From Saccharopolyspora gloriosae (GTDB lineage Bacteria; Actinomycetota; Actinomycetes; Mycobacteriales; Pseudonocardiaceae), in assembly GCF_014203325.1 (NCBI RefSeq), contig NZ_JACHIV010000001.1, positions 3,597,501-3,661,500 of the forward strand: DNA of 64,000 nt, written 5' to 3'. The position numbers and the translations under genes are program-made. Positions 1 through 64,000 of the stretch are shown here, piece after piece. Under the pieces are notes generated by a model, which searched no databases, was not told the origin of the DNA, and saw nothing but the letters and a program-made list of their open reading frames with translations. Every line of letters starts with the position of its first letter. The stretch's first letter is position 1.

Positions 1-1214
1 TCTCCGGAGTGCACGACGACGCCGCCGACCGCGACGGGCACGTCGACCTGGCCGGGGCCGTTCTTGTAAGGCCCGGCGGGCGACACGCCGCGGGCCCAGA
101 CCCCGAACCCGATGCGTTCGAGCTCGACGACGTCCCGCGCCGCCCCATCGATGATCATGCCCAGGACGCCGCGGGCCTTGAAGCGTTCGGCGATGAGCTC
201 GCCGATGAGCGCGCGGGTGACGTCTCCGTCTCCGTTGACCACGATGACCTCACCCGGCCGGGAGACTTGGACCGCGTCGTGGATGGCCTTGTTGTCACCG
301 CTGCGCACCCAGACCGTGCGGGCGCGTCCGACCAGCCGCGCACCCTTCCACAGCGGGCGAATACCGCCGTCGAGCACGCCCATCCGTTCGCGACCGTCGC
401 CGATGTTGGCGACGGCGAGGCCCTGGTACTCCGCGAGCAGATCGCCGGCGGGCAACAGGGCGGCGTCGGCGCAGGTCGCGTGGAGCTCGGCGGTGGCCCT
501 GCTCATCACGGGCCGCAAACCGAGCGAGTCGAGCAGCGCCGCTGCGGCGGTGACCTCCCCGGCGCGACGGGCGGCGTGCTTGTGGGTGCCGCTGTAGAGG
601 CGGTCCAGGGTCGCCTCCCCGCCTGCGAGCTCGACGGCGATCTGGGCTCGGACCCAGTCTTCGGCTCCTGCGGCCCGGCCGGCGGTGCAGGACTCGACGA
701 TCAGCGCGGCGAGGCCCTTCATGAACGTGCTGCGCAGCAGCTTGCGCGCTGACGCGTCGCCGGGACTCCCCCCGATGTCGTTCGCCGGAGCGCCGAGCGA
801 GGTGAACACGGCGGTGGCGCCGGCGGAAGCCGCGCCGCTGATGATGACGCTGGTCTGCGCTCCGTGGTTGGGGACCGGACCGATGACCGACACGTCGGCG
901 AACCGCTCCGCGCCGATGACCTGCGCGACGGCGTTCATCACGACGGGGTCTCCGGCGTTCATGTCCGCGAAGATCGCATCCGGCGCGAGGTGGTCGGCCA
1001 CCGACTCAGCGGCTTCCTGGGCGCGCGCGCCGCCGACGAGGCTCATGACCACCTCGGCATCGCGCACGGCCTCGCCCGGAGTTTCGGCCAGCTGAACTCC
1101 GGTCGGCGCGGCGTCGACCGCCGGGTCGTACCCCGTGACGGTCCAACCCAGCTCGACCATCCCTGCCGAGTAGAGCGTGCCCGCTTCGCCCAGCCCCAGT
1201 ACCGCCGCCCGCAT
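1..1214 (-). CDS. Fused beta-hydroxyacid dehydrogenase-like / RraA-family protein (3' end outside window)
   Basis: The frame runs off the left edge after 404 residues. Residues 1-235 look like an NAD(P)-dependent 3-hydroxyisobutyrate/6-phosphogluconate dehydrogenase-type protein with a C-terminal DUF1932-like helical part: Rossmann motif GLGEAG at residues 7-12 and a conserved-looking K/H region near 160-215. From about residue 250 the chain becomes an RraA/4-hydroxy-4-methyl-2-oxoglutarate aldolase-type domain, with ARGVLGMIIDGAARD carrying the Arg360-Asp361 pair used by HMG/CHA aldolases. Such a bifunctional protein could oxidise a hydroxyacid and cleave or decarboxylate the oxo-acid product; this is inference. 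It diverges from the TRAP-like permease at 1493, which suggests carboxylate catabolism. ATG at 1214. Confidence 0.8.
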   Translation of the reverse strand, partial: MRAAVLGLGEAGTLYSAGMVELGWTVTGYDPAVDAAPTGVQLAETPGEAVRDAEVVMSLVGGARAQEAAESVADHLAPDAIFADMNAGDPVVMNAVAQVIGAERFADVSVIGPVPNHGAQTSVIISGAASAGATAVFTSLGAPANDIGGSPGDASARKLLRSTFMKGLAALIVESCTAGRAAGAEDWVRAQIAVELAGGEATLDRLYSGTHKHAARRAGEVTAAAALLDSLGLRPVMSRATAELHATCADAALLPAGDLLAEYQGLAVANIGDGRERMGVLDGGIRPLWKGARLVGRARTVWVRSGDNKAIHDAVQVSRPGEVIVVNGDGDVTRALIGELIAERFKARGVLGMIIDGAARDVVELERIGFGVWARGVSPAGPYKNGPGQVDVPVAVGGVVVHSG

Positions 1215-1492
1215 GCTGACTCCCTCTGTCGACATCCCGTTCCGTGGTAATCCTTACCGCTGAGTGCGCAGTATTGCCACGAAATGGAAGCATGTCAACG
1301 CCGCCTTGCGCCCATGTGCTCACTGCATGGAACTTGCTTGCGCCCTGCGGAACAAAACTTCACTGCGAGTCTTGCCGTGCGACACGGCTCCATGTAACTC
1401 TCGCACACCGATACGGATTCCCACCCTATGGAGAACTGGCTCTTGTCAGCGCGACGGGGTGCACCACAGCGGTGTGGCGACGAGGAGGAACG

Positions 1493-2839
1493 ATGGGACT
1501 GGCCGTATGGGCCCTGATCGCCTACATCGCGGTGATCGTGGTCTGGAACGCGGTGCTGAAACGCAGCATCGGGGAGGCGATGATCCTCGGGTTCGTCGTC
1601 CTGTGCGCCTTCGGCACCGTGGACTTCCCAAAGCTGGTGGGGGTCGGATTAGCTGAGGCCGGAAGCCAGAACATCGTCTTCGCGGGGCTGGCTTTCACCT
1701 TCATCGGGTCGATCCTCACCCGCACCGGGGTGATCGATCGGCAGATCGACATCCTCAACTCCCTGCTGGGGCGGGTCAAAGGCGGCGCCGGTTACGTCGC
1801 GACCGTCGGATCGGCGGCGTTCGGCAGCGTGGCGCACTCGGGCTCGGCGAACGCCGCCACGATCGGTTCGGTCGCCATCCCGTGGATGAACCGGTCGAAC
1901 TGGTCGCCGCACATCGCCGCCACCGTGGTGGCGGGCAACGCGGGCAACGGTGCTGTGATCCCGCCGAGCGCCTCGTTCTTCGTGCTGATCGGCTCCGCGG
2001 CGGTGGCGCCGTTCGTCTCGGTCGAGCAGCTGTTCGTCGCGATGTTCGTCACCGCGGGCTGGTGCGTGTCGTGGCGCCTGCTGTGCATCGCCTACTTCGT
2101 GCGCCGGTACAAGATCCCGCGCGTTCCGGCATCGGAGATCCTCGGGCTCGGATCCAGCTTCCGGCGCGGCTGGACGTCCCTGTTCGTCTTCGTAGCGATC
2201 GCCGTGCCGATCGTGCTGACCTTCGGCGCAGGCGGAGATGCTCTCACCTCGGCGCTCGGTGCGGCCGCGGTCGAATCGATCGACATCCTCGTGTGGATCC
2301 CGGTGATGCTGGGTGTGGTCGCCGGAGTGATCGGTCGGCAGAACCTGCCCAAGACCTGGCGCGGCTGGTCGGAGCTGATGGACGAGTCGGCGCCGCGGTT
2401 CAAGGACGTCGGCGCCACCATGGTGTTCGCCTTCGCCGGGGGCGCCGTGCTCAGCGAACTGGGGCTGTCCGACCAACTCGGCGCTGTGCTCAACGGGCTC
2501 GGCGCGCCTCCGATCGTCGCCGCCCTGATCGTCGGAGTCATCATCATCTTGGTGGCCGGCCCGCTGAACTCCACCGCCACCGTCGCCACGGTCGGCGGCG
2601 TGGCTTTCGCCGTGCTCGTCACCGCCGGGGTGCACCCGGTGCTGGCCGCGTGCTCGATCCTGGTCTTCTCCTCGACCGAGGGCGCCTCGCCGCCCGGTGC
2701 CGCCGCGATCTACATCTCGACCAGCCTCGCGCAGGTCAACCCGGCACGCACCTTCGTTCCGCTGATCGTCTTCTACGTCGTCCCGTTCCTGTTCATCGGG
2801 ACCGCCATCGCCCTCGGTGTCCTACCGGTGCCGCACTGA
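1493..2839 (+). CDS. TRAP-type (DctM-like) large permease subunit
   Basis: 448-residue integral membrane protein with about 12 hydrophobic segments. The region reading GSANAATIGSVAIPWM followed by NAGNGAVIPPSASFFVLIG matches the DctM family signature, in which a G/S-rich stretch precedes IIPPS. DctM subunits carry the translocation pathway of sodium- or proton-coupled TRAP transporters for C4-dicarboxylates and other organic acids. The start is set by GAGGAGGAAC immediately before ATG at 1493; an upstream in-frame start at 1244 lacks such a site. A small membrane protein follows, but no DctP-type extracytoplasmic binding protein is present, so the substrate is open. The neighbouring dehydrogenases suggest a hydroxy- or dicarboxylic acid. 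Confidence 0.8.
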   Translation: MGLAVWALIAYIAVIVVWNAVLKRSIGEAMILGFVVLCAFGTVDFPKLVGVGLAEAGSQNIVFAGLAFTFIGSILTRTGVIDRQIDILNSLLGRVKGGAGYVATVGSAAFGSVAHSGSANAATIGSVAIPWMNRSNWSPHIAATVVAGNAGNGAVIPPSASFFVLIGSAAVAPFVSVEQLFVAMFVTAGWCVSWRLLCIAYFVRRYKIPRVPASEILGLGSSFRRGWTSLFVFVAIAVPIVLTFGAGGDALTSALGAAAVESIDILVWIPVMLGVVAGVIGRQNLPKTWRGWSELMDESAPRFKDVGATMVFAFAGGAVLSELGLSDQLGAVLNGLGAPPIVAALIVGVIIILVAGPLNSTATVATVGGVAFAVLVTAGVHPVLAACSILVFSSTEGASPPGAAAIYISTSLAQVNPARTFVPLIVFYVVPFLFIGTAIALGVLPVPH

Positions 2840-2885
2840 TGGCCGGATCCCGCACTACTCGCGACAACCGATCGGAGGCCCACCG

Positions 2886-3158
2886 ATGCCCCCTGTGACC
2901 GAGGAAACCGAGCGGCGCACGCTGCGCCGACGAGCCGATGCCGTGCTGTCGGCCGGCTTCAAACTCACGCTGATCACCATGCTCGCGCTGGGTGCGGTGG
3001 TGGTGCTGATCCAGATCGTCGGGCTGCTCACCGTGAACGCCGGCCTGGTCGAGGGTGCTGCGAACGCACTCCAGCCGACCCTGTTCGCGATTTCGGCGGG
3101 CTTCGGCGTTCTCACCATGGCGCTGGCCTACGTGCGCGGGTGGAAGAACAGCGAGTGA
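2886..3158 (+). CDS. Small two-helix membrane protein, probable partner of the TRAP-like permease
   Basis: 90 residues with a basic N-terminus (ERRTLRRRAD) and two hydrophobic segments at about 22-46 and 57-78. It lies 46 bp after the large permease and overlaps the next gene by 4 bp (GTGA), so it is cotranscribed. Position and topology suggest it fills the role of a TRAP small (DctQ) subunit, although it is shorter than the usual four-helix DctQ and I recognise no family motif. ATG at 2886 is preceded by GGAG in ATCGGAGGCCCACC. Function is inferred from context only. Confidence 0.65.
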   Translation: MPPVTEETERRTLRRRADAVLSAGFKLTLITMLALGAVVVLIQIVGLLTVNAGLVEGAANALQPTLFAISAGFGVLTMALAYVRGWKNSE

Positions 3159-4246
3159 AGCGGTTCAGCGAGAGGACCGTCCGCGCGCAGATCGCCGGTG
3201 TTCTGACGGCGTGGGGAATGCCCGCCGAGCACGTCGCGACCACCACGGAGGCGATGGTGTACGCCGACCTCTCGGGAATCGACTCCCACGGGATCTCGAT
3301 GCTGATGATGTACGAGAGGTTGTGGGACGAGGGGCATCTCGATCTGCAAGCCCGCCCGGGTGTGGAGCGTGAGAACGCCGCGATGGCGCTGCTGGACGCC
3401 GGAGGAGGCCTCGGCCACGTGGCCGGGGTCAGGGCGATGAACCTCGCCATCGACAAGGCTCGCGTCGCTGGCGTCGGGATCGTGTCGGTGCACAACTCGC
3501 GTCATTTCGGTGCGGCCGGCTACTACGCCGGCCTCGCCGCCGAAGCGGGACTGGTGGGGCTGGTCACCACCTCGGCGAAGGTCGCCGGCGTGGTGCCCAC
3601 CGGCGGGGCGGTGCCGAGGCTGACCACCAACCCCATCGCCTTCGCCGCGCCCGCCCGCACCAACCCGCCGTTCCTGCTGGACATGTCGACGAGCACGGTC
3701 GCCTCGAACAAGGTGAAGGTGTACGACCTGCAGGGCACGACGATGCCCGAGGGGTGGGTCGTCGACGAATCCGGCGGCCCCGTGACCGACCCCGCCGAGG
3801 CGATGACCTACATCCACGAACGCGAGAACGGTGGCCTGACACCGCTCGGCGGGACGGGCACCCACGGAGGCCACAAGGGGTACGGGCTCGCGGTGATGGT
3901 GCAGATCCTCTCCGCCGCCCTGTCCGGGGCCGACCTCGCCGCCACCCGTCGGCCCGGGGCGGTCGGGGACATCGGGCACTTCTTCCTCGCCCTCGACGCC
4001 GATTTCTTCCGCCCTGGCGGGGAATTCCTCGCCGACGTCGACGAGCTTCTCGACATGCTGCGCGCCACCGCCCCTGCCGAAGAGGGGACCCCGGTTCAGG
4101 TCGCGGGGGACCCCGAGAGGGCCAGCCGCGAGCGGCGACGTGCGGACGGAATCCCGTTGCCCGACACCCTCATCGCGAAGATCGCGGCGATCTGCGACCG
4201 GGCGGGAACGAGGTCGCTGCTAGACCACCCCATCCTGGAGAGCTGA
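3155..4246 (+). CDS. Malate/L-lactate/ureidoglycolate dehydrogenase family (Ldh2) oxidoreductase
   Basis: 363 residues, normal for the Ldh2 family of NAD(P)-dependent 2-hydroxyacid dehydrogenases, which differ in fold from classical LDH/MDH. Family features are DSHGISML near the N-terminus, the VHNSRHFGAAGYYA segment containing the proton-relay His, the TTNPIAFAAP block and GHKGYGLAVMVQIL toward the C-terminus. GTG at 3155 overlaps the preceding stop (GTGA) and is preceded by GGAAG; an ATG 15 bp upstream inside the previous gene is less likely. The operon context implies oxidation of an imported 2-hydroxyacid; the substrate cannot be assigned. Confidence 0.85.
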   Translation: MKRFSERTVRAQIAGVLTAWGMPAEHVATTTEAMVYADLSGIDSHGISMLMMYERLWDEGHLDLQARPGVERENAAMALLDAGGGLGHVAGVRAMNLAIDKARVAGVGIVSVHNSRHFGAAGYYAGLAAEAGLVGLVTTSAKVAGVVPTGGAVPRLTTNPIAFAAPARTNPPFLLDMSTSTVASNKVKVYDLQGTTMPEGWVVDESGGPVTDPAEAMTYIHERENGGLTPLGGTGTHGGHKGYGLAVMVQILSAALSGADLAATRRPGAVGDIGHFFLALDADFFRPGGEFLADVDELLDMLRATAPAEEGTPVQVAGDPERASRERRRADGIPLPDTLIAKIAAICDRAGTRSLLDHPILES

Positions 4247-4250
4247 ACCG

Positions 4251-4304
4251 ATGTACGACTTCTGCGTGATCGGCGGAGGGATCGTTGGCGTCGCCACGCC
4301 CTGA
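4251..4304 (+). pseudogene. N-terminal remnant of an FAD-dependent oxidoreductase (L-2-hydroxyglutarate oxidase-like)
   Basis: An ATG 4 bp after the dehydrogenase stop opens a frame reading MYDFCVIGGGIVGVATP and ending at TGA after 17 residues. The peptide is the FAD-binding start of a DAO/LhgO-type oxidase (GGGIVG dinucleotide-binding motif), so a full oxidase gene once followed in this operon. The sequence after the stop shows no continuing frame for this family before the TetR gene at 4449, which indicates a deletion rather than a point mutation. Dehydrogenase plus 2-hydroxyacid oxidase would have been consistent partners. Confidence 0.6.
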
Positions 4305-4412
4305 GGCCGCGGACCCCGGCCCGCCGGATGCTCGACCTCGTCGGCCGGCCCGTACCCCTGGGTAAACCGGCACTGGTGGCCGAGCCGACTGAAACTTTCC
4401 GGTCGCGCATTT

Positions 4413-4427
4413 TTGCGCAATGCGCAA
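4413..4427. promoter_or_regulatory. Palindromic operator candidate for the TetR gene at 4449
   Basis: TTGCGCA-A-TGCGCAA is a perfect 7-bp inverted repeat around one central base, ending 21 bp before the TetR start codon. It also contains overlapping TGCGCA units. Its place, symmetry and size fit an autoregulatory TetR-family operator. The monooxygenase gene follows in the same direction and may be controlled with it. Confidence 0.5.
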
Positions 4428-4448
4428 GTTGTCGGTACGGTCGTCGGC

Positions 4449-5066
4449 ATGGACGCAGAGCGGATCGGCTTGCGCGAGCGCAAGAAGCAGGAAACCCGGC
4501 TCGCTCTGAGCTGGGCGGCCATCCGGCTCGCGGTGGAGCGCGGGCTCGACAACGTGCGAGTGGAGGACATCGCCGCCGAGGTCGGCGTCTCCACCCGCAC
4601 CTTCAACAACTACTTCGGCGGCAAGGGCGAAGCGATCGCCGCGCGGCACCTGGAGCGGGCGCGCCAGATCGCGGTGGAGCTGCGGGCTCGGCCCGCGTCC
4701 GAGCCGTTGTGGACGGCCATCACCAACGCCGCTTTGGCCCGGTTCGCGCTGGGCCAGGGCACTGGCGAGCACGAACCGGAGCAGCAGTGGATCGACGGCG
4801 TGCGCCTGATGGTCTCGGAACCGGCGCTGCAAGGCGATTTCATGAAGGCCAACGCCGCGGCCGAGGCCGAGCTCGCCGCGGCCGTCGCCGAGCGCACCGG
4901 CGCCGACCCGGCCCGCGACCTGCATCCGCGGCTGGTGGCGGGGGCAGTGGGGGCTGCGATCGCGGTAGCCACCGAGCACTGGCTGAGGGCCGCCGAACCC
5001 ACCCCGATGGCACCGGTGCTGCGCGACGCGCTCCGGCAACTCGCCGCAGGGTTGCCCGTGCCGTAA
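4449..5066 (+). CDS. TetR/AcrR-family transcriptional regulator
   Basis: 205 residues. The N-terminal helix-turn-helix reads VRVEDIAAEVGVSTRTFNNYF at about 37-57, the typical TetR arrangement, here with FNNYF in place of the usual LYRHF. The C-terminal half is an effector-binding helical domain without a recognisable ligand signature. It is followed 78 bp later by a flavin monooxygenase gene in the same orientation. This arrangement commonly means that the regulator controls the oxygenase and responds to its aromatic substrate or to a related drug; that is inference. Confidence 0.85.
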   Translation: MDAERIGLRERKKQETRLALSWAAIRLAVERGLDNVRVEDIAAEVGVSTRTFNNYFGGKGEAIAARHLERARQIAVELRARPASEPLWTAITNAALARFALGQGTGEHEPEQQWIDGVRLMVSEPALQGDFMKANAAAEAELAAAVAERTGADPARDLHPRLVAGAVGAAIAVATEHWLRAAEPTPMAPVLRDALRQLAAGLPVP

Positions 5067-5144
5067 TCCCGACCTCCACTGGACGCCACAGTGCCGCCGG
5101 GCCGACCGGCGCGCTGTTTCCCCCACGACAGCAAGGAAAAATCC

Positions 5145-6686
5145 GTGACCACCGATGTCGTCATCGCAGGCGCCGGACCGAACGGGCTGATGCTGGCCTG
5201 CGAGCTGAGCTTGGCCGGGATCAAGCCCCTGGTGCTCGAACGTCTGCCGGAGCGGACGTCGCAACACCGCGCCAACGGACTGGTCGGCCAGGTGGTGCGG
5301 ATGCTCGATCGCCGGGGTCTTTACCAGCGCCTCAACGGGAATACCGTTCCGCCGCAACCGATCCCCGCGTTCGCGTTCGGGGCGATGCGGCTCGATCTGG
5401 AGGCCCTCGACGACAACCCGATGTACGCGCTGGGCGTGCCGCAACGCCGGATCGAGCAGGTGCTGGAGGAACGCGCGGTCGAACTCGGCGCGGAGATCCG
5501 TCGCGGGCACGAGCTCGTCGGGCTGGCCCAGGACACCGATTCCGTCACCATCGACGTCATCGGGCCGGACGGACCGCACCGATTGCGCGTCCGCTACCTG
5601 GTCGGCGCGGATGGTGGGCACAGCCCGACGCGCAAGCTCTCCGGCATCGGATTCCCCGGCGCCACCACGGACGGCGTCGTCTCCCGCCTGGCACACGTCA
5701 CCGTTCCGCCGTCACTGGTGGACCCGGCGACCCTGGGACTGAACGTGCCCGGGTACGGCCTGGTGCCACCGTTCATCCACCACCGCACCGAGCGCGGCGT
5801 GCTCGCCTACGCCCCGTTCCCCGGGAAGGCACCATTGGTGTCCACAATGGAATGGAACGCGGAACCGGCCGACCAGGCGATGACGGTGAACGACCTGCGT
5901 GAGAGCGCGAGCCGGGTGCTCGGCACCGACCTGGCGCTCGGCCCGCCCGAAGGTGACGGCCCGCACCAGCTGCGCCGGTTGACCAGCAGCAACACCCGGC
6001 TGGCCGACCGGTTCCGGGACCGCCGGGTGCTGCTGGTCGGCGACGCGGCCCACGTGCACTCGGCGATCGGCGGTCCCGGGCTGAACCTCGGGCTGCAGGA
6101 CGCCGTCAACCTCGGCTGGAAGCTCGCAGCCGAACTGCGGGGCTGGGCGCCGACCGGCCTGCTCGACAGCTACGAAACCGAACGGCGAACGGTGGCCCGG
6201 CGGGTCGTCATGCACACCCGCGCCCAGTCCGCACTGCTCTCCCCCGGCGACGAGATCACCGCGCTGCGGGACCTGTTCGGCGAAATCCTCCAGGAACCGC
6301 GCAACGTCCAGCACATCGCGGACATGATGTCCGGAGCGGACGTCCGCTACGAGATGGGCACCGGCGACGAGCACCCGCTGGTCGGCCGGTGGGCGCCGGA
6401 CCTGCGGCTCGACACCATCGACGGTTCCGTCCGGCTGGCGGAGCTGACCGCGGGCGCCAGCCCCCTCCTGGTGGACACGACCGGCTCGCTCGGCGATGCG
6501 CTTTCCGGCTGGCGGGACCGGGTGCAGATCGTCACCGGTCGCGCCGACACCTCGACCACCGCGATGCTCCTGCGCCCGGACGGCTACACGGCCTGGGCAT
6601 CGAACGCCGCCCGGCCCGACACCCGATCCCTCCGCCAGGCCCTGACCGCGTGGTTCGGCGCCGCCACAGCGGAGGTGAGCGCGTGA
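5145..6686 (+). CDS. FAD-dependent aromatic monooxygenase (group A, polyketide/rifampicin-hydroxylase type)
   Basis: 513 residues. It has the three class A flavoprotein hydroxylase fingerprints: N-terminal GAGPNG (9-14) for FAD, LVGADGGHSPTRK (DG motif, about 157-169) and RVLLVGDAAHVHSAIGGPGLN (GD motif, about 295-315), followed by a C-terminal thioredoxin-like domain as in PgaE/MhpA/Rox-type enzymes. It should hydroxylate an aromatic ring using NAD(P)H and O2. GTG at 5145 is chosen because AAGGAAAA lies just upstream and the FAD motif then sits at the usual distance from the N-terminus; a GTG at 5091 would add 18 residues. Likely regulator: the TetR gene upstream. Confidence 0.85.
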   Translation: MTTDVVIAGAGPNGLMLACELSLAGIKPLVLERLPERTSQHRANGLVGQVVRMLDRRGLYQRLNGNTVPPQPIPAFAFGAMRLDLEALDDNPMYALGVPQRRIEQVLEERAVELGAEIRRGHELVGLAQDTDSVTIDVIGPDGPHRLRVRYLVGADGGHSPTRKLSGIGFPGATTDGVVSRLAHVTVPPSLVDPATLGLNVPGYGLVPPFIHHRTERGVLAYAPFPGKAPLVSTMEWNAEPADQAMTVNDLRESASRVLGTDLALGPPEGDGPHQLRRLTSSNTRLADRFRDRRVLLVGDAAHVHSAIGGPGLNLGLQDAVNLGWKLAAELRGWAPTGLLDSYETERRTVARRVVMHTRAQSALLSPGDEITALRDLFGEILQEPRNVQHIADMMSGADVRYEMGTGDEHPLVGRWAPDLRLDTIDGSVRLAELTAGASPLLVDTTGSLGDALSGWRDRVQIVTGRADTSTTAMLLRPDGYTAWASNAARPDTRSLRQALTAWFGAATAEVSA

Positions 6687-6886
6687 CCGCGACGGACCGC
6701 CGACAACATCGGCAAAATCAGGAACCCGTCTCCTCGCGGGCGAAGTGCGGTTCCGCTGCTTCCAACCGCGGTACGGAGATGCCCAGCCGTCGTGCTTCGG
6801 CCAGGACGTCTCGGCAGACCTCGCGCGGCTCCTCGGCATCGGGGTCGTCGTGCATCGTGAGGCTCACGCGCGCGGGCGGGACATGA
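6683..6886 (+). pseudogene. Translationally coupled start of a lost downstream gene (doubtful)
   Basis: GTG at 6683 overlaps the monooxygenase stop as GTGA and is preceded by an unusually good Shine-Dalgarno, GGAGGTGA at 6671-6678, inside the monooxygenase gene. The frame encodes about 67 residues with no recognisable domain and runs antisense into the reductase gene that ends at 6718. The strong signal suggests that a cotranscribed gene once began here and was cut by a rearrangement near 6700. The peptide itself is probably not functional. Confidence 0.3.
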
Positions 6887-7680
6887 GCGGTCAGCCAGGC
6901 GAGCGCGGGGGCGGTGAGCCAGGTGGGCGCCCGGAACGGCAGCAGAGCGCCCCGGTGCCGTCGCAGGTCGAGGTCGCGCGCCTGGAGGAGCGGCAGCAGT
7001 TCGCGGCCGGCCAGCAGTGCCTCGCGCAGGTCGCCCCTCGCCCCGGCCAGTTCGGACAGGGAACCCCGCCGCAGGCCCTGCGAGAACATGCCGGCATCCG
7101 ACACGAAATGGACCCACAGCCAGCCGTGGAAGTCGGGCCGCTCTTTGATCCGGAGCCCGGCCTCGCGAAACGCCTGACGCACGACCTGTTCCCGGCCTGT
7201 CGGGGGCCGGCCGAGGGTGCCGAAGACGACCGACCGCAGCAGAGCCCCGTGGAGCACGTCGTCCACGCCGAAACCGCCACCGGCCTGAGGAAAGCCCCAG
7301 GCGATCTGGTCGGGCGGGAGTGCACCGATCGCGGCGAGCGGCTCGGTCCAGAGATTGCCGAAGATCAGCACCGCGGCCCGGCCGACGCGCGGGGACAGGA
7401 AGGCCGTCGCCTCCGGGAGGCGGTGGTGCGGCACGCTGAGCACGATCAGGTCGAAGTCGTGGTCCGGCTCCAGCGCTTCGCGGTAGCGCACCGGCCACCG
7501 CTCCGCGACGCGCTGCCCCCACACCCGGCGTCGCATATCGATCAGGTCGAGGTTCACCGCGCCTCCGTACGACGCCGCGCGGCCCGGCCGGACGTAGAAC
7601 TCGACGCTATGACCAGCCCGTTCCAGGGCCCAGCCGTAGATGGTGGCGATCACGCCGCGGCCGAACATCAAGATCTTCAC
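6718..7680 (-). CDS. Ketopantoate reductase (ApbA/PanE) family NAD(P)-dependent reductase
   Basis: 320 residues. The N-terminus VKILMFGRGVIATIYGWALERAG is a Rossmann start in which the canonical GxGxxG reads GRGVIA, as in many ApbA/PanE-like proteins of secondary catabolism. A C-terminal helical domain follows. The true ketopantoate reductase of pantothenate synthesis is usually housekeeping and lies elsewhere; this divergent copy next to a TetR regulator is more likely a 2-oxoacid reductase of unknown substrate. GTG at 7680 is favoured because the Rossmann strand then begins the protein. It shares its promoter region with the regulator at 7769. Confidence 0.75.
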   Translation of the reverse strand: MKILMFGRGVIATIYGWALERAGHSVEFYVRPGRAASYGGAVNLDLIDMRRRVWGQRVAERWPVRYREALEPDHDFDLIVLSVPHHRLPEATAFLSPRVGRAAVLIFGNLWTEPLAAIGALPPDQIAWGFPQAGGGFGVDDVLHGALLRSVVFGTLGRPPTGREQVVRQAFREAGLRIKERPDFHGWLWVHFVSDAGMFSQGLRRGSLSELAGARGDLREALLAGRELLPLLQARDLDLRRHRGALLPFRAPTWLTAPALAWLTAHVPPARVSLTMHDDPDAEEPREVCRDVLAEARRLGISVPRLEAAEPHFAREETGS

Positions 7681-7708
7681 ACTGCACCTCGTGGGGTACG
7701 GTCGATTC

Positions 7709-7747
7709 GGAGACAATCTCCATTTTCAAAATATGGAGACCGTCTCC
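7709..7747. promoter_or_regulatory. Two GGAGA-N3-TCTCC operators between divergent genes
   Basis: GGAGACAATCTCC (7709-7721) and GGAGACCGTCTCC (7735-7747) are the same 5-bp inverted repeat with a 3-bp centre, 13 bp apart, filling the gap between the reductase start (7680) and the TetR start (7769). Duplicate sites of this kind are typical for a TetR regulator repressing both its own gene and the divergent target. The sequence between them is AT-rich, a likely promoter core. Confidence 0.65.
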
Positions 7748-7768
7748 ACTTGTCAACGGGAGGTACGC

Positions 7769-8338
7769 ATGACCGCCGACAAGCCACTGCGGGCCGACGC
7801 CCAACGCAAGCGCGAGGCCCTGCTCGCGACGGCCCGGGAGGTCTTCGACGCCGGAGGCTTCTTCGACCTGCGCTTCGATGACTTCGCTCGGATGGCCGGG
7901 GTGGGCACCGGCACGCTGTACCGCCATTTCCCCACTCGGGAGGCGCTGGCCGAGGCGGTCTACCACGGCGAGGTCGCCACGCTGTGCGACCTCGCCCGCC
8001 AGCTGCAGGCCACGCTGCCCGCGGCGGAGGCTTTGGCGGCTTTCCTACGCGGCATGGTCGACCACATAGCCGCCCACGAGGGCCTGGCCCGGACGCTGGC
8101 CACGCTCTGGGCCGATCGCTCCGGCACCCTCGCCGAGGGCGGCAGGGCGCTGGAGCAGGCGGTCACCGACCTCGTGGCCGCCGCGGTGCGGGACGGCACC
8201 GTTCGCGACGACGTGGATGCCGGTGCCGTGATGATGGCGCTGCACGGCATCGGTGCGGCCCATGACCGGCCCGGTTGGCGAGCTGAGGCCGACGATGTGA
8301 TCACCCTCGTGCTGGACGGACTGCGCCGCCCGCGATGA
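7769..8338 (+). CDS. TetR/AcrR-family transcriptional regulator
   Basis: 189 residues. The helix-turn-helix reads FDDFARMAGVGTGTLYRHFPTREALAEAVY at about 31-60, a textbook TetR DNA-binding domain; a helical ligand-binding domain follows. ATG at 7769 is preceded by GGGAGGT. Divergent from the ApbA/PanE-type reductase and separated from it by a pair of identical palindromes, it is the probable repressor of that gene and of itself. Confidence 0.88.
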   Translation: MTADKPLRADAQRKREALLATAREVFDAGGFFDLRFDDFARMAGVGTGTLYRHFPTREALAEAVYHGEVATLCDLARQLQATLPAAEALAAFLRGMVDHIAAHEGLARTLATLWADRSGTLAEGGRALEQAVTDLVAAAVRDGTVRDDVDAGAVMMALHGIGAAHDRPGWRAEADDVITLVLDGLRRPR

Positions 8339-8431
8339 CGAGGTGCGGCACGAGGTCGCATGCCGCGGGGGAAGGATTCGGCCCACGATGCTGTCCGCAG
8401 CCGACTCCCCCGCATGTGCCAGGCTACGGGC

Positions 8432-9562
8432 ATGGCACTGCCTCATGACGACATCGATCCCGGTGGACTGCTCGAGTACTCGGTGGTGTTCACCGACCAC
8501 TCGCTCAATCACATGTCCCAGCGCTTCGTGGGCGTGATGCAGGGCATCGTCGACGTCCTGCGCACGACCTACCGAGCGCACAGCGTTGCGCTGGTGCCGG
8601 GAGGTGGCACCTACGGCATGGAGGCCGTCGCCCGCCAGCTCGCGACCGGCCGCCGCTGCCTCGTGGTGCGCAACGGGCTCTTCTCCTACCGCTGGTCGCA
8701 GATCCTCGACATGGGGTCGATCGCGCAGGAACACGCGGTATGCCGGGCACGACCGATCGATGAGTCGTATCAGGCCCCGTGGCGGCCGGCACCGATCGAC
8801 GAGGTCGTCTCCGCCATCCGCGAGCAGCGGCCCGAGGTGGTCTTCGCGCCGCACGTCGAGACCGCCGCGGGCATGTTGCTGCCGGACGACTACCTCCGCC
8901 GCCTCGCCGAGACCACCCACGAGGTCGGTGGGCTGCTGGTCCTGGACTGCATCGCCTCCGGAGCGCTCTGGGTCGACATGGCCGACCTCGGCGTCGACGT
9001 TCTGCTGAGCGCCCCGCAGAAGGGCTGGAGCGGCTCCCCCTGCGCCAGCTACGTCATGCTCAGCGAGGCCGGGCGGGCGGCGGTCGAGGCCGGCACGTCA
9101 ACGAGCTTCTCCGCTGACTTGAAGAAGTGGCTGTCGATCGCGGACGCGTACACGCAGGGCCAGACCCCGTACCACGCGACCATGCCGACCGACACCCTCG
9201 CGCACAACCTGGAGCTCATGCTCGCGACCCGCGATCGCGGACTCGAGGACCTCCGCGCCGCGCAGGTCGACCTCGGCAGCCGCGTTCGCAAGCTCCTCGC
9301 TGAACACGGGCTCCCCTCGGTCGCCACCGACGAGTTCGCAGCCCCCAGCGTGGTGGTCGTCCACACCGAAGACCCGCAGCTGCGCAGCGGTGCCGCCTTC
9401 AAGGAAGCCGGTATCCAGATCGCGGCCGGAGTACCACTGCACTGCGACGAGCCGGCCGAATTCTCCACCTTCCGCATCGGCCTGTTCGGGCTCGACAAGC
9501 TCGGCGACGTCGAGGGCACCCTCGCCCGGCTCCGGACGGGATTGGACAAGGTCAGCAGCTGA
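8432..9562 (+). CDS. Class V (SPHMAT-type) pyridoxal-phosphate aminotransferase
   Basis: 376 residues related to alanine-glyoxylate and 2-aminoethylphosphonate-pyruvate aminotransferases. The PLP lysine lies in LLSAPQKGWSGSPCASYVMLSE; the cofactor Asp lies in LLVLDCIASGALWVDM; PGGGTYGMEAVARQL binds the phosphate. It should transfer an amino group between a small amino acid and an oxo-acid. ATG at 8432 is chosen because the family N-terminus starts close to it; the Shine-Dalgarno is weak. It stands alone between a TetR gene and a convergent SDR operon, so context gives no substrate. Confidence 0.82.
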   Translation: MALPHDDIDPGGLLEYSVVFTDHSLNHMSQRFVGVMQGIVDVLRTTYRAHSVALVPGGGTYGMEAVARQLATGRRCLVVRNGLFSYRWSQILDMGSIAQEHAVCRARPIDESYQAPWRPAPIDEVVSAIREQRPEVVFAPHVETAAGMLLPDDYLRRLAETTHEVGGLLVLDCIASGALWVDMADLGVDVLLSAPQKGWSGSPCASYVMLSEAGRAAVEAGTSTSFSADLKKWLSIADAYTQGQTPYHATMPTDTLAHNLELMLATRDRGLEDLRAAQVDLGSRVRKLLAEHGLPSVATDEFAAPSVVVVHTEDPQLRSGAAFKEAGIQIAAGVPLHCDEPAEFSTFRIGLFGLDKLGDVEGTLARLRTGLDKVSS

Positions 9563-9649
9563 TCAGCCCTTCATGCCCAGAGGCTCCTCTTCCACATCCG
9601 CGTGGGACCCGTTGAGGTCACCGGCCTCGGGCGTGCAGGTGATCTCCGG

Positions 9650-10399
9650 TCAGACCGCCGTGTAGCCGCCGTCGACGGGCACGGCGGCGCCGGTCATGAA
9701 CGATGCGCCTGGGGAGCACAGGAAAGCGATGACGTTCGCGATCTCCTCCGGCGATCCGGCGCGGTGCAGCGGCGGAGTCGTCCACCGCTGCGGGCCCGCC
9801 GGTACGACTGAGGCACCGTAGACGTCCTCGCTGTTGGTCGTCAGGTTCGTCGAGACGTGACCGGGGCACACGCAGTTGGCCCGGATTCCGCGGTCGGCGT
9901 ACTCCGCCGCGATGCCGCGCGTCAGCTGCACGACGCCGCCCTTCGTCGCGTCGTAGGCGGCGCTGCGCCCAGCGGCGACGAGCGATCCGACCGACCCGAC
10001 GGTGACGAGGGAGCCGCCACCGGCAGCGAGCAGGTGCCGCAAGCCGTGCTTGGCCGTGAAGAACGTTCCGGTGAGGTTGACGTTGACGAGGTCGTGCCAG
10101 GACTCCGACGACATCTCGTGGGCGGGACCGCCGATCACGATGCCGGCCGCGGCGACGACCGAATCAAGCCCGCCGAACCGCTCTGCGGCCACCATCATCG
10201 CGTGGGCGACGCTGTCCTCGTCGCTCACGTCGCACTCCACGCCGACGCACGCCTCCCCTAGCGCGTCGGCGACCGCCGCTGCGGCTTCGCCACGCACGTC
10301 GCAGACCACGACGGACGCGCCGTCCCGGGCGAAGCGCTCCGCCGTTGCGCGTCCGATGCCGCTGCCCGCACCGGTGATGAGAATCCGCTGTGGAGTCAC
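9650..10399 (-). CDS. Short-chain dehydrogenase/reductase (SDR)
   Basis: 249-residue classical SDR: TGAGSGIG cofactor motif at about 9-16, catalytic Ser in TVGSVGSL and Tyr-Lys in YDATK. The usual NNAG is replaced by AAAG (VVAAAGIV), a tolerated variant. GTG at 10399 overlaps the stop of the next upstream SDR as GTGA, so the pair is translationally coupled and is the distal end of the operon starting at 14405. Probably a beta-hydroxyacyl-CoA or alcohol dehydrogenase in that pathway. Confidence 0.85.
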   Translation of the reverse strand: MTPQRILITGAGSGIGRATAERFARDGASVVVCDVRGEAAAAVADALGEACVGVECDVSDEDSVAHAMMVAAERFGGLDSVVAAAGIVIGGPAHEMSSESWHDLVNVNLTGTFFTAKHGLRHLLAAGGGSLVTVGSVGSLVAAGRSAAYDATKGGVVQLTRGIAAEYADRGIRANCVCPGHVSTNLTTNSEDVYGASVVPAGPQRWTTPPLHRAGSPEEIANVIAFLCSPGASFMTGAAVPVDGGYTAV

Positions 10400-11181
10400 G
10401 GCTCGCTCCCCTTCAGTTCGATGCCGTACGAGGTCGCCGTCAGGCCTCCGTCGACCGGGAGGTCCACACCGGTGACGAACGCGCTCAGGTCCGAACCCAG
10501 CCACGCCGCCGCTTCACCGATGTCCGCCGGACGCCCGAGCCGCCCCAACGGCAGCTTCGCCGCGTACGCGCCCCAATCCGCCTGCGCGAACTGCGGGTCA
10601 CCGACGCTCATGCCGCTGTCGATCGGCCCTGGGCAGAGGGCGTTGACCCGGATTCCCAGTGGTCCGAGCTCCACCGCGGCCGACTTGGTGAGCCCGCGCA
10701 CGCCGAACTTCGTCGCGGAGTACGTCGTGGCACCCGCACCGCCGATCAAGCCGCGCGTGGAAGCGACGTTGACCACGGACCCGCTTCGGGCCCCGCTGTC
10801 CCGGTGGAGCTCGGCGAACGTCTGCAGGCCGAGGAACGTTCCCATCACGTTGACCCGGAAGCCGCGTTCGAGATCGGCGTGGCTGGACTGGGCGAGCGTC
10901 TTCCCGACGATGAGTCCGGCGTTGTTGACGAGGACGTCGAGCCGTCCGAAATCGCGGCGCACGACACCGGCGACTTCCGCCCATGCGGCGGGATCGGCCA
11001 CGTCGAGCGGGTGGCACGCCGCGGACTTCCCCAGCCCGGCAGCGGTCTGCGCCAGTTCTTCGCTCAGCACGTCGGTGAGCAGTACGCGCGCGCCGTGCCG
11101 CACGCACGCGTCGGCGATGGCGGCACCGAGACCGCGGGCCGCGCCGGTCACCAGCACGGTTTTCCCTGCGAGCAGCTGCAT
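10396..11181 (-). CDS. Short-chain dehydrogenase/reductase (SDR)
   Basis: 261-residue classical SDR with TGAARGLG at the N-terminus, VNNAGLIVG, catalytic Ser in NVASTRG and Tyr-Lys in YSATKFGV, ending in the common PVDGG motif. ATG at 11181 follows GGGAGGTGGGA; an in-frame GTG two codons upstream is less likely because it falls inside that site. It lies 34 bp after the MBL-fold gene and overlaps the following SDR by 4 bp. Two SDRs at the end of a CoA-ester operon suggest sequential hydroxyl oxidations. Confidence 0.87.
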   Translation of the reverse strand: MQLLAGKTVLVTGAARGLGAAIADACVRHGARVLLTDVLSEELAQTAAGLGKSAACHPLDVADPAAWAEVAGVVRRDFGRLDVLVNNAGLIVGKTLAQSSHADLERGFRVNVMGTFLGLQTFAELHRDSGARSGSVVNVASTRGLIGGAGATTYSATKFGVRGLTKSAAVELGPLGIRVNALCPGPIDSGMSVGDPQFAQADWGAYAAKLPLGRLGRPADIGEAAAWLGSDLSAFVTGVDLPVDGGLTATSYGIELKGSEP

Positions 11182-11215
11182 TCCCACCTCCCTGTGAGTA
11201 CGGTCCCGGGTTCGT

Positions 11216-12268
11216 TCAGCGCGAGTCGCCGGTGCCGTCGTCGTCGGTCCGCACGTACCGCTGCACTCCCTCCACCAGTTCGACCGCGAGTCGTCCGCGT
11301 TCGACCAGCACGTCGAGGTGCGCGGCCGTCTCGTTCACCGCGAGCATCTGGTTGAAGGCGTTGAGCTCGGCGAACGGGACCGCGTGCCTGGTCCACATCA
11401 GATCCCGCGCCACCGCCGACGCGTCGCTCGTGCGGCGGCCGAGCGCGTCGATGGTGGCGTCGAGCCGCGCGTCGTGGTGGTCGAGGAGTTCGGCGACTCT
11501 CGCGTGCGCACTGCCGCCGGCGGGCCCGTGCGCCGGCAGCAGCTCCGCGTCGGCGAACGCGGTGACGAGGTGCAGCGAGTCCAGGTAGTCCGCGAGCGGC
11601 CGTCCGGACGTGGTCAGCTCGAAGCCGATCGACGGGGTGATGTGCGGAAGCACGTGATCACCGGAGTACAGCAGGCCGCGGCTCTCATCGAGATACACGA
11701 CGTGTCCTCGGGTATGGCCGGGCGTCGGGATCACGCGCAGCGCGTGCCGCTCGAATCGGACCACGCCCGGCCCCAGCCATTGATCCGGCTTCTCCCAGAC
11801 GCTCGCATCGAACTCGCCGCGGTCCATGTCCCGCAGCACGCGCTCGGCGAGCTCGCCGGCACCTGCCCGGCGCAGCGTGTCCAAGGATGTGACCGGAACC
11901 TCCGTGCGGATCTCGTCCAGCATGTCCAGTCCTGGACGTTCCCCGGCTCCCAAGTACACCCGCGAGCCGACCAGCCTGCGCAGCTCGACGGCCTGCGTGT
12001 AGTGGTCCCGGTGCACGTGCGTGACCAGGATGCGGCTGACGTCGCCGAGGTCGTGGCCGAGCGCGGCCAACCCGGCTTCGAGCACCTGGCGCGACTCCGG
12101 GATCGCCCAGCCCCCGTCGATCAGGACGACGTCGTCGCCGTCTTCGAGGGCGTAGATGTTGACGGCCCGGAGACCGTCGTTGGGCAGCGGCAGTGGAATC
12201 CGGTGCACGTCCGGCCGGATCGTTTCCACTCCGCTGTCGGCCCACGGCCCCCTGTCCAGTTTCGTCAC
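11216..12268 (-). CDS. MBL-fold metallo-hydrolase
   Basis: 350 residues. The zinc-binding THVHRDH motif (HxHxDH) is at about 83-89, a metal His in PTPGHTRGHVVY and the bridging Asp in YSGDHVLP. A C-terminal helical extension follows, as in the subgroup with LACTB2-like thioesterases and hydrolases. Within this cluster a thioesterase or lactonase role on a CoA-ester or lactone intermediate is plausible, but the sequence does not distinguish the two. Third gene of the leftward operon from 14405. Confidence 0.83.
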   Translation of the reverse strand: MTKLDRGPWADSGVETIRPDVHRIPLPLPNDGLRAVNIYALEDGDDVVLIDGGWAIPESRQVLEAGLAALGHDLGDVSRILVTHVHRDHYTQAVELRRLVGSRVYLGAGERPGLDMLDEIRTEVPVTSLDTLRRAGAGELAERVLRDMDRGEFDASVWEKPDQWLGPGVVRFERHALRVIPTPGHTRGHVVYLDESRGLLYSGDHVLPHITPSIGFELTTSGRPLADYLDSLHLVTAFADAELLPAHGPAGGSAHARVAELLDHHDARLDATIDALGRRTSDASAVARDLMWTRHAVPFAELNAFNQMLAVNETAAHLDVLVERGRLAVELVEGVQRYVRTDDDGTGDSR

Positions 12269-12373
12269 GCGCTTCCCTTCGCCGCGTTGGAGCTTGGTTC
12301 GGTGCTGCCGCGAGATGGCCGTTCTCCAGGCCGCGTCGGAGTCGTGACCGATCGGGCCGGAGGGTTTCGCGGC

Positions 12374-13234
12374 TCAGTCCTCCGGCGGTGGGAGGAAGCG
12401 GGGTGGGCGTTTGGCGCGGAACGCCGCCAAGCCTTCGACGCCCTCGGGTGATACCGCCGCTGCTGCGAGGGAACGGGATTCACGATCCAGTTGGGTGTCG
12501 AGTCCGCTGGAGAGCCCTTGGGCGACGAGGTGCTTCGTGGCGCCGAACGCTCCCGTCGCACCGCGGGCCAGTTGACCGGCGAGCCGCTGCGCCTCGTCGA
12601 CCAGCGTCTCGCCCTCGGTGACGCGGGTGATCAGCCCCATGGCGACCGCCTCGTCCGCGGAGATCCGCGGGTTGGTCAGCAGCAGTTCCATGGCTCGTTT
12701 CGGGCCGACCAAGCGCGGTAGCCACCAGGTCACCCCGGCATCCGGCGAATAGCCGATCCCGGTGTAGGCGAGCCTGAACACCGCGTCCGCGGCGGCGATC
12801 GTCACGTCCGCGGCGGCGGCCAGGCCGACTCCGGCACCGGCCACCGAGCCGTGCACGGCGGCGATGAGCGGTGCCTCCATCGACGCGAAGACGCGCAGCG
12901 CGTCGTGCAGGGCGTCGGTGACGGAGATCAGGTGATCCCGTCGCTTCTCGACGTCCACCGCCTCGAAATCGCGGAGGTCTCCCCCGACGCAGAACGAGTG
13001 CCCTTCGCCGCGCAGCAGGACGACCCGGGCGTTCGCGCGGCGGCAGGTCCGCGCGGCGTCCAGAAGTGCGCACGCCATCACGAGATCGATGGGGTTGCCG
13101 CGGTCTCCGCGCCGCATGACCACGTGGGCGATCGAATCCCGCACCTCGACGGTGACGGGTGATCTCTCCGCGCTGTTCCCGCTCATGGCCCCATCCGGCC
13201 CCCGTCGACGATCGCCGCACGGCTCCTCGGTCAT
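12374..13234 (-). CDS. Enoyl-CoA hydratase/isomerase family protein
   Basis: 286-residue crotonase. The oxyanion hole is formed by FCVGGDLRDF and AVHGSVAGAGVGLA. The segment TGIGYSPDAGVTWWLPRLVG has Asp in the PDxGxTWxLPRxVG pattern seen in PaaG-type isomerases rather than the Glu of classical hydratases, so isomerase or ring-opening chemistry is possible. ATG at 13234 is supported by GGGAGGT six bases upstream; an internal ATG at 13186 is an alternative. It follows the thiolase by 22 bp in the same operon. Confidence 0.85.
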   Translation of the reverse strand: MTEEPCGDRRRGPDGAMSGNSAERSPVTVEVRDSIAHVVMRRGDRGNPIDLVMACALLDAARTCRRANARVVLLRGEGHSFCVGGDLRDFEAVDVEKRRDHLISVTDALHDALRVFASMEAPLIAAVHGSVAGAGVGLAAAADVTIAAADAVFRLAYTGIGYSPDAGVTWWLPRLVGPKRAMELLLTNPRISADEAVAMGLITRVTEGETLVDEAQRLAGQLARGATGAFGATKHLVAQGLSSGLDTQLDRESRSLAAAAVSPEGVEGLAAFRAKRPPRFLPPPED

Positions 13235-13256
13235 CTCGGACCTCCCTCTCGTGTCG

Positions 13257-14405
13257 TCAGATGCGTTCGACGACTGTCGCGTTCGCCATGCCGCCGCCTT
13301 CGCACATGGTCTGGAGCCCGTACCGGCCGCCGGTCCGGCGGAGGTGGTGGATCAGGGTGGTCATGAGCCGTCCCCCGGTCGCACCGAGCGGATGGCCCAG
13401 CGCGATGGCCCCGCCGAGCACGTTCGTCCTCTCCCAAGGAGCCCCGGTTTCCTTCAACCAGGCCAGGACCACCGAAGCGAACGCCTCGTTCACCTCGAAC
13501 AGGTCGATCTCGTCGATCGTGAGGCCGGCCTTGGCCAGGACCGCCTTCGTCGCGGGGATCGGGCCGGTGAGCATGAACACCGGGTCGGACCCCACGACCG
13601 CCATGGTGTGAATCCTCGCCAGCGGTGTGAGTCCGTGAACCTCGACGGCCTTCTCGGAGGCGATCAGCATCGCGGACGCGCCGTCGGAGATCTGGCTCGA
13701 CACGGCGGGTGTGAGCCGGCCGCCCTCGCGGAGGGGCTTCAGGCCCGCCATCTTCTCCAGCGAACCGTCCGGACGCGGCCCTTCGTCCGCGACGACATCA
13801 CCCACCCGCACGACCTCTTCGGCGAAAAGACCGTCCTCGGTGGCAGCGATGGCGCGCTGGTGGCTGTCGAAGGCCAACCGCTCCATGTCGCCGCGGGAGA
13901 TGCCCCACTCCTGCGCGATGAGTTCCGCGCCGCGGAACTGGGAGATCTCCTGATCTCCGTACCGGCGCGTCCACCCGTCACCGCCGTAGGGGAACCCCAT
14001 CCCCTCTCGTTGGCCGACGACCGCGGGACCGGCGATCGGCACCAGCGACATCACCTCGACACCACCGGCGACGACGAGGTCCTGCGTCCCGGACATCACG
14101 GCCTGCGCGGCGAAGTGGATCGCCTGCTGGGACGACCCGCACTGGCGGTCGATCGTGGTCGCGGGGACCGTCTCCGGCAGCCCGGCGCTCAGCCACGCGT
14201 TGCGGGCGACGTTCCCGGCCTGCGCACCCATCTGGTCGACGCACCCCAAGATCACGTCGTCGACGGACGCCGGATCGACACCGGTCCTCTCCAGCAACGC
14301 GGCGAGAACGCGTGCGCCGAGATCGTTCGGGTGGACGGCGCTGAGCCCGCCGCCGCGACGTCCGACCGGCGTGCGAAGAGCTTCGACGACGTAGGCCTCG
14401 GGCAT
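13257..14405 (-). CDS. Thiolase family acetyl-CoA acyltransferase
   Basis: 382 residues with a complete catalytic set: nucleophile Cys in TIDRQCGSSQQA, VNEAFAS, GGAIALGHPLGATGGR with the activating His, and the second Cys in TMCEGGGMANA. It should perform the terminal thiolytic cleavage of a beta-ketoacyl-CoA. First gene of a leftward five-gene operon (thiolase, crotonase, MBL hydrolase, two SDRs). A perfect 14-bp palindrome lies 123 bp upstream of its start, shared with the divergent SDR at 14617. Confidence 0.9.
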   Translation of the reverse strand: MPEAYVVEALRTPVGRRGGGLSAVHPNDLGARVLAALLERTGVDPASVDDVILGCVDQMGAQAGNVARNAWLSAGLPETVPATTIDRQCGSSQQAIHFAAQAVMSGTQDLVVAGGVEVMSLVPIAGPAVVGQREGMGFPYGGDGWTRRYGDQEISQFRGAELIAQEWGISRGDMERLAFDSHQRAIAATEDGLFAEEVVRVGDVVADEGPRPDGSLEKMAGLKPLREGGRLTPAVSSQISDGASAMLIASEKAVEVHGLTPLARIHTMAVVGSDPVFMLTGPIPATKAVLAKAGLTIDEIDLFEVNEAFASVVLAWLKETGAPWERTNVLGGAIALGHPLGATGGRLMTTLIHHLRRTGGRYGLQTMCEGGGMANATVVERI

Positions 14406-14527
14406 GGTTCCTCCAGGTGCGACGGAGTTGAACGAAGCGGGACAGCCGAACCGGGTAGGGCCTATCGGCGCACTGCCGGCGTGCGCTCCGCACTCGACGG
14501 CCGCTCAAGCGAGCCTCAAATTAACAG

Positions 14528-14541
14528 AACTGAATTCAGTT
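14528..14541. promoter_or_regulatory. Regulon operator 1 (perfect palindrome)
   Basis: AACTGAATTCAGTT is a perfect 14-bp palindrome between the divergent thiolase operon and the SDR at 14617. It is the best copy of a motif that recurs in front of the other transcription units of this catabolic cluster and is taken here as the reference sequence. Confidence 0.75.
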
Positions 14542-14583
14542 GCATAGGTGCGAGCAACTAGGAGCCGGGCGGCTCACGGGCTA

Positions 14584-14597
14584 AACTGACTCCAGTT
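14584..14597. promoter_or_regulatory. Regulon operator 2, upstream of the SDR gene
   Basis: AACTGACTCCAGTT matches the reference palindrome at 12 of 14 positions and ends 19 bp before the GTG start at 14617; a further half-site TCAGTT follows directly at 14597-14602. With the site at 14528 it gives the divergent promoter one operator per direction. Confidence 0.65.
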
Positions 14598-14616
14598 CAG
14601 TTCCCTAGGAGGGTAT

Positions 14617-15366
14617 GTGACCAGGCGACTCGACGGCAGCACGGCACTCGTCACCGGCGCCACCGGTGGACTCGGCGTACCCATCGTCCGCCGACTCGCG
14701 GCCGAGGGCGCACGGGTGATCATCACGGACGTCGACGTCTCCGCGTGCGAACGGCTCGCCGCCGAGCTGGGCACCGAGGCGACGGTCCACGCACTCGACG
14801 TCGCCGAGCAAGAGCGCTGGCACGAGGTCACGGTGGCGGTGGAAGCCGAGCACGGCGGTCTGGACGTGCTGGTCAACAACGCCGGCATCGGCAGCCTGGC
14901 CACCGTCGAGGACGAGACGGTCGAGCGCTGGGAACGGGTGATCGACATCGACCAGCGGGGCACCTGGCTCGGCATGAAGCATTGCGGCCCGCTGATCGAG
15001 CGCAGCGGCGGCGGGTCGATCGTCAACATCGCGTCGATCCTCGGCACGGGCGGCGGCTTGGCCAACAGCTTCGGCTACGCCGCCGCGAAGGGCGCCGTGC
15101 GCTCGATGACCGCGAACGCCGCGCTGCACTGGGCCGAGCGCGGTGTCCGCGTCAACGCGGTGGTGCCCGGGTTCATCGGCACCGCCCAGCTGCACGAGCG
15201 CTTCGACGGCGGCGAACGGCACCGGGCCATGCTCGCCAACACCCCGATGGGCAGGTTGGGACGACCGGAGGAGGTCGCCGCCGCGGTCGCCCACCTGGCC
15301 AGCGACGACGCCGGTTACACGACCGGTTCGGAGCTGTACGTCGACGGCGGCTGGGCCGCCCGGTAA
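14617..15366 (+). CDS. Short-chain dehydrogenase/reductase (SDR)
   Basis: 249-residue classical SDR: TGATGGLG at about 12-19, VNNAGIGS, catalytic Ser in NIASILG, YAAAK and C-terminal YVDGGW. GTG at 14617 is preceded by GGAGGGTAT. It is a single-gene unit facing the acyl-CoA synthetase operon, with a two-way terminator between them. Its promoter carries two copies of the cluster operator, so it belongs to the same regulon although transcribed separately. Confidence 0.88.
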   Translation: MTRRLDGSTALVTGATGGLGVPIVRRLAAEGARVIITDVDVSACERLAAELGTEATVHALDVAEQERWHEVTVAVEAEHGGLDVLVNNAGIGSLATVEDETVERWERVIDIDQRGTWLGMKHCGPLIERSGGGSIVNIASILGTGGGLANSFGYAAAKGAVRSMTANAALHWAERGVRVNAVVPGFIGTAQLHERFDGGERHRAMLANTPMGRLGRPEEVAAAVAHLASDDAGYTTGSELYVDGGWAAR

Positions 15367-15381
15367 TCCCGGAAGGTCAGC

Positions 15382-15412
15382 GGGGCCGTCCTCCACCTCG
15401 AAGGACGGCCCC
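15382..15412. terminator. Two-way intrinsic terminator
   Basis: GGGGCCGTCCT and AGGACGGCCCC form a perfect 11-bp stem with a 9-base loop in the 60-bp gap between the convergent SDR and acyl-CoA synthetase genes. There is no long T-tract, as is usual in GC-rich actinobacteria. Confidence 0.75.
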
Positions 15413-15426
15413 GCTTCTCGTTGCCG

Positions 15427-16917
15427 TCAGACCGCGCTGCGCTCGCTGAGCTCGCGGGCCGTGCGCGCGGCATCCGCGCGGGACAGCTTGCCGACCCGGT
15501 TCAGCGGCAGCTCGTCCACGCGGAACAGGTACTCGGGCCACTTGGCCTTCATCAGCCCGCGCCGGTCCAGATGCGCCGTCGCGGCGTCGAGGTCGAACCC
15601 GGCGTCCTGCGTCACGATCAGCACCGCGACCCGCTCGCCCAGCAGCTCGTCCGGCACCGGCACGACGCACAGCTGCTCGACGGCGGGGTGCGAGGCGAGG
15701 GCCGTCTCGACCTCGACGATGTCGATGTTCCGGCCACCGCGGATGATCACGCTCTTCTCCCTGCCCCGCACCGACACCACGCCGTCGGCGCGCACCGACA
15801 TCAGGTCGCCGGTCGGGAAGAAACCGTCCGGGGTCACCTCGGGTGCCGCGACGGTTCCGCTGCGCGCGTACCCGAGGAACAGCGATGGTCCGCGCACCTG
15901 CGCCCGCCCGACCTCGCCCGCCGCGACGGGCGCGCCGTCCAGGTCGACCACGCGCAGCTCCGTGCCGGGGAACGGACGGCCGTCGGTGCCCAGGCGCGTC
16001 TCGTCCGGGTCGTCCATGCGCGGCGACGTGTGCCCCAGGCACTCGGACATGCCGAACACCCGCAGGATCCGGGTGCCGAGACGTCCCTCCGCGCGCGCCA
16101 GCGCCGCCGCTTCCATCGGCCCGCCGCCGACCGTCATGGCCCGCACGTCGCGCAGCGGCCGATCGCCCCCCACCGCGCTCGCCAGCTGCAGGACCATCGT
16201 CGGCACGCACATCGTCCATCGGACGTCGTGCTCGGCCAGCAGTCGCAGCGCGGTCGGCGGATGCCACCGGTCCAGGAACACGATGCGGCCGCCGAGCATG
16301 AGCGGCAGGTACAGGCCGAAGCAGAACGCCGCCGCCGACGACAGCGGCACCAGCGCCGCGACGGAGTCACCAGGGGCGAGGCCGACCGCGTCGATGGTGC
16401 TGCGCCCGGCGTAGCGCAGCGCGGCCTCCGACTGCACCACGCCCTTGGGGCGGCCGGTCGACCCGCTGGTCAGGCCGATCACCACGCCACCGTTCCAACG
16501 CGGGCCCGGCCTCGCCGGCCGCGTCCGGCTGCCCCACCCGTCGAGGACTTGCGGCCCCTCGGAATCCGGTAACCACTCGCCGAGGCGTTCCGGCGAGGCG
16601 ATCACCACGGCCGGGTCGATGTCCTCGCACGCGGCGTCGTACTCGGCGCGAGTGGCGTGGTGGCTGAGCAGGCCGAGCGTGCCGTCCAGCTTGCCCGCGA
16701 CGAGGGCGGCGACCACGGTTCGCCAGGAGTTGTCCGCCTGCACCAAGATCGTCGCCTGCGGTCCGGCCACATCGCGCACCGCGGTGGACAGTTCCTCGGC
16801 GGCGTGCAGCAACTCGCGCAGCGAATGCTCGCCGTCGCCGTCGGCCGCGACGACCGCATCGCCGCCCGCGTCCGTCGCAGCCGCTCTGGACTCGAGTTCG
16901 GCCACCAGTTCCCGCAT
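15427..16917 (-). CDS. Acyl-CoA synthetase (AMP-binding enzyme)
   Basis: 496 residues of the ANL superfamily. The P-loop is LTSGSTGRPKGV, the adenine motif lies in RVFGMSECLGHTSPR (short form of the GxxE region), the hinge Asp lies in FFPTGDLMSVRADG, and the catalytic lysine in the C-terminal NRVGKLSRAD. It should activate a carboxylic acid to its CoA thioester and so feed the cluster's beta-oxidation enzymes. Last gene of a leftward operon preceded by an EthD-domain gene and two NTF2-like genes. The operon promoter region carries the cluster operator at 18132. Confidence 0.9.
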   Translation of the reverse strand: MRELVAELESRAAATDAGGDAVVAADGDGEHSLRELLHAAEELSTAVRDVAGPQATILVQADNSWRTVVAALVAGKLDGTLGLLSHHATRAEYDAACEDIDPAVVIASPERLGEWLPDSEGPQVLDGWGSRTRPARPGPRWNGGVVIGLTSGSTGRPKGVVQSEAALRYAGRSTIDAVGLAPGDSVAALVPLSSAAAFCFGLYLPLMLGGRIVFLDRWHPPTALRLLAEHDVRWTMCVPTMVLQLASAVGGDRPLRDVRAMTVGGGPMEAAALARAEGRLGTRILRVFGMSECLGHTSPRMDDPDETRLGTDGRPFPGTELRVVDLDGAPVAAGEVGRAQVRGPSLFLGYARSGTVAAPEVTPDGFFPTGDLMSVRADGVVSVRGREKSVIIRGGRNIDIVEVETALASHPAVEQLCVVPVPDELLGERVAVLIVTQDAGFDLDAATAHLDRRGLMKAKWPEYLFRVDELPLNRVGKLSRADAARTARELSERSAV

Positions 16918-16944
16918 TGCATTCGCCTCCGTTGGCTCAGGGAC

Positions 16945-17265
16945 TCAGCCCAGGAACATTTCCCGCTCTTCGCCGAGCACCGCGAGGCGCTTGCCCCGCA
17001 TGCGCCCGACGTGGCGGATCGCCGCGTCCCATTCCTCGCTGGCCAAGGCCGCGCGTGCCGCCTCTTCGGAGTCGAAGCCCAGCACGGACAACCCGTCCCA
17101 GCCCTCCGATCGCGGCTCCAACGCGCTGGTGATGGCGGTGTGCCGCCACGCCCGCAGACCCGGCAGCGGGTAGGTCACCTCAGCGTGTTCGCCCCGCCAC
17201 CACTCGATGAACTGCTCATGGGTCCACTCCGGGGGACGGGAGGCCAGCAGCGCCAGATTGAACAT
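16945..17265 (-). CDS. EthD-domain (dimeric alpha/beta barrel) protein
   Basis: 106 residues starting MFNLALLASRPPEWTHEQFIEWWRGEHA, the typical EthD pattern (FxxWWxxxHA) of small ferredoxin-like fold proteins. EthD homologues occur in ether-, steroid- and polyketide-related clusters, sometimes as cyclases or decarboxylases and sometimes with no known reaction. ATG at 17265 has GGAAGGA upstream. It lies 31 bp after an NTF2-like gene and 27 bp before the acyl-CoA synthetase. Confidence 0.75.
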   Translation of the reverse strand: MFNLALLASRPPEWTHEQFIEWWRGEHAEVTYPLPGLRAWRHTAITSALEPRSEGWDGLSVLGFDSEEAARAALASEEWDAAIRHVGRMRGKRLAVLGEEREMFLG

Positions 17266-17296
17266 TCCACGTCGTCCTTCCACACCTGGCACCCGC

Positions 17297-17680
17297 TCAG
17301 TCGGACTCGTGCAGCTCCAACATGGGCGAGCGACCGATCATCAAATTCCGTACCGCGCCGTCGGCCCCGAGCCGGGCCGCCGCGACGAAGGTCGACTCGA
17401 ACACGTCCCCGCGCCTGGTCTCACCGAGCACGAGTTCGTCGTGGCCGTCGGCGCTCGCGGACACCACGTGGTGCGTGAGCACCCCCTTCTCGCGCTGCCG
17501 CAGATAGCCCTCGAGCGCCGCGCGGTCGCCCGCGAAGTCCGTCGCCTGCCCCGCGCCCGTGCCGAACACGATCGAGAACCTGAAGTCCGACGCGATCAGG
17601 TCGAGGATGTCTTCGGGACGGTCGGAGTCGATCAGCGCGAACCACCGGGTCAGCGTGGGCGCACCTGCCACGGCCGTCAT
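17297..17680 (-). CDS. NTF2-like (SnoaL-type) fold protein, second of a pair
   Basis: 127 residues. The start TLTRWFALIDSDRPEDILDLIASDFRFSIVFG is typical of SnoaL/NTF2-like proteins, with an N-terminal helix pair followed by a curved sheet. ATG at 17680 overlaps the stop of the preceding NTF2-like gene (ATGA). Members include delta-5-3-ketosteroid isomerase, limonene epoxide hydrolase and polyketide cyclases, so an isomerase or hydratase step is possible. No catalytic residues could be assigned by eye. Confidence 0.7.
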   Translation of the reverse strand: MTAVAGAPTLTRWFALIDSDRPEDILDLIASDFRFSIVFGTGAGQATDFAGDRAALEGYLRQREKGVLTHHVVSASADGHDELVLGETRRGDVFESTFVAAARLGADGAVRNLMIGRSPMLELHESD

Positions 17681-18039
17681 GCCGCCTCCTCGGGGAACAT
17701 CGAGAACGTCGGGTGGAAGAAGGACTGGTAGCGCGCCAGTTTCCCGCCGGGCGAGACCACACCTGCAGAGGCGAACGAACCGGTGGGCTTCTCCTCCGGT
17801 CCTTCGACGACCACGCCGTAGACCATCTCCAGCTCGCCGTCCCGGCTGGACCTGAGAACGCGGTGCTTGCGCCCGACCGCCGGGCGGCCCGAGATGTAGG
17901 AGGCGAGGTCCTCCAGGCCGCGGCCGGAGACCTCGTTGCCCGGCAGCGCGAGCAGGAACTCGATATCGGACTCCACCAGCTCCAGCCCGCTCAACGGATC
18001 CGGGCCGTCCAGCCGTGCGAAGTAGTCTGAGATGAGCAC
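17677..18039 (-). CDS. NTF2-like (SnoaL-type) fold protein, first of a pair
   Basis: 120 residues starting VLISDYFARLDGPDPLSGLELVESDIEFLLALPG, again an NTF2-like opening, and it overlaps its partner by 4 bp. GTG at 18039 is chosen because AAGGAGG stands eight bases upstream; an ATG at 18078 would add 13 residues with no ribosome site. Head gene of the operon ending with the acyl-CoA synthetase. Paralogous tandem NTF2-like genes often form heteromers; whether they do here is unknown. Confidence 0.72.
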   Translation of the reverse strand: MLISDYFARLDGPDPLSGLELVESDIEFLLALPGNEVSGRGLEDLASYISGRPAVGRKHRVLRSSRDGELEMVYGVVVEGPEEKPTGSFASAGVVSPGGKLARYQSFFHPTFSMFPEEAA

Positions 18040-18131
18040 GTGCGGCTCCTCCTTGTCGCCGTTGACGAGGTGGCACACCAGCCGGAACGAGATCGGCCAC
18101 CAGGTGGATCACTAGGCCCGCTCGAAACCAA

Positions 18132-18145
18132 AGCTGAATTCAGTT
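18132..18145. promoter_or_regulatory. Regulon operator 3, upstream of the NTF2-like/acyl-CoA synthetase operon
   Basis: AGCTGAATTCAGTT matches the reference palindrome at 13 of 14 positions and lies 92 bp upstream of the GTG at 18039 on the minus strand, a normal distance for an actinobacterial promoter operator. Confidence 0.7.
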
Positions 18146-18231
18146 CGCTTCGTCTGACGCTAGCCCTCCCCCAAACCCGCCGCAAGACTCAAAATCGCCC
18201 AGCCGCGGAGAAGGTGTCGAAACAGGACGAA

Positions 18232-18269
18232 GCTCCCCGCGCGGACGTCGGAGTCGACGCGCGGGGAGC
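18232..18269. terminator. Intrinsic terminator after the TetR gene
   Basis: GCTCCCCGCGCG and CGCGCGGGGAGC form a perfect 12-bp stem around a 14-base loop. On the minus strand it lies about 150 bp after the TetR stop and before the promoter of the next leftward operon, where it should separate the two units. Confidence 0.65.
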
Positions 18270-18420
18270 GCACGGATACCGCTGCTCACAGCGGGTACCG
18301 GTTCGATGGAAAGGTGACGCGGCGACCGGTCAGGGCCGCGAGAACGAGGGATCAGAAGTCAGCGGCGAACGCGGGCGGCGCACCACCCGCGCACCGCCGC
18401 ACCGCGCACGCGGCGCGGGG

Positions 18421-19047
18421 TCACGGTGTCACGATGCGCACGCAGCAGTGGGTCACCAGCTCGCAGATCGCTTCGAGGCCGGTCTCGCCACCGGGTCGGT
18501 ACCAGCGCCACACGGCGACGATCGTGCCCAGGAGCGTGCGCGCCAACAGCTGCGGATCACGGCGCGCGAACTCACCGGAATCCATTCCCTGGCGGAGCAG
18601 CTCCGTCCAGTTCCGCTCGATTCTGGCGACCAGTTCCCGGCACGCCAGCCGCTCGGCCTCCTCCCGCTCCGAGCTGCGCTCGCTGACCAGCAACGCGATG
18701 TTGGCCTGCAGGATCCGGTTCTGCCGCACTTCCAGATCCGAGATCTCGTAGGCGCTGCGCACCGCCCGGCGCAGCGCCTCGTGCGCGCTCGGCGCGTCCG
18801 CGGTCGCCGCGCGGAACGCCTCGTCCGAGTTGTGCAGGCCGATGCGCATCACCGTGAGCAGGCAATGCGCTTTCGACTCGAAGTAGTGGTACAGCGCGGT
18901 CTGGCCGATGCCGACGTGCTTGGCGATCTCCGACCACTTGGTGGCTTCGAAGCCGACCTCGCCGAAATGTTCCACGGCAGCGCCCAGAATCGCCGCCCGC
19001 TTCGACCTGGGGCCGTCGTCGGCCTCCCGCAACGTCTCGACGCCCAC
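18421..19047 (-). CDS. TetR-family regulator, probable repressor of the catabolic regulon
   Basis: 208 residues. The helix-turn-helix reads WSEIAKHVGIGQTALYHYFESKAHCLL at about 38-64. The C-terminal region resembles the TetR_C domain of FadR/KstR2-type regulators that sense acyl-CoA esters (long helical bundle, ANIALLVSERSS). GTG at 19047 follows GGAGGG. It lies inside the cluster, directly after the KstD-like gene, and a copy of the cluster palindrome (19086) is in front of it, which implies autoregulation. It is the only regulator within the operator-bearing span, so it is the best candidate for binding all copies. The effector is unknown. Confidence 0.82.
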   Translation of the reverse strand: MGVETLREADDGPRSKRAAILGAAVEHFGEVGFEATKWSEIAKHVGIGQTALYHYFESKAHCLLTVMRIGLHNSDEAFRAATADAPSAHEALRRAVRSAYEISDLEVRQNRILQANIALLVSERSSEREEAERLACRELVARIERNWTELLRQGMDSGEFARRDPQLLARTLLGTIVAVWRWYRPGGETGLEAICELVTHCCVRIVTP

Positions 19048-19085
19048 ACCTTTCCCTCCGTCGGTGAGGATCCAGCATAGATGCC

Positions 19086-19099
19086 AACCGATGTCAGTT
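19086..19099. promoter_or_regulatory. Regulon operator 4, in front of the TetR gene
   Basis: AACCGATGTCAGTT matches the reference palindrome at 11 of 14 positions. It lies 39 bp upstream of the regulator's start and overlaps the stop codon region of the preceding flavoprotein gene, so the regulator may have its own promoter inside a longer leftward transcript. Confidence 0.55.
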
Positions 19100-20392
19100 C
19101 ACGAGGGATCCGGCCGCGGCGCGCCGCCCGAACACGATCGCCGGTGCCAGTCCCCCGGCGTAGGCGCGCTCGTACAGGCCACCGATGTCGGCACCTGCCG
19201 CGAACAGGCCCGGGATCGGTGCACCGCTCGACGACAGGACCCGCGCCCGCGGGTCGATCCGGACACCGGTGAACGGGAACGTCACGGCCGGCCGCGCCTC
19301 CACGACGTAGTACGGCGGTTCGTCCAGCGCCCGAGGATCGGACTCCCGGCCAGGCCCTGCCGACTCGCCTCGGGCGAGGCGCCCCAGCTCCTCGGCGATC
19401 TTGGGGCCGTCGTAACCCCACTCAGCGGGCATCTCGGCGAAATCGGACGCGCTGTCGGCGACCACGCACCGCGCGCCCCTGGACCGGGCCAGTGCGAACT
19501 TGTCCAGGCTGTCGGCTCCCTCGACGTAGGCACCGGTGATCCACTCCCGGTAGCCGCGGGCGTCGGTCACCAGCAGACCCCGCGCCTCGGGTTGGTCGAG
19601 CAATGCCATCGCCGTGAGGTGATCCGCCGCCGTCTCGTCCACGAACCGCTCGCCCGCCAAGTTGAACAGGGCCGCGTGTTCGCTGTAGTAGAGCGTGATG
19701 TCCACGAACAGCTCGGGCTCCAGCGCGACGCCGGACGGGATCAGGTGGCCGTAGAACCCTGCGCCCTCCGATCCGATCGCCGCACCGGCCTCGATCGCCA
19801 GCCGCAGTCCGTCCCCACTGCTGAACGGGTTCGACCGCAGCTCGACGTCCCGCGCCTGCTCGTGCAGGTACCGCGCGCGCAGCTCGGGGTCCGCCTGGAA
19901 ACCGCCGGTGGCCAGCAACGTCGCCGTCGCCTCCACGGTCCGCGCCGAACCATCGGCCAGGCCGATCTCCGCGCCGCGCACCACGCCGTCGTCGAGCAGC
20001 AACCTCCGGGCCGACGCCTCCGTCACGATCACACCGTTCTCCCGGACCACGTGCCGGCAGCCGTCGACGTAGTGCGCCGTGTCGAACCGGTGCCCGCGCC
20101 CGTAGCCGATCACCGGTACGCGCTTGCCGCAGCTCACCCCCAGCGAGCCGATCCACTGGACGGCGTCGTCGAAGTCGTCCACCAGCGCCCTTTTCAGCCC
20201 GAGGTCGCCACCGGGGTTCACCCGGTCCATCACGTCGTGGTCGGGCGCGGTCCAGATGTATCCCGCGTACTGGCCCGATCCGCCGAGCAACGGACCCTTC
20301 TCCACCACCATCGCCGACCCGCCACCGCGGACCGTCGTGGCCGCGGCGGTCATACCGGCGATACCACCGCCGAGCACCAGCAGATCGAACAT
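19094..20392 (-). CDS. FAD-dependent oxidoreductase, 3-ketosteroid-dehydrogenase/fumarate-reductase type
   Basis: 432 residues of the FAD-binding-2 family. The N-terminus MFDLLVLGGGIAGMTAA is the dinucleotide-binding fold; GGSGQYAGYIW, ATLLATGGFQADPEL and the C-terminal GLFAAGADIGGLYERAYAGGLAPAIVFGRRAA are typical of KstD/urocanate/fumarate reductase relatives. It is shorter than bona fide KstD (about 510-560 residues). It probably introduces or reduces a double bond in an alicyclic or enone intermediate. It lies 47 bp before the TetR gene and 297 bp after the acyl-CoA dehydrogenase pair. Confidence 0.8.
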   Translation of the reverse strand: MFDLLVLGGGIAGMTAAATTVRGGGSAMVVEKGPLLGGSGQYAGYIWTAPDHDVMDRVNPGGDLGLKRALVDDFDDAVQWIGSLGVSCGKRVPVIGYGRGHRFDTAHYVDGCRHVVRENGVIVTEASARRLLLDDGVVRGAEIGLADGSARTVEATATLLATGGFQADPELRARYLHEQARDVELRSNPFSSGDGLRLAIEAGAAIGSEGAGFYGHLIPSGVALEPELFVDITLYYSEHAALFNLAGERFVDETAADHLTAMALLDQPEARGLLVTDARGYREWITGAYVEGADSLDKFALARSRGARCVVADSASDFAEMPAEWGYDGPKIAEELGRLARGESAGPGRESDPRALDEPPYYVVEARPAVTFPFTGVRIDPRARVLSSSGAPIPGLFAAGADIGGLYERAYAGGLAPAIVFGRRAAAGSLVN

Positions 20393-20689
20393 CGCTCACC
20401 GCACCTCCTCGTAGAGCGTCGTGCGAGTTCTTCCGGATGAACCGAGCGATCACCAGGCCACCGGGCCGCTACCGAGCGCCGGGCTCATGCACGTGGAGAC
20501 CACCTGCCAGGTCGCGACGGGGAGAACACCACCGCGAGAGGCCGCAGAGCGCGAAGTCGTTGCACTCCAACGCCATTCCGGCAGCAGCCGCGGAACTCGC
20601 TCGTTCAACGAAGTGCATCTGCTTCTGTGAAGCGGTTTCGTTGATGATCACCGTTGCCCCCTCGGCGGCGGCGGTCGTCCCGCGCCTGG

Positions 20690-21832
20690 TCACCCGGCGT
20701 CGACGTGCAGACCGGACAGCAGGCGCTCCTGGTGGGTGTGCCGATCGCCGAAGAGCACCGCGCTCGTCGCCGCCCGGCGGAAGTGCAGGTGCGCCGGGTG
20801 TTCCCAGGTGAACCCGATGCCGCCGTGCACCTGGATGGTCTCGGCGGCGACGTACTCGTAGGACCGGCTGCAGGTCAGCGCCGCTGCGGCTGCGGCGATG
20901 CCGACGTCCGGCGAGTCCTCCGCGATCGCTCCGGTGGCCCACAGCGATGCCGACCGGGCGGCCTCGAGCTCCACGGCCATGTCGGCGCAGCGGTGCTTGA
21001 TCGCCTGCAGCATCCCGATCGGACGTCCGAACTGGACGCGGTTCTTGACGTGCTCGACCGCCATGTCCAGCGATGCCGCCGCCCCGCCGGTCTGCTCGCA
21101 GGCCAGCGCCGTCACCGCGCGGTCGCGCACCCGCGCGAGCACCCGCTCCCCGGTGCCCGGATCGCTGACCAGTCGTGCCGGTGCCCCGTCGAAGATGACG
21201 GTGGCCAATTGCCGGTTCGGATCCATCGCGCGGTCGGCGGTGCGGACCACACCCGGCGCATCCCCGTCGACGACGAACAGGGCCGGCCCGTCTTCCGTCC
21301 GGGCCGCGACGAACAGCAGGTCCGCCGTGGCGCCCTCGACGACGAGGATCTTGCGTCCGGTGAGGCGCCAGGTGTCGCCGTCGCGCACGGCCGACGCGTC
21401 GAGGCTGGGCGCGTCCAAGCCCCCCGGGGTTTCGGCCCAGGCCAGCGTCGCGGTGCGCGCACCGGCGGCCAGCGCCGGCAGCAGTCGCCTCCTGCATTCC
21501 TCGGCCTGCGCTCCCTCGGCGTGCAGGAGCACGCCGACGCCGAGCACTGCGGTGGTGAACCACGGCAACCGGACCAGGGATCGGCCCAGTTCCTCGGCCA
21601 CGACCGCGACCGGGCGGAATCCGGCGTCCGCGCCGCCGTAGCTCTCCGGCACGTCCAGCCCGACCACGCCGAGCTCGCCGGCGAACCGGTTCCACACCGC
21701 CGGGTCCCCAGCACGCTGCTCGCGCATCTCCCCGAACACCGCCGCGGTGTCGGCGTGCTCGCGCAGGAATTCCCGCACGGCACCGCGGAACTGCTCGATA
21801 TCCGCGTCGTGCGTCAGCCTTCGGGCCGTCAT
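20690..21832 (-). CDS. Acyl-CoA dehydrogenase (FadE-like), possible non-catalytic partner subunit
   Basis: 380 residues with N-terminal helical, beta and C-terminal helical acyl-CoA dehydrogenase domains; CSRSYEYVAAETIQVHGGIGFTWEHPAHLHFRRA is a family signature. The C-terminus lacks the usual EI-rich catalytic loop. Its ATG at 21832 overlaps the stop of the preceding dehydrogenase gene. Such adjacent, dissimilar FadE genes often encode alpha2beta2 heterotetramers, as in the mycobacterial steroid side-chain enzymes ChsE1-ChsE2. That assignment here is inference. Confidence 0.85.
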   Translation of the reverse strand: MTARRLTHDADIEQFRGAVREFLREHADTAAVFGEMREQRAGDPAVWNRFAGELGVVGLDVPESYGGADAGFRPVAVVAEELGRSLVRLPWFTTAVLGVGVLLHAEGAQAEECRRRLLPALAAGARTATLAWAETPGGLDAPSLDASAVRDGDTWRLTGRKILVVEGATADLLFVAARTEDGPALFVVDGDAPGVVRTADRAMDPNRQLATVIFDGAPARLVSDPGTGERVLARVRDRAVTALACEQTGGAAASLDMAVEHVKNRVQFGRPIGMLQAIKHRCADMAVELEAARSASLWATGAIAEDSPDVGIAAAAAALTCSRSYEYVAAETIQVHGGIGFTWEHPAHLHFRRAATSAVLFGDRHTHQERLLSGLHVDAG

Positions 21833-23142
21833 GCCGCACCGCCCGGGTCGACCTCGTCCGCCTCGGCGAGCAGCTCGGAGTACCGGCCGAGCGCCTCCCG
21901 GGTGAGTTCGGGTCCGATGTAGGGCGGGAAGAGCCCGTCATCCGGCGTGGTGCTGCGCACGAGCGCCTTGGCGAGGTTGGTCTTGTGGACCTCGGTGGCG
22001 CCGTCGGCGAGTCCCATGTGGAACGACTCCATCACCCACTTGCCGAACGGCAGCTCCTTGGAGATGCCCAGCGAGCCGTGGATCTGGATGGCTCGGGACG
22101 AGACGTCCAGAAGCACCTTCGGCATCGCGGCCTTCACCGCGGCGATGTCGGCGCGCACCGCGCGGTAGTCGTCGTGCTTGTCGATCTTCCACGCCGTGCG
22201 CAGCACCAGCAGCCGGAACTGCTCGATCTGGATCCAGGAGTCGGCGATCATCTCCTGCACCAGCTGCTTGTCCGCCAACCGCGCGCCCTTCGTGGTGCGC
22301 GAGACCGCGCGGCGCTTCATCAGCTCGAACGCGCGCTGGACCAGGCCGACGGTGCGCATCGCGTGGTGGATGCGGCCGCCCCCGAGCCGGGTCTGCGCGA
22401 CCGCGAAGCCCTCGCCGCGCCGCCCCAGCAGGTTCTCCGCCGGCACCCGGACATCGGTGTAGCGCAGGTACTGGTGGGTTCCCACGGGTTCCTCGTGCCC
22501 CCACACCGACACGTCCCGCACCCGCTCGACCCCCGGCGCGTCCGCGGGCACCACGAACATCGACATCCGTTCGTGCGGTGCGGCGTCCGGCTCGGTCACC
22601 GCCATCACGATGAGGAACTCGGCGAACAACGCGTGCGAGGAGAACCACTTCTCCCCGTTGATGACCCAGCTGTCGCCGTCGAGCACCGCGGTGGTGCGGA
22701 AGCCCGTCGGGTCGGACCCGCCGTGCGGCTCCGTCATCGAGAACGAGGACACGATGTCGCCCTCGATCAAGGGCTCCAGGTAGGTCTTCTTCTGGAAGTC
22801 GCTGCCGTAGTGGGCGAGGATCTCGGCGTTGCCCGAATCCGGCGCCTGGCATCCGAACACGACCGGTCCGGAATGCGTGCGCCCCAACTTCTCGTTCAGC
22901 AGCGCCAGCCGCAGCTGCCCGTACCCCTTGCCGCCCAGCTCCGGGCCGAGGTGGCAGGCCCACAGCTCGCGCTCCCGCACCCGTTCCTGCAGCGGCTTGA
23001 TCAGCGCGTTGCGGCGCGGGTCACGGGTGTTCCAAGCGTGCTCGATCACCTGGTCCACCGGTTCGACCTCGTCGCGGACGAACTCCTCGACCCAGTCCAG
23101 CTCCCGCTGCACCTCGGGGTCGGTTTCGAAATCCCAAGCCAT
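21829..23142 (-). CDS. Acyl-CoA dehydrogenase (FadE-like)
   Basis: 437 residues. The middle domain has FSMTEPHGGSDPTGFRTTA, WVINGEKWFSS and the C-terminal part SRAIQIHGSLGISKELPFGKW plus ADGATEVHKTNLAKALV, matching the larger acyl-CoA dehydrogenases used for branched or bulky acyl chains. It should oxidise an acyl-CoA to the 2-enoyl-CoA with FAD. It lies 12 bp after the SCP2-thiolase-like gene and overlaps the smaller FadE-like gene by 4 bp, which supports a heteromeric enzyme. Confidence 0.88.
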   Translation of the reverse strand: MAWDFETDPEVQRELDWVEEFVRDEVEPVDQVIEHAWNTRDPRRNALIKPLQERVRERELWACHLGPELGGKGYGQLRLALLNEKLGRTHSGPVVFGCQAPDSGNAEILAHYGSDFQKKTYLEPLIEGDIVSSFSMTEPHGGSDPTGFRTTAVLDGDSWVINGEKWFSSHALFAEFLIVMAVTEPDAAPHERMSMFVVPADAPGVERVRDVSVWGHEEPVGTHQYLRYTDVRVPAENLLGRRGEGFAVAQTRLGGGRIHHAMRTVGLVQRAFELMKRRAVSRTTKGARLADKQLVQEMIADSWIQIEQFRLLVLRTAWKIDKHDDYRAVRADIAAVKAAMPKVLLDVSSRAIQIHGSLGISKELPFGKWVMESFHMGLADGATEVHKTNLAKALVRSTTPDDGLFPPYIGPELTREALGRYSELLAEADEVDPGGAA

Positions 23143-23154
23143 TCCCTCGTCCTC

Positions 23155-24303
23155 TCAGCGGGTCAGAACCGTGCACGCGCTGATTCCGGGCGCACCGTAG
23201 ACGTGCGTGAACCCCACGTGCGGTCGAGACGGCACCTGGTGGGCACCGGCGTCACCGCGCAGCTGGAGCGCGTTCTCGTAGATCTGCCGCAGCCCGGAAG
23301 CGCCGACCGGCTCACCGTTGGCGATGCAACCGCCGTCGGTGTTGATGGGCAGCCGTCCCTCGATCTCGTTGTCCCCGGCCTTGATCAGGTGCTCCTGTTC
23401 ACCGTGCTCGCACAGACCGGTCTCGGCCATGTGCATCAGTTCCGCTCCTGACTCGGTGTCCTGGATCTGTGCGACGTCCACTTCGGACGGTGCGATGCCC
23501 GCGGCTTCGAACGCCGCCTGCGATGCCTGCACCGTGGGCGACTCGGCGCGCTCGGCGGCGATCCAGGGCGCGTACACCTCGAACGAGCCGTAGCGCCTGC
23601 TGCGGAACGCCGCGCCTTTCAGGAAGACGGGTTCGTCGCTGTACCGGCGCGCCTGGTCCGCGCGGCACAGCACCAAGGCCACCGCGCCCTCACCCGGGGA
23701 GCAGTACATGTATTGCGTCAACGGGTGCGAGATCATCGTTGCCGCGGCGATCTCGGCGGCGGTGAGCCGATCGCGTCGCCACGCGTTCGGGTTCAGCGCT
23801 CCGTTGCGGAACGCCTTCTCCGCGATCAGCGCGAGGACGTCCGAACCGATGTCGTGGTCGTGCAGGTACCGCTGGATCTTCATGCCGAAGAACTGGGTGG
23901 TGACCATCATCCCGGTCTCGCCGTACCACGAGCCGATGCCGTGCTCGGCCGGATCCACGTTGAACGCGCCCCGGGGATGCTTGTCGAAACCGATCACGAT
24001 GCCGAGCTCGTGCTGCCCGGAGCGGATGGCCGCGTCGGCCGAGATCAGCGCCGACCCGCCGGTCGCGCAACCGTTGGCCACGTTGATGAACGGCAGCCCG
24101 GTCAGCCCCAGCTCGGAGACCAGCGTGTCGGCGTCTCCGGCCGAGTGCGACCCGCCGAACCCGAACTGCATGTCCGAGAAGGACAGTCCCGCGTCCCGCA
24201 ACGCCTCCCGCGCGGCGTGCACCGCCTGAGCCCGGCCGGAGACGCCCTTCGTCCGCCCGAACCGGTGCATCCCGATCCCGACGATCGCCACACCGTCCGT
24301 CAT
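23155..24303 (-). CDS. Lipid-transfer/SCP2-type thiolase-like protein (Ltp2-like aldolase candidate)
   Basis: 382 residues of the thiolase superfamily but not a standard thiolase. The first Cys is kept (VANGCATGGSAL), while the His motif is changed to INTDGGCIANGEPVGASGLRQIYE and the C-terminal Cys motif to HVYGAPGISACTVL. These changes are shared with steroid-pathway lipid-transfer proteins such as Ltp2, which act as retro-aldolases with a DUF35 partner and use tyrosines near this YG motif. A DUF35 gene overlaps it by 4 bp upstream. I infer a side-chain-cleaving aldolase or non-canonical thiolase. Confidence 0.82.
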   Translation of the reverse strand: MTDGVAIVGIGMHRFGRTKGVSGRAQAVHAAREALRDAGLSFSDMQFGFGGSHSAGDADTLVSELGLTGLPFINVANGCATGGSALISADAAIRSGQHELGIVIGFDKHPRGAFNVDPAEHGIGSWYGETGMMVTTQFFGMKIQRYLHDHDIGSDVLALIAEKAFRNGALNPNAWRRDRLTAAEIAAATMISHPLTQYMYCSPGEGAVALVLCRADQARRYSDEPVFLKGAAFRSRRYGSFEVYAPWIAAERAESPTVQASQAAFEAAGIAPSEVDVAQIQDTESGAELMHMAETGLCEHGEQEHLIKAGDNEIEGRLPINTDGGCIANGEPVGASGLRQIYENALQLRGDAGAHQVPSRPHVGFTHVYGAPGISACTVLTR

Positions 24304-24719
24304 GCCCGCACCTCCCGGTCCGGGGCGAACGCGAAGGTGTGCACCGGCGCACCGTCGTCGGCCGTCCGGAACGGCACCAGCTCCACGTGCATCGGCATCC
24401 CGATCTCCAGTGCCTCCGGGTCCGATTCCGTCAGGCGGGTCTCCACCAGGAGCTGCCCCGGAAGTTCGACGTACCCCACTGCGAACGGTTCGAACTCCTC
24501 CGGCCCCGTGTACGGCTCCTTCGGCCGGAAGCCCTGGATCGTGAACGTCCACAGCGAGCCGCGCCGCGCCAGCGGGGTGTCCACCATGGACGCTCCGGTG
24601 CACCGCGGGCACCCTGCCTGGCGCGGGAACGTGCAAGCGGCGCAGTCGGAGCACCGGCTGCCCAGCAGCGCCGGACCGTCCGGCGTGTCGGTGACGAGCG
24701 AGTCGTCCACCATTCTCAT
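24300..24719 (-). CDS. DUF35 OB-fold/zinc-ribbon protein, partner of the thiolase-like protein
   Basis: 139 residues. A rubredoxin-like zinc ribbon GSRCSDCAACTFPRQAGCPRCTG (CxxC...CxxC) is followed by an OB-fold segment LWTFTIQGFRPKEPYTGPEEFEPFAVGYVEL, which defines DUF35. These proteins complex with thiolase-like enzymes, for example ChsH2 with Ltp2. The ATG at 24719 has AGGAG at the right distance; an ATG at 24734 that overlaps the previous stop (ATGA) is an alternative adding five residues. The 4-bp overlap with the thiolase-like gene supports a complex. Confidence 0.85.
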   Translation of the reverse strand: MRMVDDSLVTDTPDGPALLGSRCSDCAACTFPRQAGCPRCTGASMVDTPLARRGSLWTFTIQGFRPKEPYTGPEEFEPFAVGYVELPGQLLVETRLTESDPEALEIGMPMHVELVPFRTADDGAPVHTFAFAPDREVRA

Positions 24720-24730
24720 CGCGACTCCTG

Positions 24731-25549
24731 TCATGGCGCGGCCAGCCTTCCTCCGTCGACGGCCAGCAGCGACCCGGTCGTGTAGCTCGACGTCGGCCCG
24801 CACAGGTACAGCGCCGCGCCGACGATCTCCGCGGGATCACCGCCGCGCTTCGACGGCCAGTCCTCGGCCATCGCCTCGAACGCGTCCATGTCCCACGCCG
24901 TGCTGATGTCGGTGAAGAACGGCCCGGCGAGGATCGTGTTCACCCGCACCAGCGGCCCGTACTCCTGGGCGAATCCCGCGGTGAGCGTGTTCAACGCCGA
25001 CTTCGCCGCCGCGTACGGCAGGTCCCCGCGGGTCGGTCGACCCGAGGCGATCGAGGAGATGTTGAGGATCGAGCCGCCGTCCCGGGACGCCATCCGCTCG
25101 CCCGCGAGCGCCATCAGGCGGAACGGCCCCTTGAGGTTGACCCCGACGACCTTGTCGAACAACTGCTCCGAGACCTCGGACAGGCTCGGGTAGACCGGGG
25201 CGATCCCCGCGTTGTTCACCACGATGTCGACCGGCCCGAGGGATTCCTCCACCTCGTCGAGCAAGGCGGGAAGCCGATCCCACTCACCGACGTGAGCCCC
25301 GTGCGCGCTCACCCGGCGCCCGGTGGCCTCGGCGAGCTCACCCGCGAGCTGCTCGCAGGCGTCCTTCTTCCGGGACACCACGGCCACGTCCGCGCCGGCG
25401 GCCGCGAAGGCTATCGCGATCTCCCGGCCGAGCCCGCGCGAACCGCCGGTCACCAGCGCGGTCCTCCCCCGCAGCGGGCTCTGCTGGGGCCGCGCTTCGG
25501 CGACGGATTCCGCCACGGTGCGCACCGGGCCGGTGCTGTCTGCCTGCAT
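24731..25549 (-). CDS. Short-chain dehydrogenase/reductase (SDR)
   Basis: 272-residue classical SDR with TGGSRGLG, VVNNAGIAPV, catalytic Ser in NISSIAS and YAAAK, ending LLAVDGGRLAAP. About 28 extra residues precede the Rossmann motif. ATG at 25549 follows GGGAGTGGCC; longer upstream frames have no such site. It lies 38 bp after an acyl-CoA dehydrogenase and just before the DUF35 gene, so it probably oxidises a beta-hydroxyacyl-CoA before cleavage. Confidence 0.85.
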   Translation of the reverse strand: MQADSTGPVRTVAESVAEARPQQSPLRGRTALVTGGSRGLGREIAIAFAAAGADVAVVSRKKDACEQLAGELAEATGRRVSAHGAHVGEWDRLPALLDEVEESLGPVDIVVNNAGIAPVYPSLSEVSEQLFDKVVGVNLKGPFRLMALAGERMASRDGGSILNISSIASGRPTRGDLPYAAAKSALNTLTAGFAQEYGPLVRVNTILAGPFFTDISTAWDMDAFEAMAEDWPSKRGGDPAEIVGAALYLCGPTSSYTTGSLLAVDGGRLAAP

Positions 25550-25587
25550 GGCCACTCCCGTCTCGTGTCCCTCTTGCCGTGCTGCCG

Positions 25588-26808
25588 CTACCGCGGGATG
25601 TCCCGCCACGGAACGTTCTTGTCCCCGCGCGGCTCGGTGGGCAGGCCGAGGATGCGTTCGGCGATGATGTTGCGCTGGATCTCGTCCGATCCGCCCGCGA
25701 TGCGGTACCCGGGCGCACCGAGCACGTGCTCGGTCCACTGGTAGACGTCGTCACCGGTGTCGGCGATCAGCCGGTTTCCCAGCACGGTGGCCGCGACTTC
25801 GCTGACCTGCTTGAGCTTCTGCGCCCACGCCAGCTTGCGCAGCGAGCCGATCGCCGACGGTTCGGCACCGTCCAGGCGCGCTTCGCGGTCCCGGGTGGAC
25901 GCCAGTTCACCGAGCTTCTCCTGCACCCACACCTCGGCCAGGCCGCGCCGCACGTCGGGATCGTCGAGCCTGCCGAGCCTGCGCGCTGTCGCCACCAGAT
26001 GCCGGTACCCGCCACCGAGTTCGGTGTTCGCACCGGAGTGGCTGCGCTCGAACCCCAAGGTGGCGAGGGTGACCTTCCACCCCGCACCGACCTCACCGAG
26101 ACGCCACTCGTCGGGGATGCGCACGTCGTCGAGGAACACCTCGCAGAACGACGCCCCGCCCGACATCTGCCGCAGCGGCCGCACGTCGACCCCCGGGGTG
26201 TCCATCGGCAGCAGGAACGCCGTGAGGCCGCGGTGCTTCGGGGCGTCCGGGTCGGTGCGCGCGATGAGCTCGCCCCAGCCCGCGAACTGGGCACCGGAGC
26301 TCCACACCTTCTGCCCGTTGACCACCCACTCGTCCCCTCGCCGCTCGGCCCGGGTGGCGAGCCCGGCGAGGTCGGATCCCGCGGACGGTTCGGAGAACAG
26401 CTGGCAGGCGAGTTCGTCACCGCGCAGCAGCGGCCGGACGAGGTGCCGGCGTTGCTCCGGGGTGCCGAACAGGTCGATCGTCGGAGCGATCAAGTGCGCG
26501 CTGACCGACGCCAGCTCGTGCTGACCCGGTGTGTCGAAGTCGCGCTCCAGCTCGGCGAACGCCTCCTCGTGCGCGGGGGTGAGCCCCGCGCCGCCGTCGG
26601 ATTCGGGCCAGGTCAGCGCGCCGTATCCGGCGTCGAACCGCTTGCGCTGCCAGGTGCACACGCGGGCGAGCAGCGCGCGTTCCTCGTCCGCGGGCAGATC
26701 GTGGAACACCGACACCGACGTGCGGGACGCGTCGACGTCCTGACGTGGAGTCGAGTTCCGCTCAAGCCACTCGCGCGCTTCGGCGGCGAATTCGTCGATG
26801 CTCGTCAT
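25588..26808 (-). CDS. Acyl-CoA dehydrogenase (FadE-like)
   Basis: 406 residues with SEPSAGSDLAGLATRAER, WVVNGQKVWSSGAQFAGWG and the C-terminal GGSDEIQRNIIAERILGLP typical of homotetramer-forming acyl-CoA dehydrogenases. It contains the standard flavin and substrate regions, unlike the smaller FadE at 20690, so it can probably act alone. ATG at 26808 overlaps the preceding SDR stop (ATGA). Third acyl-CoA dehydrogenase of the cluster, implying more than one desaturation step. Confidence 0.88.
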   Translation of the reverse strand: MTSIDEFAAEAREWLERNSTPRQDVDASRTSVSVFHDLPADEERALLARVCTWQRKRFDAGYGALTWPESDGGAGLTPAHEEAFAELERDFDTPGQHELASVSAHLIAPTIDLFGTPEQRRHLVRPLLRGDELACQLFSEPSAGSDLAGLATRAERRGDEWVVNGQKVWSSGAQFAGWGELIARTDPDAPKHRGLTAFLLPMDTPGVDVRPLRQMSGGASFCEVFLDDVRIPDEWRLGEVGAGWKVTLATLGFERSHSGANTELGGGYRHLVATARRLGRLDDPDVRRGLAEVWVQEKLGELASTRDREARLDGAEPSAIGSLRKLAWAQKLKQVSEVAATVLGNRLIADTGDDVYQWTEHVLGAPGYRIAGGSDEIQRNIIAERILGLPTEPRGDKNVPWRDIPR

Positions 26809-27560
26809 CGGGCCGTCCACCCTCCGTCGACCGCCAGCACCTGACCGGTGCAGTAGCTCGACGCCGCTGATGCGAGGAACAGCAGCGCACCGTCCAGTTC
26901 TGCCCCTTCACCGGCCCGGCGGAGCATCGTGTTGCGTTCGATCCACCGCACCGACCGGTCGTCGGCGAACAGTTCGTCGTTCATCTCCGTGCGGAACCAC
27001 CCCGGCGCCAGCGCGTTCACGCGCACCCCGCGTCCACCCCAGTGCCCGGCCAGTTCCCGGGTGAGGCCGATCAGACCGGCCTTGGCAGCTGCGTAGCTCG
27101 CACCGCCCAGCGGTGCCGCGGAGACCAGTCCGAGGATCGAACTGACGTTGACCACCGACAGCGGAGCGCCGTCGGCCGCACGAGCCGCGAGCTGGGCCAG
27201 GTGGAACGGGGCGACCAGGTTGGTGCCGAGCACCCCCGCGAATCCGGACGGAGTCTCGTCCAACGGCTTCGCGCCGCTTTCCGTGCCCGCGTTGTTCACC
27301 AGCACGTCGACCGCTCCGGTCTCGGCGAGCAGCGCCTCCCTGGCTTCCTCGTCGGAGAGGTCGGCGGGCAGGACGCGCAGCGCCGGATCGGCCGCCGCCA
27401 GCGCATCCAGCTTCTCCTTGCGCCGGGCCGTGATCCACACGGTCGCGCCCGCGGTGGCCAGCACGGTCGCGAACCGCGCACCCAGTCCTGACGACGCCCC
27501 GGTGACCAGCGCCGTCTTGCCCTGCAGCCCGAACAGCTCCCCGGGAGTCGGCACCGTCAT
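26805..27560 (-). CDS. Short-chain dehydrogenase/reductase (SDR)
   Basis: 251-residue classical SDR: TGASSGLG, VNNAGTES, catalytic Ser in NVSSILGL, YAAAK and C-terminal LAVDGGW. The 4-bp overlaps with the phosphotransferase-like gene upstream and the acyl-CoA dehydrogenase downstream place it firmly in the leftward operon that starts at 29414. Probable 3-hydroxyacyl-CoA or alcohol dehydrogenase; substrate unknown. Confidence 0.88.
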   Translation of the reverse strand: MTVPTPGELFGLQGKTALVTGASSGLGARFATVLATAGATVWITARRKEKLDALAAADPALRVLPADLSDEEAREALLAETGAVDVLVNNAGTESGAKPLDETPSGFAGVLGTNLVAPFHLAQLAARAADGAPLSVVNVSSILGLVSAAPLGGASYAAAKAGLIGLTRELAGHWGGRGVRVNALAPGWFRTEMNDELFADDRSVRWIERNTMLRRAGEGAELDGALLFLASAASSYCTGQVLAVDGGWTAR

Positions 27561-28564
27561 CGCGACCCCCCTTCGAGGATGGAGCGCCCAGAAACGATCA
27601 GCGCGTCGATGGTGGCCGGTAGTTGCTCCTGGACCGGATCGTGGTGCACGCCCTCGCGGTGCCGCTTCAGGTTGTGCCCCATGATCGCGGCCATCTTCAT
27701 CCGCCCGAGCGCGCGGAACCACGCGTGGTCCGGTGGTTCCGGGTTCCCGTAGACCGCCAGCAGCTCCGCTTCGGACGGCAGCTCCGCCACGACGCGACCG
27801 ACACCGGGGAACAGCGCGCCGTCGGTGAACACGCCGAACCAGCCGAGGTCGACCCGCGGATCGCCGAGGCTCCAGATCTCCCAATCGACCAGCGCCGTCG
27901 GTTCGGCACCGACGCAGAGCAGGTTGCCGAGGCGGAAGTCGCCGTGCACCAGCACCGGATCCACGGCTACGGGCACCGCGGCCCGAAGCGCGGACAGCAA
28001 CGCCTCCGAACCGGAACGGAGTTCTTCGGGAACGGCGTGCATCGTCTTCGTCCAGCGCGCGAGCTCGTCGGCGGGCCCGAGCGGTTCCGGTACCTCGCCC
28101 CCGGCCGAGCGCAGACCGGCTTCGACACCCGCTAGCGGCAAGGCGTGGAGCTCTCCGAGGACGCGTGCCGCCGCGACCATCCGCTCCCGGGCGACCCCCG
28201 GTGGCAGCGGATGCTCTTCGAGCACCGGTTCCGCTGCCGTTCCCGCAGCGCACTCCATGGCGAACCAAGCGGGCTGCGCTTCGCTGCGAGCGGTGACCGC
28301 GGGAAGCGGCAACCCCTGCCCGGCGCCGGCCGCGGCCAGCGCCGACAGCACGTGCGACTGCCGCAGGACGTCGTTTCGCCCCACCGCACGCCGCCCCGGC
28401 GGCACCGCCTTGACGACGTGATCGTTCCCGACGGCGTCCGTGACCCGGTAGGTCAACCCGCTGCGGCCACCTTCCAGCGTCCGCAACGGCCCCGACCCGC
28501 CGAGCTCGGCACGCACCCGCGCACCGAGCTCGGGATCGGCGTCCACGACGGCCGGCTTCGTCAT
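27557..28564 (-). CDS. Aminoglycoside-phosphotransferase-like (FadE36-type) kinase-fold protein
   Basis: 335 residues with a protein-kinase-like fold: catalytic loop LVHGDFRLGNLL and metal-binding ALVDWEIWSLGDPRVDLGWF. Proteins of this subgroup sit next to acyl-CoA dehydrogenases in actinobacterial beta-oxidation clusters or are fused to them in eukaryotes (ACAD10/11), where a hydroxyacyl-CoA is phosphorylated before elimination. The same role is a reasonable guess here. ATG at 28564 is preceded by AAAGGAGC; an ATG ten codons upstream lacks a site. Confidence 0.83.
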   Translation of the reverse strand: MTKPAVVDADPELGARVRAELGGSGPLRTLEGGRSGLTYRVTDAVGNDHVVKAVPPGRRAVGRNDVLRQSHVLSALAAAGAGQGLPLPAVTARSEAQPAWFAMECAAGTAAEPVLEEHPLPPGVARERMVAAARVLGELHALPLAGVEAGLRSAGGEVPEPLGPADELARWTKTMHAVPEELRSGSEALLSALRAAVPVAVDPVLVHGDFRLGNLLCVGAEPTALVDWEIWSLGDPRVDLGWFGVFTDGALFPGVGRVVAELPSEAELLAVYGNPEPPDHAWFRALGRMKMAAIMGHNLKRHREGVHHDPVQEQLPATIDALIVSGRSILEGGSR

Positions 28565-28625
28565 CGCAAGCTCCTTTGCCAGCAAGGCCACCACTGCTCG
28601 ATCACCGCGGAACGGACCACCGGAC

Positions 28626-29414
28626 TCAGCGACCGGTCCACTTCGGGTCGCGCTTCTCCAAGAACGCCGAGACGCCTTCGGCCGCGTCCTGGGAGTTGAG
28701 CGTGACTCCCACCGCGAGGTGCTCCAGCACCATCAGCGAGGCGATGTCGGCGTCCAAGCCCCGATCCACCGCCATCTTGGTGAGCTTCATCTGGAACGGG
28801 CTCTTGTCCGTGAGGTGGCTGATGAACTCCTCGACGGTCTCGTCCAGCTTGTCGGCCGGTGCGCTGGCGTTGACGAGGTCGAAGTCGTCGGCCTCCTTGC
28901 CGCTGAGCAACTTGCCGGTGAGCATGAGCTCCTTGGTCTTGCGGATGCCCAGCATGCGCGGCAGGCGGTAGATCGGACCGGCACCGCCGAACAGTGCACG
29001 GCGAATGTGGAAGTCGCCGATCTTCGCGTCGTCGTCGGCGATCGCGAAGTCGCAGGAGATCATGACCTCGAACCCGCCCGCGGTGGCGTAGCCCTCGATG
29101 ACGGCCACCGACGGCGTCGACATGTTGTAGAGCCGGTCGCAGACCTTCGCCGACACCACGGCGACGTCCATCGCGGTGCTCGACCCGATGAACTCGGACT
29201 GCAAGCTGTCCAGGTCGAAGCCGGACGAGAAGGTGTTCTCCCGGCCTCGGAAGACCAGAACGCGCAGTTCCGGGTCGTTGTCGATCTCGGTGATGATCTC
29301 GTCGAGCCGGTTGAGCATCGGCACCGTGATGCAGTTGCGCTTGTGCGGGCGGTTCAGCCAGACGCGTGCGACGTTGCCGTCCTTCTCGAACTGGATGTCG
29401 TCCTCGACTGCCAT
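28626..29414 (-). CDS. Enoyl-CoA hydratase/isomerase family protein
   Basis: 262-residue crotonase. FSSGFDLDSLQ and IEGYATAGGFEVMISCDFAIADDDAKIGDFHIRRALFGGAG form the oxyanion hole and active-site loop. It is the first gene of the long leftward operon (crotonase, APH-like, SDR, FadE, SDR, DUF35, thiolase-like, FadE, FadE, then the KstD-like gene and the regulator). The cluster operator at 29428 begins 14 bp upstream of its start codon, where bound repressor would block the promoter or initiation region. Confidence 0.88.
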   Translation of the reverse strand: MAVEDDIQFEKDGNVARVWLNRPHKRNCITVPMLNRLDEIITEIDNDPELRVLVFRGRENTFSSGFDLDSLQSEFIGSSTAMDVAVVSAKVCDRLYNMSTPSVAVIEGYATAGGFEVMISCDFAIADDDAKIGDFHIRRALFGGAGPIYRLPRMLGIRKTKELMLTGKLLSGKEADDFDLVNASAPADKLDETVEEFISHLTDKSPFQMKLTKMAVDRGLDADIASLMVLEHLAVGVTLNSQDAAEGVSAFLEKRDPKWTGR

Positions 29415-29427
29415 GTGCTCCTCCTTG

Positions 29428-29441
29428 AACTGACTTCAATT
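29428..29441. promoter_or_regulatory. Regulon operator 5, at the head of the long leftward operon
   Basis: AACTGACTTCAATT matches the reference palindrome at 12 of 14 positions and lies 14-27 bp upstream of the crotonase start on the minus strand. Confidence 0.65.
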
Positions 29442-29578
29442 CGATAATGGGTCGCGGGCTCTCCCGTGTCAACACTTCGGGCGCCACTCCCTCCCCTTGG
29501 CCGCACCGCGGCAAGGAGGTCGCCGACCTGCACCGCCACGCCCGACGTTGCCAAGGCGGCCACATCGCGCCCATGCTG

Positions 29579-29592
29579 AACTCACTTCACTT
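29579..29592. promoter_or_regulatory. Regulon operator 6, upstream of the alcohol dehydrogenase
   Basis: AACTCACTTCACTT matches the reference at 11 of 14 positions and sits within the larger inverted repeat TGAACTCACTTCACTTCA. It ends 33 bp before the start at 29625. With the site at 29428 it gives this divergent promoter region one operator per direction, as at 14528/14584. Confidence 0.55.
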
Positions 29593-29624
29593 CAGGGCCC
29601 AGGCCAGACGCGACGAGGAGCAGC

Positions 29625-30647
29625 ATGCGTGCGTATCGGATGTTCGGCGACGGCCGCAGCGGACTGACCGAGGTCGCCTCACCCGCGCCGCGGGCCGGCC
29701 AGGTCCGGCTGGAGGTGCTGGCCACCGGTCTCTGCCAGTCGGACCTGCACGTCCTCGACGCGACCGGAGTCCGCTCGGCCACGGCCTGGTCGACGCCGTA
29801 CACGCTCGGCCACGAAACCTGCGGCCGGGTCGCCGAACTCGGGACGGGCGTGACCGGCGTGCACGTCGGCGACCAGGTGATCGTCCACGGCCCGTGGGGA
29901 TGCGGGCAGTGCGCGAGGTGCGCGGCGGGCAGGCCGAACTACTGCGACCAGCCCGATCCGAAAGCAGCGGGGATCGGACTCGGGGTCGACGGCGGGCTCG
30001 CCGACGAGATGGTCGTCGAAGCCGGGCGCCTCGTTTCCGCCGACGGCCTCGATCCCGCTCTCGCCGCGACCCTGGCGGACGCGGGACTCACGTCCTTCCA
30101 CGCGGTCAGCGGCTGCCGGGACGCGCTCGCCGAACCGGACACGACCGCGCTCGTGATCGGCGTCGGCGGCCTGGGACACCTCGCGGTCGGCATCCTCGCC
30201 GCCGTGTCGAACGCGCACGTCATCGCCGTCGACGTCCGCGCCGAAGCACGCGATCTCGCACGCGCCTGCGGTGCCGCGACCGCCTGCGCGCCGGACGACG
30301 TCGGCGCCGCGCTTCCCGCCCGGGGCGCGGACGTGGTGCTGGACTTCGTCGGCAGCGACGCGACGATGGCGCTGGCGGCGCGATCGCTGCGCCGGGCCGG
30401 CGACCTCGTCGTCATCGGCAGCGCAGGCGGCACGCTGCCGGTCGCGAAAGGGACCGCGCTGCCACCCGGCGCTCGTGTTCACGTCCCGTTCTGGGGAGCC
30501 CGCGACGAACTCGCCGAGGTCGTCGGGCTCGCGCGCGACCGCGGTCTCCGCGCCGAGATCACGACCTACTCGCTCGACGACGCGGACCAGGCGCTCGACG
30601 ACCTGCGGCACGGCAGGTTCCTCGGCCGCGCCGTGGTCCTTCCGTAG
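29625..30647 (+). CDS. Zinc-dependent alcohol dehydrogenase (MDR family)
   Basis: 340 residues. Catalytic zinc ligands are in GLCQSDLH and LGHETCGRV; the structural zinc lobe is CGQCARCAAGRPNYC with four Cys; the NAD(P) site is GVGGLGHLAVG. It should oxidise a primary or secondary alcohol, possibly the first step on the cluster's substrate. It heads a rightward unit with a second MDR gene 97 bp downstream. Confidence 0.88.
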   Translation: MRAYRMFGDGRSGLTEVASPAPRAGQVRLEVLATGLCQSDLHVLDATGVRSATAWSTPYTLGHETCGRVAELGTGVTGVHVGDQVIVHGPWGCGQCARCAAGRPNYCDQPDPKAAGIGLGVDGGLADEMVVEAGRLVSADGLDPALAATLADAGLTSFHAVSGCRDALAEPDTTALVIGVGGLGHLAVGILAAVSNAHVIAVDVRAEARDLARACGAATACAPDDVGAALPARGADVVLDFVGSDATMALAARSLRRAGDLVVIGSAGGTLPVAKGTALPPGARVHVPFWGARDELAEVVGLARDRGLRAEITTYSLDDADQALDDLRHGRFLGRAVVLP

Positions 30648-30744
30648 CGCCGAGCGAGCCGGCCCCGTCCATCGGCGTCGGCACACCCGGCGAAGCATTT
30701 CGCTGCCGGCCAAGTCAGGTACATCAACGATCTTGGGAGAACCC

Positions 30745-31767
30745 ATGGAATGCGTTCAAGTGCAGGTGCTCGAGCTGCCGGTCGGCGAAGTCGGCAGGCA
30801 CCACTTCGAGCTCGCGACCGCCGTCCTGCCCGATCTCGAACCGGGGCAAGTGCTCGTGCGCAACACGTGGACCTCGGTGGATCCCGGACTGCGGCTGCGT
30901 TTGCGCGCCGACGCACCGCAGGGGTACTTCGCCGCGTTCCCGGTCGGCGAGGCGATGGACGGCATCTTCACCGTCGGCGTCGTCGAAGAATCGCTGGCCG
31001 AAGGCTTCCCCGTCGGCAGCACCGTGTGGCATTCCTACGGCTGGCGCAGCCACGCCGTGGTCGATTCCGGCGAGGTCGCGATGAACGGCATCGCGAACCT
31101 GCGCCTGCTCGACGTCGACAGGGCTCCGGCCCAGGCGTACCTGGGCCCGCTCGGCCCGATGGGCTTGACCGCTTATGCGGGATTGCACGTGATCGACGCG
31201 TTGGGCGGCTCCGGCACGATCTGGGTTTCGGCCGCCGCAGGCGCCGTCGGCAACCTGGTGTGCCAGATCGCGAAGCACAGCGGCCTCCGGGTCGTGGCCA
31301 GCGCCGGAAGCGACGAGAAGGTGGCCTGGCTGCTCGACGAGATCGGTGTGGACGCGGCGTTCAACCGGCGTTCGCGACCGTTGGCGGAGTCGCTGGCGCA
31401 GGCCGCGCCCGAGGGGCTGGACTTCTACTTCGACGGTGTCGGCGGCGCGCACCTCGAGGCCGCGCTCGACGCGTTGAACAACGACGGCCGGGCCGCGCTC
31501 TGCGGCTCGATCTCCGAGTACGAGGGCGGGACGGCCGGGCCGGGCAACCTGTTCCTCGCCACCTCGAAGAACCTCATCCTGCGCGGATTCCGCGGCAGCG
31601 CGCACGTTCCGCTGCTCGACGAGATGCAGCGGCGCCTCGGCGGCTGGCTGGCCGAGGGACGTCTGGTCCACCGGGAGAGCGTTTACGACGGCCTCGAGGC
31701 GGCGCCCACCGCCATGGTCGACATGCTGGCCGGACGCACGATCGGCAAGACCCTCGTCCGGATCTGA
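30745..31767 (+). CDS. Zinc-free MDR oxidoreductase (prostaglandin/leukotriene reductase type)
   Basis: 340 residues without zinc ligands. AYLGPLGPMGLTAYAGL and VSAAAGAVGNLVCQIAKHSG are characteristic of NADP-dependent 2-alkenal/15-oxoprostaglandin reductases, as is GLDFYFDGVGGAHLEAALD. It should reduce an activated C=C double bond in an enone or enal. ATG at 30745 is preceded by TTGGGAGAACCC. Cotranscription with the alcohol dehydrogenase is likely. Confidence 0.87.
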   Translation: MECVQVQVLELPVGEVGRHHFELATAVLPDLEPGQVLVRNTWTSVDPGLRLRLRADAPQGYFAAFPVGEAMDGIFTVGVVEESLAEGFPVGSTVWHSYGWRSHAVVDSGEVAMNGIANLRLLDVDRAPAQAYLGPLGPMGLTAYAGLHVIDALGGSGTIWVSAAAGAVGNLVCQIAKHSGLRVVASAGSDEKVAWLLDEIGVDAAFNRRSRPLAESLAQAAPEGLDFYFDGVGGAHLEAALDALNNDGRAALCGSISEYEGGTAGPGNLFLATSKNLILRGFRGSAHVPLLDEMQRRLGGWLAEGRLVHRESVYDGLEAAPTAMVDMLAGRTIGKTLVRI

Positions 31768-31836
31768 GCAGCGCACGAGCGACCGGGCGCGGGTGTCCGT
31801 TCGACATCGTGCGCTCCACGCTCCTGGAGCTAGTTG

Positions 31837-31850
31837 AACTGACGTCAATT
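31837..31850. promoter_or_regulatory. Regulon operator 7, upstream of the MFS transporter
   Basis: AACTGACGTCAATT matches the reference at 11 of 14 positions and its core TGACGTCA is itself palindromic. It ends 68 bp before the transporter start, indicating a separate promoter for uptake within the same regulon. Confidence 0.6.
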
Positions 31851-31918
31851 CATGTCTACCTTATCGGCACTGCGGCCGAACGACTGCGACGGTCGTTGCA
31901 CAGCGCAAAGGAGCGCCG

Positions 31919-33253
31919 ATGTCGACACAAGCAATGCGCGATCGCGAGCGCCTGGCCCGCCGCGCCAGCGTGGCAGCGTCAGCCGGAACGGCCATCGAGT
32001 ACTACGACTTCGCCATCTACGGCTACCTCGCGGTCGTCCTGGCACCGCTCTTCTTCCCCGCCGGTGACAGCCTCGTCGGACTGCTCGGGACACTGGGGGT
32101 GGTCGCCACCGGGGCACTGGCCCGGCCCATCGGTGGGTTGATCTTCGGCCGCATCGGTGACCGGCGCGGCCGCAAGGCCGTGCTCATGGCCACCGTCGCG
32201 GTGATGGGGGCGGCCACGATGCTGACCGGACTCCTGCCGACCTACGCCTCGATCGGCATCTGGGCCCCCATCCTCCTGACGCTCCTGCGCATCGTCCAAG
32301 GGCTCGCGGCCGGAGGCGAGATCGGCGGGGCCGCCTCGCTGTCCACCGAATCGGCCCCCTCCCGGCGACGCGGCCTGTTCGGTTCCGCGACCTCGATCGG
32401 AGTGTCACTCGGCATCGCGAGTGCCGCGGGGACCGTCGCGATCCTGAGCGCCCTCACGTCCACGCAACAGATGGCCGCCTGGGGCTGGCGCGTACCGTTC
32501 CTCATAGCCGCGCCGCTCCTGGCGGCCGCCGTGGTCTACCGGATGCGGGTCGAGGACTCCCCGATGTTCGTGCAGCTGGCCAAGAAGTCCGCTCCTCCCA
32601 AAGCGCCCGTGCTCGAAGTCCTTCGCACGCACAAGGCCTCCGTCCTCCGGGTCATCGGCATCGCGTACTCGACCATGACCACCGGTGGGATCGCATCGGT
32701 CTACTTGCTCGTCCACCTCTCGGCGGTCCTGAACTACCCGCTGACCGGGTCGCTGTGGCTGATCGTCCTGATCGTGCTCATGCCGTTGGCGGCCATCCCG
32801 TGGGCGGGCGCCCTGAGCGATCGCCTCGGTCGACGTCGTGTCTTGGCGGGCGCGATGATCGGATTCGTCCTGCTCTCGATCCCCTGCTTCTGGGTGATGC
32901 AGCAAGGTTCGCTCCTGCTGGCCATCGTCGCCGCCCTGGTCTTGAACATCCCGTTCAGCATCCAGCAGGGCGTGGTCTACACGCAGTACAGCGAGCTCTT
33001 CCCGACCAGGGTGCGCTACACCGGGATCTCGCTCGGGTTCAACATCGGCGGTGTCATCGGCACGGGGCTCGTATCGCTGATCGCGACCGGACTGGTCAAG
33101 GTCACCGGACTCACGATCTCCCCGGCGTTCTACGCGGTGTTCGCCGCGCTGGTGGGCCTGGTCGTCGTCGCGACGATGCACGAGACCTCGCGCGAGGACA
33201 TGACGGGGGAACCGGCCGCCGACGAGCCGGAACCCCGGCCGGTCCGGTCATAG
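31919..33253 (+). CDS. MFS transporter, metabolite:H+ symporter (MHS) family
   Basis: 444 residues with 12 predicted membrane helices. The N-terminal EYYDFAIYGYLA, the loop GRIGDRRGRKAVL and the second-half repeat GALSDRLGRRRVL are the MHS (ShiA/KgtP/ProP-like) signature for organic-acid proton symporters. It is the obvious uptake system for the cluster's growth substrate and suggests that an organic acid enters the cell. Its stop overlaps the end of the convergent DUF1254 gene by 6 bp. Confidence 0.87.
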   Translation: MSTQAMRDRERLARRASVAASAGTAIEYYDFAIYGYLAVVLAPLFFPAGDSLVGLLGTLGVVATGALARPIGGLIFGRIGDRRGRKAVLMATVAVMGAATMLTGLLPTYASIGIWAPILLTLLRIVQGLAAGGEIGGAASLSTESAPSRRRGLFGSATSIGVSLGIASAAGTVAILSALTSTQQMAAWGWRVPFLIAAPLLAAAVVYRMRVEDSPMFVQLAKKSAPPKAPVLEVLRTHKASVLRVIGIAYSTMTTGGIASVYLLVHLSAVLNYPLTGSLWLIVLIVLMPLAAIPWAGALSDRLGRRRVLAGAMIGFVLLSIPCFWVMQQGSLLLAIVAALVLNIPFSIQQGVVYTQYSELFPTRVRYTGISLGFNIGGVIGTGLVSLIATGLVKVTGLTISPAFYAVFAALVGLVVVATMHETSREDMTGEPAADEPEPRPVRS

Positions 33254-34675
33254 GCGGTCCGACGCGCCCGCTCCTCGACGCACCGGAGCGGGCAGCCAGG
33301 ACCCCGCGACGACCTCCTGACCCGGCGAATAGATGCGCAGGATCAGGTAGAACTCGCCTTCCGGACACGGGAGCCAGTTCGCGGTGCCGGGATCGGTGTG
33401 GCTGATCACCAGCCGCGCCGATCCCTCGTCACCGAGCGCCGCGCTGCCCAGGGCGTGGCGATGCGCGGAGTTCGCGTGCAGCCGTCCCGTTTCAGCGTGG
33501 TAGAGGGTCACGCTCCAGAACGCGGTCTGCGGTGGCCGCTCGGCGAATTCGAGGGAGTAGGGCCCGTTGCGCCCGGCCAGCAGCTGTCCGGTGGAGTCCA
33601 CGTGCGTGTTGAACGACGTGTTCTCCTCCGCGACGTTCGCGCCGAGACCGACGTGGTTCATCACCGCGCGAGCGAGGAAGTTGTGCCCGTGCGCCCCCTT
33701 GTCGAGGACCCGCGTCCAGCCCGTGCCGGTGGCCACGCCCAGCTGCGGACGTGAGGAGCGGAGCAGGGACTGGGCGGTCGCGAAGGAACGCTCCAGCGCC
33801 CCCGCGGTTGCCGGGTCGAGCACGTCCGGGTCCCAGGGCCTCGGCCCGAGCAACTCCAGCCCCCGGAACTGCCGCACGTGGACCCATTCGTCATACGGGA
33901 AGGAGTTGAGGCGCAGCACCGCGTCGAACGCCCGGAAGAATGCGCGCCAGTCCTCCTCCACCTCGTCGGCACCCACAACGACACCGAGATCGTCACCGGG
34001 TTCGCCGCCCGTCAACCCGACCTGGTCCTGCAGCTCGTGGACCACGTCGAGGTCACCGTCCAGCACCTGGATCCGCAGCAACAACCAGATGATGGTGGTC
34101 GCCACCCGCACGACCGCGACGTCGTCGGGCGCTTCTTGCGACCAGCCGGGCGGAACCAGCCAGTAGCGGGCCGCGGCGCTGCCGAAGGTCCGGGCGCTGA
34201 TGTTGATGGAGTTGCTGTAGGCGTCGACCACCTGAACGGTGAAGTAGCGGCCTCCGAAGTCCGGGAGCCGAAGCTCGGCCGGCTCCTCCCCCAGGCGCAC
34301 CCACGCGTTGGAGTAGAGGGTGTCCACGTTGGGCGCCCGGAACGCCTGGAACTCAGGGCCGGCCGGAATGCGCTCGTGAGCGAACGAGGCCATTCGTCCC
34401 GGTGCGCCCGGACGTAGCACCTGCTCCGACATCTGCGCGTACTGCAGCACGGCGGGCGTGGCGTAGATCGTGGCCTGCACGCCCAGCGCCTCGATCCAGC
34501 TGGCGCGGCTCGCCTGCGCTGCGGGGAGGATGTCGTCACTCGCGGATCTCCCGACCTGGGGCAGATCGTTCGTGTCATAGCCGAGCGGACCCATGTCCCA
34601 CCCATCCTCACGTACGCGTCGTGCTTCCGATATCGCGCTCCCAGCCAGCGGCATCAGCGGGCGCGGCTCGGCCAT
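33248..34675 (-). CDS. DUF1254/DUF1214 domain protein
   Basis: 475 residues. DUF1254 covers about 75-200 (DTLYSNAWVRLGEEPAELRLPDFGGRYFTVQVVDAYS) and DUF1214 about 335-455 (NTHVDSTGQLLAGRNGPYSLEF, FWSVTLYHAETGRL). The biochemical role of this two-domain family is not established to my knowledge. It has no signal peptide here. Membership of the regulon is suggested by the operator immediately upstream (34684) and by its convergence with the transporter. Confidence 0.8.
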   Translation of the reverse strand: MAEPRPLMPLAGSAISEARRVREDGWDMGPLGYDTNDLPQVGRSASDDILPAAQASRASWIEALGVQATIYATPAVLQYAQMSEQVLRPGAPGRMASFAHERIPAGPEFQAFRAPNVDTLYSNAWVRLGEEPAELRLPDFGGRYFTVQVVDAYSNSINISARTFGSAAARYWLVPPGWSQEAPDDVAVVRVATTIIWLLLRIQVLDGDLDVVHELQDQVGLTGGEPGDDLGVVVGADEVEEDWRAFFRAFDAVLRLNSFPYDEWVHVRQFRGLELLGPRPWDPDVLDPATAGALERSFATAQSLLRSSRPQLGVATGTGWTRVLDKGAHGHNFLARAVMNHVGLGANVAEENTSFNTHVDSTGQLLAGRNGPYSLEFAERPPQTAFWSVTLYHAETGRLHANSAHRHALGSAALGDEGSARLVISHTDPGTANWLPCPEGEFYLILRIYSPGQEVVAGSWLPAPVRRGAGASDRL

Positions 34676-34683
34676 AGTAATCG

Positions 34684-34697
34684 AACCGAGTTCAAAT
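34684..34697. promoter_or_regulatory. Regulon operator 8 (weak), upstream of the DUF1254 gene
   Basis: AACCGAGTTCAAAT matches the reference at 10 of 14 positions, nine bases upstream of the DUF1254 start. It is the weakest copy, and position supports it more than sequence. It could also serve the rightward LLM gene at 34946. Confidence 0.4.
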
Positions 34698-34945
34698 CAG
34701 CAGGAGGCGCTGCAGGTGGGATCGGCCAACTCGAACGGTTCCATCGGCATCACCGGAAGACCACGCCTCGGTACGAACTCGTGCACGGCAGCACCCGAAC
34801 TCCCGGTCGCTACGCAACGTCGCTCGCACGTAAGGTCCGTGGCACCGATCCTGTAGCCCTGCGCCGCGCAACCAGAACCGCCGAGGGCGGATCTCGCGAG
34901 CGCACCGGGGACGACCATCCGACTCACCCGCGGAGGAGTCGCACG

Positions 34946-35845
34946 ATGACCGAGAAGCGTGTTGGCGTCGAGTTTCCTTCCAAAGTCGGCATCTGGTGGA
35001 ACAGCGAGGCCTGGCCGATCCGCGAGGCGCAGAACGTCGCCCGTGACATCGAAGCACTCGGATTCGGCTCGCTGTTCATGCCCGAAGGCGGCGGGAAGGA
35101 CGTCCTCGTCGAATCCGCGGCCTTCCTCGCCGCCACGGATCGGCTCGTGGTCGGCACCGGAATCGCCAACATCCACGTCCGGCTCCCCATGGCCGCTGAA
35201 ACCGCGGGCCGCACGCTCAGCGCCCTGCACCCCGGACGCTTCGTCCTCGGCCTGGGCGTCAGCCACGCCCCGTTCGTCGAGCAACTGGTCGGCAACCCCT
35301 ACAGCAAGCCGCTGACCACGATGCGAACCTACCTGGAACGCATGGACGAGGTGCCCGCTGAACTAGAGTCCGACGGTCGGGCCCTCCGCCTGCTGGCGGC
35401 TCTGGGACCGAAGATGATCGAGCTGTCCGGTGAACTCGCCGACGGCGCACACCCCTACCGAGTCACGCCCGAACAGACCCGCAACACCCGTTCCCTCCTC
35501 GGACCCGACCGCTGGATCGTGAGCGAGCAAGCGGTGGCCATCGGCGGAGACGAAGCAGACCAACTCCGACGCGCGCACGAGCACCTCCGGCTCGCCTCGT
35601 CGTTGCCCAACTACCGCAACTCCTGGCTGCGACAGGGATTCGACGAATCCGACCTCGTTCCCGGCGGGTCGGACCGATTGGCCCGCGCACTGGTCGGCAT
35701 GGGTTCCGCAGAGCAAGCGGCGGAGTCGGCCACCGCACACCTCAACGCCGGCGCCGACCACGTCGCCGTCCAACTCCTGCTCGACACCCCGACGACCGAT
35801 CCACGCCCGGCGCTGCGCGCACTCGCGTCCGCCTTGAAGCTCTAG
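34946..35845 (+). CDS. LLM-class (luciferase-like, F420-type) oxidoreductase
   Basis: 299 residues. The bacterial-luciferase fold is shown by IGIWWNSEAWPIREAQNVARDIEALGFGSLFMPEGGG-type opening, LVVGTGIANIHVRLPM and HPGRFVLGLGVSHAPFV, as in F420-dependent reductases and dehydrogenases of actinobacteria (often annotated TIGR03620-like). It may use F420 or FMN; no residue seen here decides. ATG at 34946 follows GGAGGAG. It diverges from the DUF1254 gene and is the last gene before the natural-product locus. Confidence 0.82.
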   Translation: MTEKRVGVEFPSKVGIWWNSEAWPIREAQNVARDIEALGFGSLFMPEGGGKDVLVESAAFLAATDRLVVGTGIANIHVRLPMAAETAGRTLSALHPGRFVLGLGVSHAPFVEQLVGNPYSKPLTTMRTYLERMDEVPAELESDGRALRLLAALGPKMIELSGELADGAHPYRVTPEQTRNTRSLLGPDRWIVSEQAVAIGGDEADQLRRAHEHLRLASSLPNYRNSWLRQGFDESDLVPGGSDRLARALVGMGSAEQAAESATAHLNAGADHVAVQLLLDTPTTDPRPALRALASALKL

Positions 35846-36148
35846 GCCCGGCGCCGCGCACATCGCGACCAGGCCGACGGCCTCCTGGTGGAACGCCAGG
35901 ACCGCCACGCAGTCCACCTCGGTCACGACCTCCCGCACCGAATGGACCGTCGACTTCGGACAATTCGACCCGCCGACCGGACAATCCCTTGCGCAGACGC
36001 ATTTCCGCCGAAGTTACTCCATATCGCGGTGTCGGATAATCCCGGTCGGCAACAGTTGACACCGCATGCACCCCTGGACACGATCGTCCCGCTCCGGCTC
36101 CGATTCGGATGCGGCTGTCCGCCGCCCTCACCGACAGGGTTGATCCAC
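35846..36148. other. Intergenic region without a supported gene
   Basis: About 300 bp between the LLM gene and the ThiG-like frame. Codon bias is lost, and the tract around 35990-36060 is less GC-rich than the flanks and may hold a promoter. A short minus-strand reading (around 35860-35960, EVDCVAVLAFHQEAVGLVAM) looks protein-like but cannot be tied to a family. No thiamine-type riboswitch motifs were found ahead of the ThiG-like frame. Confidence 0.5.
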
Positions 36149-36919
36149 TTGACGACGACGTACGATCCGAATCCCGTCCTCGATGAGCCGTGGCTCGAGA
36201 TCGGAGAACACCAGTTCAGATCCCGGCTCATCGTCGGCATCGAGCAGTACGACTCCGTTCCCGTCGTCAGGGACGTGCTGACCGCGACCGGTGCCGATGT
36301 CTTCATCACCACCGTGGACCCGGACAATCGCCGTTCCAGCCTGCTCCTGTCGGATCTCGACGACGCGCTCCCCCTGGAGAACTTCAGCTGGATCGGCACC
36401 ACCTCGTTCTCCCGCTCGAAGGACAGCGCGGTCAAGACCGCGGGAATTCTGCGGGATTCACTAGGAATCGATGTGCTGAAGCCGGACGTCCGGGGCGAGG
36501 ACAACATGCCCGACAACCGGATGACGATCTAAGCGGCTCACGAACTCCGCCCCCAGGGAGTGGAACTCTTGCCGTTCATCCTGCCGGAGCTCGAAGCGGC
36601 GCGGGAACTTCAGGATCTCGGGTGTGCCGCGCTGCGCGTGATGGCCTCGCCGGTGGCCTCCGGCCGAGGCATCGTCGACCCGACGCGAATCCGGGAGGTC
36701 ATCGAGCACTCGGACATCCCGGTGATCGTCGAGGGCGGACTGGGGAGCGCTAAGCACGTCGCACTCGCGATGGAGCTCGGAGCCGCGGCGACGCTGATCA
36801 ACACCGCGTTGGTGCGAGCAGGTGAGCCGCTCAAGATGGCCAGGGCCATGCGGTACGCGGCGATCGCTGGACGCCTGGCATTCGAATCCGGCCCGATGGC
36901 GGAGGCCCCGGCCGCCTGA
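36149..36919 (+). pseudogene. ThiG-family (thiazole synthase-like) gene interrupted by an in-frame TAA
   Basis: The first part (TTG at 36149 to TAA at 36530-36532, 127 residues) matches the ThiG N-terminal half: EIGEHQFRSRLIVGIEQYDS and the putative Schiff-base lysine in IDVLKPDVRG. The same frame continues after the stop as AAHELRPQGVELLPFI, then CAALRVMASPVASGRGI, IPVIVEGGLGSAKHVALAMELGAAATLINTAL and ARAMRYAAIAGRLAF, the ThiG C-terminal half. Restoring one sense codon, for example CAA, would give a full-length 256-residue protein. ThiG paralogues in actinobacterial clusters include the thiosugar synthase BexX. It may be a recent null mutation, or be made as two pieces; the former is likelier. 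The TTG start is uncertain. Confidence 0.75.
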
Positions 36920-37670
36920 TCGTCGACCCCGTGTCACGCTCGGCGGTCCCGGAATCCAGCTGATCGGACGAACTCGACGGACTTTTCCACCATGATCGCC
37001 CTTCCGCGCGAAACGGGGCTCGTGTCGAGTGAGGCACTGCCCGGCGATGACGTCGGCCTCCGGGAGCGGGTGGAACCGGCGGAACCACGAACCGGGTCCT
37101 GGAACAGCGGCTTGACGAACCGCGTCTCGAAGTGCCCCGCGCCGGCACCCACCTGCCGCCGCGCCCACGAATGTGACCGCGCATTCCGGCCCCCGGCCCG
37201 CTCATCCGCTCCGGCAGTGCAGCGGTCGTCCAAGTGACGTAGCCGAAACGGGTCCGCCAGCACCGCACGGGAGGACGTTGCGATCGCAGCATCGGAAGGC
37301 GCTCTGCACGGACCCGCTACGCAGCGGGACTTCAGTCCCCTCCCGGACACCAGTGGGGGCGATCCCTCCCACGTATGACGCGGCAGTTCAACGATGACGG
37401 TGTGCCGCGGTGCGCCCGCAAAGGTGACAACCGACCCCATTGCAGAATTAATTCCGACTTTCCGGACCTGGACCGCGCAGAAAGTCACCCGCCAGAACGA
37501 CGGGCCACAATTCCCGGATGCCCGCAAAAACGGCCATCGGTAATCTCTGCTTGAGAATCGGAGTCGTGGGGGCGGCGGAACCGGCACTGGGGGCCGCCGC
37601 ACGCTTGCCGCGCTGCGAATCCCATTGACGATCCGCAGAACCGAGAACGCACGGAGCAGGAGCGCGGCAC
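36920..37670. other. 750-bp region without a convincing gene, upstream of the CDPS gene
   Basis: No frame keeps the codon bias of its neighbours. A minus-strand reading at about 36935-37200 contains GHFETRFVKPLF, faintly like a MaoC/hot-dog dehydratase, and could be a decayed gene. The tract near 37440-37460 (GCAGAATTAATTCC) is AT-rich and is a candidate promoter region for the cyclodipeptide synthase gene. Nothing else was recognised. Confidence 0.45.
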
Positions 37671-38405
37671 ATGATCGTCCCGGGGGACCACAACGACATT
37701 CCGCCTTCTCGACGGGCGCCCTTCATCGTCGAACCGTTCACGGACGCATGCCGTGCGATCTGGGAGCAGCGGCAGCACGCGCTGTTCGGGGTCAGCCCCG
37801 GGAACAGCTACTTCCAGGTCGCACTGCTGACCGACCTGCTGGGCTGGCTCTGCGAGGAGTTCGCCCGGGGCGATGTCGTCGTTCCGGACTCCGCGCTGGA
37901 ACACACCTACCGCGCCCTCGGCTACTCCCCGCAGCGCGCGGCGACGAAGGCGCGGGGCGAGACCAATGTGCTGCGCAACAGAGTTCGCAGGGCCTGGGAG
38001 AACTGCGGCGGGCCGAGAGAGGGCGACGGCCTGCACCGGATGTCCGAGCTGGCTTCCCACGGGACCTACCGGCGAACGCTCGCGGAGTGTGAGGAAGCAC
38101 TGGCGGCCGACGAGAACCTTCGGGAAACGTGCGCGCTGGCGAGCAGGAAGGTGCTCACCGCACGGGGATTCGACGGGCCGCTGACCGAGGACCAGATCAA
38201 CCGGGCCATGCGGTACCTGATCGGCGAACTCCCGTTCTTCCTGGCTTCGGCCGAGATGTTCAACGTCACGTCCTCGCTGAACTTCTACCATCAACGACTT
38301 CTGCTGGCGGACCTCATCTTCTCCGGGAAGGCAGCGCTCAGCCCCTCATCCCGCCAGGCGTACGCGGTCATTCGCCGCGCTTCACATTTCCCGGGAAAGG
38401 AGTGA
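37671..38405 (+). CDS. tRNA-dependent cyclodipeptide synthase (CDPS), NYH subfamily
   Basis: 244 residues, normal for CDPSs, which take two aminoacyl-tRNAs and release a cyclic dipeptide. HALFGVSPGNSYF (36-48) carries the nucleophile Ser42 that accepts the first aminoacyl group, equal to AlbC Ser37. RYLIGELPFF gives Tyr182 and Glu186, and SLNFYHQ gives Tyr206-His207; the spacings 182-186-206 equal those of AlbC Tyr178-Glu182-Tyr202. Asn45, Tyr206 and His207 place it in the NYH group. Basic residues around 94-108 fit tRNA contact. The product amino acids cannot be read by eye. It starts the unit CDPS, small ORF, prenyltransferase. Confidence 0.95.
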   Translation: MIVPGDHNDIPPSRRAPFIVEPFTDACRAIWEQRQHALFGVSPGNSYFQVALLTDLLGWLCEEFARGDVVVPDSALEHTYRALGYSPQRAATKARGETNVLRNRVRRAWENCGGPREGDGLHRMSELASHGTYRRTLAECEEALAADENLRETCALASRKVLTARGFDGPLTEDQINRAMRYLIGELPFFLASAEMFNVTSSLNFYHQRLLLADLIFSGKAALSPSSRQAYAVIRRASHFPGKE

Positions 38406-38411
38406 ACAAGC

Positions 38412-38540
38412 ATGCCGGACAATTACGACCACTGCGCACGGAAACCGGCCGACGTGGAAACACAATGCGAAACCTGGATCTTCAACGCGGGTGATGCCGA
38501 CCTCGCGGAGGACGCCGGCGGAATCAGGCGAGCACCATGA
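38412..38540 (+). CDS. 42-residue small ORF between CDPS and prenyltransferase genes
   Basis: ATG at 38412 follows the CDPS stop by 6 bp and has AAAGGAG (38396-38402) at a usable distance; the stop TGA overlaps the prenyltransferase ATG by 4 bp. Two independent coupling signals make it likely to be translated. The peptide starts MPDNYDHCARKPADVET and is rich in Asp/Glu with two Cys (residues 8 and 19), no signal peptide and no membrane segment. I recognise no family. It may be a small partner protein, or only a leader that couples translation of the enzyme behind it. Confidence 0.6.
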   Translation: MPDNYDHCARKPADVETQCETWIFNAGDADLAEDAGGIRRAP

Positions 38541-39478
38541 GGAAGTACGAGCTGGCCGCCGCAGGGATCACCGACCCGCTCCTGGTCGAGGCTTATGCGG
38601 CCTGCAGCGCCCGAGTGCGCAGGCGCAACCCGGCCGCCTACCCGACCACCCGGTGCCTGCTGCCCGTGGCGAAACGGCCCTACTACGACGCGGCTCTCGC
38701 CTTCTGCCGCCACGCGGACGACCTGATCGACGCTCCGGAGCGGACTCCGGAGGAACGTGCCCAGCGATTCGACCGCTTCCAGGAGACCTTGCTCGCGGCC
38801 CCGCGGCACCGGACGAGAAGCACCACCACGGACGGTCGCATCGCGGCCGCGTTCACCCACTTCGCGTCGACCTGGGGCATCACGACCGATTCCCTCGGGC
38901 ACTTCCTGGAAGTGCTCCGCAGCGACCTGCACGTGACGTCCTACCAGGCCTACCGCGACCTCGAGCACTACATGCGGTGGGTCAGCGGGGAACCGGCTGC
39001 TTGGATCAACCTCCTGCTCGAACCGTCCACGGCCGAAGCCGAGCACCGCGCGATCTCGCTCAGCCACGCCCTGTACCTGCTGCACTTCCTCGACGACATC
39101 GGCGAGGACCTGGAACTCGGGCGCGTCTACCTGCCGGAAGACGATCTGGCGCAGTGCGGCTTGACCCGCGAAAGCCTGCGGACCGCCGTGTCCGGCGGGG
39201 TCACGACGGGTGCGTTGCGGCTGCTCGCCCGCTGCCAGGCGGACCGCGTCGACCGGCTGCTGACCGAGTCCGAAGACTGGTGGCGACTGGTGCACCCTTC
39301 ATCGCGCTGGTTCGTCCAGCGATACCACCGCCTCGCACGCCAGTCGTTGCGCACGATCCTCCGGCGCGACTACGAGGTCCTGCTCCCCGTGCCCCGGACG
39401 CAGGCCATGTGGAACCGCACGAAAGCCATGGGCGGCACCGGACTCACCTACGCCCGCGCCCTCGCCACCAGACCTTGA
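38537..39478 (+). CDS. Phytoene/squalene-synthase-like prenyltransferase (cyclodipeptide prenyltransferase candidate)
   Basis: 313 residues of the trans-isoprenoid head-to-head synthase family. The first Asp-rich motif HADDLIDAP (59-67) and the second LDDIGEDLELGRVYLPEDDL (185-204) bind diphosphate through Mg2+; RVYLP is a family hallmark. In drimentine biosynthesis a phytoene-synthase-like enzyme (DmtC1) attaches a farnesyl unit to a CDPS-made diketopiperazine. Tight coupling to the CDPS here makes the same role more likely than carotenoid or hopanoid synthesis. No other carotenoid or hopanoid gene and no membrane terpene cyclase are nearby. Confidence 0.85.
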   Translation: MRKYELAAAGITDPLLVEAYAACSARVRRRNPAAYPTTRCLLPVAKRPYYDAALAFCRHADDLIDAPERTPEERAQRFDRFQETLLAAPRHRTRSTTTDGRIAAAFTHFASTWGITTDSLGHFLEVLRSDLHVTSYQAYRDLEHYMRWVSGEPAAWINLLLEPSTAEAEHRAISLSHALYLLHFLDDIGEDLELGRVYLPEDDLAQCGLTRESLRTAVSGGVTTGALRLLARCQADRVDRLLTESEDWWRLVHPSSRWFVQRYHRLARQSLRTILRRDYEVLLPVPRTQAMWNRTKAMGGTGLTYARALATRP

Positions 39479-39588
39479 CCGAATGCGGCCCCACACCCAA
39501 TGACTCGCCTTGCCGTGCCTGCGGCCGCCGGACGGGAGTGCTCGGACGTGCGTGCCGCCGGTGAGTTCGAAGAGGTGGCGGTGTCGGT

Positions 39589-41511
39589 TCAGGCTTCGTC
39601 GGGGACGCGGGCGCCGAGGTGGCGGGCTAGGAAGCGCTCCAGGGTGGCGTAGAGCTCGATGTTGCTGTCCGGGTTGACGAACCAGTGGCCTTCGCGGTCG
39701 TTGAGCAGGTACTCCACCTCTGCGTCGCGGGCGCGCAGGGCGGCGGCGATGCGGTCGGCGTTGCTGCGGTGGACGCGGACGTCGTTGGCGCCGTGGATGA
39801 GCAGGACCGGTGCGGTGATGGCGTCGACCCGGCTGATCGGGGACCGGGCGAGCATGTCGGCTTCCTGCGCCGGATCGTCGGGGTCGCCGATGTAGCGCAG
39901 GTAGCTGTTCACGACCGAGCGCCGGGCGAACGGGACGACCGACCGGACCAGGTCGGTGAGGTCGGACATGCCGGTGTAGCTGATCGCGGCGGCGAAACGG
40001 TCCGGGGTGAACGCGGCTCCGACCAGTGCGGCGTAGCCGCCGTAGGAGCAACCGTAGATCGCGACGCGGTCGCGGTCGGTGCAGCCCTGCTCGACGGCCC
40101 AGTCCAGGGCGTCGATGACGTCGTCGTGCATACGGCCGGCGAACTGCCCGATGGCGGCCTGGGTGTGGGCTTTGCCGTAGCCGGTGGAGCCGCGGAAGTC
40201 GACCTGCAGCACGGCGTAGCCGCGGTTGGCCAGGAGCTGGACCTCGGGGTCGTAGCCCCAGCTGTCGCGGTACCAGGGGCCGCCGTGCAGCAGCACCACG
40301 GTCGGGAGGTCGCGGTGTTCCACCCCGATCGGCAGCGTGAGGTGGCACGGCAGGTCCAGGCCGTCGCGGGAGGTGACGGTGACGGGGGTGACCGGAGCCA
40401 GGTGGGCTGGATCGAGGTGCGGGTAGGGGCGGAACAGGCGCTCGGCGGTGCCGGTGGCGTGGTCGTAGTACCAGGTGACTCCGGGGTCGCGGTCGTGGGT
40501 GAAGTCCACTACCCAGCGCCGGGCCTCGGCGTCGCAGGACACGTGGGCCAGGTCGCCGTCGGAGAGCTCCGCCAGCTTCGGCAGCACTGCTGCGAAGTGG
40601 GGTTCGAGCGCGTGGATCTCCTGGCGTGCGCCGAGGTAGCGGGCTCCGAGCAGTTCCCCGGTGACCGGGTGCAGGATCAGCGAGGACGGGAAGCGCGGGT
40701 CGGCTTCGGGGCGGGGCGTGTCCAGGTCGAACACCGGGTGGCCGTCCACGCCGATCTGCTCGCCGCCGGCCAGGTCGACCTTCACCAGGCGGGTGCGGTC
40801 CGAACCGCGGGGCGACCCGATCCACAACCCCGTGCCGTCCGGGGTCGGCGCGAACGGGAGCGGAGCGAAGGGGTGGTCGAGACCGGAGAACCGGGTGATC
40901 AGCGTGGACGTGCCGGCGTTCCACTCCGACAGCAGATGGGTGCCGTCATCGGCCAAGCCGAACGTCAGGATTCGTCCCGTCGGAGTGCGCACCCAGCCCG
41001 TGACGTCGCCCGGGTTCTCGGCGATCAGGACCAGCAGGCCGGTGTCCAACTCCAGCTCGTACAGGTCTCCCAGGTCGGCGCGGCGGGCGTTGAGCTGCAC
41101 GAACACCGATTCGGGCCGGTCAGCGCAGAACTGGGTGCCCAGCACCCGCGCCCCGTCGATCGGAGTCAGGTCCACCGCGGGCTCGTCCGGGTGCGCCAGG
41201 TCGACGCGGTGCAGGTGGGCGTTCTCGTCGCCGTCGCGGTCCTGGGTGAACAGCAAGAACCGGGAATCGGCGGTCCAGAAGAACGACTCGATGCTGCGGC
41301 GTTCCTCGGAAGTGGCGCGCCACGAAGCCGGGTCGTCCGCCGACTCGGTCTCCGGCCAGCCTCCCGCCGAAGCGCGGACGAACACGTTGAGCCGATCCCG
41401 CCACGGGGCCAGGTAGGCGATTTTCGTGCCGTCCGGTGAAATCCGGGCGCGGGTGCGCGACGGTGCGGTGAAGAACTCCTCGACGGGGATCAGCGCGGGT
41501 GAGGACGACAT
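39589..41511 (-). CDS. S9-family prolyl oligopeptidase-type serine peptidase
   Basis: 640 residues: an N-terminal beta-propeller (about 1-380, with repeated WTADSRFLLFTQDRDGDEN-type blades) and a C-terminal alpha/beta-hydrolase domain. The nucleophile Ser lies in YGCSYGGYAAL, Asp in LIHGANDVRVH and His in DREGHWF, completing the triad. No signal peptide, so cytoplasmic action on short peptides, dipeptidyl-peptidase or acylaminoacyl-peptidase style, is expected. ATG at 41511 has CCGGAGGCCCACC upstream. It converges on the prenyltransferase gene, and a role for it in cyclodipeptide metabolism is not indicated. Confidence 0.9.
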   Translation of the reverse strand: MSSSPALIPVEEFFTAPSRTRARISPDGTKIAYLAPWRDRLNVFVRASAGGWPETESADDPASWRATSEERRSIESFFWTADSRFLLFTQDRDGDENAHLHRVDLAHPDEPAVDLTPIDGARVLGTQFCADRPESVFVQLNARRADLGDLYELELDTGLLVLIAENPGDVTGWVRTPTGRILTFGLADDGTHLLSEWNAGTSTLITRFSGLDHPFAPLPFAPTPDGTGLWIGSPRGSDRTRLVKVDLAGGEQIGVDGHPVFDLDTPRPEADPRFPSSLILHPVTGELLGARYLGARQEIHALEPHFAAVLPKLAELSDGDLAHVSCDAEARRWVVDFTHDRDPGVTWYYDHATGTAERLFRPYPHLDPAHLAPVTPVTVTSRDGLDLPCHLTLPIGVEHRDLPTVVLLHGGPWYRDSWGYDPEVQLLANRGYAVLQVDFRGSTGYGKAHTQAAIGQFAGRMHDDVIDALDWAVEQGCTDRDRVAIYGCSYGGYAALVGAAFTPDRFAAAISYTGMSDLTDLVRSVVPFARRSVVNSYLRYIGDPDDPAQEADMLARSPISRVDAITAPVLLIHGANDVRVHRSNADRIAAALRARDAEVEYLLNDREGHWFVNPDSNIELYATLERFLARHLGARVPDEA

Positions 41512-41636
41512 GGTGGGCCTCCGGACATCGGGTATCGGACCTCCTGATCCCAGTCCCTGACGTCGCGTCGGACTCAAGGCCGCGAGAGGTGAGCCACGCC
41601 ACGGTTCGGGCGGGTCGGCAGGTCCTAGGCCGTCGT

Positions 41637-42383
41637 TCAAGACCGCCCGGCGTTCCCCGCCTCGTCCGTCGCGAGTCGCCGCTCGACCTCGCGCAGCGCG
41701 AGGTTCTGCTCGGGGCGCAGGGTCCGTTCGTTCAACTCCGCCAGCAGCGCCGATGCCCGCGAGCCGAGCGGAGCCATCTCGGCCAGCCGCGCCACGGCCG
41801 GGGCCAGGTGCGCGACCAGCTCGTCGACCAGCGCAGCGACCTCGTCGTCCGCGGTGGCGGGGCCGAGGCCGTAGAAGCGTTCGGTCAGCGCGGCGGGGAC
41901 CACCACCCCGTCGCTCAGCAGGGCCGCTAGCCCGGCCGGGCCGTCAGCACCGAGCAGGTGGCCTGCCAGCACCAGCTGCTCGTGCTCGAAGCGGGCCATG
42001 TCCGCCGGAGTTCCCGCGGCGGGGTCGGACCGCCACGACGACAGCTCCGGTGGGAGGTCGGGCGGTGCTCCGGCGCGGCGCAGCGCGGCGATGGCCGCCC
42101 GGCGGGCGGTGAGCCGCTCGATGTCGGCGGCTGCCCGGCGATCGAGCTCGCCGAGCAGCTCGTCGGCGGCCACCGCGTCGTCCAGCACGCCGGGCAGTTC
42201 CGACAGCGGGATTCCGAGCGCGGTCATCCGCGTGACGCGCAGCAGCCGGACGAGATCGCCGACGTCGTAGTGGCGGTAACCCCCGGCCGAGCGCGGCGGC
42301 TCGGGCAGCAGGCCGATCTGGTGGTAGTGGCGCAGCGTGCGCACGGTGACCCCGGCCAGTTCGGCGAGCTCGCTGCTGAGCAC
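41637..42383 (-). CDS. MerR-family transcriptional regulator
   Basis: 248 residues. The winged helix-turn-helix is ELAELAGVTVRTLRHYHQIGLLPEPPRSAGGYRHY near the N-terminus, followed by a coiled-coil with a long C-terminal domain of the TipA/SkgA-like size, without metal-binding Cys. GTG at 42383 is preceded by GAGAGGAG; a GTG at 42401 is possible. It lies 125 bp upstream of the peptidase gene in the same direction and diverges from the universal stress gene, either of which it could control. Confidence 0.83.
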   Translation of the reverse strand: MLSSELAELAGVTVRTLRHYHQIGLLPEPPRSAGGYRHYDVGDLVRLLRVTRMTALGIPLSELPGVLDDAVAADELLGELDRRAAADIERLTARRAAIAALRRAGAPPDLPPELSSWRSDPAAGTPADMARFEHEQLVLAGHLLGADGPAGLAALLSDGVVVPAALTERFYGLGPATADDEVAALVDELVAHLAPAVARLAEMAPLGSRASALLAELNERTLRPEQNLALREVERRLATDEAGNAGRS

Positions 42384-42615
42384 CGGGTAACTCCTCTCCA
42401 CGGGTGGCGCCGTCGGCCCACCGCTTCAACCCACCCGTCGCATGATCCTCGCCGACGAACTCCGCGCCAGATCGGGAAGGGCCTCCGATGGCGTGCCGGC
42501 TAAACGGTCGCCACCTCCGCTTCGGGATCGGCATCCGTTCGACCGTTGCCGACGAAGGGGCGCCGAGATGCCACCCGTGCGCGCCTTTGCCAGCCTGGAG
42601 GCGGGGGTGGGTGCG

Positions 42616-43461
42616 ATGCCGATCGGGAGACGCGGGTGCGCGGTCGCCGTGGACGGCACGCCCGAATCGGAACGGGCCGTCGAGTGGGTCTGTGCGAACG
42701 CGGAGCTCTGCGGCGATGAACTGGTGCTGAGCACGGTCGTCGCCGACCCGCTCCCGGCCGACGCCCACCCGGATTGGCTCGTCGATCTCGCCGCCCGCAC
42801 CCGGCAGCGCCTCGGCGTGCCGGTGCGCGACGAGGTCCTGATCGGCCGACCGGTTCCGCGGCTCCTGGAAGTGGCGGGCCGCGCGCCGCTGCTGGTGCTC
42901 GGTTCACGTGGTCACCGCGCGTTCCACGACGCCGTGCTCGGTTCGGTGGCGCTCGGGGTGGCGACGCGCTCCCCGAACCCCGCGGTGGTGGTGCGCGGGG
43001 CGGCCGAGCAGGTGCGGCACGAGACCGTCGTGGCCGGGGTCGACGGGTCGGCCGGCGGGAACCGCGCCCTGGAGTTCGCCTGCGAAGCGGCGGAAGCGCT
43101 GCGCTGCGACGTGCTCGCGGTGCAGGCGTCGCCGGATGCCGCTTTCATCCCGGGGCCCTACGGCCAGCCCGACCGCACGGAACTGGTCGACCGCGCGGAA
43201 CTGGTGCTCGCCGAATCGGTCGCGGGATTCGCCCCGAGGCACCCGGACGTCACCCTCCGGCGGCTCACCAGCTCGATGGATCCGATCACCACCTTGGCGG
43301 AAGCCGCCACCGGTGCGCGCCTGCTGGTCGTGGGGCGTCGCGGATCCGGCGGGTTCACCGAGATGCTGCTGGGTTCGGTGTCGCGCGGGGTGCTGCACCA
43401 CGCCACGTGCCCGGTCGCCGTGGTGCCGCCGGGCGGTGAGCCGTCGCGAGGAGCCCGATGA
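42616..43461 (+). CDS. Tandem-domain universal stress protein
   Basis: 281 residues with two Usp domains. Domain 1 (about 6-130) has AVAVDGTPESERAVEWV and LGSRGHRAFHDAVLGSVALGV; domain 2 (about 138-275) has VAGVDGSAGGNRALEFA and GRRGSGGFTEMLLGSVSRGVLHHATCPVAVV. Both keep the G-2x-G-9x-G(S/T) ATP-binding pattern. Starts at 42568 and 42616 are both possible; 42616 gives the family-typical N-terminus. Such proteins are commonly induced under hypoxia or stationary phase. Confidence 0.88.
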   Translation: MPIGRRGCAVAVDGTPESERAVEWVCANAELCGDELVLSTVVADPLPADAHPDWLVDLAARTRQRLGVPVRDEVLIGRPVPRLLEVAGRAPLLVLGSRGHRAFHDAVLGSVALGVATRSPNPAVVVRGAAEQVRHETVVAGVDGSAGGNRALEFACEAAEALRCDVLAVQASPDAAFIPGPYGQPDRTELVDRAELVLAESVAGFAPRHPDVTLRRLTSSMDPITTLAEAATGARLLVVGRRGSGGFTEMLLGSVSRGVLHHATCPVAVVPPGGEPSRGAR

Positions 43462-43759
43462 GCGCCAAGACGGGCAGCAGCGGGATTCAGGGGCTTCTAG
43501 GGGTCAGTATCCTTGCTCGTTCGCGCGATGCGGCCGAAGCCCTGCGCCGCCACCTCGACACGGTCGGCAGTGCGAAGACGCCCACGGGCCAATGACGTTC
43601 CCCCTTCGATCCCAGCGGCACGCAGTCCGTGCGGGGAGCACTCCGCGTTCGACGTGGCGAAACGATCAGTCCATCGTGTACTCCTGGCGCGGGTGACGCT
43701 GAGAAGTCGACCCGAACACCCTCGGCATGTCGGGCGTCGACGCTCGGACCGAGGGCGAG
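43462..43759. other. Intergenic region without a recognised gene
   Basis: About 300 bp between the universal stress gene and the symporter remnant. No frame keeps strong codon bias and no hairpin or operator was recognised. Confidence 0.5.
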
Positions 43760-43890
43760 CAGATGCCCGGCGCCACCGGTCTCGTGCTGCACATGATTCC
43801 CGAGAGCGCCATCAGCGCTTTCACCGACAACGAGCTGCTGCCGGCCGTGCTGTTCGCGGCGGGACTGCAGCAGGTGGGCTTCAACCGCGC
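43760..43890 (+). pseudogene. Fragment of a dicarboxylate/amino acid:cation symporter (DctA/GltP-like)
   Basis: The translated stretch GLVLHMIPESAISAFTDNE then LLPAVLFAAGLQQVG resembles the part of DAACS symporters where an IP-x3-(V/I)xAF segment precedes a hydrophobic LQVLLFxxLFG helix. The flanking sequence has no matching continuation, so only an internal piece of some 40 residues survives. It lies 40 bp from the convergent glutaminase gene. A glutamate-type symporter beside a glutaminase would have made functional sense. Identification is by eye and tentative. Confidence 0.4.
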
Positions 43891-43932
43891 ACCGCAGGCG
43901 ACCGCCACCCCACCCGCCTCGCGGCACCGACG

Positions 43933-44847
43933 TCAGAAGACCGACCAACCGGTCAAGGTGGTGAAGTGGTCGAGCGCCGCGACACCGGCCACCGAGTTGC
44001 CGCGCTCGTCGAGCCCCGGACTCCACACCGCGACCGCGCACCGGCCCGGCACGATCGCGAGGATGCCGCCACCGACCCCGCTCTTGCCGGGAATGCCGAC
44101 GCGGTAGGCGAAATCCCCCGCGGCGTCGTAGGTCCCGCAGGTCAGCATGATCGCGTTGATGCGCTTCGCCTGCCTGCGCGTGACCAGCTCCGAACCGTCC
44201 CGCCGCTCGCCGCGCGCGGCGAGGAACAGTCCCGAGCGGACCAGGTCGCGGCAGCTCATCTCGATCGAGCACTGCCGGACGTACTGGTCGAGCACCGTCG
44301 CCACCGGATTTCGCATGTTGCCGTAGGACGCCATGAAGTGGGTCAGCGCCAGGTTGCGGTCCCCGTGAGCCGCCTCGGAAGCGGCCACCTCCTCGTCGAC
44401 CCGCAGGTCCGGGTTGCCGCTCTCGGCGCGCAGGAACGCCAGCAGCTCGCCGGTGGCGTCCCCCGCCAGCGAGACCAGCTCGTCGGTGACCGTCAACGCG
44501 CCCGCGTTGATGAACGGGTTCCGCGGGATGCCCCGCTCGTGCTCCAGCTGGACCAGCGAGTTGAACGCGTTGCCCGACGGCTCCCGCCCGACGCGGCGCC
44601 ACAGCGACTCGTCGTCGCCACCGGCCAGCACGAGCGCGAGGGTGAAGACCTTCGAGATGCTCTGCACCGAGAACGGCGCCTCCCACTCCCCCGCCCCGCG
44701 CACCCGGCCGTCGAGATCGGCGATCGCGATGCCGAAGCGCCCCGGATCGACCCGCGCGAGCGCCGGGATGTAATCCGCGGCCGACCCCGCTCCCCGCAGC
44801 GGGGCGACCTCATCGACGATCCGTCCGAGCAACCGGTCCAAGTCCAC
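43933..44847 (-). CDS. glsA: Glutaminase
   Basis: 304 residues, the standard length for the serine-dependent beta-lactamase-like glutaminase family that hydrolyses L-glutamine to glutamate and ammonia. SVQSISKVF holds the Ser-x-x-Lys dyad; NPFINAGALTV, FMASYGNMRNPV, the Tyr-containing CGTYDAAGDFAYRVGIPGKSGVGGGI segment and the C-terminal VAVWSPGLDERGNSVAG are the conserved blocks. Single gene, with a strong hairpin upstream isolating it from the operon that ends at 45018. Confidence 0.93.
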   Translation of the reverse strand: MDLDRLLGRIVDEVAPLRGAGSAADYIPALARVDPGRFGIAIADLDGRVRGAGEWEAPFSVQSISKVFTLALVLAGGDDESLWRRVGREPSGNAFNSLVQLEHERGIPRNPFINAGALTVTDELVSLAGDATGELLAFLRAESGNPDLRVDEEVAASEAAHGDRNLALTHFMASYGNMRNPVATVLDQYVRQCSIEMSCRDLVRSGLFLAARGERRDGSELVTRRQAKRINAIMLTCGTYDAAGDFAYRVGIPGKSGVGGGILAIVPGRCAVAVWSPGLDERGNSVAGVAALDHFTTLTGWSVF

Positions 44848-44879
44848 GAAGGACGATCATGTCATCGCCACCGCAACCA

Positions 44880-44934
44880 CCCGCACGGGGAGGGCCACCA
44901 GGGTTCGACGGGGACCCCGGCCCTCCCCTGCGGG
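44880..44934. terminator. Strong hairpin ending the leftward ebo-type operon
   Basis: CCCGCACGGGGAGGGCC and GGCCCTCCCCTGCGGG pair over about 16 bp with a single bulged C and a 22-base loop. On the minus strand it lies roughly 85 bp after the last operon stop (45018) and before the glutaminase start. There is no T-tract. Confidence 0.65.
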
Positions 44935-45017
44935 CGCGGGAGAACCGGTCAGGGCGAGGTGTCCCGGCGGTGGTGTTCGGGTGGGTGAGCGACGGCCTCA
45001 GCGGGTTCCTGAGCGGG

Positions 45018-45845
45018 TCACCAACGGACCTTGCGGAGGTAGTCGTAGCCGACTCGGGCGGTGTTCAGCGCGTCGGTCGGGTTGTCGTGCTCGACGATGA
45101 ACTCGTGGGCCCTCGCGTGGTCGAAGATCTCCGGGAAGTCCATCGTCCCGGTGCCGGGGTCGGCCATGTCGCCGCTCGGGGTGCGGTCCTTGACGTGGAG
45201 CTGGCGGATGCGGTCGCGTTCGGCGTCGATCAGCGCGAGCACGTCCTGGCCCGCGTGCACCGCCCAGTACAGGTCGAGTTCGAAGTGGACGAGCCGCCGA
45301 TCCGTGCGCCGGCGCAGGATGTCGTACGGGAGCACGCCGTCGATCGGGGCGAACTCGTGGTCGTGGTTGTGGTAGCCGAAGCGCAGACCGGCGTCGCGGC
45401 ACTTGCTGCCCGCTTCGTTGAGCCGGTCGGCGAAGGCGCGCCAGCCGTCTGCGGTGTCGAACTCCGCGTGCGGGACGACCAGGTGGCGGTGGCCCAGGGT
45501 GTGCGCGTCCTCGATCAGCGCGTCCACGTCACCTTCGAGGTCGGAGTGCCCGGAGGTGGCGCGCAGTCCGAGGTCGTCGAGGATCGTGCGGAACTCGGCG
45601 GTGGTGAGCCCGTGGGTGCCCGCCGTTTCCACGCTGCGGTAGCCGATGTCGGCGACCTGACGCAGCGTCGCCGCCACGTCCTCGTCCAGCTGCGCGCGCA
45701 GCGTGTAGAGCTGGATGCTGATGGCGTGGTGCGGGATGCGGCCGTGGCCGGTGGCGGCGGCGGCGGTGGTCGTCGCGGCGCCGGTCGCTCCGGCGGCGGC
45801 GAGCAACGCGGCGGTGTGCAGCAGGGTTCTGCGGGGCAGCGGCAT
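45018..45845 (-). CDS. Secreted sugar-phosphate isomerase/epimerase-like TIM-barrel protein
   Basis: 275 residues. The N-terminus MPLPRRTLLHTAALLAAAGATGA is a twin-arginine-like signal peptide. The xylose-isomerase-like barrel follows: AISIQLYTLRAQLDEDV, YRSVETAGTHG, FGYHNHDHEF with metal-binding His/Glu, and FIVEHDNPTDAL. It is probably an exported 3-keto-sugar or inosose isomerase or hydratase-like protein. ATG at 45845 is preceded by AAAGGA. Last gene of the operon, 26 bp after the EboF-like gene. Confidence 0.82.
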   Translation of the reverse strand: MPLPRRTLLHTAALLAAAGATGAATTTAAAATGHGRIPHHAISIQLYTLRAQLDEDVAATLRQVADIGYRSVETAGTHGLTTAEFRTILDDLGLRATSGHSDLEGDVDALIEDAHTLGHRHLVVPHAEFDTADGWRAFADRLNEAGSKCRDAGLRFGYHNHDHEFAPIDGVLPYDILRRRTDRRLVHFELDLYWAVHAGQDVLALIDAERDRIRQLHVKDRTPSGDMADPGTGTMDFPEIFDHARAHEFIVEHDNPTDALNTARVGYDYLRKVRW

Positions 45846-45871
45846 GAGTGGTCCTTTCAACGGCATCGTTG

Positions 45872-47257
45872 TCAGCGGATTCCGTGCAGCTGGAGCACCA
45901 GGTCGTGGACGTCGGTCGCCGCGAGGCGGCCGGTGCGTTCCACGGCGGCGGGCACGCGCGGGGCGGAGCACAGCAGGACCGGTCCGTCGGCCGGATCGTC
46001 CGGCAGGCGACCGTGGGAGCCCTGGACGGCGCGTCCGTCCAGCGGCACCACGTTCATGGCGTAGCGCAGGCCCGTCTTCTTCTTCGCGAGGTTCAGCGCG
46101 GCCTTGGCCTTCACCCAGCGGTCGTCGGGGTCGAGGAACAGCTCCGCCGGGTCGTAGCCGGGTTTGCGGTGGATCTCCACTCCCCTGGCGAAATCGGGGG
46201 CTCGGTCCTGGTCGAGCCAGTAGTAGTAGGTGAACCAGGAGTCCGGTTCGGCGACCGCGACGAGGTCGCCCGCTCGCGGGTGGTCCAGGCCGTAGCGGGC
46301 CTGCCGGGTCCGGTCGAGCACCTCGTCGACGCCGGGCAGCCCCGCGACCAGGTCGCGGACGCGCGGCACGTCCGAGGGGTCGCGGACGTAGACGTGCGCG
46401 GTCTGGTGGTCGGCGACGGCGAACGCCCGCGAAGCCCACGGGTCGAGGTACTCCATGCCCGCCTGGGTGTGGACTTCGAGCAGGCCCTCCCGGCGCAGTT
46501 CCCGGTTGACGTGGACCTGGCGGTGCACCGGTGTGATGCCGTACTCGCTGAGCACGACGACGGTCGCCGACGCATCGCGGGCCTGCGCGAGCAGCCCGGC
46601 CAGGGCCGCGTCGACCTCCGCGGCCGCCGTGCGCGCCTGCGGGCTGCGCGGGCCGTGGCGCTGCAGGTCGTAGTCGAGGTGCGGGACGTAGCACAGCAGC
46701 AGGTCGGGCCGGTGCTCGCGCAGGACGCGGCCCGCCGCGGCGGCGATCCACCGGCTGGAGGCGATGCTCGCGGTCGGGCCCCAGTACTGGAACAGCGGGA
46801 ACGGTCCGAGCTCGGCGGTGAGATCGTCGTGCAGCTGCGGCGGGCGGGTGTAGCAGTCGGGGGATTTGCGGCCGTCGGCGTGGTAGATCGGCCGCGGCGT
46901 CACGGTCCAGTCCGTGCTCGCTCCCATCGCGTACCACCAGCACACGTTCGCCGCGGTGTAGCCGGGGTGATCGCGGCGCGCGGTGTCCCAGACCTTGTCG
47001 CCGTGCACGAGCCGGTTGTGCTGGCGCCACAGGAAGACCTCGCCGAGCTCGCGGAAGTACCAGCCGTTGCCGACGATGCCGTGCTCGGCGGGCATCGTCC
47101 CGGTCAGGAAGGTGGACTGGGCGCTGCAGGTGACCGCCGGGAGCACGGTGCCCAGTTCGGCCTGCCACCCCTCGTCGGCGACGGACCGCAGGTTCGGCAT
47201 GTGCGCGAGCAGCGCCGGGGTCAGGCCCACGACGTCGAGCAGCAGAACGGGTTTCAC
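45872..47257 (-). CDS. Alkaline-phosphatase/nucleotide-pyrophosphatase-like protein (EboF-type)
   Basis: 461 residues of the AP/NPP superfamily. The first metal Asp is in VLLLDVVGLTPALL and the nucleophile region in LPAVTCSAQSTFLTGTMPAEHGIVGNGWYF; VPHLDYDLQRHG, VVVLSEYGITPV and FAVADHQTAHVYV supply further metal ligands. The terminal gene of ebo clusters (eboF) encodes this kind of phosphodiesterase, so EboF is the likely counterpart. GTG at 47257 overlaps the EboE stop as GTGA. Confidence 0.82.
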   Translation of the reverse strand: MKPVLLLDVVGLTPALLAHMPNLRSVADEGWQAELGTVLPAVTCSAQSTFLTGTMPAEHGIVGNGWYFRELGEVFLWRQHNRLVHGDKVWDTARRDHPGYTAANVCWWYAMGASTDWTVTPRPIYHADGRKSPDCYTRPPQLHDDLTAELGPFPLFQYWGPTASIASSRWIAAAAGRVLREHRPDLLLCYVPHLDYDLQRHGPRSPQARTAAAEVDAALAGLLAQARDASATVVVLSEYGITPVHRQVHVNRELRREGLLEVHTQAGMEYLDPWASRAFAVADHQTAHVYVRDPSDVPRVRDLVAGLPGVDEVLDRTRQARYGLDHPRAGDLVAVAEPDSWFTYYYWLDQDRAPDFARGVEIHRKPGYDPAELFLDPDDRWVKAKAALNLAKKKTGLRYAMNVVPLDGRAVQGSHGRLPDDPADGPVLLCSAPRVPAAVERTGRLAATDVHDLVLQLHGIR

Positions 47258-48339
47258 CGGGTGCTCCGTTCGTCGAGGAGTCGCCGGGTGAACCTCAGCT
47301 CCGCCGCGATGCCGTCGGCGAGGTCCTCCGGTGGTTCGGGCAGCACGTTCCAGGTGTAGGTCTCCACTTCGACGTCCGGCAGCGGATCCGCCAGCGCGGC
47401 GAGGGCGTCGCGCAGCACGTCGGTCGTCGGGCGCACCGGGCCTTCGGCGGCCCAGTGCACGGGGACGTGGAAGTGCACGCGCCACGGCCCGGTTCCGGGG
47501 AGTTCGTCGAACGCCTGGGGCAGGTCGTCGCAGCAGCGGACGCCTTCAGCGGTGCGCTCGCGAACCTGGTGCAGGTAGCGGGGTTCGGCGTAGCGGGCGA
47601 GTTCGCCGCGCGCCGCGGCCGGATCGTCGACGTGCAGCGCGGCGGAGGCCTGGACTTTGACGACGTCGACGCCGCTGCCGGTGATCGCCCGCACCGTCGC
47701 GGCCGGGTCGGCGAAGGACACCGCCAAGTGGCAGGTGTCCAGGCACAGCCCGATGTAGTCGGTGTCGCAGCCGGGCAGCCACGCCAGCGCGTCCGCGACG
47801 GTGTCCAGCAGGCAACCGGGTTCCGGTTCGACCGCGAGGCGCACCCGGCGGCCGGTCCGGTCCTCCAGCTCCCGCAGTCCGGCGGCGGCCCGGTCGAGGT
47901 TGCGCCGGGCCGCGTCCTCGTCGCGGGTCGTCCACGGCGTGCGCCATCCCAGCGGGAGCGTGGAGATGCTGCCCCGGCCGCCTTCGGGCAGCAGTGCGGC
48001 GAGGATCTCGGCGCAGCGCAGGGTGTGGTGCAGGCGTTGCGGCTCGGTCCAGCGCGGTTCGTACACCCGGTGCTTGACCACCGGGTCGTGGAATCCGCGG
48101 TGCGGGAAGGCGTTGAACGTGACCGCGGCGAGCCCGAGTCCGTCCAGCTCGGACTTCAGCCCGCGCACCGCGCCCGGGTCCGCGGACAGCTGCTCGGCGA
48201 CGTCCGCCGCCAGCCACAGGCCCACGCCGAGCACGTCCACGTCGAGCTTCTTGCGGATGGGCGCCGCGTGCTCGGCGAGCTGGGCGCGGACCCCGTCGAG
48301 GTCTTCGGCAGGATGAACGTTGGTGCAGTAGGACAACAT
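47254..48339 (-). CDS. eboE: EboE-like metabolite-traffic TIM-barrel protein
   Basis: 361 residues starting MLSYCTNVHPAEDLDGVRAQL, the typical EboE opening, with FNAFPHRGFHDPVVKHRVYEPRW, LAVEPEPGCLLDT, IGLCLDTCHLAVSF and FHVPVHW containing the predicted metal ligands. EboE belongs to the ebo cluster that in cyanobacteria supports delivery of a scytonemin precursor to the periplasm; its reaction is unknown. It lies 240 bp after the TatD gene, a gap filled by repeat copy A, and is coupled to the phosphodiesterase gene. Confidence 0.85.
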   Translation of the reverse strand: MLSYCTNVHPAEDLDGVRAQLAEHAAPIRKKLDVDVLGVGLWLAADVAEQLSADPGAVRGLKSELDGLGLAAVTFNAFPHRGFHDPVVKHRVYEPRWTEPQRLHHTLRCAEILAALLPEGGRGSISTLPLGWRTPWTTRDEDAARRNLDRAAAGLRELEDRTGRRVRLAVEPEPGCLLDTVADALAWLPGCDTDYIGLCLDTCHLAVSFADPAATVRAITGSGVDVVKVQASAALHVDDPAAARGELARYAEPRYLHQVRERTAEGVRCCDDLPQAFDELPGTGPWRVHFHVPVHWAAEGPVRPTTDVLRDALAALADPLPDVEVETYTWNVLPEPPEDLADGIAAELRFTRRLLDERSTR

Positions 48340-48363
48340 CGGCCTCGCTCCTAACGGGTCCTT

Positions 48364-48563
48364 TCAGAATGATCTTTTGGTCGTTGTCCTGTCAGCGGCG
48401 GAGCCGCTGAGCAGTGACCACCTCGAGCAAGACGACCACCGGCGGGTTCTCAGCGGCTTCCTCGCGAGGACAGCGATTTCGCCGTGTATCGGACGTACAT
48501 CAGAAATCGATCCCGCAGCGAGGAAGCCGCTGAGGTTCCGCTACCCGACCCGCTACGCAGGTC
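48364..48563. repeat. Structured repeat, copy A
   Basis: A 200-bp element between the TatD and EboE genes, roughly 90% identical by eye to copy B (62923). It contains a 17-bp perfect stem, CTCAGCGGCTTCCTCGC (48449-48465) with GCGAGGAAGCCGCTGAG (48518-48534), an inner GATTTC/GAAATC stem, and a small hairpin AGCGGCGGAGCCGCT. On the transcribed minus strand it begins 15 bases after the TatD stop and ends 24 bases before the EboE start. No coding signal. Confidence 0.8.
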
Positions 48564-48578
48564 GTGGTGAAAAACCTC

Positions 48579-49442
48579 CTAATTCCGGGAGCCGCGCAGC
48601 ACGGAGTTGTCGGCGAAGGTGGCCGCGTCGGCGGTGAACCCGGGCAGCGGGTCGAGGTTGAGCCGCCCGCTCTGCCCGTAGAACGCGATCGGGTTGTGCC
48701 ACAGCACCTGGTCGACGTCGGCGTCGGTGAACCCGGCGCGCAGCATCGCTTCGCCGGTGGCGCGCGTCTTCAACGGGTCGGACCGGCCCCAGTCGGCGGC
48801 GGAGTTGACCAGCACCCGCTCCGTGCCGTGCTCGCGCAGCAGCGCGACCATCCGCTCCTCGTCCATCTTGGTGTCCGGGTAGATGGAGAAGCCCATCCAG
48901 CAGCCGCTGTCGGCGACCGCGCCGACGGTGACCTCGTTGAGGTGGTCGACGAGCACCCGTTGCGGCGGCAGCCCGGATTCCCGCACCACGTCGAGGGTGC
49001 GGCGGGTGCCGGCGGGCTTGTCGCGGTGCGGGGTGTGCACCAGCACCGGCAGGTCGGCGTCGACGGCCAGCTGGAGCTGGTGGGCGAACGCGTCGTCCTC
49101 CTCCGGCGTCATCGAGTCGTAGCCGACCTCGCCGACCGCGACGACGCCGTCCTTGGCGAGGTAGCGCGGCAGCACGTCGAGCACCGCGCGGCAGCGGGGA
49201 TCGTTGGCCTCCTTGGGGTTGAGCGCGATCGTCGCGTGGTGGCGGATGCCGAACCGCGCGGCTCGGAAGCGCTCCCAGCCGATCAGCGAGTCGAAGTAGT
49301 CGGTGAACGAGCCGACGCCGGTGCGCGGCTGGCCGAGCCAGAACGCGGGTTCGACGAGCGCGCGGACCCCTGCGGCGTGCATCGCCTCGTAGTCGTCGGT
49401 GGTGCGCGAGGTCATGTGGATGTGCGGGTCGAAGATGCGCAT
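48579..49442 (-). CDS. eboB: TatD-family metal-dependent hydrolase (EboB-type)
   Basis: 287 residues. MRIFDPHIHMTSRT carries the HxH metal motif; the later ligands are in VAVGEVGYDSMTPEEDD, LPVLVHTPHRD and VLVDHLNE, and Asp in VLVNSAADWGRSDPL. The substitutions and the SDPL ending are those of the EboB subgroup rather than of DNase TatD. Its ATG at 49442 overlaps the preceding gene's stop. The reaction is not known; the ebo context suggests hydrolysis of a small metabolite. Confidence 0.83.
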   Translation of the reverse strand: MRIFDPHIHMTSRTTDDYEAMHAAGVRALVEPAFWLGQPRTGVGSFTDYFDSLIGWERFRAARFGIRHHATIALNPKEANDPRCRAVLDVLPRYLAKDGVVAVGEVGYDSMTPEEDDAFAHQLQLAVDADLPVLVHTPHRDKPAGTRRTLDVVRESGLPPQRVLVDHLNEVTVGAVADSGCWMGFSIYPDTKMDEERMVALLREHGTERVLVNSAADWGRSDPLKTRATGEAMLRAGFTDADVDQVLWHNPIAFYGQSGRLNLDPLPGFTADAATFADNSVLRGSRN

Positions 49443-50836
49443 CAAGCCTCCAGGAGCGCGAGGGCGTCGTCGGGAACGGCGCGCCCGGCGGCGCGGCGTT
49501 CGGCGGCGAAGTCGGCGACCATGCGCCGGAGCTCGTCGTCGGCGCGGCGCCGCAGGCCGGCGACGGCGGTCAGCGGCACCCCGGTGAACAGGCACTTGAG
49601 CACGCCGTGGCGCCAGGTGTGGTCGTCGAGGTGCCGGGCGAACGGCCCCATCGCGGCGGCCACCAGCCGGATGTCGTTGGTGCGCAAGGCATCCCGCACC
49701 AGTTCCAGACCGGCCGCGATCAGGCTGGGGCGGTCGAGGCCGGGCAGGGCGCGCAGGACGCCGCGGCGTTCGGCGTCGTCGCCGTAGCGGTACAGCGCCG
49801 TCATCTCCTCGGTGAGGCCCGCCGGAGCGACGCCGTCGGCCAGGGCGCGCAGCAGCCGGCCGCGCACCTGGTCGTCGACGGTGCCGTGCACGAGCCCGTC
49901 CGGGTCGTCCACCTCGACGGGACCGCGTCCGACGTGGCGGCCCACCGCGGGGAACGACGTCGCGATGCTCGCCGGTTCCCGGCGCACCGCGGCGAGCGCC
50001 TCGGCCACCCAGGGGCACCGCAGGGTGTCGATCGCGCGCCGGGCGACTTGCGGGGCGGCGTGGCCGTGCCGGGGCAGTTCGACGGCGGCGAGGCCGGTGA
50101 ACCCGACCTCGGCCAGCGCGTCCAGCGTCCCGGCCAGGTCGAGCTCGCCGTCCCCGAACTCCAGGTGCTCGTGCACGCCCCGGCGCATGTCGTCGAGTTG
50201 GACGTGCACCAGCCGGTTCCGCAGCCGCCGCACGCAGTCCGCGGCGGTGTCCCGCTCCACCGCGACGCAGTGACCGACGTCGAGGGTGATGCCGAGCGGT
50301 TCCGGGTCGCCGAGCCGCGCGCGCACGGCCAGCGCCGCGTCGACGGTGTCGACGGCCATGCCGGGCTCCGGTTCGAGCCCCAGCAGCACGCCGCACCGCG
50401 CGGCCTCCTCGACGACCTGGGAGGTGCCCTCGACGACCCGCTGGAACGCGGTCGATTCGTCCACATCGGACGGTCGAATGCCGGACCAGAACGACACGAC
50501 GTCCGATCCGAGGTCGGCGGCGATGCGCACCGCTCGCCGCAGGAAGTCCACCCGGCGCTCGCTGTCGTCGGACACCAGCGTCGGATGGTGCTTGACGTGC
50601 GGGTCCAGCAGGTAGCGCGCCCCGGTCTCGACCACGACCGACAGCTCCAGCCGCTGCAGCACGCCGCGCACCCGGCGCACCTGCTCGGTGAGGTCGTCGG
50701 CGAACGGGTCCAGGTGGTGGTGGTCGAGCGTGAGCGCGACCCCGTCGTAGCCGAGGTCGGCGATCAGCCGCAGGGCGTCGTCGAGCCGGTGGTTGGTGAA
50801 TCCGTTGGTGCCGTAGCCGAATCGCAGTGCGGTCAC
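49442..50836 (-). CDS. Fusion of a sugar-isomerase-like TIM barrel with an EboA domain
   Basis: 464 residues in two parts. Residues 1-285 form a xylose-isomerase-like barrel (FGYGTNGFTNHRLDDALRLI, VSFWSGIRP, LLGLEPEPGMAVDTVD, LDVGHCVAVE, LVHVQLDD). Residues about 295-464 are an EboA domain: SFPAVGRHVGRGP, AALGPFARHL-type segment MGPFARHLDDHTWRHGVLKCLFTGVPL and AERRAAGRAVPDDAL. In cyanobacterial ebo clusters EboA is separate. GTG at 50836 overlaps the UbiA stop (GTGA), and the gene overlaps TatD by 3 bp. Confidence 0.82.
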   Translation of the reverse strand: MTALRFGYGTNGFTNHRLDDALRLIADLGYDGVALTLDHHHLDPFADDLTEQVRRVRGVLQRLELSVVVETGARYLLDPHVKHHPTLVSDDSERRVDFLRRAVRIAADLGSDVVSFWSGIRPSDVDESTAFQRVVEGTSQVVEEAARCGVLLGLEPEPGMAVDTVDAALAVRARLGDPEPLGITLDVGHCVAVERDTAADCVRRLRNRLVHVQLDDMRRGVHEHLEFGDGELDLAGTLDALAEVGFTGLAAVELPRHGHAAPQVARRAIDTLRCPWVAEALAAVRREPASIATSFPAVGRHVGRGPVEVDDPDGLVHGTVDDQVRGRLLRALADGVAPAGLTEEMTALYRYGDDAERRGVLRALPGLDRPSLIAAGLELVRDALRTNDIRLVAAAMGPFARHLDDHTWRHGVLKCLFTGVPLTAVAGLRRRADDELRRMVADFAAERRAAGRAVPDDALALLEA

Positions 50837-51684
50837 GTCGCCGACACCGTCCTCCCCAGGCTCCGGACCGCCGGCGGGATCGCGGCGAGCACCGTCGCGG
50901 CACCGAGGTCGTGGCGGGCGGTCAGGGCGAGCTGCAGCGCCACCATGCCGTGGATGCCGTCGCGGGTCGCCGCGCGGACGGTGCGCGCGTCCGGGCTGCG
51001 GTAGGCCCGCAGCTGCGCCGCGCCGACCTGCGCGGCGTACAGCCCGGCCGCGGTGACGGCCGCGACGCGGTGCCGGTGCGACGCGCAGCGGCCGCTCGCG
51101 GCGGCGACCGCGGCCAGCGCCGTGGTGGCGAGCGCGGCCGCTGCCGTGCGGGGGTCGGCGCCGCGGACCTCACCGCGCGAGAGCGCGGTGACCGAGCAGG
51201 TGTGCGCCGCCAGCACGGCCGCCGCGGGCCAGGCCGCGCGAGCACCGCCCGCGCCGAGCAGCACGTCGAGGCCGCGGCACGCGGCCATGGCGGCGGGTCC
51301 GGCCGCGCCGTCCTTGAACACCACGTCGTAGCCGACGACCGCGGCGGCGAGTCCCGCGACCAGCCCTGCCTCCGCCGTTCCTGCGGCGGCTCCGGCAGCC
51401 ACGCCGCACCCCGCGAGCAGCGCCGCCACCCCGGCCGCTGCCCCGGCTCCGACCTGCCCGGACGGGATGGGCCGTTCCGGGCGCTCCACGGCGTCGAGCT
51501 CGCGGTCCGCCCAGTCGTTGAGCGCCATGCCCGCCCAGTACAGCGCCACCGAGGCCGCCGGCAGCAGCGCGCGGCGCCCGCCCAGGCGGCGCCCGGCGGC
51601 CGCAGCGCCGACGGCGGTGTCCCCGAGCACCGTCAGCGCGGCCGGAGCGCGGGTCAACGAGATCAACGTTGCCAGCCGGATCAT
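50833..51684 (-). CDS. eboC: UbiA-superfamily prenyltransferase (EboC-type)
   Basis: 283 residues with about eight hydrophobic segments. The first Asp-rich motif is NDWADRELDAVERPERPIPSG, a standard UbiA NDxxDxxxD variant with the RPxPSG tail. The second motif is poorly conserved, as in EboC proteins, so the prenyl acceptor is unclear. In Nostoc punctiforme EboC is required for export of the scytonemin monomer. It is overlapped by 4 bp on both sides and so is firmly in the operon. Confidence 0.85.
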   Translation of the reverse strand: MIRLATLISLTRAPAALTVLGDTAVGAAAAGRRLGGRRALLPAASVALYWAGMALNDWADRELDAVERPERPIPSGQVGAGAAAGVAALLAGCGVAAGAAAGTAEAGLVAGLAAAVVGYDVVFKDGAAGPAAMAACRGLDVLLGAGGARAAWPAAAVLAAHTCSVTALSRGEVRGADPRTAAAALATTALAAVAAASGRCASHRHRVAAVTAAGLYAAQVGAAQLRAYRSPDARTVRAATRDGIHGMVALQLALTARHDLGAATVLAAIPPAVRSLGRTVSAT

Positions 51685-52862
51685 GCCCCACCCCCTGCGG
51701 CCTCGGTGGTGACGCGCACCCACTCGTGCAAACCGCGCACCTGGTGGTCGAAACGGTGCTGCGCGGAGCCGAACGGGTCCTTGAAGAAGCACGCCAGCGC
51801 GGTCAGCGGCCCGCGCTGCCCGGCGTGGTGCGCCATCGCGACGAGCCGGGTCAGGTCGAGCACCAGCGGCGCGGCCAGCGCCGAGTCGTAGGCCGACCAC
51901 GTCAGCTGCAAGGTCACCGGCGCACCGAGGAAGCCCTCGGCGTGGACGTGGTCCCACGCGACCTTGGTCTGGCCGAGGTCCGGCACGTTGTCGATGTGCA
52001 GCGGCGCGGCGACCTCGCCGCCGAGCAGCGCGTGCAGCCCGCGGGACTTGGAGTCGAGCTTGCTGGCGACGGCGCGCGGATCGGCGAGCGTCGCGCCGTC
52101 CCCGCCGCCGAGCAGGTTCGTGCCCGCCCACGACCGCACGACGAGCGCGCGTTCGGTGAACATCGGTGCGAGCACCGTGCGCAGCAGTGTTTCACCGGTC
52201 TTGCCGTCGCTTCCCGCGTAGGGCAGGCCGCGCTGCTCGGCCATCCGCAGCAGCGCCGGGATCGCGATCCCGGTCGAAGGGGTGAACTCCACGTACGGGC
52301 AGCCCGCCCGGACGGCGGCGCAGGCCGCGACGACGCTGGCCGGGACCTCGCCCGCCGCCAGCGCGGCGTCGAGCGCGGCGACGTCGTCGAGGTCGGCGCC
52401 GCGCGGCCACGGCGACTCGGTGGAGGCGACGTTGACGACCACGACCCGTTCCAGGTCGTGGCGCCGCGCGAACGCGCCCATGTCCCCGGCCAGCCGCGCG
52501 ACCTCGCCCGCCTGATCACCGCCGCCGGTGGCCGGGTCGTAGCCGTGGCGCAGTTCCGACTCCACCGCCGTCAGCTGCGCCGCGACCGCGGAGACCACGC
52601 CGACGGGCAGCACCCCCGCCGACACCAGGGCGTCGGCGGTCTTGTGCAGGTCGGTGCCGGAGATGTCGTGGCCGCCGACGACGATCTCGTCCCAGCCCGG
52701 CAGCGGTGCCGAGCCGAACGCGGGCAGCTCGGTCACGCAGCCGGTCGGACGCACCAGACCGGACCGCAGCGCGGCCAGTCCGACGATCGCCGTGGTCGCC
52801 ACCGAACCGCGCGCGCCGAGCAGCCACAGCCCGGTGCGTCCCGGTCGTGAGTTCTCGCCCAC
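51681..52862 (-). CDS. Inositol-3-phosphate-synthase-family protein
   Basis: 393 residues. TGLWLLGARGSVATTAIVG is the NAD-binding start and ALPFAG-like TELPAFGSAPLPGWDEIVVGGHDI follows; VVNVASTESP, EFTPSTGIAIPALLRMA, YAGSDGKTGETLLRTVLAPMF and SWAGTNLLGGGDGATLADP match myo-inositol-1-phosphate synthases, with DGKTG holding the active-site Lys. In classical ebo clusters a dehydroquinate-synthase-like EboD occupies this position, so a different cyclase may replace it here. GTG at 52862 has AGGAGGTGAC. Overlaps UbiA by 4 bp. Confidence 0.85.
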   Translation of the reverse strand: MGENSRPGRTGLWLLGARGSVATTAIVGLAALRSGLVRPTGCVTELPAFGSAPLPGWDEIVVGGHDISGTDLHKTADALVSAGVLPVGVVSAVAAQLTAVESELRHGYDPATGGGDQAGEVARLAGDMGAFARRHDLERVVVVNVASTESPWPRGADLDDVAALDAALAAGEVPASVVAACAAVRAGCPYVEFTPSTGIAIPALLRMAEQRGLPYAGSDGKTGETLLRTVLAPMFTERALVVRSWAGTNLLGGGDGATLADPRAVASKLDSKSRGLHALLGGEVAAPLHIDNVPDLGQTKVAWDHVHAEGFLGAPVTLQLTWSAYDSALAAPLVLDLTRLVAMAHHAGQRGPLTALACFFKDPFGSAQHRFDHQVRGLHEWVRVTTEAAGGGA

Positions 52863-52921
52863 GTAGTCACCTCCTGGAGCCGGGGTGGTGGCCCGCACCG
52901 CGCGGGCCACCACCACGTGGA

Positions 52922-55417
52922 TCAACGCGGCAGGTCGCCCTTCGCCCGCGCCGACGAGTCGTCCGGAGGAACGGGCTCGGACACCCCGTCGCCGGTGAAG
53001 TGCACCGCGTCGATTTCGAACAATTCGGTCCCTTCACCCGCGAACACGAAGAACAGCGGCCCGGAGTTGCCCGGATCGGTCACCGGAACCGGTTCCACGT
53101 CCACATATCCGCCACCGGTGCTCGGCACTTCGGCCGTCTGCAGCAGTTCGCCGTCCGGAGCCCCGGCGCGGACCTCGATGGTGCCGCCCGGCCCGGCCGC
53201 CGAAACCCGGTAGCCGATGCCGTCCACGCCCGTCAGGTTCACCGGGTCGATCGAGATCCAGTCGCCCGCTTCGATGCCGCCGACCTTGCGGCCACCGGCC
53301 GCGTCCGGGTCCTCCACGACCTCGACGCCCTCGGCGTCGGTGAAGAACTCGGCCTGCTTGTCCGCGGGCTGCAGCACGACCCGGCCGCTGCCCGTCACGG
53401 GCGGCAGGCCCTCGGCACCGGTGTCGGTGTAGTCGGCGGTGATCACGCCGAACACGTCGGCGTCGAGCCCGTGGCCCTCATCGGCCGGGGTTTCGATGAC
53501 GCCTTCGCAGCCGAACTCCTCGCTGAGCGGGTGCGCGTGGGTGTCGTGGCCGAGCGCGTAGCTGACCTGCACCCGGGAGCAGTCGATCTGCTCGTCCTCG
53601 GCGTCGGTGACGCTGACCCGGAACGGCACCTGCTCGCCGAAGGTGAACACCCCGCCGTCCGGCGGCAGCTCGACGCTGACCTGCGGCGGCGTGTTGCCGA
53701 CGACGATCTGCACGCTGGCGTGCCCGACCTTGCCGGTCGAGTCGGTCACGGTGAGCTTGGCGGTGTAGCTGCCGCGCTCGTCGTAGGTGAACGACACCGG
53801 CCCGTCGGTGGTCGAGTCCGGGGTGCCGTCGCTGGTGAAGTCCCACTCGTAGCTCAGCGGCCCGCCGTCGGGGTCGGTGGTGCCCGCCGGGTCGAACTCG
53901 ACCGTCAGCGGTGCCTCACCGGCTGAGGTGACGTCGGCGCTCAGCTTCACCCGCGGGGTCTTCGCGTCCGGGCTGTGCTCGATGCGGTACAGCGCCGAGT
54001 CGTCCGCGCCGCCGAAGTAGCTGGAACCGTAGTCGAGCACGTACAGCGCGCCGTCGGGCCCGAACTCGATGTTCATCGGCCGGGTCAGGTCCATCGAGTC
54101 GAAGAACGGCCGGATCGCGGCCAGGTCGCCGTCCTCGGTGAGCTCGAACTCCTTGATCCAGCCCCGGTCCCACTCGTAGTTCAGGACTTTCCCGTCGTAG
54201 TACTCCGGGAACTTCAGCGGCTCGTCCAGGTCCGGGTCGAAGTGGTACACCGGCCCGCCCATCGGCGATTCCGGTCCCTCGCCGAGTTCGGGCACCGAGC
54301 CGTCGTCGTAGTCCAGCCACGCGGGTTGCGCGGGTGGCAGCTCGACCAGCCCGGTGTTGTGCGGGCTCTCGTTTCGCGGCGCCGCGCAGTCGAAGGGCTG
54401 CCCGGACTCGCCGGTCGCGAAGTCGTGGTCGATGAACGGTTCGTTGGCGCCGATGCAGTACGGCCAGCCGAAGTTGCCCGGCTCCTTGATCAGGTTGTAC
54501 TCGACGGTGCCGCTGGGCCCGCGCTCCGGATCGGCCGAACCGGCGTCCGGGCCGTACTCGCCGAGGTGGATCCACCCGGTCTGCTCGTCCACGGTGAACC
54601 GGAACGGGTTGCGCAACCCCATCGCGTAGATCTCGGGCCGGGTGCCGTCCGTTCCCGCCGGGAACAGGTTGCCCTCCGGTGCGGTGTAGCCGCCGTCGTC
54701 GTCGACGTGGATGCGCAGGATCTTGCCGCGCAGGTCGTTGGTGTTGCCCGCGGAGCGCTGCGCGTCGAAGGCGGGGTTGCGCTCGGCGCGCTCGTCGATC
54801 GGGGTGTAGCCGTCCGAGGAGAACGGGTTCGTGTCGTCCCCCGTGGACAGGTACAGGTTGCCGTCGGCGTCGAAGTCGATCTCACCGCCAGCGTGGCAAC
54901 AGGTGCCCCGGTTCGCCGGGACCTGCAGGATCTCCTGCCCGCCGGCGAGGTCGAGCGTGCCTTCGTCGGTGAGCTGGAACCGGGCCAGCACGTTGTGCCC
55001 GTCGAAGGGGGCGAAGTCCGCGTCCTCGCCCTCTTCCGGGGCGTCGCCCGGGGGCGTGTCCAGCGGCGGCGCGTAGTACAGGTAGACCCACCGGTTCTCG
55101 GCGAAGCCGGGGTCCACGGCGATGCCCTGCAGGCCGTCCTCGTCGTGGTTGTAGACGGGCACCGTGGCGGCCAGCGTGGTGGTGGCGTCCGGCGTGGTGA
55201 GGTACACGTCGCCGTCGCGGGAGGTGTGCAGCACGCGGCGGTCGGGCAGCACCGCCAGCGCCATCGGTTCGCCCAGCTTGGTCTCGCCCTGGGCCAGCGT
55301 GATCTGGTCGAACGCCGTATCCGGTGGGGGTGATGCGGCGGATGCGGCAGGAACCGTCAGGGCGGCCGCAGTCACGACCGCCAAGGTCGTGGATGCGGCC
55401 AATCGTAAGAATCGCAC
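52922..55417 (-). CDS. Secreted glucose/sorbosone-dehydrogenase-like beta-propeller with PKD and C-terminal CBM-like domains
   Basis: 831 residues. A signal peptide ends near AASA (about residue 27). The six-bladed propeller of the sorbosone dehydrogenase family spans about 35-475 (GLQGIAVDPGFAENRWVYL, CCHAGGEIDFDADGNLYLSTGD, MGLRNPFRFTVD, FGWPYCIG). A PKD domain follows (APLTVEFDPAGTTDPDGGPLSYEWDF, about 490-575), then a CBM6-like tail near 690-805. Quinone-dependent sugar oxidation outside the cell is the family expectation. GTG at 55417 has GAGGAG upstream; ATG at 55432 is the alternative. Confidence 0.83.
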   Translation of the reverse strand: MRFLRLAASTTLAVVTAAALTVPAASAASPPPDTAFDQITLAQGETKLGEPMALAVLPDRRVLHTSRDGDVYLTTPDATTTLAATVPVYNHDEDGLQGIAVDPGFAENRWVYLYYAPPLDTPPGDAPEEGEDADFAPFDGHNVLARFQLTDEGTLDLAGGQEILQVPANRGTCCHAGGEIDFDADGNLYLSTGDDTNPFSSDGYTPIDERAERNPAFDAQRSAGNTNDLRGKILRIHVDDDGGYTAPEGNLFPAGTDGTRPEIYAMGLRNPFRFTVDEQTGWIHLGEYGPDAGSADPERGPSGTVEYNLIKEPGNFGWPYCIGANEPFIDHDFATGESGQPFDCAAPRNESPHNTGLVELPPAQPAWLDYDDGSVPELGEGPESPMGGPVYHFDPDLDEPLKFPEYYDGKVLNYEWDRGWIKEFELTEDGDLAAIRPFFDSMDLTRPMNIEFGPDGALYVLDYGSSYFGGADDSALYRIEHSPDAKTPRVKLSADVTSAGEAPLTVEFDPAGTTDPDGGPLSYEWDFTSDGTPDSTTDGPVSFTYDERGSYTAKLTVTDSTGKVGHASVQIVVGNTPPQVSVELPPDGGVFTFGEQVPFRVSVTDAEDEQIDCSRVQVSYALGHDTHAHPLSEEFGCEGVIETPADEGHGLDADVFGVITADYTDTGAEGLPPVTGSGRVVLQPADKQAEFFTDAEGVEVVEDPDAAGGRKVGGIEAGDWISIDPVNLTGVDGIGYRVSAAGPGGTIEVRAGAPDGELLQTAEVPSTGGGYVDVEPVPVTDPGNSGPLFFVFAGEGTELFEIDAVHFTGDGVSEPVPPDDSSARAKGDLPR

Positions 55418-55465
55418 CAGGTCACTCCTCATCGCTCACGGTCCCGGCTCCGTCGCCGGGACGTT

Positions 55466-56236
55466 TCAGCAGGGGGTCTGCCCGGTGGCGGTGCGGATGC
55501 CGCCGAGCAGGTGACGCAGGAAGTCCGGTTCGGTGAAGGACTCCTCGGTGTGACCGCCGCCGGTGTAGTAGGCGCGGCCGGAGTCGACGGCGTGGCACCA
55601 GGCGATCGGGTGGTCGCCCATCGCGCCTTCGCCGGGGTCGTAGCTGGACTCGTCGAGCACGGCCAGCACGTGCGCGCCTTCGCGGGGATCGGAGGCGAAG
55701 TTGTACCACTCGTCGGTGCGGTGCCAGTGCCTCGGCAGGTGCGCCGTGGAGTCGTGCTCGTGGTCCTCGACCAGGACGGTCGCGGGCTGGATCTCGGGGT
55801 GGTCGGCGAAGTAGGCGCCGACGAGCTCGCCGTAGAACGGCCAGTCGTACTCGGTGTCGGCGGCGGCGTGCACGCCGAGGTAGCCCCCGCCGCCGCGGAT
55901 GTAGCGCTCGAACGCCAGCTGCTCGTCGGGTTCGAGCACGTCCCCGGTCGTCGACAACCACACCACGGCGTCGTGCCGCGCCAGTTCGGCATCGGTGAAC
56001 ACGGCGGAGTCCTCTGTGGACTCGACGGCGAATCCGCTGTCCTCGCCGAGGAGTTCGATCGCCGCGATCCCGGCTTCGATGGAGTCGTGCCGGAATCCGG
56101 CGGTCTCGGAGAAGACCAGCACGCTCGGCTCGTCGTGCTCGCCCGCCGACGCCGTGGCGGCCAGTGCCCCGGCCGTGCCCAGCGCCAGCGCCAGTCCCAG
56201 GAGCCGCGTGCCCGCGGTCCCGCGCCCGGCGCTCAC
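55466..56236 (-). CDS. Secreted ThuA-domain protein
   Basis: 256 residues. The hydrophobic N-terminal signal (LLGLALALGTAGALAATASA) is followed by a ThuA/class I glutamine-amidotransferase-like domain: SVLVFSETAGFRHDSIEAG, FERYIRGGGGYLGVHAAADTEYDW, GDHPIAWCHAVDSGRAYYTGGGHTEESF. ThuA-like proteins take part in trehalose and keto-sugar use and are often fused or adjacent to sorbosone-dehydrogenase/PKD proteins, as here. GTG at 56236 overlaps the preceding stop (GTGA). Confidence 0.83.
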   Translation of the reverse strand: MSAGRGTAGTRLLGLALALGTAGALAATASAGEHDEPSVLVFSETAGFRHDSIEAGIAAIELLGEDSGFAVESTEDSAVFTDAELARHDAVVWLSTTGDVLEPDEQLAFERYIRGGGGYLGVHAAADTEYDWPFYGELVGAYFADHPEIQPATVLVEDHEHDSTAHLPRHWHRTDEWYNFASDPREGAHVLAVLDESSYDPGEGAMGDHPIAWCHAVDSGRAYYTGGGHTEESFTEPDFLRHLLGGIRTATGQTPC

Positions 56237-57279
56237 GACGCGAACCCGACGTCGAGGTACTGGTCCACGTTCTCGCGGGTCACCACGGCCGAATACGTCG
56301 TGATCGAGCGTGGCACCTCGTGCTCGGCCAGGTCGGACATGCCGCGGGCCTGCACCAGCAGCCGCGCCAGCGCGATCGCCGACGAGCACATCGACGGGTT
56401 GTAGAGCACCGTGGCCTGCACGACGCTGCCGCCGGCCTTGATGCGGTCCATCATGTCGCGCGAACCCGCGCCGCCGACGAGGAAGAACTCCTCGCGCCCG
56501 GCGGCCTCCACCGCGGCGAGCACCCCGATCCCCTGGTCGTCGTCGTGGTTCCACACCGCGTCCAGGTGCGCCGCGGCCTGCAGCAGGTTCGTCGCCTGCC
56601 GCTCACCGGACTCGGCGGTGAAGTCCGCGGCGACCCGCCGCGCCACCCGGAGCCCGTGCCGCTGCAGGCCTTCGCGGAAGCCGGCGCTGCGTTCCTGGGT
56701 CAGCGGCAGCGAATCCGTACCCGCGATCTCGGCGATCACCGGGTCGGTGACGCCGCGGCGCTCCAGCTCGGCGGCGATGTGGTCGGCCGCGTTGACGCCC
56801 ATGCCGTGGTTGTCGCCACCGATCCACACCCGGTAGGCGTCGGACGAGTCGAAGACGCGATCCACGTTGACCACGGGAATCCCGGCCCGTGTGGCCCGCC
56901 GCGCCACGTCGGTCAGCGCCTTGCCGTCGGCGGGCAGGATCACCAGCACGTCGACCTGCTCGTTGATCAGGGTTTCGACCTGGGCGATCTGCTGGTTGAC
57001 GTCGCTGCTGCCTTCGGTGGCCCGGAACGTGACGTCCGGCAGCCCTTCGGCCTGCGCGCGGGCGTTGGTGGTCATGGCCGCCATCCAGCCGTGGTCGGCG
57101 GCGGGTGCGGAGAAACCGATCGTCACCTGGGTACCGGGGGCGGCGTTGTCGCCGCCCGCGGCGACCGCGGACGGGTTCTGCCGCTGCGGCGGGTCGTTGG
57201 CCAGGCACCCGGTCAGCAGCGCGGTCGCGCCCAGCGCACCGGTGCCGAACAGGAACCCGCGACGAGGAGTTGCGGACAT
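56233..57279 (-). CDS. Sugar ABC transporter substrate-binding lipoprotein (RbsB type)
   Basis: 348 residues. The N-terminus has an RRGFLFG twin-arginine-like start and a lipobox LLTGC with Cys25. The periplasmic-binding-protein fold follows: QVTIGFSAPAADHGWMAAMTTNARAQAE, QIAQVETLINEQVDVLVILPAD, VNVDRVFDSSDAYRVWIGGDNHGMG. This is the class binding ribose, inositol, xylose or related sugars. With the permease and ATPase upstream it completes an importer; the inositol-type enzymes in the operon suggest a cyclitol or modified sugar. Confidence 0.9.
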   Translation of the reverse strand: MSATPRRGFLFGTGALGATALLTGCLANDPPQRQNPSAVAAGGDNAAPGTQVTIGFSAPAADHGWMAAMTTNARAQAEGLPDVTFRATEGSSDVNQQIAQVETLINEQVDVLVILPADGKALTDVARRATRAGIPVVNVDRVFDSSDAYRVWIGGDNHGMGVNAADHIAAELERRGVTDPVIAEIAGTDSLPLTQERSAGFREGLQRHGLRVARRVAADFTAESGERQATNLLQAAAHLDAVWNHDDDQGIGVLAAVEAAGREEFFLVGGAGSRDMMDRIKAGGSVVQATVLYNPSMCSSAIALARLLVQARGMSDLAEHEVPRSITTYSAVVTRENVDQYLDVGFAS

Positions 57280-57305
57280 GGCGATCTCCGAAGGTGGGAG
57301 GGGAT

Positions 57306-58310
57306 TCAGCTGAGGGAACTGCGGCGGCGAGTGCGGGCCTGCAGCAGCACGGCGAGCACGATGATGGCGCCCTTGACGATGTTCTGGATGTCGGTTTCGA
57401 GGTTGTTGAGCGTGAAGACGTTGCTCAACGTCGTGAAGATCAGCACGCCGATCAAGGTGCCGGTCATGCTGCCGCGCCCGCCGGAGAGCAGGGTGCCGCC
57501 GATGACGACCGCGGCGATCGCGTCCAGCTCGTAGTACAGGCCGTTGGTGGACGCGCCGGAGGTAGTGCGCGCCACCACCATGATCGCCGCGATGGCGCAG
57601 CAGAGGCCGGCCAGCGCGTAGACCAGCGCGGTGTGCCTGCGGACGTTGATCCCGGCCAGCCGAGCCGCTTCGGCGTTGCCGCCGACCGCCAGCGTCCGGC
57701 GTCCGAACGTGGTGCGGTTGAGCAGCGTCCAGCCGCCCGCGAACACCGCGGCGAAGATCCAGATCAGCACCGGGACGCCCAGCAGGTCGGCCTGGAAGAC
57801 CGCGCCGAACGCCGCGACGTCGACCACCTGCGTCTGCCTGCCGCTGATCCGCTCGGCCAGCCCGCGCGCCGAGGCCATCATGGCCAGCGTCGCGATGAAC
57901 GGCACCACCCGGCCGTAGGCGACCAGCAGCCCGTTGACGAGGCCGCAGCCGGTGCCGACCAGCAGCGCGCACACCACCATCGCGCCCACCCCGTAGGACT
58001 GGGTGGCCCAGGTGGTCATCCACACGCTGGACAGCGCCACCATCGAACCGACCGACAGGTCGATCCCGCCCGCCGAGATCACGAACGTCATCCCGACGCT
58101 GACCACTCCGATGGCCGCGGCCAGCCGCAGCACGGTGGAGATGTTGCCCTCGGTCAGGAACGCGTCCGGGCGAGTGATGTAGCCGACCACGCACAGTCCG
58201 ATGAGGACGATCAGCAGCGCGACCAGCCTGATGTCGGTGCGCGCCCACCAGCGGCTCACCAGTGACGAGCCGGTCGCGGGGGGTGTCGCGTCGAGGGTCC
58301 GCTCGTTCAT
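57306..58310 (-). CDS. Sugar ABC transporter permease (RbsC type)
   Basis: 334 residues with about nine to ten membrane helices. GVVSVGMTFVISAGGIDLSVGSMVALSS and LLSGGRGSMTGTLIGVLIFTTLSN are the conserved RbsC/XylH/YtfT blocks. GGNAEAARLAGINVRRH is the cytoplasmic coupling region contacting the ATPase. Its ATG at 58310 overlaps the ATPase stop. A single permease gene implies a homodimeric channel. Confidence 0.92.
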   Translation of the reverse strand: MNERTLDATPPATGSSLVSRWWARTDIRLVALLIVLIGLCVVGYITRPDAFLTEGNISTVLRLAAAIGVVSVGMTFVISAGGIDLSVGSMVALSSVWMTTWATQSYGVGAMVVCALLVGTGCGLVNGLLVAYGRVVPFIATLAMMASARGLAERISGRQTQVVDVAAFGAVFQADLLGVPVLIWIFAAVFAGGWTLLNRTTFGRRTLAVGGNAEAARLAGINVRRHTALVYALAGLCCAIAAIMVVARTTSGASTNGLYYELDAIAAVVIGGTLLSGGRGSMTGTLIGVLIFTTLSNVFTLNNLETDIQNIVKGAIIVLAVLLQARTRRRSSLS

Positions 58311-59803
58311 CGCGCCGCCTCCATGACGAGGTCCAGGACGTCGGATTCGGTGATCTCCCCGGCGGTCGCGGTGCGCACCGCTGCGCCGTCGCGCAGCACC
58401 AGCACCCGATCGGCCAGCGCCAGCACTTCCGGGATGTCGCTGGAGACCACCACGATCGCGATCCCCTCGGCGGCGAGCCGCCGCATCAGGGCGTACAGCT
58501 CCGCCCTGGCACCGACGTCGACGCCGCGGGTCGGTTCGTCGAGCAGCAGCACCCGGCAGCCGCGCAGCACCCAGCGGCCGATGACGGCCTTCTGCTGGTT
58601 GCCGCCGGAGAAGGCGGCGATCGGCCGGGCCGGATCGGCGGGCCGCAGCTGGAGCTGGTCGACGACCTCCCGCGTCTCGGCGAGTTCCCGGGAGCGGTCG
58701 GTGAAGCCGAACCGGCTCAACCGCGGTAGCGACGCCAGCGTGACGTTCGCGGCCAGCGGCAGCAGCGGCAGCAGCGCCTGGCTCTTGCGCTCCTCCGGGG
58801 TGAGGCCGATCCCCGCCGCCACCGCCGCCGGGACGCTGCCCGGCCGCACGCGACGGCCGCCGACCCGCACCGCACCCGACTCCGCAGTGCGGGCGCCGAA
58901 GATCGTCTCCAGCAGTTCGCTGCGACCGCACCCGACGAGTCCGGCGAGCCCGAAGATCTCCCCCGCGTGCACCGTGAAGCTCACGTCCGCGAACTCGCCC
59001 CGGCGGCCGAGCCCGAGCACCTCCAGCACCGGTCGCTCGGTGGCCGTGCTGCCCACCGCCTCCAGTTCCGGTGGTGAACCACCCGTCATCAGCGCGACGA
59101 GTTCGCCGGTCGTGGCCTCCGCCACCGCGAGGCCCGCGGCGACCGTGCGGCCGTCCTTGATGACCGTGACGCGGTCGGCGATGCGCCGGATCTCCTCCAT
59201 GCGGTGGGAGATGTAGATGACGGCGACGCCGTCGGCGGTGAGTTCGCCGATGACGCGGAACAGGTTGTCGACCTCCCCTGCCGACAGCGCCGCCGTCGGC
59301 TCGTCCATCACGATCAGCCGCGCTTCGTGCTGCAGCGCCCGCGCCATCGACACCAGCTGCCGCGACGCGGCGGGCAGGCTGCCGACCTCGCGGTCCGGTT
59401 CGATCTCCGGGTGCCCCAGCCGCGCCATCAGCCCCGCAGCCGCACCGCGCGCCGCGCCCCGGCGGCTGAAACCGGCGGTGGCCGGTTCGTGGCCGAGGAA
59501 GATGTTCTCCGCGACGCTCAACCCGGGAACCAGGTCCAGCTCCTGGTACATCGCGGCGACGCCGCGCCGCAACGCGTCGGCGGGCGAGGACAGCGAGATC
59601 TCCTCACCCCGCCACCGGATCGTGCCGCCGTCGGCCGGATGCGCACCGGACAACACCTTGATCAACGTGGACTTCCCGGCGCCGTTCTGCCCCAGCAGGC
59701 AGTGCACTTCACCGGGGCGCACCCGCAGCTCCACCCCGTCCAGGGCGCGCACGCCCGGGAACTCCTTGACGATGCCGGACATCGCCAGCAGGTCGGCCGT
59801 CAT
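58307..59803 (-). CDS. Sugar ABC transporter ATP-binding protein (RbsA type, two ATPase domains)
   Basis: 498 residues made of two tandem ATPase domains. Domain 1 has Walker A GQNGAGKST and Walker B RLIVMDEPTAAL with signature LPAASRQLVSMARAL. Domain 2 has the degenerate Walker A GLVGCGRSELLE, the strong signature FSGGNQQKAVIGRW and CRVLLLDEPTRGVDVGA. This asymmetry is normal for monosaccharide importers. ATG at 59803 has GGGAGGCGGC; the gene overlaps both neighbours by 4 bp. Confidence 0.93.
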   Translation of the reverse strand: MTADLLAMSGIVKEFPGVRALDGVELRVRPGEVHCLLGQNGAGKSTLIKVLSGAHPADGGTIRWRGEEISLSSPADALRRGVAAMYQELDLVPGLSVAENIFLGHEPATAGFSRRGAARGAAAGLMARLGHPEIEPDREVGSLPAASRQLVSMARALQHEARLIVMDEPTAALSAGEVDNLFRVIGELTADGVAVIYISHRMEEIRRIADRVTVIKDGRTVAAGLAVAEATTGELVALMTGGSPPELEAVGSTATERPVLEVLGLGRRGEFADVSFTVHAGEIFGLAGLVGCGRSELLETIFGARTAESGAVRVGGRRVRPGSVPAAVAAGIGLTPEERKSQALLPLLPLAANVTLASLPRLSRFGFTDRSRELAETREVVDQLQLRPADPARPIAAFSGGNQQKAVIGRWVLRGCRVLLLDEPTRGVDVGARAELYALMRRLAAEGIAIVVVSSDIPEVLALADRVLVLRDGAAVRTATAGEITESDVLDLVMEAAR

Positions 59804-60948
59804 CTGCCGCCTCCCACCGGTATCCACCTGCTGTGGTGGGCGGCGCTGCGCTGCACCGCGTCCAGCACCCGCTGCACCCGCAGACCGGCCGCGAAGTCCG
59901 GGCTCGGCGTGGTGCGCTCGGCGATGGCGGTGACGAAGTCCCGCAACTGGTGGGTGAACGTGTGCTCGTAGCCCAGCACGTGCCCCGGCGGATACCAGGC
60001 GCCCAAGTACGGGTGGTCGGCCTCGGTGGCCAGGATGCGCCGGAAACCGGCGGTCTCAGCGCCCTCGGTCGCGTCGTAGAACGACAGCTCGTTCATCGAC
60101 TCGAAGTCGAACGCCAGGCTGCCCGCGCTGCCGTTGATCTCGATGCGCAGCCCGTTCTTGCGCCCCGCCGCGTAGCGGGTCGCCTCGAACGTGCCGAGCG
60201 CGCCGCCGCCGAACCGCGCGGTGAACATCGTCGCGTCGTCCACCGTCACCGGACCGGTGCGCTGAGCGTCGTCGACCAGCGGTCGCTCCGCCACGAAGGT
60301 GTCGACCAAGCCGCACACGCTGACGATGTCCTCGTCGAGCAGGAACTGCGCCAGATCCACCAAGTGCGCGCCCAGATCGCCCAACGCCCCGGACCCGGCC
60401 CGCTCCGCCCGCAACCGCCACGTCAGCGGCGCCTGCGGATCGAGCAACCAGTCCTGCAAGTACTGGGCCCGCACGTGCCGGATCGTGCCCAGCCTGCCCT
60501 GCTCGATCAGCTCGCGGGCCAACGACAGCGCCGGCACCCGGCGGTAGTTGAACCCGACCATTGCCTGGATTCCGCCGCGCCGCGCGCGATCCGCCGCCTC
60601 GGCCATCAACTCCGCTTCGGCCACGGAGTTCGCCAGCGGCTTCTCGCACAGCACGTGCTTGCCCGCCTCCAACGCGCTCATCGCGATCTCGGCGTGGCTG
60701 TCGCCCGGGGTGCAGATGTCGACCACGTGCACGTCGTCGCGCAGCAGCACGGACTTCCAGTCGTCGCTGGCCTCCCGCCAACCGTGCCGGGCGGCGTCCT
60801 GGTGCACGGCGTCCTTGCGCCGCCCGCACAGCACCACCATCTCCGGCCGGGCCGGGAGATCGAAGACCCGTCCCACGGTTCGCCACGCTTGCGAGTGGAC
60901 CACGCCCATGAAGGCATGACCCACCAAGGCAACACCGAGCACGTTCAT
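59800..60948 (-). CDS. Gfo/Idh/MocA-family NAD(P)-dependent sugar dehydrogenase
   Basis: 382 residues. GVALVGHAFMGVVHSQAWRTV is a Rossmann start; HVLCEKPLANSVAEAE holds the EKP catalytic Lys; SGALGDLGAHLVDLAQFL and DATMFTARFGGGALGTFEATR belong to the second domain. Such enzymes oxidise sugars or inositols at C3 or C2. First gene of the long leftward operon; ATG at 60948 is preceded by GAGGAAA. Repeat copy C lies 38 bp upstream, in the leader region. Confidence 0.9.
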   Translation of the reverse strand: MNVLGVALVGHAFMGVVHSQAWRTVGRVFDLPARPEMVVLCGRRKDAVHQDAARHGWREASDDWKSVLLRDDVHVVDICTPGDSHAEIAMSALEAGKHVLCEKPLANSVAEAELMAEAADRARRGGIQAMVGFNYRRVPALSLARELIEQGRLGTIRHVRAQYLQDWLLDPQAPLTWRLRAERAGSGALGDLGAHLVDLAQFLLDEDIVSVCGLVDTFVAERPLVDDAQRTGPVTVDDATMFTARFGGGALGTFEATRYAAGRKNGLRIEINGSAGSLAFDFESMNELSFYDATEGAETAGFRRILATEADHPYLGAWYPPGHVLGYEHTFTHQLRDFVTAIAERTTPSPDFAAGLRVQRVLDAVQRSAAHHSRWIPVGGGR

Positions 60949-60985
60949 TCGTTTTTCCTCCATCGTGGCTGGTTTGCCGTGGGGG

Positions 60986-61160
60986 TTGGGTGGCGGAACC
61001 TCAGTCGGCCTGTCGCTGCGGGATCTTTTTCCCAAGTGGCTCCGCCACGAGGGAAAAAGCTGTCCTCGCGACAGACCGACTGAGAACCCGCCGGTGGTCC
61101 ATCTGCGTGCTGGGTCGCTGCTCAGCGGCTTCGCCGCTGACAGGATTAAGCCCAAAGGCG
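60986..61160. repeat. Structured repeat, copy C (inverted relative to A and B)
   Basis: On the opposite strand this 175-bp tract repeats the layout of copies A and B: the small hairpin AGCGGCGAAGCCGCT, the box ACCACCGGCGGGTTCTCAG, the outer stem (CTCAGTCGGCCTGTCGC at 61000-61016 with GCGACAGACCGACTGAG at 61068-61084, 16 of 17 paired), ATCCCGCAGCGA and CTGAGGTTCCGC. The stem sequence differs from A and B yet pairing is kept, and the inner stem is CTTTTTCCC/GGGAAAAAG with a GTGGC/GCCAC tip. Confidence 0.7.
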
Positions 61161-61281
61161 TTGTGGTGTCGTGCTTTTCGGATTCTTGTTCCCGATAATC
61201 CGTTGCGATTTCGAACGGTTCGGTGGTCGAAGATCAGCCGGCTCGGTACCGGCCGAACGAAAGATCGAAGGTTGTGTGGTG

Positions 61282-62466
61282 TCAGGGGGTCGGGCCGGCT
61301 CCGAAGACCTGGTCGCTGATGAGGGCTGCTGCGCCTACCACTCCGGCGTGTTCGCCGAGTTCGGAGAGGGCGATGGGCAGGGTGCTGGTGGCCAGGGGGG
61401 TTGATCGGCGGTAGAGCTCGCTGCGGACCTCCGCCAGCAGCGGGTGGCCTAGTCCGGCCACGCCGCCGCCGACCACGATCATCGCCGGGTTGGCGAAGTT
61501 GACCAGGCCTGCGAGCACCCGGCCGAGCCTGCGGCCTCCGTCGCGGACCAGCCCGAGCGCCTGCGGATCGCCGTGGCGCATCGCGATCCCCACGTCGTGC
61601 GCGGTCAGCGCGTCGCGGTCGCCGAGGAGCTCGTGCAATCCCGGTGATTCGCCGCCGCGCGCCAGCGCGGTCGCATCGCGGGACAGCGAAGCGCCGCTGA
61701 ACCACGCCTCCAGGCACCCCGTTCGCCCGCACCCGCACACCGGGCCGGTGTCGTGCACCGCGATGTGCCCGATGTCGCCCGCGCTCCCGTTGCTGCCGCG
61801 CAGCACCCGGTTGCCGGTGACGATGCCGCACCCGATGCCGGTGCCGATCTTGACGAACAGGAAGTCCGGCACGGACCGGGCCAGCCCGCAGTACATCTCG
61901 CCGAGCGCCATCAGGTTGACGTCGTTGTCCAGCTGCACCGGGCAGTCCAGCTGCTGCGTGAAGTGCTCGCGCACCGGGTAGCGGTCCCAGCCCGGCATGA
62001 TCGGCGGGGAGACGGTGAAGCCGTCCCGGAAGCTCACCGGGCCCGGCACCCCGACGCCCACCCCGTTCAGCGCGGGCAGGTGCCCTTCGGCGCGCAGCTT
62101 GTCGATCACTTCGACGGCCCGCCCGAGTATCGCGTCCGGGCCGTCCTTGATGTCGATGGGTTCGCTGGTGTGCGCGACCAGTTCCAGCAGTCCGTCCGTG
62201 ACGCCGACGTCCAGCGAAGTGGCGCCGATGTCCACGCCGACGAAGCGCAGCCGCCGCGACAACTGCACCAGGCCGGACCGGCGTCCGCCCTGCGACGCGG
62301 CCTTGCCCGCCCGTTCCACGAACCCCAACTCCTGCAACCGGCCCAGTTCTTGGCCGATCTTGGAGCGGGACAGCGACACCTGGGCGGCGAGTTCCGCGGC
62401 GGCCTGCGCCCCGTTGAACCGCAAGGACGCCAGCAAGCGGACTTGGTGGGAATTCTCTGGTTGCAC
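61282..62466 (-). CDS. ROK-family transcriptional repressor
   Basis: 394 residues. A winged helix-turn-helix at about 8-60 (LLASLRFNGAQAAAELAAQVSLSRSKIGQEL) precedes a sugar-kinase-like ROK domain with DIGATSLDVGV, VGVPGPVSFRDG, LDNDVNLMALGE, IGTGIGCGI and the zinc motif CGCGRTGCLEAW. ROK repressors sense sugars or their phosphates. Placed just upstream of the sugar-transport operon in the same direction, it is its probable regulator. ATG at 62466 lacks a strong ribosome site. Confidence 0.88.
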   Translation of the reverse strand: MQPENSHQVRLLASLRFNGAQAAAELAAQVSLSRSKIGQELGRLQELGFVERAGKAASQGGRRSGLVQLSRRLRFVGVDIGATSLDVGVTDGLLELVAHTSEPIDIKDGPDAILGRAVEVIDKLRAEGHLPALNGVGVGVPGPVSFRDGFTVSPPIMPGWDRYPVREHFTQQLDCPVQLDNDVNLMALGEMYCGLARSVPDFLFVKIGTGIGCGIVTGNRVLRGSNGSAGDIGHIAVHDTGPVCGCGRTGCLEAWFSGASLSRDATALARGGESPGLHELLGDRDALTAHDVGIAMRHGDPQALGLVRDGGRRLGRVLAGLVNFANPAMIVVGGGVAGLGHPLLAEVRSELYRRSTPLATSTLPIALSELGEHAGVVGAAALISDQVFGAGPTP

Positions 62467-62866
62467 CGACTACCCCACTTCTTGCACGAAGCGTATGAAG
62501 TCCGTCACAGAGTAAGCGAACGGTTTCTCCCCAGGTCAAGGGAGAATTCGCGATGTCCCCCGGATGTTCGCTGCCCGATCGGCCGCATCCACCCGCCGCC
62601 GTTCGGACCTCGGCGGCGGAACCGGGCGACACCAGCGGAAACGCCGCAACGCCGCCCCACCTTCCACCTTGAATCCACAGTGGACAAGGCGCGGACCTGT
62701 GTGAACACCGCTGCGAGGTGTCGCACGCCCCCGAAGCGCCCTCGTCCGTCCGCCGACTCACCGCGCCGCCGAAAGGCCCCGCATCCGCTGGACCGAACGC
62801 CTACCCCCCGAGGTGCGGCGAGCACTCGGATCCCACCTGCGGAAAAACCACTCCCGAACGCGAAAA
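62467..62866. other. Intergenic region upstream of the ROK gene
   Basis: About 400 bp with no frame of convincing codon bias. It should hold the promoter of the ROK gene. I saw no clear operator; a moderately AT-rich stretch at 62495-62520 is the likeliest promoter core. Confidence 0.4.
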
Positions 62867-62899
62867 TCGGCGTCGCCGTCGAACCGACGGCGACGCCGA
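62867..62899 (-). terminator. Intrinsic terminator of the isomerase transcript
   Basis: TCGGCGTCGCCGTCG and CGACGGCGACGCCGA form a perfect 15-bp stem with a 3-base loop. Read on the minus strand the stem is followed by ATTTT, a proper rho-independent layout. It lies about 245 bp after the stop at 63143, so repeat copy B would form part of that gene's 3' untranslated region. Confidence 0.8.
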
Positions 62900-62922
62900 T
62901 GATCAGGTACACGGGAATCCGC

Positions 62923-63121
62923 TCAGAATGATCTTTTGATCGGTGTCTTGTCAGCGGCGGAGCCGCTGAGCAGTGACCAGCTAGAGCAAGCCGACCACCG
63001 GCGGGTTCTCAGCGGCTTCCTCGCGAGGACAGCGATTTCGTGGTGTAGGGAGCTACATGAGAAATCGATCCCGCAGCGAGGAAGCCACTGAGGTTCCGCT
63101 GAGCGACCCGCTACGCAGGTC
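62923..63121. repeat. Structured repeat, copy B
   Basis: Same orientation as copy A and close to it in sequence, 199 bp long. Differences cluster in the loop between the stem arms (around 63043-63060) and in the outer spacer near 62990. One outer stem base has changed (GCCGCTGAG to GCCACTGAG). On the minus strand it starts 21 bases after the stop codon of the isomerase gene and ends before the terminator at 62867-62899. Confidence 0.8.
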
Positions 63122-63142
63122 ATCCCGAAAAGACCAGGTCCG

Positions 63143-64000
63143 CTACTTGTCGGTGGCGAAGGCGGCGTCGAAGGCGACCTCCGGCGGTTCGATCGCCGTC
63201 AGCTTGCGGACGAACGCGAGCGCGTCCGGCGCGCCGAGCATCCGGTCCATCCCCGCGTCCTCCCACTCGACGGAGATGGGCCCCGCGTAGCCGATCGCGT
63301 TGAGCCCCCGGAAGATCGGCTCCCACGGCACATCGCCGTGCCCGGTCGAGACGAAGTCCCAGCCGCGCCGCGGATCCGCCCACGGCAGGTGCGAGCCGAG
63401 CCGCCCGTTGCGCCCGTTGAACTGCTTGACCGACTCCTTGCAGTCCACGTGGTAGATCCGGTCCTGGAAGTCCCACAGGAAGGTCACCGGGTCCAGGTCC
63501 TGCCAGAGGAAGTGGCTCGGGTCGAAGTTCAACCCGAACGCGGGCCGGTGCCCGATCGCCTCCAACGCGCGCCGCGTCGTCCAGTAGTCGTAGGCGATCT
63601 CGCTGGGATGCACCTCGTGCGCGAACCGCACGCCCACCTCGTCGAACACGTCGAGGATCGGGTTCCACCGCGCGGCGAAGTCGGCGTAGCCCCGTTCGAT
63701 CATCTCCGGTGGCACCGGCGGGAACATCGCCACCGCGTGCCAGATGGAGGAACCGGTGAACCCGACCACCGTGGACACCCCGAGCTTCGCCGCGGCTCGC
63801 GCGGTGTCCTGCAACTCCGCCGCGGCGCGCGTGCGCACGCCCTCGGGCTCACCGTCGCCCCAGATGCGCGCGGGCAGGATGCCGCGGTGCCGCTCGTCGA
63901 TCGGGTGGTCGCAGACGGCCTGCCCCACCAGGTGGTTCGACAGCGTCCACACCTTCAACCCGTGGGCTTCCAGCAGGTCCAGCCGCCCCTGGACGTAGTC
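63143..64000 (-). CDS. Sugar-phosphate isomerase/epimerase-like TIM-barrel protein (5' end outside window)
   Basis: At least 285 residues; the frame is open to the right edge, so the start lies outside. The xylose-isomerase-like barrel shows [86 protein letters not shown] and [14 protein letters not shown], with metal-binding Glu, Asp and His residues in the expected strands. This subgroup often accompanies Gfo/Idh/MocA dehydrogenases in keto-sugar or inositol catabolism, matching the operon beyond the ROK gene. Confidence 0.87.

Follow-up and report, generated by a model that had tools for sequence, protein, structure and literature searches.

A compact cyclodipeptide synthase–prenyltransferase operon in Saccharopolyspora gloriosae with the probable scar of a methyltransferase gene

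In a 64,000-nucleotide stretch of the Saccharopolyspora gloriosae genome (hereafter the window), a cyclodipeptide synthase (CDPS) gene, a 42-codon open reading frame (ORF) and a gene encoding a phytoene-synthase-like (PSL) protein lie head to tail, which raises the question of what such a small locus makes and what the tiny ORF between its two enzyme genes is. A previous sequence-only reading compared the locus with the drimentine pathways and took its layout to be new. We assign a probability of about 0.7 to another reading, in which the locus forms a compact operon whose product is a prenylated tryptophan diketopiperazine, the intervening ORF being the scar of a lost methyltransferase gene.

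Table 1. Positions in the window of the genes and sequence elements of the locus.
Feature	Position	Strand	Evidence
Cyclodipeptide synthase, NYH type, 244 aa	37671..38405	+	Pfam CDPS, TIGR04539, AlbC alignment, tree
AAAGGAG, Shine-Dalgarno-like, within the CDPS 3' end, 9 bases before the small-ORF ATG	38396..38402	+	Sequence
42-codon ORF (42 aa), probably the scar of a gene for an indole C3-methyltransferase of the SgMT/NozMT type	38412..38540	+	Profile tests, position
Small-ORF stretch aligning with the last ~20 residues of the methyltransferase family	38424..38483	+	C-terminal profile
ATGA, small-ORF stop overlapping the prenyltransferase start; putative translational coupling	38537..38540	+	Sequence
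Phytoene-synthase-like diketopiperazine prenyltransferase, 313 aa; D61xxxD65, D187xxxD191, W156	38537..39478	+	Pfam SQS_PSY, tree, motifs, model

The coordinates of the ORFs (Table 1) confirm the succession of a CDPS, a 42-codon ORF and a DDLID-type isoprenoid synthase described previously, and give a 6-bp gap between the CDPS gene and the small ORF and a 4-bp overlap between the small ORF and the prenyltransferase (PT) gene. Both the CDPS and the PT are far beyond chance. A 4-bp overlap of the PT gene with the preceding gene is present in five of the seven other PT loci having called genes, the preceding gene being a methyltransferase gene in two loci (L096 and L099) and a CDPS gene in three (L111, L113, and L114). 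Since CDPS genes show the same overlap, this junction weighs little in favor of a methyltransferase scar. A scan for promoters and terminators yielded no signal above chance.

The first protein matches the Pfam CDPS family with an E value of 3.4e-71 (239.9 bits, cut-off 27) and TIGR04539 with a score of 246.7 bits (cut-off 45). Its Ser42, Tyr182, Glu186, Tyr206, and His207 residues align on S37, Y178, E182, Y202, and H203 of AlbC, and the catalytic set is complete (Ser37, Asn40, Tyr178, Glu182, Tyr202, and His203 in the AlbC numbering). Judging from its sequence, it is a full member of the NYH subfamily. The AlbC-identical spacing attributed to these residues is found from the first Tyr to the His, but the interval between Ser42 and Tyr182 is one residue short (140 vs. 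141). The P1 residues are L33, G35, V65, P67, M119, F185, F186, and N200 (AlbC numbering). In the locus of the methyltransferase SgMT (L099), the CDPS differs from that of the window only at positions 33 and 200, six of the eight residues being equal, whereas the CDPSs of two loci linked to a terpene cyclase (L113 and L114) carry Leu186 and Ala200. The marks reported for cWW-type CDPSs are Phe186, a hydrophilic residue at position 200 and Pro207 (PMC6173783), and the CDPS of the SgMT locus has been predicted to be a cWW producer (PMC11804793). Phe186 and Asn200 are both present in the window CDPS, while position 207, which belongs to P2, is occupied by Leu instead of Pro. In sequence, its P1 pocket resembles the pocket reported for cWW enzymes and not that of the drimentine-like loci. 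One of the amino acids used is predicted to be Trp, and cyclo(L-Trp-L-Trp) is our best guess as to the product, although the second amino acid is not fixed, because residue 207 is Leu. Asn200 and Phe186 are also found in Rv2275 of the PDB, which we take to be a Tyr enzyme.

The window CDPS shows 60–71% identity to ten CDPSs (L002–L006, L008, L104, and L010–L012) and 54–56% identity to five further ones (L014–L018). A homolog of AMP-binding ligases, Pfam-confirmed in L002 only, flanks all these 15 CDPSs; it lies directly upstream of the CDPS in the seven loci having called genes, and no PT of the window kind was detected in the flanks examined. Since the closest CDPSs (60–71%) adjoin ligases of this kind and not PTs, their product is not transferable to the window. 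The identity to PT-linked CDPSs is 55% in the case of both G055 and G1027, 52% in that of G512 and 41% in that of the two cyclase-linked enzymes. In the CDPS tree, the window enzyme is placed in a clade with the 15 ligase-linked CDPSs. A hybrid operon, combining a CDPS from ligase-linked clusters with a PT from methyltransferase–PT pairs, was considered and left unproven, since a clade formed by these 15 CDPSs without that of the window is acceptable (p = 0.535) and the union of the window and G055 CDPSs is not rejected (p = 0.34). Uniting the PT-linked CDPSs of the window, L099, L100, and L111 was weakly rejected (p = 0.035).

The third protein matches the Pfam SQS_PSY family (E = 1.9e-36) and carries two Asp-rich motifs (Table 1). 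It failed all the curated NCBIfam cut-offs applied, with 101.4 of 250.45 bits for HpnC, 85.3 of 278.6 bits for HpnD and 39.5–68.8 bits for three CrtB models having cut-offs of 480–550. In a tree of 35 rows, where look-alike loci stand in place of the DmtC1, NozPT, SazB, GczB, and GczC sequences, it falls inside a nine-row clade with a support of 100/97. Among the other eight members, L100, L111, L113, and L114 directly adjoin a CDPS, L099 does so with a methyltransferase in between and L096 is next to a methyltransferase; neither gene occurs in the examined flanks of L112 and L055. Within this clade, a sub-clade (100/99) groups the window protein with L096, located on a Streptomyces cattleya megaplasmid (51% identity), and the CDPS-linked L100 of G055, a genome of another genus (48%). 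L113 and L114, which are cyclase-linked by PF25129 and called dmt-like on the basis of their layout rather than of published sequences, form a separate pair; L114 was regarded as dmt1-like, since it combines a 233-aa CDPS having Gln at AlbC position 203 with a 311-aa PT, the features given for DmtB1 and DmtC1 (PMC6173783). Forcing the window PT to join this pair lowered the likelihood by 19.5 log units but was not rejected (p = 0.08). The clustering with DmtC-like enzymes, named by the sequence-only reading as evidence that would support it, is found in the wider clade and not in the sub-clade. The grouping with HpnC/HpnD, which would have pointed to a hopanoid enzyme, was rejected by the AU test (p = 0.0004), and the protein does not group with the CrtB-like protein of the same genome. 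Trp156 marks the aromatic-PT clade, being present in all of its 17 rows and absent from the 18 other rows of the tree. The solved folds nearest to the structure model (mean pLDDT 86, eight-row alignment) are those of the carbazole prenyltransferases LvqB4 and CqsB4, followed by HpnC and CrtM-type enzymes. By its clade, the third protein is a PSL diketopiperazine PT and is neither HpnC/HpnD-like nor CrtB-like, with prenylation as its predicted activity; the earlier pairing of a CDPS with such an enzyme was right. This third PT sub-clade, in which we identified no characterized member, lends itself directly to testing how the chain length of the prenyl donor is determined.

The small ORF has no Pfam or NCBIfam match, and its GC3 amounts to 0.67 vs. 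0.85 in the CDPS gene and 0.89 in the PT gene. The idea that it might be a conserved small gene was discarded, as a phmmer search in 136 loci with E values up to 10 returned only its own copy. In the L099 locus of G512, the order is CDPS–methyltransferase–PT. A comparison over 251 aa showed no difference between this methyltransferase and PDB 9GDJ, i.e., SgMT, the cluster of which has been described (PMC11804793). In S. cattleya (L096), a methyltransferase gene directly precedes the PT gene; no CDPS was found within 10 kb on either side, and three CDPSs are located on the other contig. The small ORF occupies the place of the methyltransferase in the operon, behind a strong ribosome-binding site. 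It reads DNYDHCARKPADVETQCETWIF, the intact enzymes ending in DN(Y/W)(x11)(D/E)TW, and the spacing between DNY and ETW is three residues longer in the small ORF than in these enzymes. Its residues 5–24 align on columns 22–41 of the C-terminal profile of the methyltransferases.

With the full methyltransferase profile, the small ORF was the best of the 1040 window ORFs, a score being reported for 449 of them, and its 4.7 bits were reached by 2 of 5000 shuffles of its sequence. With the tail profile, 5 of 20000 shuffles did as well and 2 of 10138 genomic ORF ends, both unrelated, did better; on adding the PDB tails, a score as good or better was reached by a single one of 20000 shuffles and by two of the 10137 other ORF ends. 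All these scores are weak (9.1–9.2 bits with the tail profiles), and the match covers 20 residues. Of 3000 random intervals having the same length, just one scored as well as that of the window. Pairwise comparisons with two methyltransferases were not significant (136/2000 and 209/2000 shuffles as good), and the claim is therefore carried by the profile tests. The corresponding interval in the sibling locus of G048 reads NWVKDTLGPESSQDTW and is tail-like (24/3000 and 22/3000 random intervals as good), and that of G055 gave no in-frame signal of a methyltransferase tail (2658/3000). The similarity is confined to the tail-like stretch, the SAM-binding Rossmann part and the catalytic residues Tyr126 and His220 being absent from the small ORF, and a search of the rest of the genome gave no close SgMT homolog (the best match, spanning some 100 residues, had an E value of 6.6e-8). 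The most plausible reading makes the small ORF a relic of the SgMT/NozMT methyltransferases and not a member of this family, and it is quite probably what is left of the C-terminal end of an indole C3-methyltransferase. The CDPS–methyltransferase–PT order seems to be ancestral to the junction present in the window. This probable scar is the one unusual feature of the locus; no account of such a scar or locus was found in titles and abstract openings, a coverage that did not extend to the primary papers on streptoazine and griseocazine.

The pathway proposed would start with the joining of two tRNA-borne amino acids by the CDPS, yielding cyclo(L-Trp-L-Xaa). The PT would then ionize a prenyl diphosphate, bound through Mg2+ to its two Asp-rich motifs, and transfer the prenyl group to the indole C3, ring closure giving a pyrroloindoline; C3 alkylation with such a closure has been shown for DmtC1 with FPP (PMC6173783) and NozPT with DMAPP (PMC10156859). 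An indole C3-methyltransferase gene would once have been present between the two genes, as SgMT is today, leaving the 42-codon ORF as its scar. To judge by the junctions, the ribosome-binding site of this ORF and the ATGA overlap probably still hand ribosomes to the PT gene. Loss of the methyltransferase would leave a product that carries a prenyl but no methyl group. By analogy with these systems, it is likely to be a C3-prenylated tryptophan diketopiperazine, the substrate and the prenylation site being those predicted here. The donor might be either C5 or C15, with a slight preference for DMAPP; the farnesylated product suggested earlier as a possibility is only one of the two options, since NozPT, an enzyme of the same kind, uses DMAPP (PMC10156859). 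It is conceivable, but quite improbable, that the trimming to 42 codons converted the gene of a tailoring enzyme into a translational coupler, which selection has preserved and which sets the CDPS:PT ratio through its ribosome-binding site and the ATGA overlap. If so, a single deletion would have turned a methylated and prenylated diketopiperazine into a purely prenylated one.

The closest parallels are the SgMT and StspM1 clusters, which combine a CDPS, an indole C3-methyltransferase and a PSL prenyltransferase (PMC11804793); the former belongs to Streptomyces griseoviridis, and the latter has a second methyltransferase and is lansai B-like. The window shares with the SgMT cluster the gene order, a CDPS showing 52% identity and most of the P1 residues, but its methyltransferase is reduced to the scar and its PT, 34% identical, belongs to another sub-clade. 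The nocardioazine pathway noz2 (NozPT, NozMT, and NozR) and the S. cattleya pair likewise have a PSL PT beside an indole-methyltransferase homolog, the likeness of NozPT being based on its description and the S. cattleya PT being the closest by identity; in both of them, however, the CDPS lies elsewhere and the methyltransferase is intact, and the ten neighboring proteins in the window include no methyltransferase and, unlike noz2, no racemase. The drimentine loci dmt1–3 (DmtA cyclase, DmtB CDPS, and DmtC PT) have in common with the window a CDPS tightly coupled to a PSL PT, but no cyclase was found here, and the window shares neither the P1 pocket nor the PT sub-clade of the dmt-like L113 and L114. 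Griseocazine and streptoazine are CDPS products prenylated by PSL enzymes, and no terpene cyclase is mentioned in the parts of the sources dealing with them (PMC9231227, PMC10156859); unlike the window, the former has two PT genes, and SazB of the latter combines a PT with an unrelated methyltransferase. LvqB4 and CqsB4 resemble the window PT in their fold and their Trp156-type motif, but they belong to a separate clade and their acceptor, according to the PDB title, is a carbazole.

The view that the layout is new is not well supported, since CDPS–PT loci in genomes without any Pyr4-type cyclase also occur in G1027 and G055, the SgMT and StspM1 clusters have been published and the small ORF resembles a methyltransferase relic. 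The drimentine analogy is not well supported either. According to it, the PT would act like DmtC1 in farnesylating cyclo(Trp-Xaa), the cyclase would have been lost and the small ORF would be a new accessory gene. The membership of the wider diketopiperazine PT clade, the unrejected union with L113/L114 and the linear farnesyl products reported when dmtB and dmtC are expressed without dmtA (PMC6173783) are consistent with this; we nevertheless hold it to be unlikely, in view of the lack of a Pyr4-type cyclase in the genome, the P1 pocket without Leu186/Ala200, the low identity to the L113/L114 CDPSs and the fact that the PT sub-clade holds a methyltransferase-linked PT instead. A carotenoid or hopanoid synthase placed beside a CDPS by accident is very improbable: the SQS_PSY fold and the sub-threshold HpnC, HpnD, and CrtB matches are what such an enzyme would give, but these matches are far under their cut-offs, the HpnC/HpnD grouping is rejected, the gene overlaps the operon, its product belongs to a CDPS-associated clade, and the genome carries three other SQS_PSY proteins, two of them in an HpnC–HpnD-like order.

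The nature of the small ORF and the state of the operon allow two other readings. The ORF might be a chance frame, or a leader or coupling peptide without any methyltransferase ancestry, as the absence of family matches and of homologs in the 136 loci, the lower GC3, the non-significant pairwise shuffles and the frequency of 4-bp overlaps might suggest; this is rather doubtful, given its rank among the window ORFs, the interval test and an alignment falling at the very C-terminus of the enzyme, at the place of its gene in the operon. Alternatively, the whole locus might be decaying, the loss of the methyltransferase having left an operon without any useful product. The scar itself, the ThiG-like gene located upstream, which is broken by an in-frame stop, the sibling locus of G048, where the CDPS and the PT are both in pieces, and the absence of a close copy from all five congeners would fit with decay, but both the CDPS and the PT are complete, have all their catalytic residues and show a high GC3, and the tight junctions have been retained, which makes decay unlikely. 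Taking the small ORF as a methyltransferase leftover makes the locus a trimmed form of a known type of pathway. It thus adds a CDPS–PT pair free of cyclase and deleted of its methyltransferase to a small set of pathways, one survey listing 26 prenyltransferase-associated CDPS clusters (review PMC9231227), and suggests a route by which such a pathway gets shortened.

The genome (G000; 6.83 Mb, one contig) contains one CDPS, four SQS_PSY proteins and six polyprenyl synthase matches. Two of the other SQS_PSY proteins are encoded side by side in the manner of HpnC and HpnD and the third is CrtB-like, these names being based on gene order and the PT tree and not on curated models. The absence of a visible cyclase from the locus extends to the whole genome, where PF25129 found no match, the same search being positive in three of eight genomes. 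A close PT copy was found in none of the five congeners (best matches with E values from 8.5e-28 to 4.2e-26), and their CDPS matches, present in two of the five, are not close (33–35% identity). In the family, 88 of 390 genomes have a CDPS match. Among the 30 CDPS loci returned, including that of the window and leaving aside those of weaker matches, a PT of this kind lies within 1.5 kb only in the window, G055 and the broken locus of G048. A search of 394 genomes from the family to which S. cattleya belongs yielded six PT matches in five genomes (E values up to 1e-38): one (L110) has neither partner gene, four are located beside a CDPS (L067, L107, L108, and L109) and one is located behind a methyltransferase (L106).

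A CDPS gene paired with a gene encoding an AMP-binding-ligase homologue is a recurrent arrangement, which was present at the loci of all 15 close relatives of the window CDPS included in the count (L002-L006, L008, L104, L010-L012, and L014-L018) and is spread over several actinomycete families. The examined flanks of 13 of these ligase-linked loci also carry a homologue of class I methyltransferases. The pairing of a CDPS with such a ligase homologue is not known to have been described.

Two prenyltransferases of the diketopiperazine clade are encoded on the S. cattleya megaplasmid (L096 and L112), and no CDPS was found in the examined flanks of either gene. Since three CDPSs are carried by the other contig of this genome, S. 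cattleya may possibly possess a split pathway resembling that of nocardioazine. In G512, the genome showing the SgMT-type order, a match to the Pyr4-type cyclase was also identified, on a different contig from the SgMT-type locus.

Location of the features discussed
Feature	Location	Coordinates	Strand	Remarks
100-aa ORF	L100 (G055 contig 5)	20-322		contig end; same cluster as the next ORF
100-aa ORF	L100 (G055 contig 5)	12232-12534		other contig end
ThiG-like gene, split in two	window	36140-36919	+	single in-frame TGA near 36530
Pyr4-type cyclase match	G512 contig C24	1387-1869	-	
Diketopiperazine-clade prenyltransferase	L096	9189-11032		S. cattleya megaplasmid
Diketopiperazine-clade prenyltransferase	L112	8788-9816		S. 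cattleya megaplasmid

The CDPS and the prenyltransferase are each distributed over several frames in G048 (L101 / L023), and both are whole in G055, which belongs to the same genus. The two 100-aa ORFs at the ends of the contig that bears the G055 pair look, by eye, like transposase pieces. In the window, both halves of the ThiG-like gene gave Pfam ThiG matches in the same frame.
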